A stretch of 32,190 nt of DNA from a virus, in the IMG/VR virus record IMGVR_UViG_3300027971_000150, positions 1-32,190 of that record, one strand, 5' to 3'. Both the position numbers and the translations under genes were made by a program. Positions 1 to 32,190 of this stretch are shown one piece after another. The stretch's first letter is position 1, and each line of letters opens with the position of its first letter. The notes under the pieces were generated by a model. It worked only from the letters and a program-made list of their open reading frames with translations, had not been told where the DNA came from and searched no databases.

Positions 1-48
1 CAAGAACGCGCACCGTCGCAGTTCGCAGGTTTTGGGGGGTCGGCAAGA

Positions 49-54
49 TAGAAT
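49..54 (+). promoter_or_regulatory. Possible -10 box for the rightward packaging/head operon
   Basis: TAGAAT matches the bacterial -10 consensus at five of six positions and lies 18 bases before the first start codon, in a 71-base non-coding leader. I see no good -35 hexamer at the expected distance. The AGGGGGAA ribosome-binding motif at 62-69 follows directly. A transcript starting near base 61 would have a very short leader. The call rests on one hexamer only. Confidence 0.3.
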
Positions 55-71
55 AAAAACAAGGGGGAAAA

Positions 72-1397
72 ATGATCAATGAAAGCCTTCGGAGTTTGGC
101 CACGCCAATCGACGACTTACACACGCTGCCTGGCAATCCACGCAGGGGCGACATCGCCGCCGTAGCTCGATCGCTTGAGCGCTTCGGACAGCGCAAGCCG
201 ATCGTTGCAAAGCACAGCGACGGAACCATCATCGCCGGCAACCACACATGGCAAGCAGCCAAGCAGCTCGGCTGGACAGAGATCGCCGTTGTTTGGACAG
301 ACGACGATGACAACACCGCCCACGCATTCGCGCTCGCAGATAACAGAACCGCCGAACTTGGAACTTACGATGAAGACGCACTTCGAGAGATGATCGCGCA
401 GCTCGTCAATGTGGATCCAGAATTAGTAAGCGACGCCGGCTACAGCCAAGAAGCGATCGCAGAGATTCTAAAGATTCCAGTCGAAGAGATACCAATGGCC
501 GGCGACTTAGATGCAGCTCCAGCGAAGTCAAGAACAGCCCACAGCATCGAAGGCGACACATGGATCCTCGGGCCGCACCGTCTCGTTGTTGGAGATTCGA
601 CAAACCCGGAGATTTTACGCAAGGCACTCAACGACAAACTTGCAGATTGCATCTTCACCGATCCGCCATACAACGTCGCATACACCGGCGGCACAAATGA
701 AAGTCTGACAATTCAGAATGACTCCATGAGCGATTTAGAATTTGAATCGTTTCTCCTTGCAACTTACGGAGCGATGTACGCAAACGCAAAAGACGGATGC
801 CCAATTTATGTCTGCCACGCAGACGGCAGCAGTGTCACATTTAGATCAGCGTTCAAGACTTCCGGATTTATGCTCAAGCAAATTCTTATCTGGGTAAAAG
901 ATAACTTCACACTCAGTCGCCAGGATTACAACTGGCAGCATGAACCAATTATTTATGGATGGAAACCAGGAGCAGCACATCCCTGGTTCGGCCCATTCAA
1001 CGACTCAACCGTTCTCGACTTCGCGACGAAAGACCTGGACACATTGAGCAAGACGGAACTCGTAAAGATAATCGAGACAGCAAGAGAGTCATCGACAATC
1101 ATCCGCGAACCACGTCCACGTAGAAATTCAGAACATCCAACCATGAAGCCCATCAACCTCATCACTCGAATATTGAGCAACTCGGCAAACCGTGACTCGC
1201 TTGTTCTGGATCCATTTGGGGGATCAGGATCCACACTCGTTGCAGCTCACACACTCGGAATGACGGCAGCACTTGTCGAATTAGATCCGATATACGCAGA
1301 CGTCATATGCAAGCGCTGGCAAGAACTCACCGGAATTCTTCCAATCAATGAACTCACCGGCAAACCTTACGATTTCATAGGAAGCGACAATGCCTAA
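72..1397 (+). CDS. ParB/sulfiredoxin-like domain fused to a beta-class DNA methyltransferase
   Basis: The first ~110 residues resemble the ParB N-terminal nuclease-like fold (GNHTWQAAKQLG region around 56-67). The rest is a DNA methyltransferase of the N6-adenine/N4-cytosine group. Motif IV is DPPY at 197-200, HPTMKP lies at 355-360, and the AdoMet-binding DPFGGSGST at 380-388. DPPY preceding the AdoMet motif marks the beta class. The family methylates DNA at specific sites, commonly protecting phage DNA from host restriction; ParB-methyltransferase fusions are known in phages and mobile elements. No matching restriction enzyme is seen nearby. The start follows AGGGGGAA with 4-base spacing. 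The end overlaps the small terminase gene by 8 bases, so the two are probably co-translated. The target sequence cannot be read from the protein. Confidence 0.88.
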   Translation: MINESLRSLATPIDDLHTLPGNPRRGDIAAVARSLERFGQRKPIVAKHSDGTIIAGNHTWQAAKQLGWTEIAVVWTDDDDNTAHAFALADNRTAELGTYDEDALREMIAQLVNVDPELVSDAGYSQEAIAEILKIPVEEIPMAGDLDAAPAKSRTAHSIEGDTWILGPHRLVVGDSTNPEILRKALNDKLADCIFTDPPYNVAYTGGTNESLTIQNDSMSDLEFESFLLATYGAMYANAKDGCPIYVCHADGSSVTFRSAFKTSGFMLKQILIWVKDNFTLSRQDYNWQHEPIIYGWKPGAAHPWFGPFNDSTVLDFATKDLDTLSKTELVKIIETARESSTIIREPRPRRNSEHPTMKPINLITRILSNSANRDSLVLDPFGGSGSTLVAAHTLGMTAALVELDPIYADVICKRWQELTGILPINELTGKPYDFIGSDNA

Positions 1398-1827
1398 TCC
1401 CCCGAAGACAATCGAGCAGAAGCGCAAACTTGGTAATCCAGGAAAGCGACCACTTCCAGATAGAACAAACCTGATCGCATTACCGATGGCGAAAGAAACA
1501 CCAGAACCACTTCGACCACTTGGATCAGAAGGACAAAATATGTGGGAGAGAATCTGGAGCGCAGGACGCGCATGGATTTCTCCAACGACAGACATCGAGC
1601 ACGTCATGATCCTCTGCGAAACAATGGATGAGAGAGTCCAACTTCGCGCCATAGTTTTCAGAGGTGGAGAGTGGCGCGATCGCGTTGCACTTCGCCATCT
1701 TGATCATCAAATAACTGCAATGCTTTCCTTGATCGCATTTAATCCGGTCGAGCGTTCACGTCTTGGACTTGCAGAAGTGCAAGCACAGACACGCATCCAG
1801 GAATTGATGACGCGAGCACGTGGGTAA
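1390..1827 (+). CDS. Terminase small subunit, P27-like
   Basis: This 145-residue protein begins with the basic LGNPGKRPLP segment typical of P27-family small terminases and continues as an alpha-helical protein ending in a charged helix. Small terminase binds the packaging site in viral DNA and hands it to the large subunit at the portal. It sits directly before the large terminase, with an 8-base overlap into it, and overlaps the methyltransferase gene upstream. The call rests on position plus the N-terminal motif, as this family diverges fast. No HTH motif stands out clearly. Confidence 0.78.
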   Translation: MPNPPKTIEQKRKLGNPGKRPLPDRTNLIALPMAKETPEPLRPLGSEGQNMWERIWSAGRAWISPTTDIEHVMILCETMDERVQLRAIVFRGGEWRDRVALRHLDHQITAMLSLIAFNPVERSRLGLAEVQAQTRIQELMTRARG

Positions 1828-3355
1828 GAAGAAAATACATTCATGGCCGCCGCGTTGGATTACGTCGGTGAATTTAGCAGACCGTAAACGCGGAGACGGC
1901 CCACTTTATACAGAATTTGCTGAAGCAGTTTGCAGAGTAACCAAAGACTCCGTAGCTGCACCAGCCGGCGAACTTTTACATCTTCGCGATTGGCAGAAGG
2001 AACTTCTCAATCACGCACTAGCACGTAGAGCAGATGGCCGCTTCAAACACAGAGTGGCCCTGGTTGGCATGGCTAGAAAAAATGGAAAGAGCGCGCTCGC
2101 AGCTTCGATGGGTTTATCAGCGCTGACACTTGGCGGCAACGGTTCAGAAATTTATTCATGCGCAGCAGATCGAGATCAAGCACGCATCGTATTTGGAACA
2201 GCAAAGCGAATGGTTGAACTTGACCCGGAACTTTCTTCGATGTTTACACTTTACAGAGATGTGATCGAATACAAAGATAAAGGATCCGTTTACCGCGCAC
2301 TTTCAGCAGAGGCATACACGAAAGAAGGACTCAACCCTTCACCGATCGTAATCTTTGACGAAGTGCATGCGCAGCCAAACCGCGAACTTTGGGATGTTAT
2401 GTCGCTTGCAGGCGGAGCACGATCCGACTCACTTCTTCTCGGCATAACTACAGCAGGAGTAAAGACGCAAGCAAACGGCCAGGACAGCCTGGCATATTCG
2501 CTTTACCAATACGGCCAGAAGCTCGTAAAGGGCGAACTTGTAGATCCGTCGTTCTTCTTTGCCTGGTGGGAACCGAAGAACCCAGAAGCAGACCACAGAG
2601 ACAAGCAGCTCTGGATTGAATCAAACCCCGGCTTCGCCGATATCGTCGACGCCGAAGATTTCGAGAGCGCAGTCCTTCGAACACCAGAAGCAGAATTCAG
2701 AACGAAGCGAACCAATTGCTTCGTTTCTACAGCTACGGCCTGGCTTCCAACAGGATCATGGGAAGCCTTGATCGACACAGAGAGAACGCCAGAGCAAGGC
2801 GAAGACGTAATCCTGGCATTTGATGGAGCGTTCTCAAACGACAGCACAGCGCTGATCGCCTGGCTACTTGGGGGAGACAAGCCGCATCTCATGGTTGTAG
2901 GAATCTGGGAACGACCAGACGACGCAGAGCAGGGATGGCATGTGCCGGTGGCTGAAGTCGAACAGACCATCATTGACACATTCAGAAATAGCAACTTCCA
3001 AACCAAAGAGATCGTCTTCGATCCGGCACGCTGGCAGAGAACCTTTATGGTTCTAGATGAGCAAGGCATGCCAGTGGTTTCATATCCAAACAGCGCAGAG
3101 CGCATGGTTCCAGCAACACAAAAATTCTACGAAGCCGTAGTGAATAAAAGCTTTACTCACGATGGCGATGAAAGAATGGCAAGGCACATAACAAACTGCG
3201 TCACGAAGCAATCATCTCGGGGCGTCATGGTTGCAAAAGCAAGCTCGAAGCGGAAAGTCGATGCGGCCGTAGCAGCAATCTTCGGATATGACAGAGCAAC
3301 GCAACCAGCAGAACCAAAGCCACCGGTGGCTAGGTTCTTCTCGGTTCAACTTTAG
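1820..3355 (+). CDS. Terminase large subunit (packaging ATPase and nuclease)
   Basis: The 511-residue length is normal for the family. The N-terminal ATPase half carries a Walker A-like GMARKNGKS at 83-91 and a Walker B PIVIFDE at 175-181 with the catalytic glutamate after the aspartate. The C-terminal half carries RNase H-fold nuclease aspartates, in ILAFDGAFSNDS, then IVFDPARW, then a late KVDAAVAA. The protein powers DNA translocation into the prohead and cuts concatemers. Translation starts at GTG (1820) inside the small terminase gene, an 8-base overlap that suggests translational coupling. The classic Walker A glycine/lysine spacing is kept in the form typical of phage terminases. Confidence 0.95.
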   Translation: MGKKKIHSWPPRWITSVNLADRKRGDGPLYTEFAEAVCRVTKDSVAAPAGELLHLRDWQKELLNHALARRADGRFKHRVALVGMARKNGKSALAASMGLSALTLGGNGSEIYSCAADRDQARIVFGTAKRMVELDPELSSMFTLYRDVIEYKDKGSVYRALSAEAYTKEGLNPSPIVIFDEVHAQPNRELWDVMSLAGGARSDSLLLGITTAGVKTQANGQDSLAYSLYQYGQKLVKGELVDPSFFFAWWEPKNPEADHRDKQLWIESNPGFADIVDAEDFESAVLRTPEAEFRTKRTNCFVSTATAWLPTGSWEALIDTERTPEQGEDVILAFDGAFSNDSTALIAWLLGGDKPHLMVVGIWERPDDAEQGWHVPVAEVEQTIIDTFRNSNFQTKEIVFDPARWQRTFMVLDEQGMPVVSYPNSAERMVPATQKFYEAVVNKSFTHDGDERMARHITNCVTKQSSRGVMVAKASSKRKVDAAVAAIFGYDRATQPAEPKPPVARFFSVQL

Positions 3356-3362
3356 GAGCGCA

Positions 3363-3503
3363 ATGAAAAAAATAGACTTCTCACTTGTGGCAGAGGTGAC
3401 TGGCGTAGCATTAGCAACCACAGGAATAGCAATGTTCTCATTGCCGATCGCATTAATTACACTAGGCACATTCCTAGTATGGATAACAGAAAAGGCTAAC
3501 TGA
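3363..3503 (+). CDS. Small membrane protein between terminase and portal
   Basis: This 46-residue protein starts at the ATG at 3363, preceded by TAGGAG. It consists largely of two short hydrophobic stretches (roughly residues 8-24 and 26-41) separated by a proline, so it is probably a membrane hairpin or a single long span. Its TGA overlaps the portal ATG (TGATG), so it is part of the operon. Function is unknown. A longer in-frame reading from 3288 exists but runs inside the terminase gene and lacks a ribosome-binding site. Confidence 0.6.
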   Translation: MKKIDFSLVAEVTGVALATTGIAMFSLPIALITLGTFLVWITEKAN

Positions 3504-5164
3504 TGAGTCTATCGAAGCGAATCAAAGCAGCAGAGCAGAAGCGCACAAACAATAGCCAATGGGTCGAACCACTTATCCCAGGACGCCCTGCTTACATGGC
3601 CCCATCTGGAATCGACGTCAACGCAGACTCCGCCATCCGCATGTCAACAGTTTATGCATGCATCCGATTGCTTGGCGACACAATTTCTTCACTGCCACTT
3701 TCAGCATACGTTCGACGCGGCCGAAACAGACTCTCATATTCAAGCGTTTATGGATCGCAACCAGCATGGGTGAACAAGCCGAATCCAGAAGCATCGCGTG
3801 TGGAATTTTACGAGCAGATCATCGCTTCACTTAATATTCATGGTAACGCTTTCATTCTAACGGTTCGCGATGACATGGACGAAGTACAAGAGGTCTACTG
3901 CATCCACCCGGATGACATTCGAATCGAGCGACCACGTCCAGGCGAACCACTTATCTACAAGATGAAAGATCCAGAAGGAACCTTCTCGCGCATTCTTACA
4001 TCACGCGAAATGAAACACATTCCACTCTTCAGACTTCCAGGATCCATGTACGGCCTCGGCCCAATCGCAGCAGCTCGACTAACGATCGGTGCAGCGATGG
4101 CAGCAGACACATACGCAGCTGCATACTTCGGCAACGCGGCAAACCCTGGCGGCGTCATTGAAGTGCCGGGCGAATTAACAGAAGAGCAGGCAGGCGACAT
4201 CGGCCGCGATTGGAACATCACTCACACAGGGCCGTACCGCGCAGGCAAGATCGGAATCCTTTCAGGCGGCGCACAATTTAGACCGCTGACATTAAACGCC
4301 GCCGACGCACAGCTGCTAGAAGCCAGAAGATTCAACGTCGAAGACATCGCCCGATTATTCCGAGTCCCACTCAGCCTATTAGGACACCCGGTTGCAGGAG
4401 CTATGTCTTTTGCTAGTGTTGAAGCGCAAAACCTTTCATTCGTGCAGCATTCACTTCGCCCATTATTGGAACGAATTGAGCAATCACTTTCTGAATTACT
4501 TCCAGAACCGGACGGCTTCATCAAGTTCAACCTTGACGCATTGCTTCGCGGAACCACACTCGAGCGTTTCGATGCATACACAAAGGGCCTCCGCGAAGGT
4601 TTCCTATCACTCAACGACGTCCGCGCAGTCGAAGATTTAGCACCACTCGGAGAAGCAGGCGATCAATACAGAGTACCGCTGCAAAATATCGACGCAGCAG
4701 ATGCACCAGACGTCGGCCTGAAATTACGATCAGAGATCGCAGCAAGCCTGATCCAGGTCGGCTTCGATCCAAGTGCAGTAACAGAAGCGGTCGGATTACC
4801 ACCGATGGCTCACACAGGACTCCCATCAACGCAGCTGCAACAGATATCAACAATCGATCCAGCAGATCCGCAAAGCGCCTACGAAGTCAATTCAAGAGAA
4901 GCACGCAGCGAACAGCCGCACATGGTTCTACAAGTTCCAGAACCAACCGTCAACGTTGCAGCTCCAAATGTAACAATTGAACCGGCGATGGTTATGCTTG
5001 AGTCACCTCAAGTCAATGTTGAAGCGCCAAACGTAAGCGTTGATGCACCGACAGTAAATGTGACAAATACAATCGAGCGCAAGAGAGTCCGCAAGAAGAT
5101 CATCCGAGACGAAAACAATCTGATTGTTGAAGTCATTGAAGAATTTGTTGAAGGGGAAGAATAA
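3503..5164 (+). CDS. Portal protein, HK97 family, with repeat-rich C-terminus
   Basis: This 553-residue protein has the HK97-type portal signature: TVYACIRLLGDTISSLPL near residues 49-66, a later IHPDDIRI segment, and the GAMSFASVEAQNLSFVQHSLRPLLERIE helix region. Portal proteins form the dodecameric ring at one capsid vertex through which DNA enters and leaves. The last ~75 residues are unusual: short beta-type repeats of the form PxVNVxAPNV, ending in a charged KKIIRDENN tail. The gene overlaps its neighbours by one base at each end. The position after terminase supports the call. Confidence 0.93.
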   Translation: MSLSKRIKAAEQKRTNNSQWVEPLIPGRPAYMAPSGIDVNADSAIRMSTVYACIRLLGDTISSLPLSAYVRRGRNRLSYSSVYGSQPAWVNKPNPEASRVEFYEQIIASLNIHGNAFILTVRDDMDEVQEVYCIHPDDIRIERPRPGEPLIYKMKDPEGTFSRILTSREMKHIPLFRLPGSMYGLGPIAAARLTIGAAMAADTYAAAYFGNAANPGGVIEVPGELTEEQAGDIGRDWNITHTGPYRAGKIGILSGGAQFRPLTLNAADAQLLEARRFNVEDIARLFRVPLSLLGHPVAGAMSFASVEAQNLSFVQHSLRPLLERIEQSLSELLPEPDGFIKFNLDALLRGTTLERFDAYTKGLREGFLSLNDVRAVEDLAPLGEAGDQYRVPLQNIDAADAPDVGLKLRSEIAASLIQVGFDPSAVTEAVGLPPMAHTGLPSTQLQQISTIDPADPQSAYEVNSREARSEQPHMVLQVPEPTVNVAAPNVTIEPAMVMLESPQVNVEAPNVSVDAPTVNVTNTIERKRVRKKIIRDENNLIVEVIEEFVEGEE

Positions 5165-5547
5165 TGGCAACAGGTCTAAGTGCTTACCTCGCTAACAAAT
5201 TTCTAGATGCAGTCGGCAATGCCACCGCTTACTCAGCAGCCAATGTTTATGTGAAACTTCACATCGGCGATCCAGGAGCAAACGGCACAGGCAATCCAGC
5301 AACAGAGACGACTCGAAAAGCAGCTTCATTCGGTGCAGCAACGGCCGGTGGACTTACATCCGACGCAGACGTTTCATGGACAAACATCGCAGGCTCAGAA
5401 GATGCAACCTTCTTCACAGTATGGGATAACTTGACAGCAGGAAACTTCTTATTTAGCGGAGCTGTAACAGGCAACGCATATACAGCAGGCGACACCTTCA
5501 CAATTCCAAGTGGATCACTAACAGCGTCCCTAACACTCGCGAGCTAA
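5164..5547 (+). CDS. Gp80-like/tail-fibre-annotated phage protein, role unsettled
   Basis: This 127-residue beta-rich protein has the pattern of a widespread phage family: an N-terminal ATGLSAYLANKFLDAV helix, then VKLHIGDPGANGTGNPA, later TFFTVWDN, and a final AGDTFTIPSGSLTASL. Members are variously annotated as tail-fibre or Gp80-like proteins, and I do not know of a settled function. It lies between portal and prohead protease, so a head-decoration or connector role is as likely as a fibre role. Its start overlaps the portal stop (TAATG). Confidence 0.7.
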   Translation: MATGLSAYLANKFLDAVGNATAYSAANVYVKLHIGDPGANGTGNPATETTRKAASFGAATAGGLTSDADVSWTNIAGSEDATFFTVWDNLTAGNFLFSGAVTGNAYTAGDTFTIPSGSLTASLTLAS

Positions 5548-5548
5548 C

Positions 5549-5929
5549 ATGGCTCAATTTGTTCTTGATACTTCTGAACTTGATTTTGACGTATTAGGCC
5601 CGATCACCTTCGCGACAGCAAGCGCTTCACTAGGATCCCTAACAGGAACGGCAACCGCAAGAATTGACAATCTTGTCGCAGCCAATGCACCTCTTGGAGC
5701 ATTGATCGCACAGGCAACCATTCCACAGCCAACAGTTCAAACTGCTGGTTCGCTTGGAGTTCCGAATTACATTCAACCAAACATCATCACACCAGAGATA
5801 CAGATAAAGCAACCAAAGAAAATAAAAGGACAAGCAAAGACACGATTAGGCGCGATGAAAATGCAAGCGACATCAAGAATAGATTTCTCTGTGCTTAACG
5901 ATGACGCAGAGATTCTCTTAGTGATATAG
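5549..5929 (+). CDS. Hypothetical beta-rich structural protein
   Basis: This 126-residue protein is not recognised. The first half is rich in Ala, Thr and Gly and reads as beta strands. The middle is a proline-spaced extended segment (IPQPTVQ, then PNIITPEIQIKQP). The C-terminal part is a basic strand-rich region (KIKGQAKTRLGAMKMQATS) ending in IDFSVLNDDAEILLVI. It starts one base after the preceding gene and is followed by the prohead protease. It is probably a virion component acting with the preceding protein, inferred from location only. Confidence 0.55.
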   Translation: MAQFVLDTSELDFDVLGPITFATASASLGSLTGTATARIDNLVAANAPLGALIAQATIPQPTVQTAGSLGVPNYIQPNIITPEIQIKQPKKIKGQAKTRLGAMKMQATSRIDFSVLNDDAEILLVI

Positions 5930-5936
5930 GACAAAC

Positions 5937-7472
5937 ATGCCATATTTAATAAGCGACAAGCAAAGCGACTGCGCAGGATGGGCAACCGTCAAAGAAGAAG
6001 CCGACGGCACATACACCACAATTGGATGCCACGAAAATAAGCAGGATGCCATCGACCAGATGGTGGCAGTTTCGATCGCAGAAGACATGCAACCAGGCGG
6101 CGAAGTAAGCAATCGAGCCGTAGATTTATCGCCCCCGGCATTTATTCAAGCAAACGCAAAGCGTGGACTTGCATATTTGGCAGAAGGATATGGCGGCGAC
6201 GGTCTGACAGAAGGAACCAAGCGAGCAGCTCGTGAGATGGCAGCAGGCAACATAAGCGAAAACAAGATCAGGAAAATGGCCCCCTGGTTTGCTAGACACA
6301 AAGTCGATGGCCAGGCAGCAAAGAACAGCAACCCATCTGATCCACAATATCCAGGCGCAGGATTAGTCGCCTGGCTTTTATGGGGCGGAGATGCAGACTT
6401 CAGCGACCGAGCACAAAACTGGGCGCAAAGAAAAATAGACGCACTCGACGCAGAAGAAGACTCAAGGAGCAAAATGACTAAGAAAATAGAACGCCGCACA
6501 TTTACGATCAAGAACGTAGAAGCACGCCAGGCAGAAGACGGAACGATGCGCCTCTCTGGATACGCAGCCGTATTCAACGAAGACAGCCTGCCGCTTCCAT
6601 TCCTTGAGAGGATCGCACCGGGCGCATTTCGCAAGACCCTGACAGAAACACCAGATGTGCGCCTCTTGATCAATCACGAAGGCCTACCTTTAGCAAGGAC
6701 GAAGAACGGAACCCTTCGCCTGACAGAAGACGAAGCCGGACTTTATATGGATGCAGACCTCCCAGACACGCAAGCAGCTCGCGACCTTTACACCCTGGTC
6801 GAGCGCGGCGACGTTGATCAGATGAGCTTCGCATTCCGAGTGATCCGCCAGAAGTGGAGCGAAGATCGCAGCCGCCGAGTTCTTACCGAGCTCAGTCTTT
6901 CTGACGGCGACGTTTCAGTCGTTACGTATCCAGCCTATCCAACGACCACAGTCGAAGCTAGGGAACAATTAAAGGCAGCGATACAGGCAGTTAAAGAAGG
7001 ACGCGATATCAGTCCAGAAACTATGCTGGTTCTTGAAAATATTTTCTCGGATCTTTCAGAAGGTCACGAATACATTATGAAAGCAGCACAAATCATGTCT
7101 GAATTTATGATGATGGAAGATTCCACATACATGCAAGATGAAGAAGATCGCGCAGTCGATACAGTCGGCAGCTTTGTCTCTTGGGATAGTTCCGGCGGTA
7201 CAGCTCGTGGAAGAGTCGAACACGTTATGCGCGAAGGCGTTCTAGGAATACCTGGCACAGATTTCTCAATTACAGCCGAAGATGGTGACCCTGCGGTTTT
7301 GATTAGAATTTATGAAGAAGTTCGAGATGGATGGCAAGCAACGGAAACTCTTGTAGGACACAAAGCATCCACACTCACAGCAATCGATGCATTGCCAGAA
7401 CCAAGTCCAGAAGAAGCAACTCGCAAGATTTCGCTTCGCCTTGCGCAAGCAATCGTCAACAATACAAACTAG
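5937..7472 (+). CDS. Composite prohead protease (HK97 type) with N- and C-terminal added domains
   Basis: Of 511 residues, the central part (about 184-340) is the HK97-family serine prohead protease, with the catalytic histidine in INHEG (H247) and the catalytic serine in QMSFAF (S297). It matures the capsid by cutting scaffold and capsid precursor. Residues 1-50 form a small CAGW...GCH domain. Residues 60-170 are helical with an AWLLWGGD segment, a module often found fused to phage proteases. The C-terminus (about 410-480; VGSFVSWDSSGGTARGRV, then DPAVLIRIYEEV) resembles small beta-barrel DUF2945-like domains. A second start with its own AAGGAG occurs at 6474, just before the protease domain. 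The gene precedes the major capsid gene. Confidence 0.88.
   Translation: MPYLISDKQSDCAGWATVKEEADGTYTTIGCHENKQDAIDQMVAVSIAEDMQPGGEVSNRAVDLSPPAFIQANAKRGLAYLAEGYGGDGLTEGTKRAAREMAAGNISENKIRKMAPWFARHKVDGQAAKNSNPSDPQYPGAGLVAWLLWGGDADFSDRAQNWAQRKIDALDAEEDSRSKMTKKIERRTFTIKNVEARQAEDGTMRLSGYAAVFNEDSLPLPFLERIAPGAFRKTLTETPDVRLLINHEGLPLARTKNGTLRLTEDEAGLYMDADLPDTQAARDLYTLVERGDVDQMSFAFRVIRQKWSEDRSRRVLTELSLSDGDVSVVTYPAYPTTTVEAREQLKAAIQAVKEGRDISPETMLVLENIFSDLSEGHEYIMKAAQIMSEFMMMEDSTYMQDEEDRAVDTVGSFVSWDSSGGTARGRVEHVMREGVLGIPGTDFSITAEDGDPAVLIRIYEEVRDGWQATETLVGHKASTLTAIDALPEPSPEEATRKISLRLAQAIVNNTN
6464..6476 (+). promoter_or_regulatory. Internal ribosome-binding site and ATG inside the prohead protease gene
   Basis: AAGGAG at 6464-6469 lies 4 bases before an in-frame ATG at 6474. 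Initiation here would give a 332-residue protein that begins exactly at the start of the protease domain and lacks the ~179-residue N-terminal extension. Nested starts that make two products from one head gene are well known in phages (lambda C/Nu3). Confidence 0.45.
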
Positions 7473-7585
7473 AATTCTGCTGCAATCAGCAGATACAAAG
7501 CCGGAGCGCCTCTCGCACCCAACATGCGCCGCGAGATTAAGTGACACCACTTTGATCCAAACCATAATCAGAAGGAGATCAATAC
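7473..7585 (+). other. 113-base gap before the major capsid gene with a small hairpin
   Basis: This is one of the few gaps in the head operon. It holds a perfect 6-bp inverted repeat, CTGCTG (7477-7482) and CAGCAG (7487-7492), with a 4-base loop just after the protease stop codon. The AGAAGGAG ribosome-binding site of the capsid gene is at its right end. A gap here could hold a processing site or promoter that raises capsid expression, but I see no good promoter hexamers. Confidence 0.4.
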
Positions 7586-8935
7586 ATGTCAAAGTCTTTC
7601 CTTGATAAATTGATCGAGCGTCGTGATGCAGTCAAGTCAGAGATGGACGCAGTTCTCGAAGCAGTAGCAGAAGAGAACCGCACTGACCTCACAGCAGAGG
7701 AAACCACAAAAGTGGACACACTCGTAGAAGAATCACGCTCACTCGATACAAAGATCGAAAAGATGAAAACACAGGCAGATGCAGATGCAAAAGCATCTGA
7801 GATCCGCTCAGCAGTTTCAGACGTTGTAATGCCAAAGATCGGCGGAGCAACAGTTACACGCGAAGAGCGCACATACTCAGCAAACTCAGCAACATCATTC
7901 GTGAAGGATGCATTTAATGCACAGTTCTCAAATGACTATGCAGCAAACGAGCGCCTAGCACGCCACATGCGCGAAGAGTCAATCGAGCGTCGCGATGTTG
8001 GAACGGCACAGTTCGAAGGTCTTGTAATTCCACAATACCTCGTCGATCTTGCAGCTCCACTAGCACGCGCAGGACGCCCATTCGCCGATGCAGCGACAAA
8101 CAAGATGGCACTTCCACCAAGTGGAATGACCCTGAATATTTCTCGCATGACGACCGGAAGTTCAACGGCCGTACAAGTTACACAGAACGATGCAGTATCA
8201 GAAACTGATGTGGACGATACATTGCTCACAATTAATGTGCGTACGATCGCCGGACAGCAAGATATTTCACGTCAGGCACTAGAGCGCGGAACAGGCATCG
8301 ACACATTTGTGATCGCTGACTTGATCAAGTCATGGCACACAACACTCGACTCACAGATCCTTAATGGTGCAGGCACAGCCGGCACAATCAAGGGCCTTCG
8401 TGCTTCAGGTGGAAACGCCGTAACATTCACATCAACAGCGCCAACTGTCGCATTACTTTATCCAAAGCTTGCTGATGCAATTCAGCAGATCCAGACAAAC
8501 GCATTCGTTTCACCTACACACTGGGTAGTTCACCCACGTCGTCTAGCCTTCTTGCTTGCAGCAGTAGACAGCACAAACCGTCCACTTGTTGTACCAGCAG
8601 CGAATGGCGCAATGAATGCAGTCGGCGTCGGCGGAGCACCTACATACGGAAACTCCGGATACCAGATGCTCGGACTTCCAATCATCACAGATGCAAACGT
8701 CGGAACGACATACGGAACGACTACAAATCAGGATGAAATCTATTGCGTCACATCAAGTGAAGCTCATCTTTGGGAACAACCAGGATCACCATTCGCACTT
8801 CGCTTCGATGCGACAGGCGCTGGCAACCTTCAGATCAAGTCTGTCGTTTACGGTTACGCCGCATTCACAGCAGAGCGCTACCCACTTGCAGCCTCGATTA
8901 TTTCAGGCACAGGTCTAAGCGCTCCAACCTTCTAA
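7586..8935 (+). CDS. Major capsid protein, HK97 fold, with N-terminal scaffold (delta) domain
   Basis: This 449-residue protein has a charged, heptad-like coiled coil at residues 1-75 (FLDKLIERRDAV, later SLDTKIEKMK), the delta/scaffold domain usually removed by the prohead protease. A linker follows, then the HK97 core: FEGLVIPQYLVDLAAP around 148-163, the strand-rich TIAGQQDISRQALERG region, and the C-terminal AHLWEQPGSPFALRFDA. It assembles the icosahedral shell. It has a strong AAGGAG ribosome-binding site, suiting the most abundant virion protein, and lies directly after the protease gene. No separate scaffold gene is present, consistent with the fused delta domain. Confidence 0.95.
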   Translation: MSKSFLDKLIERRDAVKSEMDAVLEAVAEENRTDLTAEETTKVDTLVEESRSLDTKIEKMKTQADADAKASEIRSAVSDVVMPKIGGATVTREERTYSANSATSFVKDAFNAQFSNDYAANERLARHMREESIERRDVGTAQFEGLVIPQYLVDLAAPLARAGRPFADAATNKMALPPSGMTLNISRMTTGSSTAVQVTQNDAVSETDVDDTLLTINVRTIAGQQDISRQALERGTGIDTFVIADLIKSWHTTLDSQILNGAGTAGTIKGLRASGGNAVTFTSTAPTVALLYPKLADAIQQIQTNAFVSPTHWVVHPRRLAFLLAAVDSTNRPLVVPAANGAMNAVGVGGAPTYGNSGYQMLGLPIITDANVGTTYGTTTNQDEIYCVTSSEAHLWEQPGSPFALRFDATGAGNLQIKSVVYGYAAFTAERYPLAASIISGTGLSAPTF

Positions 8936-8955
8936 TCGAAGGCAAGCACTAAATT

Positions 8956-8998
8956 GTGCAGGGCGAGTGGCCCACCCCCCGAGTCACTCGCTCTGCAC
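8956..8998 (+). terminator. Long hairpin after the major capsid gene
   Basis: Bases 8956-8969 and 8985-8998 form a 14-bp stem with a single G-T position and a 15-base C-rich loop. It lies 20 bases after the capsid stop codon and just before the glycosyltransferase gene. There is no T-run after it, only TT, so it may be an attenuating or RNA-stabilising hairpin rather than a full Rho-independent terminator. Such an element would separate high capsid expression from downstream genes. Confidence 0.55.
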
Positions 8999-9017
8999 TT
9001 CTAACAGGGGGAAACAA

Positions 9018-9701
9018 ATGAAGACAGCACACAAAGTAACAATCGGTTCGTGCGATCCAGGATCCGTAAATGGATCCTTTGCATACAGACTGATCCAACT
9101 TGCGCAAGCAAGAAGCAGCAGACTCGGGCCATTTGTGAGAATTAAGGGTTCCGGACTTTTATCAAAGCAACGAAACCGCATGGTGAAACAATTTCTGGAT
9201 AACACAAACAGCGACTGGCTTCTCATGTTGGACTCAGACGAACAGCTGACGACGCAAGCATTCGACGCCTTGATCGACACAGCCCATGACAAAGATCGCC
9301 CGATCGTCGCAGGCCTTGTCTTTGCAGGATTTGGAGTACCAGGCAAGCCTTACCCAAAGCCAGTCCCGGCGATATTTCAGGACTCGGACAAGGGCTTTCT
9401 TCCGCTTTACAAATACGACAAGAATTCAGTCTTTGAAATTGACGCAGCTGGAACCGGATGCCTGATGGTTCACCGAAGCGTTCTAGAGAAGATGCGCGAA
9501 GTCGCAGACCCAAACCAGGGAACCGATTGGTGCTGGTTTTGGGATGGGCCAGTAAATGGCGACTGGATCGGGGAAGATTTATTATTCTGCCGAAGGGCAA
9601 AGGCGCTCGGATTCAAGATCCACGTCAACACAGCCGCAGTTCTACCCCATCAAAAGAGCTTCTGGATGGAAGAGATCCATAATGACATTTGGAAAGATTA
9701 A
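9018..9701 (+). CDS. Glycosyltransferase-like protein (GT-A fold) inside the head module
   Basis: This 227-residue protein starts at the ATG at 9018, chosen because AGGGGGAAA lies 6 bases upstream; an in-frame start at 8967 would run through the hairpin. Features match family-2-like glycosyltransferases: an N-terminal strand, LLSKQRNRMV, then the metal/nucleotide-sugar motif LMLDSDE with DSD at 72-74, and a later AGTGCLMVHRSVLEKM plus GEDLLFCRRAKALGFKI. The family transfers a sugar from a nucleotide donor. The acceptor here is unknown; a virion protein is possible given the location among head genes, as is host glycan or DNA. Three more sugar-related genes lie at 20.5-22.7 kb. Confidence 0.8.
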   Translation: MKTAHKVTIGSCDPGSVNGSFAYRLIQLAQARSSRLGPFVRIKGSGLLSKQRNRMVKQFLDNTNSDWLLMLDSDEQLTTQAFDALIDTAHDKDRPIVAGLVFAGFGVPGKPYPKPVPAIFQDSDKGFLPLYKYDKNSVFEIDAAGTGCLMVHRSVLEKMREVADPNQGTDWCWFWDGPVNGDWIGEDLLFCRRAKALGFKIHVNTAAVLPHQKSFWMEEIHNDIWKD

Positions 9702-9807
9702 GAAGATCCGGCGCAAGCCGGCAAAGGAAACAGCAACCGCCGATCCCAAATTAGAACGAGCAATGCTGCCGAAACCGGAAAGAAGGACGAAGCGTGGCCC
9801 TAACTAA
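9682..9807 (+). CDS. Small basic protein between glycosyltransferase and connector
   Basis: This is a 41-residue reading frame, strongly basic (KIKKIRRKPAK near the N-terminus, PERRTKRGPN at the end), starting at the ATG at 9682. It overlaps the glycosyltransferase by 20 bases and the next gene by 14. There is no recognised domain. It fills the only space in this stretch and fits the overlap style of its neighbours, but it could be chance. A basic peptide in a head module could contact DNA or assist the capsid; that is guesswork. Confidence 0.4.
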   Translation: MTFGKIKKIRRKPAKETATADPKLERAMLPKPERRTKRGPN

Positions 9808-10402
9808 TGCCTATTGCACTCTAGCCGAATTAAAGGCCTCACTTGCGATCACAGACAGCGTGGACGACACACCACTCGAAGCAGCGATCACAGCAACAAG
9901 CAGAATGATCGACGATTACACCGGGCGCTTCTTTTACCGCAACGGAACGACGCAATCACCAGTGGCTCGTTATTACACACCACTCGATCCGTGGACGATG
10001 AACATGGACGACAGCGTCTCGATTACAGAAGTGGCAACAGACGATAACTTCAACCAGACATGGGATACCGTTTGGTCAACAAGCGACTACATGCTCGAGC
10101 CAGTAAACAATCCACAGCGCGGATGGCCAGTCAACCGCATCCTTGCAATTGGCCGGTACGTTTGGCCTTATTATTTGCCACAGGCCTGCCGAATTACCGG
10201 CGTCTGGGGATGGACAGCAACACCAGCAGAGATCAACATGGCAACCTTGATCCAGGCAGCTCGCCTCTTCACACGCCGCCAGTCGCCATTCGGGATCGCA
10301 GGAAGCCCGGACTTAGGCACAGTGCGCCTCACAGCCAAACTCGACGCAGACGTTGAAGCTTTGCTTCGACCATTCCGCAAGAACAATGGGCTGGCCAAAT
10401 AA
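9794..10402 (+). CDS. Head-tail connector protein (gp6-like adaptor)
   Basis: This 202-residue protein has an N-terminal CTLAELKASLAI...ITATSRMIDDYTGRFF region typical of the phage gp6/gp15-type connector family. A beta-rich middle follows (ITGVWGWTATPAEI), then a C-terminal helical part (LIQAARLFTRRQSPF). Connectors of this family dock below the portal ring and close the head. Translation starts at GTG (9794) with AAGGA upstream. It follows the capsid genes and overlaps the next gene by one base. Confidence 0.82.
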   Translation: MALTNAYCTLAELKASLAITDSVDDTPLEAAITATSRMIDDYTGRFFYRNGTTQSPVARYYTPLDPWTMNMDDSVSITEVATDDNFNQTWDTVWSTSDYMLEPVNNPQRGWPVNRILAIGRYVWPYYLPQACRITGVWGWTATPAEINMATLIQAARLFTRRQSPFGIAGSPDLGTVRLTAKLDADVEALLRPFRKNNGLAK

Positions 10403-10806
10403 TGCCAATGAGTCCAAGCCAAGTCCGCGATGGCCTTAAAACACGATTACAGACCATAACAGGCCTCCGCGTTTACGATTTGATACCAGAGCCAGTAACA
10501 CCGCCATGCGCGGTCGTAGGACAACTAGATCTCACATTTGATATCGATAACGCCAGAGGACTGGATCAGGCAACCGTAGATATCTATGTGATTGTTCAAC
10601 GCTTCTCCGAAAGAGCAGGCCAGGACAAGCTCGATGGATACCTTGCAGGAACAGGAGCAACATCTATCAAAGCAGCGATAGAAGGAGACAGAACGCTCGG
10701 CGGAGCATGCCAGACATTGCGAGTGACCAGCGCAGAGTCTGGAACATACGACTCTCAATCAAACACATTTCTCTCGTACCGATATCGCCTAACAATCTAC
10801 GGATAA
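10402..10806 (+). CDS. Probable tail terminator/tail completion protein
   Basis: This 134-residue alpha/beta protein has an N-terminal helix (SQVRDGLKTRLQTI), then PPCAVVGQLDL, a strand TVDIYVIVQRF, and a C-terminal strand SNTFLSYRYRLTIYG. This layout matches the tail terminator group (lambda gpU-like and related DUF3168-type proteins) that caps the tail tube. Position between the connector and the tail tube genes supports it. Sequence similarity in this group is weak, so position carries much of the call. Confidence 0.62.
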   Translation: MPMSPSQVRDGLKTRLQTITGLRVYDLIPEPVTPPCAVVGQLDLTFDIDNARGLDQATVDIYVIVQRFSERAGQDKLDGYLAGTGATSIKAAIEGDRTLGGACQTLRVTSAESGTYDSQSNTFLSYRYRLTIYG

Positions 10807-10815
10807 GGAACCGAT

Positions 10816-11007
10816 ATGACATATACAATAATCTCAAACCGGGAAGTCTGCGGAAAGACCACAGGCGACACGCTCACAGCCGAAGAATTGCAAGATGCAG
10901 GAGTCAGCGCAGAAACTCTGATCGCCGGCAACCACATCAAAGCAAGTAACACAGCACCACAAATCCCATCCATCACAATCAAAATAGAAGAAGGAGCGAC
11001 TAAATAA
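10816..11007 (+). CDS. Small hypothetical protein before the tail tube genes
   Basis: This 63-residue protein is preceded by AAGGAACCG and its last base overlaps the first base of the next gene. It is mildly acidic, with a helix (TAEELQDAGVSAETLIAGNHI) and a strand near the end (IPSITIKIEEG). It resembles small peptides that occur before tail genes in actinophages, but I cannot name a function. Confidence 0.55.
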   Translation: MTYTIISNREVCGKTTGDTLTAEELQDAGVSAETLIAGNHIKASNTAPQIPSITIKIEEGATK

Positions 11008-11417
11008 TGGCTCGCATAGTTCTCACAGACGCATTCGTCTCCGTTGGCGGAGTGGATCTGAGCGATAGAGTCGCTTCAGCAACACTAAACACCACACGCG
11101 ACGTAGTCGAAACCACAGCATTCTCATCAACAGCAGCAAAGACAAGAGTCACTGGCCTTATAGATAACTCAGTAACCCTTGAATTCCATCAAGACTATGC
11201 AACAAGCGAAGTGGAACAGACAATCTATCCACTTCTAGGAACAGCATCAACAGTAATCGTAAAGCCAAACGGCGCTTCTACCAGCGCGTTTAATCCCAGT
11301 TATACATTCTCCGCTATAATTTCAGAATGGACTCCGATAAACGGATCCGTTGGAGAATTGGCCACAGCTAGCGTGACCTGGCCGATCACAGGAGCAATCA
11401 CTAAGGCGGTCGCATAA
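11007..11417 (+). CDS. Tail tube-like protein, copy 1
   Basis: This 136-residue beta-rich protein has features of phage tail tube or tube-associated proteins: DLSDRVASATLN, DVVETTAFSS, a central LEFHQDYATSEVEQTIYPLLGT, and a C-terminal SEWTPINGSVGELATASVTWPITG. The tail tube is a stack of hexameric rings around the tape measure. It is immediately followed by a paralogue of nearly the same length. Position before the tail assembly chaperone is the usual place for the major tail protein. Which copy is the main tube subunit cannot be told from sequence. Confidence 0.75.
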   Translation: MARIVLTDAFVSVGGVDLSDRVASATLNTTRDVVETTAFSSTAAKTRVTGLIDNSVTLEFHQDYATSEVEQTIYPLLGTASTVIVKPNGASTSAFNPSYTFSAIISEWTPINGSVGELATASVTWPITGAITKAVA

Positions 11418-11824
11418 TGGCAAGAATCGTACTAACAAACGCATCCGTTGTATTTGGAACGACTGATCTCAGTGACCACATTGCGAGCATCACTCTAAAT
11501 TCAACATTTGATATCGTCGAGACAACTGCATTCGGTAACACAGCAAAGACACGTGTGGCCGGACTTGCAGACAATTCTGTAACGTTTGAATTCCACCAGG
11601 ACTATGCAACTTCAAGCGTTGAGCAAACAATCTATCCTTTACTTGGAACAGCAGTCTCAGTGGTTGCAAAGCCAGTAGCAGGAACGACAACAACAATCAA
11701 TCCGCAATACACATTTTCTACGCTAGTTTCAGAATGGACTCCGCTAAATGGATCCGTTGGTGAATTAGCAACTGCAAGTGTGACTTGGCCGATCTCCGGC
11801 GCAATTACCAAAGCAACATCCTAA
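11417..11824 (+). CDS. Tail tube-like protein, copy 2 (tandem paralogue)
   Basis: This 135-residue protein aligns end to end with the preceding one. They share MARIVLT at the start, FHQDYATS and VEQTIYPLLGTA in the middle, and NGSVGELATASVTWP near the end; roughly two thirds of residues agree by eye. Differences concentrate between residues 10-30 and 85-110. The start overlaps the previous stop (TAATG). Tandem duplication may supply a two-component tube, a decoration, or a tip subunit. Confidence 0.75.
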   Translation: MARIVLTNASVVFGTTDLSDHIASITLNSTFDIVETTAFGNTAKTRVAGLADNSVTFEFHQDYATSSVEQTIYPLLGTAVSVVAKPVAGTTTTINPQYTFSTLVSEWTPLNGSVGELATASVTWPISGAITKATS

Positions 11825-11845
11825 AGAAAATAGGGGGAAACAAAG

Positions 11846-12124
11846 ATGGATGGATTATTTATCAAGGTAAAAACAAACGATGGAACAGATGCAACCTTCC
11901 CGTTGCGTCCAAGAATCATCGTGGACTTTGAACAAAAGTACGGAAAAGGACTCGCAAAACTTATCGGCGAAGAGCAAAAACTAGAGCACATCTATTATTT
12001 AGGATGGCTCGCACTTCGAGCAAACGGCAAGGTTGTGAAACCCTTCGGGCCAGAATTCTTAGATACATTAGAAGCGGTATCTCTGGACACAGACCCAAAT
12101 TCCGAATCCACAGAAACAGCCTGA
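11846..12124 (+). CDS. Tail assembly chaperone, short (G-like) product
   Basis: This 92-residue protein starts after AGGGGGAAACAAAG. It has a small domain (LFIKVKTNDGTDATFPLRPRI) followed by helices (VDFEQKYGKGLAKLIGE, then IYYLGWLALRANG) typical of tail assembly chaperones upstream of tape measure genes. Near its end lies a canonical -1 slippery heptamer that would fuse it to a second frame ending at 12261. This is the classic lambda G/GT arrangement, in which both products help fold the tape measure and assemble the tail. Confidence 0.82.
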   Translation: MDGLFIKVKTNDGTDATFPLRPRIIVDFEQKYGKGLAKLIGEEQKLEHIYYLGWLALRANGKVVKPFGPEFLDTLEAVSLDTDPNSESTETA

Positions 12125-12261
12125 CATATTCAATAGCAGCAGTTTCTGTGGAGACAGGCATCGACCCGATCAGTTTATTAGATGCACCAGAAGGCATACT
12201 TGAAGCGATCGTGATCTACCTGAAAGAGCGAGCAAAGGCGGTCAATAAAAATGGCGGATGA
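11846..12261 (+). CDS. Tail assembly chaperone, frameshifted (GT-like) product
   Basis: A -1 shift at 12094-12100 joins the first 85 codons of the chaperone to the overlapping frame, reading on from 12100 as FRIHRNSLTYSIAAV and ending at the TGA at 12259-12261. The fusion would be about 138 residues. The added part is helical (DPISLLDAPEGILEAIVIYL, then KERAKAV). The second frame has no ribosome-binding site of its own near the junction, and it overlaps the next gene by 11 bases. Coordinates give the full span; a join of 11846-12100 and 12100-12261 describes it. Confidence 0.78.
12094..12100 (+). promoter_or_regulatory. Programmed -1 ribosomal frameshift site
   Basis: In the zero frame the codons read gaC CCA AAT, so the heptamer is C CCA AAT, an exact X XXY YYZ slippery site. 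Slipping to CCC AAA keeps good pairing. It lies 22 bases before the zero-frame stop codon. The resulting fusion is the expected GT product of a tail chaperone gene. Confidence 0.82.
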
Positions 12262-12796
12262 AACAGTAGTGATATCCGGCATCAAAGAAACCATCGAGTC
12301 GCTTAAAAAATTCGACAAGGATGCAGCTCGTCGGCTGAACAAAGTGATCAACGACGAGCTCGCCCTTGCCGAAAGCGCAGCCAGGGCCAAAATCGAAGAC
12401 AAACCACCGATGAGTGGATGGCGCACCGTTCCAGCGGTAAAGGGCCGAGTACGCGGTGGGCAAGGCTGGCCAGCATGGGAACCAACAGCGATCCGCCAGG
12501 GCATCAAGAAGACCAGAGTCGAAGGCAAAGTCCGATCCGATTACACCACCAGCGCCGGCGCACTCGTCCAGAAGACAGCAGCTGGTGCCATTTGGGAAGT
12601 AGCAGGACGACGAAGCGGCGGATCAGGAACAGGCCGCAACATGATCGGCGTTCTTAACGAAAGATTCAAAGGCGCATCGCGTGGCATCTGGGCCGTTGTA
12701 GATAAAGACGCGGATAAAATTCGCAACAATGTTCGCAAAGCAATAGAAGATGCACAGAAACTCTTGAAAGCAAATCTAAACAAGGAGAAGGGATAA
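12251..12796 (+). CDS. HK97 gp10-like tail completion or minor virion protein
   Basis: This 181-residue protein starts with VVISGIKETIESLKKFDKDAARR, a strand-helix pattern seen in the HK97 gp10-like family. A helix with AESAARAKI follows, then a Gly/Trp-rich middle, and a C-terminal IWAVVDKDADKIRNNVRKAIEDAQ helix. The family normally sits between head and tail genes, so finding it after the chaperone and directly before the tape measure is slightly out of the usual order. The call is moderate; it could be another tail protein with similar secondary structure. Confidence 0.5.
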   Translation: MADETVVISGIKETIESLKKFDKDAARRLNKVINDELALAESAARAKIEDKPPMSGWRTVPAVKGRVRGGQGWPAWEPTAIRQGIKKTRVEGKVRSDYTTSAGALVQKTAAGAIWEVAGRRSGGSGTGRNMIGVLNERFKGASRGIWAVVDKDADKIRNNVRKAIEDAQKLLKANLNKEKG

Positions 12797-12800
12797 CCAC

Positions 12801-15131
12801 GTGGCAGTAGGAGCAGTAGTCGCCCGGATTATTACCCAATACTCCGACAAAGGAAGCAAAGCAGCAGCCAGGGATATAAATAAACTTGGTAAATCCTTCG
12901 ACAAATTTGCAGGCAAAGTAGGCAAAGCATTTGTGATCGCAGGCGCAGCTGCGGCAGCCTTCGCAGTTAAGATCGGTGTAGATTCAGTAACAGCTGCGAT
13001 CGCAGACGAAAAATCACAGACACTTCTAGCCAATTCTTTACGCAATACAACAGGAGCAACCGACGCAGCGATCGCAGCGACAGAAACCTACATCGACCAG
13101 ATCCAGAGAACCTTCGGGGTGGTCGATGATGAGCTTCGTCCGGCGCTAGGAAAACTCGCCTCAATAACCGGATCAATTACGGATGCACAGAAACTGCTAG
13201 GCCTTGCCCTTGATATCTCAGCAGGCGGAAGTGTTGATTTAGGATCAGCAACAAATGCCGTCACAAAGGCGCTACAAGGAAACTACAAAGCGCTCCGCAA
13301 CATGGGCGTTCCGATCACAGATGCAATGGTCAAATCCAAAGACCTCAATGCCGTTCTAGCAATAACAGCCAAAACATTTGCAGGAGCAGCAGCAGCAAGA
13401 GCAAACACATTCGAATTCAGAATGACCCGGCTCAACATTGCTCTGGACGAAGCAAAAGAAACATTAGGCACAGCACTTCTGCCTACCCTAGAAGATTTAT
13501 TTACCACGCTGACGACTAAAGTCATTCCAGCGGTTCAAAAGTTCCTAGAAGAAAATGGCGACAAACTCGTCGCAGCCTTCCAGATGGCAATTAAAGCCGT
13601 TGTCGGTTTTGGATTTGTGGTCTTCAAAGTCTTTCAGTTTGTAGCAAAGAATAAAAACTTATTCATAACACTCGGTGCAATCTTCGCCGCTACATTTGTA
13701 GCAGGCAAAGTGATCGCATTTGTTACAGCGATACAAGGACTGATCAAGGCATACAAAGCGATCAGAGCAGCAGCACTCGGCGCGGCAGCGGCACAGGCAG
13801 CTGCAACCGGCGGAATATCCGTAGCAGCAGCCGTAGCCGGAGTCGCAGCCTTCACAGCAACTCTCGGCGGTCTTTATTTTGCCGTCAAGGGCGCAAACAA
13901 TGCAATGGATGGCTTGGAACAAAGTGGCGAAGATTTAGAGTTCTCATTCGACGGCTTAAACGACAAGACCGACGACTTCCTGACAAACCTCAAAGGCCTC
14001 AATGTTGATCTTGGAAAGACTACAGCAAAGACAAAGGCACAAACAGCAGCCGATGTATTAGCAGCTAAGGCAAAGACAGTTCTCGCAGCTCTGGAAAAAT
14101 TAGGCGTAAAGCCGACAACAGAGAAGGATCCAATCCAGCTCGAAGCAGCACGCCTGAACCTTCTCAAGCAAAACAACCTAGAAGAGCAACGCCGACTTGC
14201 AGCAATCATTGAAAACATCAATGCTCAAATGAAGGCTAATCAAGCAGTTGAGCGATATGTTGATTTGCTTGGAGTCGTTGCAGATCAAGTTATTTCAGAT
14301 CAAGAAGTCATCCTTCTTGCCCGCAAATGGGGAATCAGCGCAGAAGCCGTTGTCGCTTATACAACCGCCGTTTTTGCAGTCAATGATGCAACCCTTTCAA
14401 CAGAAGAAATTGACCTGCTTGCAAAGCAATGGGGAATCACCAAGCAACAAGCAGAGATGTATCTTGACTTTTTCAAATACATCAATGATGGAAAACTAGA
14501 TCAGAGCGAAGTCAATGCTTTAATGGACAAGTGGAAACTGACTAGCAAAGAAGTTTCAGAATATGCAGATAAGATTTCAAAGGGTGTAACTCCATCAGAT
14601 TTATGGCCGACACCTGGCAATCAGGCAGCAAAGTCTTGGCGTGATGCACTTGCAGCTTTGAATGCCTACAATGCAGCTTTAGGAATCAAACTTGCACCAA
14701 CGATGCCAACAACACCAACACCAACACCAGGCGGTGGCGGCGGTGGTGGGGGTGGCGGTGGTTCAAATATATTGTCAAACATTCCTGCAATACAAGAAAG
14801 AGTTTCAGTTATAGGTGAAAATGGCAAAGAATTCCTGAAACTTATAGACAATGTTGCACCTGTATTTCAAACCTTAGAAGATAGTGTTGCAAGAAATGCT
14901 ACTATTTCACAAGGAGTTGTGACCCAACCATTTAATGCAGGTTCATTCAGAATGGCAGAAGGTGGAAGTCTATTTTCATCAGGTGCAGTTGGATCACGCG
15001 ATGTTGTTGTGAATGTGACAGTTCAAGGAAGCGTCACATCCGAAAACGATCTGGTTACATCCATTCGCAACGGATTGCTTCAAGGACAAAATAACGGCCA
15101 GGCAATTGTAAAATCAGCGGTGACAATCTAA
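12801..15131 (+). CDS. Tape measure protein
   Basis: This 776-residue protein is the longest in the window, translated from GTG (12801) after AAGGAGAAGGG. It has an Ala/Lys-rich coiled start (DINKLGKSFDKFAGKVGKAF), a conserved early region (LRNTTGATDAAIAATETYIDQIQ), hydrophobic spans at about 267-313 and 334-363, and a Gly-rich linker at about 645-657 after a TPTPTP stretch. Tape measures set tail length; at ~0.15 nm per residue, 776 residues would give a tail of roughly 115 nm. Residues ~493-595 hold three copies of a helical repeat. The part after the Gly-rich linker looks more AT-rich than the first half. The position after the chaperone supports the call strongly. Confidence 0.93.
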   Translation: MAVGAVVARIITQYSDKGSKAAARDINKLGKSFDKFAGKVGKAFVIAGAAAAAFAVKIGVDSVTAAIADEKSQTLLANSLRNTTGATDAAIAATETYIDQIQRTFGVVDDELRPALGKLASITGSITDAQKLLGLALDISAGGSVDLGSATNAVTKALQGNYKALRNMGVPITDAMVKSKDLNAVLAITAKTFAGAAAARANTFEFRMTRLNIALDEAKETLGTALLPTLEDLFTTLTTKVIPAVQKFLEENGDKLVAAFQMAIKAVVGFGFVVFKVFQFVAKNKNLFITLGAIFAATFVAGKVIAFVTAIQGLIKAYKAIRAAALGAAAAQAAATGGISVAAAVAGVAAFTATLGGLYFAVKGANNAMDGLEQSGEDLEFSFDGLNDKTDDFLTNLKGLNVDLGKTTAKTKAQTAADVLAAKAKTVLAALEKLGVKPTTEKDPIQLEAARLNLLKQNNLEEQRRLAAIIENINAQMKANQAVERYVDLLGVVADQVISDQEVILLARKWGISAEAVVAYTTAVFAVNDATLSTEEIDLLAKQWGITKQQAEMYLDFFKYINDGKLDQSEVNALMDKWKLTSKEVSEYADKISKGVTPSDLWPTPGNQAAKSWRDALAALNAYNAALGIKLAPTMPTTPTPTPGGGGGGGGGGGSNILSNIPAIQERVSVIGENGKEFLKLIDNVAPVFQTLEDSVARNATISQGVVTQPFNAGSFRMAEGGSLFSSGAVGSRDVVVNVTVQGSVTSENDLVTSIRNGLLQGQNNGQAIVKSAVTI

Positions 15132-16381
15132 TGTCAATGCCTACGCTTGGCGTTGCGGTTGATTTTGCTAACGGCCCGGCCTTTGGCAATCCGCTTATTC
15201 TTGGAGACGCTTCAACGCCATTAGGCACAGGCATCCTGGCAGATACGGCTTCAGATGTTGTCGATGTTTCAGACATAACGCTTCGCGTGTCTATTCGCAG
15301 AGGAAGAAACAGAATCCTCAACAAGTTCGAAGCAGGAAGCGCAACGATCGTTCTTGAAGATCAAAACGGCGACTGGGTACCTTCCAATCCAGCATCTCCC
15401 TATTACGGCAAACTTGTACCACTTCGCAAAATTCGAATATGGGCAGATTACAATTCAGTCCGTTATTACCTTTATTCGGGCTACATTACGAGCTACGACA
15501 CAAACTTCAGCGTTGGATTCAACAACCTTTCTACCGTCACCCTGCAATGCGTGGACGCCTTCCGCTTATTTTCTAACGTGGCAATTTCAACCGTTGCCAG
15601 CACTTCAGCAGGGCAGACAACAGGGGCGCGGATGGAAAACCTGCTCGACGTTGCATCATTTCCAACTTCGATGCGCGTGATTGATACAGGAGACAGCACC
15701 GTCCAGGCGGATCCAGGAACCGAGCGCGACCTATTGAACGCACTTCAGACAATAGAAAATAGCGAGTTCGGTGGCTTTTACATTGATCCAGAAGGAAATG
15801 CCACATTCCTCTCACGTGATACTGTGGCACAGAAGGCAGATCAGACAGCAACAGATTTCTCAGACGGCGGAACAGGAATCTCTTACCAGGCGATCGATTT
15901 CGCCTATGACGACACCCTGATCTTTAACGACGTGACAGTTAACCGGGTGGGGGGCACAGCTCAAACGGTTCAGGACACCAGCAGCATCGAAACCTACTTC
16001 ATCCATTCCGGAAAGCGCGAAGGATTGCTGATCCAAACCGATGCCGAGTCTTTAGATCAGGCAACGATGATCTTGCAATCGCGCAAAGATGCAATCTTCC
16101 GCATTGATTCCATCGGGCTTAACCTAGCAGACGACACCGAAACTGCCAGGATCGTGGCAGGCCTAAGTTTAGACATCTTCGATTTGGTCAACATTACAAA
16201 GACTACCCCAGGCAGCACTTCTGTTACGCTTGAGTTATTCGTACAAGGAGTGCAACAGGACATAACCACCAACACATGGACGACCAAATTATTCACAGCA
16301 GAGCCTATAATTCAAGCGTTTATCTTAGACTCGACAACTCAAGGAATATTGGATGGCGCAAACTCTGTGCTTTCCTACTGA
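15131..16381 (+). CDS. Minor tail protein (tail-tip/baseplate hub type)
   Basis: This 416-residue protein has a pattern common to actinophage minor tail proteins: VDVSDITLRVSIRRGRNRILNKFEAGSATIVLEDQNGDWVP near residues 42-80, then SPYYGKLVPLRKIRIWA and a strand YYLYSGYI. The later half is alpha/beta (TERDLLNALQTIENSEFGGFYIDPEGNATFLSRD), resembling hub proteins of the tail tip. It probably combines distal-tail and hub roles. It starts at a TAATG overlap with the tape measure gene. Confidence 0.75.
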   Translation: MSMPTLGVAVDFANGPAFGNPLILGDASTPLGTGILADTASDVVDVSDITLRVSIRRGRNRILNKFEAGSATIVLEDQNGDWVPSNPASPYYGKLVPLRKIRIWADYNSVRYYLYSGYITSYDTNFSVGFNNLSTVTLQCVDAFRLFSNVAISTVASTSAGQTTGARMENLLDVASFPTSMRVIDTGDSTVQADPGTERDLLNALQTIENSEFGGFYIDPEGNATFLSRDTVAQKADQTATDFSDGGTGISYQAIDFAYDDTLIFNDVTVNRVGGTAQTVQDTSSIETYFIHSGKREGLLIQTDAESLDQATMILQSRKDAIFRIDSIGLNLADDTETARIVAGLSLDIFDLVNITKTTPGSTSVTLELFVQGVQQDITTNTWTTKLFTAEPIIQAFILDSTTQGILDGANSVLSY

Positions 16382-16394
16382 TTAAGGAGCAACA

Positions 16395-17222
16395 ATGGCA
16401 AAGCAGACATTCACGACCGGTCAAGTTTTGACCGCAGCACAAATGACAGCGCTGCAACAAACTGCGATGTTAGGCGGAGCTGCAAGCGCAAAGACTGCTT
16501 CTTATGTGCTTGTTGCAGCTGATGCCGGTGATGCAATCACAATGAGCAACGCAGGAGCAACCACGATCACAGTCAACACCGGATTGTTTGCTGCCGGCGA
16601 CATTGTCACGATCATCAACATTGGAGCAGGCGCCTGCACGATTACAGCAGGAACGGCAACAGTTACGACTTCAGGATCCCTTGTTCTAGCTCAAAATCAG
16701 GGCGGCGTTCTTCGCTTTACGAGTTCAAGCGCTGCGATTTTCTTACAGTTCGCAACCCCGGCATCAGGAGACATTGAAGGAGTTACAGCCGGCACAGGAT
16801 TGTCAGGCGGCGGAAGTTCAGGAACCGTCACACTTTCAATTGACACAGCAACAACTGTGGACAAAACAACAGCTCAGACTTTGACAAATAAGACTCTGAC
16901 CGCGCCACTTATCAATCTAGCCTTCAACGCACAAACTGGAACAACTTACACACTTGTAGCAGCAGATTCAGGCAAATTAGTTACCACATCAAATGCCTCT
17001 GCCGTTACGGTTACGGTTCCGCCTTCTGTCTTTAGCGCCGGCGAACAGATCAATGTGCAAAGCATTGGTGTAGGACTAACATCTTTCGCGCAAGGTGCAG
17101 GAGTCACGATCACTTCAACAGGTGCAACCGCCACAGCCCCCATCCTTAGAGCGCGTTATTCAGCGGCTACTATTATATGCACCGCTTCAAATGTATTTAC
17201 AATCGTGGGCGACCTGAGCTAA
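16395..17222 (+). CDS. Tail fibre/appendage protein
   Basis: This 275-residue protein is rich in Thr, Ala, Gly and Val. It holds two copies of a beta domain (YVLVAADAGDAITMSNAGATTITV near 36-58 and YTLVAADSGKLVTTSNASAVTVTV near 186-209). Between them lies a linker found in many fibres, GVTAGTGLSGGGSSGTVTLSI followed by TTAQTLTNKTLTAP. Such modules form trimeric fibres at the tail tip. The internal repeat suggests domain duplication. It begins after AAGGAGCAACA and overlaps the first of three fibre-like paralogues. Confidence 0.75.
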   Translation: MAKQTFTTGQVLTAAQMTALQQTAMLGGAASAKTASYVLVAADAGDAITMSNAGATTITVNTGLFAAGDIVTIINIGAGACTITAGTATVTTSGSLVLAQNQGGVLRFTSSSAAIFLQFATPASGDIEGVTAGTGLSGGGSSGTVTLSIDTATTVDKTTAQTLTNKTLTAPLINLAFNAQTGTTYTLVAADSGKLVTTSNASAVTVTVPPSVFSAGEQINVQSIGVGLTSFAQGAGVTITSTGATATAPILRARYSAATIICTASNVFTIVGDLS

Positions 17223-17770
17223 TGAGTCCAATTCTTGGGATTATTGCATCATCTAAGTTGGTTGCAAGTGGCTCTTACGAGTCTATTGCTACTCTAAATG
17301 GAGACGGCTCCACAGCTAGTGTTACTTTTAGCTCTATTCCTAGCACCTATAAACATTTACAGTTGCGTGCAAACCTTTTAACTAATACAGGTGGTAGAAC
17401 TGTTTTTTGGCGAGCCAATGGCGATACAGGTGCTAATTATGTTGACCATACTTTGTCGGGTTCAGGAACAGCGGCAGGTGCTAACTACACAACTGGAAGC
17501 ACAGCTGCTCAATTTTTTGGTGCTGTGACAGGCACATCCGCAACTTATCCTAATGCTGTTATCTTTGATTTGATTGACTATGCCTCAACTACTAAATACA
17601 AAACAGCAAGGGTTTTTACAGGTGTTGATGAAAATGGCTCAGGAGAAGTAGCCCTTTTTTCTGGATTATGGATGTCCACAAGTGCTATCAATAGTTTGAC
17701 GATAAGGATGTCTAGTGGATTTTTTACTAGCACATCAACCTTCTCACTATACGGAATTAAGGGAGCGTAA
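17222..17770 (+). CDS. Fibre-like/receptor-binding candidate, paralogue 1 of 3
   Basis: This is a 182-residue protein starting at the ATG at 17222 that overlaps the previous stop. The conserved frame shared with the next two genes is: YESIATLNGDGSTASVTFSSIPSTYKHLQL near the start, FxxNGDTGANY in the middle, and SGLWMSTSAINSLTI then FSLYGIK at the end. It carries an extra hydrophobic N-terminal stretch (ILGIIASSKLVA) absent from the other two. The domain is all-beta. Function as a tail appendage or receptor-binding subunit is inferred from location. Base composition is clearly AT-richer than in the replication genes. Confidence 0.65.
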   Translation: MSPILGIIASSKLVASGSYESIATLNGDGSTASVTFSSIPSTYKHLQLRANLLTNTGGRTVFWRANGDTGANYVDHTLSGSGTAAGANYTTGSTAAQFFGAVTGTSATYPNAVIFDLIDYASTTKYKTARVFTGVDENGSGEVALFSGLWMSTSAINSLTIRMSSGFFTSTSTFSLYGIKGA

Positions 17771-18274
17771 ATGCCAACAACATACGAACCAATCGCTACT
17801 ACGACTTTAGGAAGTTCTGCGGCATCTATTACATTTTCAAGTATCCCAGCAACTTATACTGATTTGAAAGTTATTTTAACTCCAATTTCAACAGGCGTTA
17901 GTGATTACAATTTATTTTATCAATTCAATAACGATACCAGCACAAATTATTCTAGAACTCGCCTAAGTGGTAATGGTACAACTGCCGTATCTGGTAGAGG
18001 AACCAGTTTAACCTATGGTTTAATCACTTATTCTAAAGGATTTAATCCCATTCCTTCTTTATTTAGTTTGGATATATTTTCATACGCAGGTTCTACATAT
18101 AAAACACAACTTAGTTCAAGTTCCGTAGATATGAATGGTAGTGGTGAAGTGTCTAGGATGGTTCTTTTGTGGCGTTCTACTTCTGCCATTACTTCTATTC
18201 TTTTCTATACCGATGCTAGTAACAACTTTGCCACTGGCACAACCGCGACTCTGTATGGGATAAAAAATGCCTAG
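17771..18274 (+). CDS. Fibre-like/receptor-binding candidate, paralogue 2 of 3
   Basis: This 167-residue protein has the same frame as its neighbours: TLGSSAASITFSSIPATYTDLKV, FNNDTSTNYSRTRLSGNG, GSGEVSRMVLLWRSTSAITSI and the final LYGIKNA. The centre (residues ~70-115) differs most from the other two, as expected if it faces the receptor. It starts immediately after the previous stop and overlaps the next gene by 8 bases. A hand count of the line at 18001-18060 gives 18 G+C of 60, far below other parts of the window. Confidence 0.65.
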   Translation: MPTTYEPIATTTLGSSAASITFSSIPATYTDLKVILTPISTGVSDYNLFYQFNNDTSTNYSRTRLSGNGTTAVSGRGTSLTYGLITYSKGFNPIPSLFSLDIFSYAGSTYKTQLSSSSVDMNGSGEVSRMVLLWRSTSAITSILFYTDASNNFATGTTATLYGIKNA

Positions 18275-18791
18275 TACCTACACACTCATCTCATCCAATG
18301 TACTTAGTAGCACCGCTGCATCTGTTACCTTCTCTGCTATTCCTAGCACTTATACGGATTTAGTAGTGAGGCTAAGTCTTAGAGATACTGGTGCAGGTCT
18401 AGATGGTCTTTATTGGCTTACATTTAACGGATCTGGTGGTACTGCGTACTCAAACACTTTTCTCTACGGTTATGGAACAGGTACTGGCTCAGGTAGAGCA
18501 GCTAATCAAGCTGGCATTTATGATCTTTACGGTTTAGATGGATCAACTGCTACCGCAAATACTTATGCTTCAAGTGAGATTTACATACCTTCTTACACGG
18601 TGGCACAAAACAAACCAATTTCACAATTTGGAGTACCTGAAACTAATGCCGCAAGTTTTTCTAATGGTATGGGAATAACGGCTGGCCTATGGCGTAACAC
18701 AGCTGCTATTACAAGTCTAACAATTCAAAGCAGTATTACTTCCTTTGCATCCACATCATCTTTTTACTTATACGGCATCAAAAACTCATAA
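18267..18791 (+). CDS. Fibre-like/receptor-binding candidate, paralogue 3 of 3
   Basis: This 174-residue protein carries VLSSTAASVTFSAIPSTYTDL near the start, ITAGLWRNTAAITSLTIQ and FYLYGIKNS at the end. The centre is Gly/Ser/Tyr-rich (GYGTGTGSGRAANQAGIYDLYGLDG) and unlike the other two. It is translated from an ATG inside the end of paralogue 2. Base composition is AT-rich like its neighbours. It is followed by a small coiled-coil gene. Confidence 0.65.
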   Translation: MPSTYTLISSNVLSSTAASVTFSAIPSTYTDLVVRLSLRDTGAGLDGLYWLTFNGSGGTAYSNTFLYGYGTGTGSGRAANQAGIYDLYGLDGSTATANTYASSEIYIPSYTVAQNKPISQFGVPETNAASFSNGMGITAGLWRNTAAITSLTIQSSITSFASTSSFYLYGIKNS

Positions 18792-18800
18792 GGAGCAACA

Positions 18801-19031
18801 ATGACAACACCAACAGCAATCGAAATCAACTGCGAAACAGGCATCGTGACAGAGCGCCCATTGACTGCCCAAGAGATCGCAGCCAATGAAGGAGCACAGG
18901 CACAGGCTGAAGCCGATGCCAAAGCCGCAGAAGAAGTGGCAACGGCAAAGGCAGCAGCCAAAGCCTCTGCCCAGGCAAAACTTGCAACTCTCGGTTTAAC
19001 CGCCGATGAGGTTGCAGCACTTCTAGGCTAA
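18801..19031 (+). CDS. Small Ala-rich coiled-coil protein after the fibre genes
   Basis: This 76-residue protein is preceded by AAGGAGCAACA. The N-terminus reads IEINCETGIVTERPLTAQEIAANE, followed by a long Ala/Lys/Glu helix and a final LATLGLTADEVAALLG. The pattern is frequent in phage genes right after fibre genes and resembles small fibre-associated or fibre-assembly peptides. The exact role is unknown. The long helix could trimerise. Confidence 0.6.
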   Translation: MTTPTAIEINCETGIVTERPLTAQEIAANEGAQAQAEADAKAAEEVATAKAAAKASAQAKLATLGLTADEVAALLG

Positions 19032-19059
19032 CTCTTCCCCCACCGATCAAGGAGCCATA

Positions 19060-19314
19060 ATGGGCATTTCCACCCGTCAAGTCACCGTCACCACAGCAGC
19101 AACAGCACTTGTTGATGCAACGCAAGAAGCAGAGATGGTCTATCTTCACAGCTCAAGCGGCACATGCTTTGTGGGCAATTCAGATGTAACCTCAAGCACC
19201 GGATACAAGATGGATAACGGCGACAAGATCACGATTGAGAATAAAGCAAACGGAATCTGGGCAATCACCAGCTCGGGAACCGTCACGATGCAAGTGATGG
19301 CAATCGGCAAATGA
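19060..19314 (+). CDS. Small beta-rich virion-type protein
   Basis: This 84-residue all-beta protein (VTVTTAATALVDA, VYLHSSSGTCFVGNSDV, KITIENKANGIWAIT, TVTMQVMAIG) follows AAGGAGCCATA. It resembles small beta-sandwich proteins that decorate heads or tails, but I cannot assign it. It overlaps the next membrane protein gene by 4 bases (ATGA), linking tail and lysis genes in one transcript. Confidence 0.55.
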   Translation: MGISTRQVTVTTAATALVDATQEAEMVYLHSSSGTCFVGNSDVTSSTGYKMDNGDKITIENKANGIWAITSSGTVTMQVMAIGK

Positions 19315-19529
19315 CAGCCCAGGATTATGCAGCTCTGATTGTTTCGATCCTTACGATTGCCGGAGCATTTGCAGCGATAACTCGATGGCTCGTAAAGCAC
19401 TATTTGGCAGAATTGAAGCCCAATGGCGGCAGCTCGGTAAGCGATAGAATTTCAAGAGTGGAAAGCAGAGTCGACGAGATCTACAGCCTTCTATTGGAAA
19501 ACAACAGAAGCAAAGGGGGAAGAAAATGA
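19311..19529 (+). CDS. Membrane protein with C-terminal coiled coil, holin-like candidate
   Basis: This 72-residue protein has one hydrophobic span at about residues 6-26 (YAALIVSILTIAGAFAAITRWL) and a charged amphipathic helix after it (SDRISRVESRVDEIYSLLLEN), ending in a basic tail. Single-span proteins of this layout next to an endolysin are usually holin or holin-accessory proteins. It overlaps the endolysin gene by 4 bases. A second candidate holin lies after the endolysin, so which one forms the hole is open. Confidence 0.6.
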   Translation: MTAQDYAALIVSILTIAGAFAAITRWLVKHYLAELKPNGGSSVSDRISRVESRVDEIYSLLLENNRSKGGRK

Positions 19530-20029
19530 ACCAAAGAGACAAGATGATCCAGATCGCTCAAGCAGAGCTCGGATACATCGAAGGGCCAGCCGATAACCAG
19601 ACGAAATACCAGAAGGCAAACGTCGCATGGTGCGGCGCCTTCGTTAACTGGGTAGCAAAACAGGCCGGCGTAAGAATTCCAAACTGCGTCTACACCCCGG
19701 CAGGGGCGGTCGCCTTTATGGACAAGAACAAATGGCAAGATGCAGCTACGGCAACGCCAGAGCCAGGCGATATCGTCTTCTTTGATTTCCCAGGCGACGC
19801 GCTCGACCGGATCAGTCACGTAGGAATCGTGATCAAGGATAACGGCGACGGAACCGTCACCACGATTGAAGGCAACACCAGCCCCGATAAGAAGGGCGAT
19901 CAACGCAATGGCGGCGAAGTGTGCCGTAAGATCAGGGCGTACCAGAACAAGAACCGGGGCAAACTCAAGCCATCATTGGCCGTAGCCATTGTCGGCTTTG
20001 GGAAACCAACCTACAAGGAGACAGAATGA
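19526..20029 (+). CDS. Endolysin, CHAP amidase/peptidase
   Basis: This 167-residue protein has a CHAP domain over most of its length. The catalytic cysteine is in VAWCGAFVNWVAKQAG (C36), the histidine in ISHVGIV (H98), and the third polar position in TTIEGNTS (E115/N117). CHAP enzymes cut peptide cross-links or the amide bond of peptidoglycan. No separate cell-wall binding domain is visible; only a short basic tail follows. Its ribosome-binding site is AGGGGGAAG. Flanking membrane proteins supply access to the wall. Confidence 0.88.
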   Translation: MNQRDKMIQIAQAELGYIEGPADNQTKYQKANVAWCGAFVNWVAKQAGVRIPNCVYTPAGAVAFMDKNKWQDAATATPEPGDIVFFDFPGDALDRISHVGIVIKDNGDGTVTTIEGNTSPDKKGDQRNGGEVCRKIRAYQNKNRGKLKPSLAVAIVGFGKPTYKETE

Positions 20030-20220
20030 ACAAGCCAGCACTCGAAGCGATTATCAAGACATATCTACGAGCAGCAGCAGCTGCGGCCGTAGCTCTTTAT
20101 TTAGCAGATCCAAACCAGCCAGCGAAGAATTACTTGGTGGCAGGCTTAGCAGCAATCGCAGGGCCAGTCCTTAAGGCGCTAGATAGCAAAGCAACCGAAT
20201 TCGGACTCGGAGCAAAGTAG
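20026..20220 (+). CDS. Holin, small two-span type
   Basis: This 64-residue protein has two hydrophobic helices (about 13-26, AAAAAAVALYL, and 36-51, YLVAGLAAIAGPVLKAL) separated by a short polar turn (DPNQPAKN). This matches r1t-like small holins. Holins puncture the inner membrane at a set time so that the endolysin reaches the wall. The gene overlaps the endolysin gene by 4 bases. Confidence 0.72.
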   Translation: MNKPALEAIIKTYLRAAAAAAVALYLADPNQPAKNYLVAGLAAIAGPVLKALDSKATEFGLGAK

Positions 20221-20223
20221 TCG

Positions 20224-20487
20224 ATGAATCGGGGGGAAATTCTTGAAGAAGCAGCTCGACTCACAGCCAAAGATCGCCAGAAGACATATGGCGATCCAAC
20301 CGTCAACCATTGCAGAATTGCAGACTTATGGACGACATACCTGGAGCAGCAGATAACCCCACAGCAAGTGGCAATCTGCATGGCGCTCGTTAAAGTCGCA
20401 CGATTGATGGAAACAGAGACAGAAGACTCCTTCGTGGATTTAGCGGCATACGCAGCGATCGCCGGCGAGATTGCGACAAACAAATGA
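20224..20487 (+). CDS. DUF6378-like small phage protein
   Basis: This 87-residue helical protein begins with RGEILEEAARLTAKDRQKTYGDPTVNH, then IADLWTTYL, and AICMALVKVARL followed by DSFVDLAAYAAIAGEI. The pattern matches a small phage family (DUF6378) seen in many phages, with a helical layout that recalls MazG-like proteins. No biochemical role is established to my knowledge. It starts 3 bases after the holin gene and overlaps the next glycosyltransferase by 4 bases. Confidence 0.72.
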   Translation: MNRGEILEEAARLTAKDRQKTYGDPTVNHCRIADLWTTYLEQQITPQQVAICMALVKVARLMETETEDSFVDLAAYAAIAGEIATNK

Positions 20488-21161
20488 AGGAAATGATTAT
20501 CCTCGTTCCGACCAGAGGACGCCCGAGCAACGCGGTCGAATTGCTTGCAGAGCACTACAAACTTTCTACACATTCAGACATCCTCTTCATCATTGACGCA
20601 AACGATCCAGAGCATGACCAGTACGAATTTGAAGTAGGCGCTCACAAGTGCATGACGATCGAGAACGAAACCCGGGGCATGGCTTACCCGATCAACAAGG
20701 CAGCAAACGCGATCGTCAAAGAAAACAAATACCAATACTTCGCCTTCTTAGGCGATGACCACCGCCCACGCACAGCCGGGTGGGATGGCATTCTCATCCA
20801 GGCAATGCAACGGCGGCCGTCAATGGCCTACAGCAACGACTTGCTACAGGGAGAACGACTTCCAACCATGATCACGATGACCTCGGACATTGTTGCAGCT
20901 CTTAACGGCATGGTTCCGCCAAAGATGAAGCATTTATACCTTGATAACTTCTGGAAGAAACTAGGCCAGGATTTAGGAGCGCTGACTTATCTCGATCACG
21001 TTATCGTTGAACACATGCATCCGATCGCAGGCAAGGCAGAATGGGATGAGGGATACAAGGAAGTCAATGCAAATGAGATATACGCATTCGACGGCCTTGC
21101 TTATCAGAATTACATTCAGAGCGAAGCCTACGAATTACTCAAGCGCAAACTAAGGCCATGA
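20484..21161 (+). CDS. Glycosyltransferase-like protein (GT-A, family-2-like)
   Basis: This 225-residue protein starts with the typical strand MIILVPTRGRPSNAVELLAEH. Then come FIIDANDPEHD, an NKAANAIVKE helix, and the metal-binding type motif FLGDDHRPRT (GDD at 90-92). The C-terminal part contains LTYLDHVIVEHMHP, resembling the acceptor-side histidine region of related enzymes. It lies in a tight set of three sugar-related genes, overlapping both neighbours by 4 bases. The probable role is modifying a phage or host glycan; donor and acceptor are unknown. Confidence 0.78.
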   Translation: MKEMIILVPTRGRPSNAVELLAEHYKLSTHSDILFIIDANDPEHDQYEFEVGAHKCMTIENETRGMAYPINKAANAIVKENKYQYFAFLGDDHRPRTAGWDGILIQAMQRRPSMAYSNDLLQGERLPTMITMTSDIVAALNGMVPPKMKHLYLDNFWKKLGQDLGALTYLDHVIVEHMHPIAGKAEWDEGYKEVNANEIYAFDGLAYQNYIQSEAYELLKRKLRP

Positions 21162-21871
21162 AGCAGCTCATCGCATACTCTTTATACGGCAGCCAAGAGC
21201 GATACACGATCGGTGCGATCAAGAACGCAATTCTGGCCACCAGGCACTTCAAGGGATATACCCTGCGCTTCTACACCGGGGCCTCGGTTCCAGAATCAAT
21301 CAAGCAAATCCTTCGCCTCTTCCCCCACGTGCAGCTCGAAGAGCAGGATGGGCCAGAAGATCACAGAGCCAAACTCTGGAGATTTCAGGCTTTAACAGAT
21401 CCAGAATTTGACGTTGTTCTCAGCCGCGATGCAGACGCCAGGCTGACGCACCGAGAACGGATCGCGCACGAAGAGTTTCTAGCAAGCGGCCTCGATTTCC
21501 ACATTATGAAAGACCACCCCACAGGCCACAATTATCAGATCAGCGCCGGCATGTTTGCAGCTCGTACAAAGGCAATCCCGGCCCATTTGGATTATTACGA
21601 ACAAGGCGATTACTACACAGCAGACCAGGACTGGCTGGCGGCCCACATTTGGCCGTTGATCAAGGACGCAAGCCTGATCCACGATGAGAGCTACCAAACC
21701 CCCACAGAAGGACGCAGCAAGCGCCGGCCATTTCCCATTGCAAAGAAGGCAACCCTGCACCACATAGGGGCAGCTCTTGAAGCAGATGACCGCTTTCATT
21801 TCAGTAGCGACCAAGCGATCGCAAAGGCCGAATCAGGAAGCGACAAATACCTGGCAGAATGGCTCGTATGA
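21158..21871 (+). CDS. Glycosyltransferase-like protein, second of the cluster
   Basis: This 237-residue protein has an N-terminal IAYSLYGSQERYTIGAIKNA, then LRFYTGASVP, a helical WRFQALTDPEFD, and a VVLSRDADARL segment with the DAD motif at 91-93. The histidine-containing C-terminal part (ATLHHIGA) fits a metal-dependent glycosyltransferase. It is distinct in sequence from the preceding gene. It overlaps the epimerase start by an ATGA. Confidence 0.72.
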   Translation: MKQLIAYSLYGSQERYTIGAIKNAILATRHFKGYTLRFYTGASVPESIKQILRLFPHVQLEEQDGPEDHRAKLWRFQALTDPEFDVVLSRDADARLTHRERIAHEEFLASGLDFHIMKDHPTGHNYQISAGMFAARTKAIPAHLDYYEQGDYYTADQDWLAAHIWPLIKDASLIHDESYQTPTEGRSKRRPFPIAKKATLHHIGAALEADDRFHFSSDQAIAKAESGSDKYLAEWLV

Positions 21872-22731
21872 AAATCCTTATCACAGGAGATGCCGGCTTC
21901 GTTGGCCGCGCTTTCCACAGAGCGCTCGATAACAAAGGCCATGAGATCACCGGCATCGACATCGCAAACGGCCTAGATTGCAGAGATTTCTTCAAGAAGG
22001 ACGACACCAGATACGACGTCGTTATTCACCTTGCCGCGATCGTCGGTGGCCGCGCCTTGATTGAAGGCAACCCTTTGGCCGTTGCCAGCGACCTCGCGAT
22101 CGACAGCGACATGTTCCAATGGGCGGTAAGAACCAAACCAAAGCACCTCGTTTATTACAGCAGCTCGGCGGCTTACCCCATCTATTTACAAAGAGCCGCC
22201 TATAAGCAACGCCTTCGAGAAGGCGACATCAACCTCGATCACATTCGCACGCCAGACTTGAGCTACGGATGGTCAAAATTAACAGGCGAAACTTTAGCCG
22301 GATACGCCAGAGCAGAAGGCATCAACGTCACCGTCCTGCGGCCATTTAGCGGCTACGGATCCGATCAGGCCCTGGATTACCCATTCCCATCCTTGATCGC
22401 ACGCGGCAAAGCCAAACAGGAACCATTCGAAGTCTGGGGAACAGGCGAGCAAGTCCGCGACTTTATTCACATCGACGACGTGGTTGCAGCTACCTTCGAA
22501 GCGATTACCAATAAGGTTAAAACTTTGAACCTTTGCACCGGGCGAGCAACCTCATTCATCCAGCTCGCAGAGATGATCATGTTGCAGCAGGGATACCTCG
22601 CACCGATCAAGAAGCACCCCGGCAAGCCAAGCGGAGTCGAATACAGAGTCGGCGACCCCACGAAAATGTTGCAGATTTATGAACCAAAGATCAGCTTAGA
22701 AGAAGGAATCGCCAGAGCACTCGCACAATAA
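21868..22731 (+). CDS. NAD-dependent sugar epimerase/dehydratase (extended SDR)
   Basis: This is a 287-residue protein. The start at 21868 is preferred over 21859 because it makes the ATGA overlap used throughout this operon. The Rossmann motif GDAGFVG is at 7-13, an acidic residue D31 ends the second strand, SSS is at 98-100, and the catalytic YGWSK is at 133-137. This is the Y-x3-K pattern of enzymes acting on nucleotide sugars such as UDP-glucose 4-epimerases, dehydratases and GDP-fucose synthase. It probably makes or alters the donor sugar for the adjacent transferases. The substrate cannot be fixed from sequence. A strong terminator follows. Confidence 0.85.
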   Translation: MKILITGDAGFVGRAFHRALDNKGHEITGIDIANGLDCRDFFKKDDTRYDVVIHLAAIVGGRALIEGNPLAVASDLAIDSDMFQWAVRTKPKHLVYYSSSAAYPIYLQRAAYKQRLREGDINLDHIRTPDLSYGWSKLTGETLAGYARAEGINVTVLRPFSGYGSDQALDYPFPSLIARGKAKQEPFEVWGTGEQVRDFIHIDDVVAATFEAITNKVKTLNLCTGRATSFIQLAEMIMLQQGYLAPIKKHPGKPSGVEYRVGDPTKMLQIYEPKISLEEGIARALAQ

Positions 22732-22736
22732 GAAAA

Positions 22737-22768
22737 CCCCCCATCGCCGTCTACAAAGCGATGGGGGG
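22737..22768. terminator. Strong bidirectional terminator between convergent operons
   Basis: CCCCCCATCGC (22737-22747) and GCGATGGGGGG (22758-22768) form a perfect 11-bp stem with a 10-base loop. On the + strand it is followed by ATTTCT, and on the - strand by TTTTC. It lies 5 bases past the epimerase stop and 15 bases past the end of the leftward operon. It therefore fits termination from both sides. Confidence 0.85.
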
Positions 22769-22783
22769 ATTTCTGCATCCCTA

Positions 22784-23023
22784 TTACAGATCGGACGGAT
22801 CTCGAATCGGACGCATTATTCGAGCAATCTGCTGGTTGCCCCAAAAAACAAGCAACCAGTTCGGCAAGGTTGGGATTTTCAATTCTTTCTTTGGGAGCAG
22901 CACGATCAGGAAAGACCACAGGCCAAAGAAGAAGCCAAAGGCAAACCAGAACCAGATCCGGCGGCCATAGGCCAGCGCCAGGATCCCGGCAACAGGGGCA
23001 ATGAGAAGGTTCCACCAACTCAT
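22784..23023 (-). CDS. Small membrane protein, last gene of the leftward operon
   Basis: This 79-residue protein has two aromatic-rich hydrophobic spans (about residues 5-20 and 23-43; LLIAPVAGILALAYG and IWFWFAFGFFFGLWSFLIVLL), then a basic tail (PKKELKIPTLPNWLL, later RIMRPIRDP). Its ATG overlaps the stop of the ribbon-helix-helix gene (ATGA). Function is unknown. A membrane protein in an early-type accessory operon could affect the host envelope or exclude other phages, but the sequence does not show that. Confidence 0.65.
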   Translation of the reverse strand: MSWWNLLIAPVAGILALAYGRRIWFWFAFGFFFGLWSFLIVLLPKKELKIPTLPNWLLVFWGNQQIARIMRPIRDPSDL

Positions 23024-23151
23024 CGGACGTAGGCTTTCAGAGCATCCACAATGACCTCGCTGACTGATTTCTGATCAACAGCAGCCCGGGCCTTTACAGC
23101 AGCCCACAGCTGATCGGACACCCGGACAGAACGCGCCTTCTTAACGGCCAT
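23020..23151 (-). CDS. Ribbon-helix-helix (CopG/Arc-like) DNA-binding protein
   Basis: This 43-residue protein has a basic strand (KKARSVRVSD) followed by helix A (QLWAAVKARAAVDQ), a turn (KSV) and helix B (SEVIVDALKAYVR). This is the full ribbon-helix-helix pattern, in which dimers insert the strand pair into the major groove. The family acts as repressors or antitoxins. No toxin-like partner is evident, so an autoregulator or early switch is more likely than an antitoxin. The start codon lies inside the preceding gene (11-base overlap). Confidence 0.75.
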   Translation of the reverse strand: MAVKKARSVRVSDQLWAAVKARAAVDQKSVSEVIVDALKAYVR

Positions 23152-23308
23152 TAGAGATCACCTCGTCGATCATGACAGAGCAGGATCCGTAGCCAGAACC
23201 AGTCCAGCACAGATCGCGAGTGCCATAGGTCAAGGCCACCAGCACAAGCAAGGCAAGGACAAGGGCGACGCGACGACGACGGACAAACTTGCGATCCATT
23301 CTCATCAT
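23141..23308 (-). CDS. Membrane-anchored or exported peptide
   Basis: This 55-residue protein has a basic head (MMRMDRKFVRRRR), one hydrophobic helix (VALVLALLVLVALTYG, about 14-29) and a short outer part with two cysteines (DLCWTGSGYGSCSV) that could pair outside the membrane. The layout is that of a signal anchor or signal peptide. The start overlaps the previous stop (ATGA). Function is unknown. Confidence 0.6.
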   Translation of the reverse strand: MMRMDRKFVRRRRVALVLALLVLVALTYGTRDLCWTGSGYGSCSVMIDEVISNGR

Positions 23309-23472
23309 TCGCCTCTCAATGCAGCTAAATATGAAGGCAAGGCAGACAAGACATTCACCATGACCGCCTGCATCAATTCAGGATCCTGGCCCTGGGCCGC
23401 ATCGACAAGATTGCGACCAGCCAGTTCCATGCCATCGCTGATATCCATAAGAAGAGCTTTCATTGCAGCCAT
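23305..23472 (-). CDS. Small helical hypothetical protein
   Basis: This 55-residue, Met-rich, all-helical protein (AAMKALLMDISDGMELAGRN, then PELMQAVMVNVLSALPSYLAAL) has no cysteines and no clear membrane span. Its ATG follows immediately after the preceding gene and its stop overlaps the next start by 4 bases, so it is embedded in a co-translated series. No family is recognised. Confidence 0.55.
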   Translation of the reverse strand: MAAMKALLMDISDGMELAGRNLVDAAQGQDPELMQAVMVNVLSALPSYLAALRGE

Positions 23473-23595
23473 TTATTTATCCTCATTCGCTAATTGAGCC
23501 TCAAAGCAAGGCAGGCAGACGTTCATCTTCTCAACCGATCTAAATATTTCCTTGCATCCGATACAGACGCACTCATGCATTTCATACCAGCTCAT
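23473..23595 (-). CDS. Zinc-ribbon protein 2
   Basis: This is a 40-residue protein from the ATG at 23595. Two pairs of cysteines, CIGC near residue 11 and CLPC near 28, bind one zinc ion in the usual ribbon. The start overlaps the stop of the preceding Zn-ribbon gene (TGATG), which is why the longer in-frame start near 23664 was rejected. Such short ribbons often bind nucleic acids or proteins; the target is unknown. Confidence 0.62.
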   Translation of the reverse strand: MSWYEMHECVCIGCKEIFRSVEKMNVCLPCFEAQLANEDK

Positions 23596-23726
23596 CACTT
23601 TGTCGCCGTTCTGTAATTGCAGCCCGGGCATTCTTGGAAATGCATAAACTTGCCACGATCCCAAACATAGATCGAGCAGCCATGCATTTCAGTTTGGCAC
23701 TTAGGACAGAGATTCTTTGTAGCCAT
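23595..23726 (-). CDS. Zinc-ribbon protein 1, first gene of the leftward operon
   Basis: This 43-residue protein has CPKC at 7-10 and CPGC at 33-36, separated by 22 residues with aromatic strands (CSIYVWDRGKFMHF). This is a classic zinc ribbon of the transcription-factor type. The ATG at 23726 is preceded on the minus strand by GGGGGTAATAAA, the window's characteristic ribosome-binding motif, so this is the operon's first gene. It may interact with RNA polymerase or nucleic acid. Confidence 0.68.
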   Translation of the reverse strand: MATKNLCPKCQTEMHGCSIYVWDRGKFMHFQECPGCNYRTATK

Positions 23727-23978
23727 TTTATTACCCCCACCGGCTGAGACATTCGCTCCTTGCCGATAAGAGAATCTTGGCATACGTATGGACGAACAGC
23801 AATACGAAACAAGCAAAATGAAAGTGAACTCCTGCGGTGTTATTCCTGTGAAAGCCAGGGCCACAGGCGTGGAATAGGCACTAGAAGCCGGCAAACGGCG
23901 TGTCGGCCACCGATCAGGGCCAGCGCAAGGCACAATAAGCCGACCAGGGCCACAGGCCCACCAAACAAGGGGGAACCA
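23727..23978. other. Divergent intergenic region between leftward and rightward early operons
   Basis: This 252-base region holds the two divergent ribosome-binding motifs at its ends. Promoters for both operons must lie here or further out, but no hexamer pair is convincing. TTGCCG at 23760 has a weak TACGTA 17 bases downstream. A 29-codon frame (23788-23877) exists without a ribosome-binding site. The right half is rich in GGCCAC/CAGGCC-type repeats (CAGGGCCACAGG occurs twice, near 23856 and 23945). A regulatory region or operator array is plausible. Confidence 0.5.
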
Positions 23979-24137
23979 ATGCAAACGCAATACCTGATCT
24001 TCGCCGGGGCCATAGCCGCCTGCGGAATCCTTTATTTATTACTCAAGGTCGGAGACGATCCGATTGCCAAAGAGATCCAAGAAGCACAGCAATACGAAGG
24101 CAAGCAGAAGCGGATCAAGAAGGCGCTCGAAAAATGA
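23979..24137 (+). CDS. Small single-span membrane protein
   Basis: This is a 52-residue protein from the ATG at 23979, chosen because AGGGGGAACC precedes it. It has one hydrophobic helix (residues 5-23, YLIFAGAIAACGILYLLLK) followed by a charged soluble helix (IAKEIQEAQQYEGKQKRIKKALEK). This N-out/C-in type anchor with a charged helix is often found at the head of phage early operons. Function is unknown. The stop overlaps the next start (ATGA). Confidence 0.6.
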   Translation: MQTQYLIFAGAIAACGILYLLLKVGDDPIAKEIQEAQQYEGKQKRIKKALEK

Positions 24138-24472
24138 GTTTAGATCGACGCCCATTGTTTTCAGTACACACAAACGGCGAAGGGCGGATTGCTTTATATT
24201 TAGAAGAGCAAGATGCCGTTCTTGACCTGCTTGAAGAAGCAGGCAAAGAAGCAAACGGCGACTACATCGCAGCTTTGCATCGAGCATCTTATATAAATCA
24301 AATTTCACCAGACAGCAGCGAGTGGCTCGAGTACGAAAGAATGCGTCAGATTCTCCCGGCGACAGTTTTGCTGATCGCATCAATGACAGAGAACGAAGCG
24401 CTCGATTTAGCACAGGACATCGTGCGCAACGTTGCAGCTCGCAGAACCCCACGATTGGAGATCGTAAAGTAA
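24134..24472 (+). CDS. Hypothetical early protein
   Basis: This 112-residue protein is mostly helical, with an initial strand pair (FSVHTNGEGRIALYLEEQ) and a TVLLIASMTENEALDLAQDIV helix. It is acidic overall. I do not recognise the family. It sits between the membrane protein and the resolvase-like nuclease in a tightly packed operon. Confidence 0.6.
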   Translation: MSLDRRPLFSVHTNGEGRIALYLEEQDAVLDLLEEAGKEANGDYIAALHRASYINQISPDSSEWLEYERMRQILPATVLLIASMTENEALDLAQDIVRNVAARRTPRLEIVK

Positions 24473-24473
24473 A

Positions 24474-24824
24474 ATGGCAAATCCAAACGGACGCAAAGGC
24501 GCACTCTTCGAAACAGATGTAATGCGATGGTTGCGATCCGTTGGAGCAATTGCAGAACGACTCACCAAAGCCGGCAGCAAAGACGAAGGCGACATCGTCG
24601 CGATCGTTGCAGGCAAGACATACATCCTGGAATTAAAGAATCGAAAGAACATCTCACTCCCGGCGTTCTGGGAAGAAGCAACCACAGAAGCAAACAATTA
24701 TGCGAAGGCCAGAGGATTAGAACAAACTCCACCGGCATACGTCATAATTAAACGACGCAACGCAGGAATTGAAAAGGCCTGGGTTGTTGAGAATTTGGAG
24801 CAATGGGTAAAGCGCAATGATTAG
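24474..24824 (+). CDS. PD-(D/E)XK nuclease, Holliday-junction-resolvase-like
   Basis: This is a 116-residue protein. The N-terminus reads GRKGALFETDVMRWLRSVG with E13. Then come KAGSKDEGDIVAI (D40) and YILELKNRKN with the E53-x-K55 pair. These form the PD-(D/E)XK active site. The short length and layout match the resolvase-like nucleases of actinophages, thought to process branched replication or recombination DNA before packaging. It overlaps the WhiB gene by 8 bases. Confidence 0.78.
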   Translation: MANPNGRKGALFETDVMRWLRSVGAIAERLTKAGSKDEGDIVAIVAGKTYILELKNRKNISLPAFWEEATTEANNYAKARGLEQTPPAYVIIKRRNAGIEKAWVVENLEQWVKRND

Positions 24825-25281
24825 AACCAAACACTTCTTACCATTTGTGCAGCTCTTCGAAAATGCAGCATGCGCCGAATTAGAGGATCTAGATTATTTC
24901 TTCCCGGAAGGGAATGCAGAAGAGGCAAAGCGCCTCCCCAAACTTCGCGCCATCTGCGGAGCTTGTATAGAAAGAAAGGAATGCTTGGCATACGCCATCA
25001 AAGAAGAGATCCCATTTGGCATCTGGGGCGGCAAGACGCCGACCGAGAGGGGCCATAACTTGAAGCGAAATGAGAAAATAGAGCGACAGAAGCTCATCAT
25101 CAAACTTCGCGATCAAGGAATCTCTACCGAAGAGATCGCCACGAAAATAGGCATCAGGACGACTCAGGTATATCGAGTCTTTACTGAAGCAAACAAGGCG
25201 AGAAAGCGAGAAGACCAATCAAACCAGCAGACAAATACAGCGTGCGCAGATTTGCCGTCATCGTTGGAATCAGCGCAATGA
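24817..25281 (+). CDS. whiB-like: WhiB-family Fe-S protein with C-terminal HTH
   Basis: This is a 154-residue protein. The four WhiB cysteines are C19, C47, C50 and C56 (CxxC plus C at +6), followed by the GIWGGKTPTER turn. WhiB proteins hold a [4Fe-4S] cluster and bind the principal sigma factor to alter transcription; they are restricted to actinobacteria and their phages, which dates the host group. Unlike most phage WhiBs, this one continues with a helix-turn-helix region (GISTEEIATKIGIRTTQVYRVF, about 108-129) and a basic, then polar tail. It overlaps the exported lytic protein by 40 bases. Confidence 0.88.
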   Translation: MIRTKHFLPFVQLFENAACAELEDLDYFFPEGNAEEAKRLPKLRAICGACIERKECLAYAIKEEIPFGIWGGKTPTERGHNLKRNEKIERQKLIIKLRDQGISTEEIATKIGIRTTQVYRVFTEANKARKREDQSNQQTNTACADLPSSLESAQ

Positions 25282-25664
25282 CCAGCACGATCGCAAGCAC
25301 AGCCCTAAATCCAACCCCGGCAATCCCGGTGGTTTACACCGAGCGCACAGCGATCCAGAACATAGATCCAAAGCAGCTCGCCAAAGAATTGCTGGAACCA
25401 CAGCAATACAAATGTTTCACTCAGCTCGTCGGCCGCGAAAGCGCCTGGCGATCAGTAAACAATCCAACATCAAGCGCAGCAGGCGTGGGCCAACTCCTCG
25501 CCGGCACATACAAGAATCTAGGAATGCGACACCCCGAGAGCCGGGTCACACAAACTATCGCAGCTCTAGCGTATATTGGACGAAAATACGGATCCGGTGG
25601 CCCTTGCGCAGCTTGGAAACATTGGAAACGCCAAAAGCAAAAGACCGGCTACGGCTGGTATTAA
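25242..25664 (+). CDS. Exported lytic transglycosylase-like protein
   Basis: This is a 140-residue protein from GTG (25242). The start is supported by a signal-peptide-like N-terminus: basic MRR, then a hydrophobic stretch (FAVIVGISAMT), and a small-residue Ala/Ser region. The mature part has the lysozyme-like SLT core: GRESAWR with catalytic E66, then SSAAGVGQLL, and later a KYGSGGPCAAWKHW region. SLT enzymes cut the glycan strand of peptidoglycan. It is far from the lysis genes and lies in the early operon next to WhiB, so it may act in wall remodelling, entry-linked superinfection effects, or late lysis. Confidence 0.75.
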   Translation: MRRFAVIVGISAMTSTIASTALNPTPAIPVVYTERTAIQNIDPKQLAKELLEPQQYKCFTQLVGRESAWRSVNNPTSSAAGVGQLLAGTYKNLGMRHPESRVTQTIAALAYIGRKYGSGGPCAAWKHWKRQKQKTGYGWY

Positions 25665-25673
25665 GGGGGAACA

Positions 25674-25994
25674 ATGAGCACAGAAGGAAGCATCGGCATC
25701 GTCGACTTTGACGATGGCATCGCGCAATGGCTACAGCAATACAAACATGCCAAAGAAGAGATCGCACGATGGGAAGAGATTGCAGATATCGCCAGATCGC
25801 ATCTTGAAAATGCAATGGGCGATGCAGAGACAGCTCTCTACGAAAACAAACCGGTTGTCAGATGGACACGCGTCGAAAGCCGACGCTTTGATACAAAGAA
25901 GGCACGCGAAATCTTGCCACAGCAAGTGATCGACGTCCTCGAAGTCGTCAGCATGAGCAGACGCTTCACACTTGTCGATCAGGATCAGACATGA
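25674..25994 (+). CDS. Small protein resembling the C-terminal part of YqaJ-type recombinases
   Basis: This 106-residue protein is preceded by AGGGGGAACA. It has a helix with EEIARWEEIADIARSHLENAMGDAETAL, then VVRWTRVESRRFDTKKAREILPQQV, and a final MSRRFTLVD. That second half matches the C-terminal region usually attached to YqaJ exonucleases. Here the nuclease is a separate gene two genes downstream, and that protein is of the RecB/Cas4 kind. It probably partners with that nuclease. Confidence 0.62.
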   Translation: MSTEGSIGIVDFDDGIAQWLQQYKHAKEEIARWEEIADIARSHLENAMGDAETALYENKPVVRWTRVESRRFDTKKAREILPQQVIDVLEVVSMSRRFTLVDQDQT

Positions 25995-26077
25995 GCCTGC
26001 CCACAATTTTGCCGTCGATCGACGTTCCAGAGGTTCCAACTTGGCCCTACGAAGACGAAGAAGAGGACGACGAATAA
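25991..26077 (+). CDS. 28-residue acidic peptide
   Basis: This short frame starts with an ATGA overlap to the preceding gene and ends directly at the start of the nuclease gene (TAA then ATG). The peptide is proline-rich at first (PTILPSIDVPEVPTWPY) and ends in nine residues of which eight are Asp or Glu. The clean joins on both sides favour a real gene. The role is unknown; an acidic tail like this might bind the adjacent DNA-binding proteins. Confidence 0.55.
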   Translation: MSLPTILPSIDVPEVPTWPYEDEEEDDE

Positions 26078-26818
26078 ATGTTCGTATCACCGCACGCACC
26101 AGGCAAAGCACTCGGCGATGAATTGGCAACGATCATCACGAAGGCAGGCACGTGGACACCGAGATCAAAGCAGGTCTACATCGGCCCATCCGAGATCGGG
26201 CATTCATGCACCCGGCGCATCGCTTACAAACTCCTTGACTGGGATAAAGCAAACGAGATTCCCGGCGGCGGAAACTGGGCGGCGCAGGTTGGCACAGCGA
26301 TCCATTCACACCTGGCAGATATATTCGCAAAACTTGAAGATTACGAAGTGGAACAAAAGGTAACCATTCGGGCCAATCTTTCAGGAACCGTGGATTTATT
26401 TGACAAGCGTCGCGGCATTGTTATGGACTGGAAAACCACAGGCAGCACAGGGCTAGAGAAGCGACGCAAAGAAGGAGCAACAGAACAGCAGCTCGTCCAA
26501 GTCCAGCTCTACGGCTACGGCAAGGCGCAAGAAGGCGCAGAGGTTAAGCAAGTCGCACTGGTTTATTTACCAACAAGCGGCAGCCTTGATGACATGCATG
26601 TCGAGCTGCATGATTACGACGAATCCGTCGCGATCGCAGCACTTGGCAGACTTGACGTCGTCTACGGATTACTTTCGACCGTCGACGTCGAGAACAGCCC
26701 GGAACTTTGGCAATTGATTCCAGCAAGCCCCGATCGGCTCTGCAATTACTGCCCATACTTCCAACCCTTCAGTAAAGACTTAGCAAAGGCATGCAACGGA
26801 GATACCAAAGCAAAATGA
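26078..26818 (+). CDS. RecB/Cas4-like PD-(D/E)XK nuclease with Fe-S-type cysteines
   Basis: This is a 246-residue protein. The active site order is H76 (QVGTAIH), D106 (GTVDLFD), D117-x-K119 (VMDWKTT), then the QVQLYGYG helix at 141-148. Four cysteines at 44, 222, 225 and 239 (GHSC; CNYC; KAC) match the Cas4/AddB-type Fe-S cluster arrangement. These enzymes resect DNA ends for recombination or annealing. Nearby are the YqaJ-C-like protein and the ssDNA-binding protein, suggesting one recombination set. The substrate end preference is not known. Confidence 0.82.
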   Translation: MFVSPHAPGKALGDELATIITKAGTWTPRSKQVYIGPSEIGHSCTRRIAYKLLDWDKANEIPGGGNWAAQVGTAIHSHLADIFAKLEDYEVEQKVTIRANLSGTVDLFDKRRGIVMDWKTTGSTGLEKRRKEGATEQQLVQVQLYGYGKAQEGAEVKQVALVYLPTSGSLDDMHVELHDYDESVAIAALGRLDVVYGLLSTVDVENSPELWQLIPASPDRLCNYCPYFQPFSKDLAKACNGDTKAK

Positions 26819-27063
26819 GGAAGGAATTCATCACAAAGGCTCACTATCCAAATCACGACATAGGCGAGATTCTTCGATCACACAGATCAAGCTACGGCCT
26901 ATGCACCGAGTGCAGCACGACAGATAAATACGTGCCATATCCATGCGATCCCATCCAGGAACTCGCAATCCCTGAGAAGACGATCAATGACATCATCAAA
27001 GAGATTGATGAAACAGCGTTGGAAAACCAACAAACAAGCAACACCACGACAAAGGGGGAATGA
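26815..27063 (+). CDS. Small protein with Cys cluster
   Basis: This is an 82-residue protein from the ATG at 26815 (ATGA overlap), preferred over an in-frame ATG at 26791 inside the nuclease. It contains YGLCTECSTTDKYVPYPCDP, which could bind zinc with three cysteines plus an aspartate or histidine. The C-terminal part is a helix (EKTINDIIKEIDETALEN) and a polar tail. Family not recognised. It lies between nuclease and ssDNA-binding protein. Confidence 0.6.
   Translation: MRKEFITKAHYPNHDIGEILRSHRSSYGLCTECSTTDKYVPYPCDPIQELAIPEKTINDIIKEIDETALENQQTSNTTTKGE
27054..27058 (+). promoter_or_regulatory. GGGGG ribosome-binding core that fixes the start of the ssDNA-binding-like gene
   Basis: The G-run ends 7 bases before the ATG at 27066 but only 1 base before the ATG at 27060. 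In the other genes with this motif the gap is 4-8 bases, so the second ATG is the likelier start. Confidence 0.6.
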
Positions 27064-27065
27064 GA

Positions 27066-27533
27066 ATGAACTTCTCTGAACTAGCAACAGGCGGCGACCA
27101 GCCAAAGGTTGCAGATCTAGCAAACCAATTGCTGATCATTGAACCAACCGAATACAAAGCAAGCATCACCACAGTACATGGCGACACAGATGCGATCGAA
27201 GTCAATGTGACTAACCTCGACACAGGCGAGATCCACGAAGGGCTTCTATTCTTTAACGTCGCACTTAAGAACGCGCTGAAAAACAAAGTCGGCCAGAAGG
27301 TTCTGGCACGCATTGGACAAGGAACGGCCAAACCCGGAAAGTCGGCCCCCTGGATCCTGATCGATGCAACAAGCAACCCGGCAGATTTAGCAAAGGCAAA
27401 CGCCTTCGTTGGCAACGCCGGTGCAAAGCAAAAGGCATCGCCAGCTGCGGAGCCAAAGCAAGTGGTCACAGCCGAAGCATTGACGCCAGAAGTAATCGCG
27501 CTGCTGGCACAGCTCGGAGCAAAGCCTCAGTAA
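27066..27533 (+). CDS. ssDNA-binding-like protein (OB-fold type)
   Basis: This 155-residue protein follows AGGGGGAATGAGA. The ATG at 27066 (spacing 7) is preferred over the ATG at 27060 (spacing 1). It has a strand-rich core (LLIIEPTEYKASITTVHGDTDAIEVNV, then LLFFNVALKNALKNKVGQKVLARIGQG and APWILIDAT) and a long Ala/Lys-rich tail with a C-terminal helix (PEVIALLAQLGAKPQ). This layout is used by phage ssDNA-binding proteins that coat unwound DNA. The primase-helicase gene lies shortly after. Confidence 0.68.
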   Translation: MNFSELATGGDQPKVADLANQLLIIEPTEYKASITTVHGDTDAIEVNVTNLDTGEIHEGLLFFNVALKNALKNKVGQKVLARIGQGTAKPGKSAPWILIDATSNPADLAKANAFVGNAGAKQKASPAAEPKQVVTAEALTPEVIALLAQLGAKPQ

Positions 27534-27541
27534 AATAGGAA

Positions 27542-27572
27542 CTTCCCGAGCAACACCTTCCACTCGGGGAAG
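27542..27572 (+). other. Hairpin after the ssDNA-binding-like gene
   Basis: CTTCCCGAG (27542-27550) pairs with CTCGGGGAAG (27563-27572) with one bulged base and a 12-base loop. It lies 8 bases after the stop codon. There is no T-run. It immediately precedes the tRNA-like element. It may mark transcript processing or 3'-end protection. Confidence 0.5.
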
Positions 27573-27574
27573 GC

Positions 27575-27628
27575 GCGTGGGCCAGGGGCCGTAGGGGAAA
27601 CGGATCGGTTCGACTCCGATCACACGCA
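27575..27628 (+). ncRNA. tRNA-like element: T-arm plus acceptor stem, no D-arm
   Basis: Bases 27604-27620 read ATCGG, TTCGACT, CCGAT, a perfect T-stem of 5 bp and 7-base T-loop with the TTCGA core. Bases 27621-27627 (CACACGC) pair with 27575-27581 (GCGTGGG) in a 7-bp acceptor-like stem with one mismatch; base 27628 A fits a discriminator. Between them lies only one short hairpin, CCGT/ACGG with loop AGGGGAA. The element is about 54 bases, too short for a normal tRNA, lacks a D-arm, U33 and a CCA end. It could be a decayed tRNA, a tRNA mimic, or an attachment site copied from a host tRNA 3' end. Confidence 0.5.
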
Positions 27629-27657
27629 CAAAGAGATAACAAACTAGGGGGTAACAA

Positions 27658-27852
27658 ATGGATGAAGAGAACGCAATCGAGAAAGTCCTCGACGAGATTG
27701 TTGCAGATATTCTGAAATGGCAAAATAGAAAAAAACAATTAGACGATAAATGCTGCTCATTGGAAAGAGAGCGCGGATTTCAGGAAGGCCTGCGACTTAG
27801 CGGAGCCATTGTCCGGGGCCATTACATTCAAGTCGAAGAAGAAACAGAATGA
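27658..27852 (+). CDS. Small hypothetical protein before the primase-helicase
   Basis: This 64-residue protein is preceded by AGGGGGTAACAA. It is a charged helical protein (NAIEKVLDEIVADILKWQNRKKQLDDKCCSLERERGF), probably a coiled coil, with a short strand at the end. It overlaps the primase gene by 4 bases. It may be an accessory of the replication protein; no family is recognised. Confidence 0.58.
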   Translation: MDEENAIEKVLDEIVADILKWQNRKKQLDDKCCSLERERGFQEGLRLSGAIVRGHYIQVEEETE

Positions 27853-29915
27853 GCGATGCGATCCTTACGACCGCGCTCCGTTTTGCAGCTGCTGGTATCA
27901 GCGCGGTACCAGTAGCAGCAGATGGATCCAAACGCCCCGGATTGCCATCATGGACGGCCTATCAGAAGAAGCGGCCTACACCCGAAGAATTGATGGGCTG
28001 GTTTGGAAAGAAGCAAGACGGCGTCGGCATCATTTGTGGATCCGTATCGGGCAACCTTGAAATGCTTGAACTTGAAGGCAGAGCAGTCGCAAAGAAGCTG
28101 CACATTGAACTTCGTGAGATATTCGAGAGCAGCGAACATGGCCATCTCTGGACAAAGCTCGTCAACGGATACATGGAGACGACGCCATCGGGCGGAATTC
28201 ACTGGTTATACAGAATCAGCGATGCCAAAGTGCCAGGAAACACAAAGATCGCACAGGCAGCCGGTGAAGACGGCGGATGCCTAGCAGAAACACGCGGCGA
28301 AGGCGGCTTCGTGATCACAGCTCCATCGGGCGGCAAGTGCCACCCTTCAGGCAACCCCTGGCAGATCTCGGCCGGATCCATTGAAACAATTCCAACCTTC
28401 ACGATCGCAGAGCGACAGATTATTCACCAATATTTTGCACTTTATGACGAAGTACCAAAGGCCGAATGGATCGAAGAAGAGACAAAGCCGCGCAAGGACG
28501 GCATCGAGACACCAGGGGATGCTTATAACGACACCGTCACCTGGGAAAGCATCCTCGAACCACTTGGATGGAGCAAGGTCTACAGCAAAGGCGAATCGAC
28601 CGCCTGGCGACGTCCAGGCAAGTCCGAAGGCATATCGGCGACGACAAACTTCAACGGCAACGGCAAACTCTTCGTCTTTAGCACCTCGACGATTTTCACA
28701 GCTCAGAGCAGTTATTCGAAGTTTGCCGCCTACACACAGATAGAGCACAAAGGCGACTTCAAAGCAGCTGCATCACATCTGCGATCGCAGGGCTTCGGGG
28801 CAAAGACTGAACTGCGTACCGATTGGCAACAGATCGAAGCCCATAACCCGAGCCATGTGCAGCTACACGATGAAAACGAAGAGATTGCTACCAGCTCATG
28901 GATCCCACAGGACATCACCGACATGCAACTCGAAGATGAACCAGGGCCATCGATTCTCAAGCGCGAAGATGGAAACTTCATTCTTTATGCAAACAAGATC
29001 AATGCCATCTTTGGTGAAAGCGAAAGCGGCAAGACTTGGATCGCCATCGAAGCGGTGCGCCAGGAATTAGCCAAAGGCCATTGCGTCTTTTATTTAGACT
29101 TTGAAGACAGCGCTCGCGGAATCAGAGGACGCCTCAAGACGATGGGAGTGCCGGCAACAGGGCTGCGACAATTCAGATATGCAAACCCGGACGAAGGAAT
29201 CACCAGGGGCATCGTCGAAGTTATTCAAAGCGAGATCCAGATCCACAAACCATCCCTGATAGTTATCGACGGCGTCAACGCAGCGATGAACCTGCTCGGC
29301 CTGGACTTGGAGAAGAACAAGGACGCCACCACCTTCTCGCAGCTCATTCTTCGCCCACTTCGGATGGAGAACGCGGCCATCTTGACCATTGACCACGTCA
29401 CAAAGAGCAAGGACACCCGGGGCAATTACGCCATCGGAGCACAGGCAAAGAGAGCAGACATCGACGGCGTAGCGATCGCAGTCGACGTGGCGATGCCATT
29501 TGGCCGGGGCTTGGACGGCTGCCTGAATCTGAAAGTAACTAAAGACCGGCCAGGATTTGTCCGCGCCATCTGCCAAGACGCCAAAGACCTGGGCGTGGCA
29601 AACTTGAAGAGCAACAAGGACGGAACCATCACCGTCACGATTAGCGGCGGCACGATCGTGGTGACGACGAAGGAACAGAAGCTTCAGGAGATATCCAACT
29701 ACTTCGAGCAGACAGGGGCAGAGATAGGCCAGAACGACATCCGCAAAGGCCTTCGACAAGAAGGAATCGAGATCGGCAACCAGGAACTAGGGCAGGCATT
29801 GGAGCAGCTCATCGCCGGCGGCTTCATTGATTTCAGGAAGCAAGGGCAGAAGTACCTCTACAAATTCAAGAACCAATTCATGATCGGCGACGTCAACGCA
29901 TGGGAAGCGGAGTAA
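27849..29915 (+). CDS. Bifunctional primase-polymerase fused to a RepA/KaiC-type helicase
   Basis: This is a 688-residue protein. Residues ~5-195 form an archaeo-eukaryotic primase-polymerase (AEP) domain: LRFAAAGISAVPV, the metal motif MLELEGR (E74, E76), SGGIHWLYR (H118) and LAETRGEGGFVITAPS. A middle domain (~225-317) follows with WESILEPLGW, WRRPGK, then FKAAASHLRSQGFG. The C-terminal ATPase has Walker A GESESGKT (389-396), LDFED, Walker B LIVIDGV (D474) and TIDHVTKSKD. A winged-helix-like tail ends the protein. It would prime and unwind DNA at the phage origin. No other polymerase is present, so elongation probably uses host polymerase. The candidate origin follows directly. Confidence 0.87.
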   Translation: MSDAILTTALRFAAAGISAVPVAADGSKRPGLPSWTAYQKKRPTPEELMGWFGKKQDGVGIICGSVSGNLEMLELEGRAVAKKLHIELREIFESSEHGHLWTKLVNGYMETTPSGGIHWLYRISDAKVPGNTKIAQAAGEDGGCLAETRGEGGFVITAPSGGKCHPSGNPWQISAGSIETIPTFTIAERQIIHQYFALYDEVPKAEWIEEETKPRKDGIETPGDAYNDTVTWESILEPLGWSKVYSKGESTAWRRPGKSEGISATTNFNGNGKLFVFSTSTIFTAQSSYSKFAAYTQIEHKGDFKAAASHLRSQGFGAKTELRTDWQQIEAHNPSHVQLHDENEEIATSSWIPQDITDMQLEDEPGPSILKREDGNFILYANKINAIFGESESGKTWIAIEAVRQELAKGHCVFYLDFEDSARGIRGRLKTMGVPATGLRQFRYANPDEGITRGIVEVIQSEIQIHKPSLIVIDGVNAAMNLLGLDLEKNKDATTFSQLILRPLRMENAAILTIDHVTKSKDTRGNYAIGAQAKRADIDGVAIAVDVAMPFGRGLDGCLNLKVTKDRPGFVRAICQDAKDLGVANLKSNKDGTITVTISGGTIVVTTKEQKLQEISNYFEQTGAEIGQNDIRKGLRQEGIEIGNQELGQALEQLIAGGFIDFRKQGQKYLYKFKNQFMIGDVNAWEAE

Positions 29916-29921
29916 GCAGCC

Positions 29922-29930
29922 TGTGGATAA
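29922..29930 (-). promoter_or_regulatory. DnaA box
   Basis: TGTGGATAA on the + strand is the exact reverse complement of the consensus TTATCCACA. It lies 7 bases after the primase-helicase stop codon and 14 bases before the first full iteron, where host DnaA would help load the replication complex. Confidence 0.68.
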
Positions 29931-29943
29931 CTCAACTGTTCCG

Positions 29944-29973
29944 CCGTTCCGCACCGTTCCGCACCGTTCCGCA
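29944..29973 (+). repeat. Three 10-base iterons CCGTTCCGCA
   Basis: Copies lie at 29944-29953, 29954-29963 and 29964-29973, with no gap, each 10 bases, so they face the same side of the helix. A partial copy (GTTCCGC) ends just before at 29944. A fourth CCGTTCCGC is at 29999-30007 and an inverted copy at 30032-30040. They are probably binding sites for the phage replication protein or a regulator. Confidence 0.75.
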
Positions 29974-29997
29974 GAACGGCAGGGCAAGAGCGACCAA

Positions 29998-30041
29998 ACC
30001 GTTCCGCTGTTCCCCCCCTATAAGGGGGAACGCGGAACGGT
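29998..30041. repeat. Long hairpin built from inverted iterons
   Basis: ACCGTTCCGC (29998-30007) pairs with GCGGAACGGT (30032-30041), and GTTCCCCC (30009-30016) with GGGGGAAC (30024-30031). One unpaired T (30008) separates the two stems, giving 18 bp around a 7-base loop CCTATAA. No T-run follows, so it is unlikely to be a plain terminator. It could be a single-strand initiation structure, or an operator. Confidence 0.7.
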
Positions 30042-30068
30042 GGAACAGCAGCCAAAGGAACAGAATAA

Positions 30069-30443
30069 ATGAACAATTCAAACTTCAAAGCCATTTATTG
30101 CACAGCTTGTGGAAAACTTATCTGGGAAGGCTTAACCGTCGGATTTCAGATTAGACTCGACCCGGCAACCTTGACCATCCAGGAAGAGATCATCAAACGG
30201 ATCGCAGGAAGCCGAACCTTCGAACTACATAAGACCGCCGTATCATTCCAAGCAGATCTACGATCGCTCAACGCCATCCAAAGAAGCCAGGGGCAGAACC
30301 CCACCATCGTGGCCAGTCACAGCTGCGCCAGGACGAAAGAGATATTCAGAACCAAAGGGCAAGAACCAGCCCAAGATGAGATCCCCGATTATTGGAACCG
30401 AAGCAAGACACCACAGCTCGAGCAAGAAGGGATACCGTTCTGA
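30069..30443 (+). CDS. Hypothetical zinc-binding protein
   Basis: This 124-residue protein is preceded by AAAGGAACAGAATAA. It has CTACG (C11, C14) near the start followed by KLIWEG, and a C-terminal SHSC region (about 84-87), which together could make one zinc site. A TFELHKTAVSFQADLRSL segment lies in the middle. The same CxxC...HxC arrangement is common in small actinophage early proteins of unknown function. The stop overlaps the next gene's start (TGATG). Confidence 0.62.
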   Translation: MNNSNFKAIYCTACGKLIWEGLTVGFQIRLDPATLTIQEEIIKRIAGSRTFELHKTAVSFQADLRSLNAIQRSQGQNPTIVASHSCARTKEIFRTKGQEPAQDEIPDYWNRSKTPQLEQEGIPF

Positions 30444-31180
30444 TGGATTGCACAATCTGCGGCAAGAAGGCCGAGCGACCAGGGGCATGCTCACGATGTG
30501 CATCCAAAGTCCGCAACCACATCGCAGAACTTCCACAGCTGCACAAAGAAGCCGCACAATTCCTTCAGCCATCAAGGACAGGATCAGGAGCAGCCAGCAC
30601 CGAGCGCAGTATTGGAATCAACATCGCAGCCTTAGATTTCACGATGGCAACCGAGCTGCTCCGAACCCTTCACTCATGGGAAAGCATGATCCGCTTCGAT
30701 CGCAAACTGACACCGCCGGCCTTGATCATGAAAGAGCAAACGACAGACGGCGAAGTCTTGGCAACGGTCACCTTTCACCTAACACATCTGGACTGGTCAA
30801 TCCAGCAGACATGGGCAGGAGACTTCGCCCACGAAATCCAGATCATTCATGCCAAAGGAAGGGCAGCTGCAAAGCGCTTCTCAGAGCAGCCCCGGCGAAT
30901 CCCATGTCCAACAGACGACTGCAAGAAACACGTGGTCATTGACGCCGATAACTTAACGGCTGAAGTCTCATGCTTTGGATGCAAGCAGCAATGGACGGTG
31001 TTGCGGTTGATAGCATTGGCAATGAGTAACCCGAGCAAAACCTTCTATCTCGATGTTGAAGCGATTGCAATGTGGCTAGGAATTACAGAGCGCGAAGTTT
31101 ATAGAACCATTAAGAAGAATGACATCCAAAGAAAAGGAAGTCTTTATGACATCGCAGCAATCATCAAGGCACGATCATGA
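30443..31180 (+). CDS. Multi-zinc-finger protein with C-terminal HTH
   Basis: This is a 245-residue protein from the ATG at 30443 (TGATG overlap), preferred over an in-frame start at 30392. The N-terminal finger has C3, C6, C16 and C19. A helical middle includes LLRTLHSWESMIRFDRKL. A second finger has C155, C160, C177 and C180. A C-terminal helix-turn-helix spans ~203-240 (AIAMWLGITEREVYRTIKK). This arrangement suits a DNA-binding regulator or replication accessory. Related proteins occur in actinophage early regions. Confidence 0.7.
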   Translation: MDCTICGKKAERPGACSRCASKVRNHIAELPQLHKEAAQFLQPSRTGSGAASTERSIGINIAALDFTMATELLRTLHSWESMIRFDRKLTPPALIMKEQTTDGEVLATVTFHLTHLDWSIQQTWAGDFAHEIQIIHAKGRAAAKRFSEQPRRIPCPTDDCKKHVVIDADNLTAEVSCFGCKQQWTVLRLIALAMSNPSKTFYLDVEAIAMWLGITEREVYRTIKKNDIQRKGSLYDIAAIIKARS

Positions 31181-31188
31181 TGAATGAT

Positions 31189-31204
31189 TTGACAAAACTG
31201 TCAA
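31189..31204. promoter_or_regulatory. TTGACA-containing palindrome (promoter/operator candidate)
   Basis: TTGACA (31189-31194) and TGTCAA (31199-31204) form a perfect inverted repeat with 4 bases between. The left arm is the exact -35 consensus. A weak -10 (GATACG at 31213-31218, 18-base spacer) follows. It lies just after the stop of the DNA-binding gene and before the small acidic protein gene, as expected for a repressor-controlled promoter. Confidence 0.55.
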
Positions 31205-31265
31205 TCAAATCTGATACGCTTGCGCTCAGCAGATGCAACCATTCCTGGAACAACAAGGCAATGGC

Positions 31266-31463
31266 ATGTTGAATATAACAATCAGCATCGGCGATGTTCA
31301 CACAGACATGACGACAGACAATAACCTATCATTTGACGCAATCGAGTCCTTACTCAACCGAGCAGTTACAGCAACGCTTCAATCGTATCTATCGCTGCCG
31401 GAGAAGGACAGGCTTGCACTTTATGGATCGGACTTCGAAGACGATGACGGAGAAGACGAATGA
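31266..31463 (+). CDS. Small acidic hypothetical protein
   Basis: This is a 65-residue protein. The ATG at 31266 has AAGG 7 bases upstream and is chosen over the ATG at 31233, which has none. The sequence has a strand start (MLNITISIGDV), a helix (FDAIESLLNRAVTATLQSYLSL), and an acidic C-terminus (DFEDDDGEDE). Function is unknown. It overlaps the endonuclease VII-like gene by 20 bases. Confidence 0.55.
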   Translation: MLNITISIGDVHTDMTTDNNLSFDAIESLLNRAVTATLQSYLSLPEKDRLALYGSDFEDDDGEDE

Positions 31464-31824
31464 AAGAACGTGCAGTAGATGCAAAGAAACCAAACCACTA
31501 AACCTATTCTGCAAAGATAAAAGAAGAGCAGATGGAGTGCGTGAAAATTGCAAAACTTGTCGCAGCAACGATCGTCGCATTACGCATAAAGCGAATAAGA
31601 ATCGCCAAGCGATACTCGAAGAACAGAACCATTCGTGTGCTATTTGTGGTGTCCACATTGAAGAGAGTGCAACAAGATTCGTAATGGATCACAATCACGA
31701 AACCAATCTGGTGCGTGGAATTCTTTGCAGCAACTGCAACGTCGGACTCGGCTACTTCAAAGACGAGCCGGGCAGACTTGGCCAAGCGATCAAGTACCTC
31801 ATGGATTACGATGGCCTTACCTAG
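31444..31824 (+). CDS. Endonuclease VII-like HNH nuclease
   Basis: This 126-residue protein has an N-terminal zinc pair (CSRCKETKP and ENCKTCRS). The core is HSCAICGVHIEESATRFVMDHNHETNLVRGILCSNCNVGLGYF, the endonuclease VII/recombination endonuclease pattern with the DHNH motif and paired CxxC. The tail GRLGQAIKYL also matches the family. These enzymes cut branched DNA and often clear packaging intermediates. The start at 31444 is the only in-frame ATG before the core. It overlaps the next HNH gene by 14 bases. Confidence 0.82.
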   Translation: MTEKTNERTCSRCKETKPLNLFCKDKRRADGVRENCKTCRSNDRRITHKANKNRQAILEEQNHSCAICGVHIEESATRFVMDHNHETNLVRGILCSNCNVGLGYFKDEPGRLGQAIKYLMDYDGLT

Positions 31825-32119
31825 ACCATGCAAGGACTGCGGAACCATTGCACGCGCAGCTCGATGCGACCAATGCGATCGCATTCATCGAAAGATTAAA
31901 GAAGCAACTAGGCCGACACGTGCGCAACGCGGATACGACTACCAATGGCGACAGATCAGCAAAGCACTCAGACAAGAGCAACCCTGGTGCAGCACATGCG
32001 GTCGGACATCAGACCTCACCGTTGACCACATCAAATCGCTTGCCGAAGGCGGCCTGACAATCAGATCCAATCTTCAAGTTCTCTGTAGAAAATGCAATTC
32101 AAGCAAAGCACATAGATAA
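31811..32119 (+). CDS. HNH endonuclease (packaging-associated type)
   Basis: This is a 102-residue protein from the ATG at 31811. The N-terminus carries CKDCG and CDQC. The HNH core is WCSTCGRTSDLTVDHIKSLAEGGLTIRSNLQVLCRKCNSSK, with the DH pair and final N. HNH proteins of this size lie beside small terminase in HK97-like phages and are needed for end cutting in several systems (HK97 gp74). Here the gene is last in the window and the terminase genes are first, which fits a circular or cos-ended genome. Confidence 0.85.
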   Translation: MALPRPCKDCGTIARAARCDQCDRIHRKIKEATRPTRAQRGYDYQWRQISKALRQEQPWCSTCGRTSDLTVDHIKSLAEGGLTIRSNLQVLCRKCNSSKAHR

Positions 32120-32190
32120 CCACACGCACACCCCCCACCCGGCATATTCCGGTACGCCTGCAATCCTCAAGTGAACAGGGGGGAGTTCAC
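32120..32190. other. Right-end non-coding region, possible packaging-end or cos region
   Basis: This region is 71 bases after the HNH stop with no gene. It has a C-run (CCCCCC at 32131-32136) and a perfect inverted repeat GTGAAC (32171-32176)/GTTCAC (32185-32190) around AGGGGGGA, ending at the last base of the window. Across the circle, ACCCCCC at 32130-32136 is complementary to GGGGGGT at 34-40. Such features near HNH and terminase genes are compatible with a packaging site. No cohesive end can be proven here. Confidence 0.4.

Follow-up and report, generated by a model that had tools for sequence, protein, structure and literature searches.

Structured leader RNA, constant four-gene core and variable small genes in a leftward operon of probable aquatic actinobacteriophages

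A compact block of very small leftward genes, whose annotated neighbours (annotated genes only, not every minus-strand ORF) all read rightward, raises the question whether these frames are genuine genes and what such an operon may do for the virus. The window, i.e., the whole stretch of DNA analysed here, is a single IMG/VR record of 32,190 bases, over which a search for end repeats found none. Its gene set is siphovirus-like, with a WhiB-family gene, and since the large terminase is closest to that of Pontimonas phage phiPsal1 (MG835450, 49% identity), the host is probably an aquatic actinobacterium. Searches of GenBank phages, by megablast with positions 20000-26000 and with the g6 protein, gave no matches.

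The same neighbours flank the block in every locus of sufficient length. On the terminator side, the lysis genes, two glycosyltransferase-like genes and an epimerase gene all read towards the terminator, and on the other side g7, g8, a Hjc-type resolvase, WhiB, a transglycosylase-like gene, an exonuclease and a primase read away from the block. The two glycosyltransferase-like genes and the nucleotide-sugar epimerase gene (20484-22731), situated between the lysis genes and the leftward operon, are kept group-wide. The transglycosylase-like protein is encoded among the early genes (25242-25664), distant from the lysis cassette, and a ParB-like domain fused to a DNA methyltransferase is encoded at 72-1397, beside the small terminase gene.

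All six leftward ORFs proposed in a preliminary description of 22784-23726 are present at these coordinates and encode proteins of 40-79 aa (Table 1). The tight joints described there were found as well, but not the spacings of 0-11 bases: in locus L003, whose six proteins match those of the window exactly and from which the lengths were taken, the junctions are overlaps or exact contact of 1, 0, 4, 11, and 4 nt. A search of IMG/VR with g6 yielded 67 loci, tblastn with all six proteins showed that almost all of these share the gene order, and the full operon, from leader to g6, was mapped in 54 loci. Comparison of gene order in these related phages showed that g3-g4-g5-g6 is kept in 51 of 54 operons and g4-g5-g6 in all 54; a few operons carry small genes inserted between g4 and g5 or between g3 and g4. 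The block is a single operon as described, but instead of a fixed six-gene module it consists of a four-gene core and two accessory Zn-ribbon genes, g1 and g2. All six families are conserved in kept synteny and are under purifying selection, with pooled dN/dS values of 0.17 (g1), 0.14 (g2), 0.25 (g3), 0.21 (g4), 0.13 (g5), and 0.16 (g6), and the frames are thus genuine genes.

Table 1. Features of the leftward operon and its putative control region (positions in the window).
Feature	Position	Strand	Description
Putative -35 TTGCTG	23797..23802	-	TGGTCA in some relatives; 17 nt from -10
GT-N4-AC	23786..23793	-	In promoter spacer; candidate g5 operator
Putative -10 CAAGAT	23774..23779	-	TAAGTT in class B relatives
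5'-leader RNA hairpin	23739..23767	-	AUCGGC-AAG-GAG-CGAAUGU-CUC-A-GCCGGU; starts at putative +1
g1	23595..23726	-	Zn-ribbon-type, 43 aa; accessory, family F11, 12/54 operons; weak Pfam match Zn_ribbon_TFIIB
g2	23473..23595	-	CxxC...CxxC protein, 40 aa; accessory, family F7, 20/54 operons
g3	23305..23472	-	Two-helix hairpin protein, 55 aa; core, 51/54; AlphaFold2 mean pLDDT 95
g4	23141..23308	-	Single-TM, 55 aa, Arg-rich N-terminus, conserved cysteine pair after TM; core, 54/54
g5	23020..23151	-	Arc-like ribbon-helix-helix, 43 aa; core, 54/54; PHROG 6506, E 1e-10
g6	22784..23023	-	Two-TM hairpin + amphipathic helix, end IRDPSDL, 79 aa; core, 54/54; AlphaFold2 pLDDT 73
Intrinsic terminator, bidirectional	22737..22768	-	12-bp stem, T-run; probably common to operon and convergent epimerase gene

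The operon ends at the shared terminator named in the preliminary description, the strongest hairpin of the region. A terminator hairpin with T-run was observed in all 54 operons and an A-run on its opposite side in 52 of them; due to this A-run flank, the terminator probably also serves the convergent epimerase gene. At the other end of the operon, the elements of a putative promoter, namely a -35 box (TTGCTS or TGGTCA), a 17-base spacer and a -10 box, occur at fixed positions in 47 distinct sequences; a generic sigma-70 scan did not flag it. Within the spacer, GT and AC of the GT-N4-AC motif are invariant in 54 of 54 operons and the remaining bases vary, and from these sequences we infer a candidate site for the RHH protein g5.

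Further elements were noticed in the divergent region. The stretch between the two divergent promoters (23840-23920) contains two conserved boxes, GCGTG and CGGCGTGGC, and in many relatives, but not in the window, also a perfect DnaA-box-like TTATCCACA. A small hairpin, GGGCC-ACA-GGCCC (23947-23959, within 23930-23978), apparently is located on the rightward transcript directly before a GGGGG Shine-Dalgarno sequence, and a similar GGCC...GGCC element is retained in relatives. A consensus structure computed over the rightward side of the region gave no convincing covariation.

Upstream of the first gene, whichever gene stands first, a nearly invariant sequence was observed. Its class A pattern occurs in 37 viral stretches, with a single copy in the window, and except for L087, where the leader lies at the contig end, all class A sources are contigs from which g6 was recovered too. 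A covariance model built from 29 copies matches 56 of 58 sources, the misses being L012, whose contig starts close to g3, and phiPsal1 (L070). The leader forms a two-helix hairpin, in which all 198 of 198 cells are standard pairs (22 distinct model sequences), compared to 26-47% for slid partners. Three sequence classes (A, B, and C) have the same shape and differ by compensatory changes in both helices, i.e., AU/GC, CG/GU, and CG/UA in the outer helix and, in class B, AU/GC in the inner helix; by these changes the element is a structured cis-acting leader RNA. L013 and L060 are chimeras, with the outer helix of class B and the inner helix of class A, and the outer helix is one base short in L044 and in three contigs nearly identical to it. 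In both major classes the first paired base is located six bases behind the putative -10 (CAAGAT or TAAGTT), and due to this distance transcription most likely starts at the first base of the hairpin. The leader occurs once per genome, except for L006 with two copies in one operon (4160-4210 and 5090-5139), of which the second is nested among cassettes.

No Rfam family was matched in the window at the gathering cutoff, and at E values up to 10 only chance-level matches were obtained, none of them at the leader, which is thus without match in Rfam 15. Other explanations of the conserved sequence were considered. A coding mini-ORF (AUG UCU CAG CCG ...) was rejected, as the number of G residues (5 or 6), and with it the reading frame, differs from locus to locus and no AUG is present in class B, and a DNA palindrome or operator is less likely given that 17 of 171 pairs are G-U. 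A nearest-neighbour test over 21 genes revealed no clear class-specific partner protein of the leader.

Between leader and core, 1-7 small genes are situated, and in the window this slot holds just g1 and g2. Together with the core, about 34 families were distinguished, thirteen of them single; a 35th, F23, is an artefact arising from read-through of the second leader of L006. The variable families occur mostly in the promoter-proximal slot and the four fixed core genes are distal. Many accessory proteins contain CxxC pairs, and g1 and g2 are Zn-ribbon-type CxxC proteins, in good agreement with the two zinc ribbons described previously. Nearly all families tested were without match in PHROGs, Pfam, NCBIfam, and PADLOC. 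None of the accessory or core proteins tested matched a defence or anti-defence family, the only PADLOC match being one of g1 to one end of Cas12a at chance level (E 0.046).

Accessory genes that are unrelated to each other nevertheless have a common gene joint, AAGGNGGTNGCATAATG, with the typical form AAGG-NGG-TNGC-A-TAATG. As the joint is translated, different families share the same C-terminal tail (KAGA, KVGA, KAVA, KVVA, and similar), which was found in 15 of 35 families but in only 1 of the 38 long ORFs that read rightward in the window. In L035, family F29 is inserted between g4 and g5 and ends with ADGR, close to the end of g4 (SDGR or SNGR), which suggests a duplication of the joint. 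The two commonest accessory families have higher dN/dS values (F6 0.41, F5 0.39) than the core (0.13-0.25), and this faster evolution would be as expected of host-facing genes; the other accessory families, i.e., F8 (0.20), F9 (0.22), g1, and g2, are no faster than the core.

With respect to the core, structure prediction by AlphaFold2 bears out the helical protein of the preliminary description, since g3 is a confident two-helix hairpin. The two membrane proteins are supported as well, since g4 and g6 are predicted as such. A fold search with g3 in the PDB gave no match with E < 0.001, and its helical hairpin matches many unrelated chains. L142 and L154 contain distant homologues of g3, in a rightward operon that directly follows the lysis genes; a small HTH gene and a gene for a membrane protein adjoin the homologue. 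Both loci (L142:1812-2336 and L154:4998-5679) belong to another phage group, the companion genes encode a MerR/excisionase-like HTH protein and a TM protein, and the homologue of L154 has about 50 extra C-terminal residues. The topology of g4 is predicted from the positive-inside rule. In g6, a two-TM hairpin is followed by a third helix and the invariant end PSDL, and a fold search in BFVD revealed no match with E < 0.001. The likeness of g6 or g4 to a T4 Imm-like superinfection exclusion protein concerns size and two-TM shape only.

The remaining core protein, g5, was correctly described as a ribbon-helix-helix protein. It matches PHROG 6506 (E 9.9e-11) and Pfam RHH_1 (E 7e-4, 0.6 bit below the curated cutoff), and by its significant profile match and the conserved strand SVRVSD it is a member of this known family. 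It is promoter-distal and nearly invariant, with 92% mean column identity, and its alleles correlate weakly with the leader and promoter class. It is a candidate regulator, but to regard it as the sole one would be too strong, since the WhiB-family protein encoded at 24817-25281 carries an extra C-terminal HTH domain and is a second candidate. As in Arc-like and other RHH phage repressors, domain match and strand SVRVSD are present in g5; it differs from the Arc-like repressors in its position, third in the four-gene core of an operon that also encodes membrane proteins, and in having an operator that is only a candidate. P22 Arc binds an operator between -35 and -10, which is also where the candidate g5 site is located.

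What the operon is for was weighed against several alternatives. In an immunity or lysis-lysogeny decision module, g5 would be a prophage repressor and the operon the immunity region of a temperate phage. Such a role, raised in the preliminary description, would fit a leftward block in mid-genome that adjoins the early promoter region and encodes an Arc-like protein, as well as the leftward cI/cro-type HTH gene at the same place in the related isolate phiPsal1. However, immunity repressors usually diversify, and g5 is promoter-distal and nearly invariant. Tyrosine and serine integrases (PF00589, PF00239) were absent from 14 related records, in which the positive controls worked; five of the relatives are 31-33 kb long and most records are possibly incomplete. 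Neither leader nor g6 was found in 84,980 bacterial and archaeal genomes, searched for exact matches to the class A pattern and for conserved peptide patterns, and phiPsal1, the nearest sequenced isolate, was judged lytic (PMC6106888). Due to this lack of any sign of lysogeny, by integrase or in host genomes, the decision-module reading is unsupported, and we regard it as very unlikely. Still less credible is a plasmid-like maintenance or toxin-antitoxin module with g5 as a ParG/Omega- or ParD-like protein. The best PDB match of g5 is indeed the plasmid protein Omega and the phage encodes a ParB-like domain, but the former match is non-significant (E 0.77), the latter domain is part of a DNA methyltransferase fusion at the packaging end, no ParA was seen in the annotated gene set, no toxin family was matched, and g5, at 43 aa, offers scant space for a toxin-binding tail. 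Two small membrane proteins in one operon close to the lysis cassette, one of them shaped as a two-TM hairpin, might instead point to a lysis-timing (holin/antiholin) or envelope-damage system formed by g6 and g4. Yet an endolysin and two small hydrophobic proteins are encoded on the other strand in a separate lysis cassette (19311-20220) that is conserved separately, which renders a holin role of g6 unlikely; g6 moreover matches no holin family and was rejected as a holin on both grounds, and for the two proteins together we consider the lysis or envelope-damage reading quite improbable.

A further alternative concerns the leader, which may be a specific RNA switch or signal rather than mainly an mRNA stabiliser, i.e., a translational operator bound by a protein encoded in the operon or a factor-independent antiterminator of the kind known from the put RNA of phage HK022. 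The loop and internal-loop bases of class A, AARGAGCGAAUGUCUCA, are nearly invariant, more so than a simple stabilising hairpin needs, and classes A, B, and C, with the two chimeras, resemble alternative specificities. On the other hand, no gene clearly tracks the leader class, as differences within and between classes are small and largest for the leader-proximal genes, and an internal terminator that would require antitermination was not seen in the operon of the window. We hold this reading to be rather doubtful. A broader proposal, a cassette platform in which a start-site RNA hairpin of changeable classes, a standard joint and a fixed distal core take up unrelated tiny anti-host genes and the leader is a regulatory RNA recognised in trans, is a real but minor possibility.

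Tentatively, and with nearly even confidence, we favour a constant-plus-variable leftward early operon of an aquatic actinobacteriophage group, which would serve host takeover and be autoregulated by g5. Its position divergent from the replication genes and its modular accessory genes argue for an early, host-directed operon, and it is from position and divergence that we infer the early timing. In this early operon, one promoter would fire leftward from the divergent control region and, judging from covariation and promoter spacing, the transcript would start with the folded 5' hairpin. The probable role of the hairpin is to protect the 5' end and to give translation a uniform start from the G-rich Shine-Dalgarno sequence just behind it, so that whichever gene follows would be well expressed. 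The 1-7 interchangeable tiny genes, linked by a standard Shine-Dalgarno/stop-start joint, could be gained or lost without breaking coupled translation. They would be followed by the constant 3' part, composed of the helical hairpin g3, the membrane proteins g4 and g6, and the RHH protein g5. The likeliest role of g5 is repression of its own promoter at GT-N4-AC, by which the operon would be silenced following an early burst. Host or defence factors are the probable targets of the accessory proteins, and g4 and g6 probably act at the envelope, e.g., in superinfection exclusion. The host-interaction role put forward in the preliminary description is plausible.

Little is known of the phages that infect the abundant aquatic Actinobacteria, and hardly any of their small genes has been assigned a function. 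With its constant address, promoter, RNA tag and gene joint, the operon offers a means of retrieving from metagenomes, and of testing, about 34 families of tiny proteins that are candidates for acting on the host or its defences. Its covarying leader, with which the phage message begins, is a regulatory RNA amenable to testing.

Both the leader RNA and the fixed-frame cassette layout appear to be undescribed in the literature and databases searched, among which no paper on put RNA or hypervariable early operons was found. The nearest published idea to the leader is that of the SAS/ESAS elements of cluster K mycobacteriophages, short conserved elements located where translation starts in non-structural genes that belong to different families (PMC3203893). 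SAS is a 13-bp sequence with 11-19 copies per genome that overlaps the Shine-Dalgarno sequence; the ESAS consensus differs between subgroups, and the authors found little support for an RNA hairpin in its inverted repeats (PMC3203893). Both SAS/ESAS and the leader are conserved elements before genes of differing families in actinobacteriophages. Unlike SAS/ESAS, the leader occurs in one copy per genome (two in L006) instead of being repeated before many genes, lies at the putative transcription start and covaries as RNA, and the 13-bp SAS, GGGATAGGAGCCC, is not contained in it. With phiPsal1, the window shares the genome size (31 kb in phiPsal1), the overall layout and a leftward gene between lysis and early genes, but in phiPsal1 this is a single cI/cro-type HTH gene and the leader RNA model has no match. 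The early regions of T4 and the 0.3-0.7 genes of T7 contain small, fast-turnover genes behind strong early promoters, which encode antagonists of the host and its defences. Compared to these, the operon described here is distinguished by its fixed leader RNA, its standard joint and its fixed 3' core, which together frame the variable slot.
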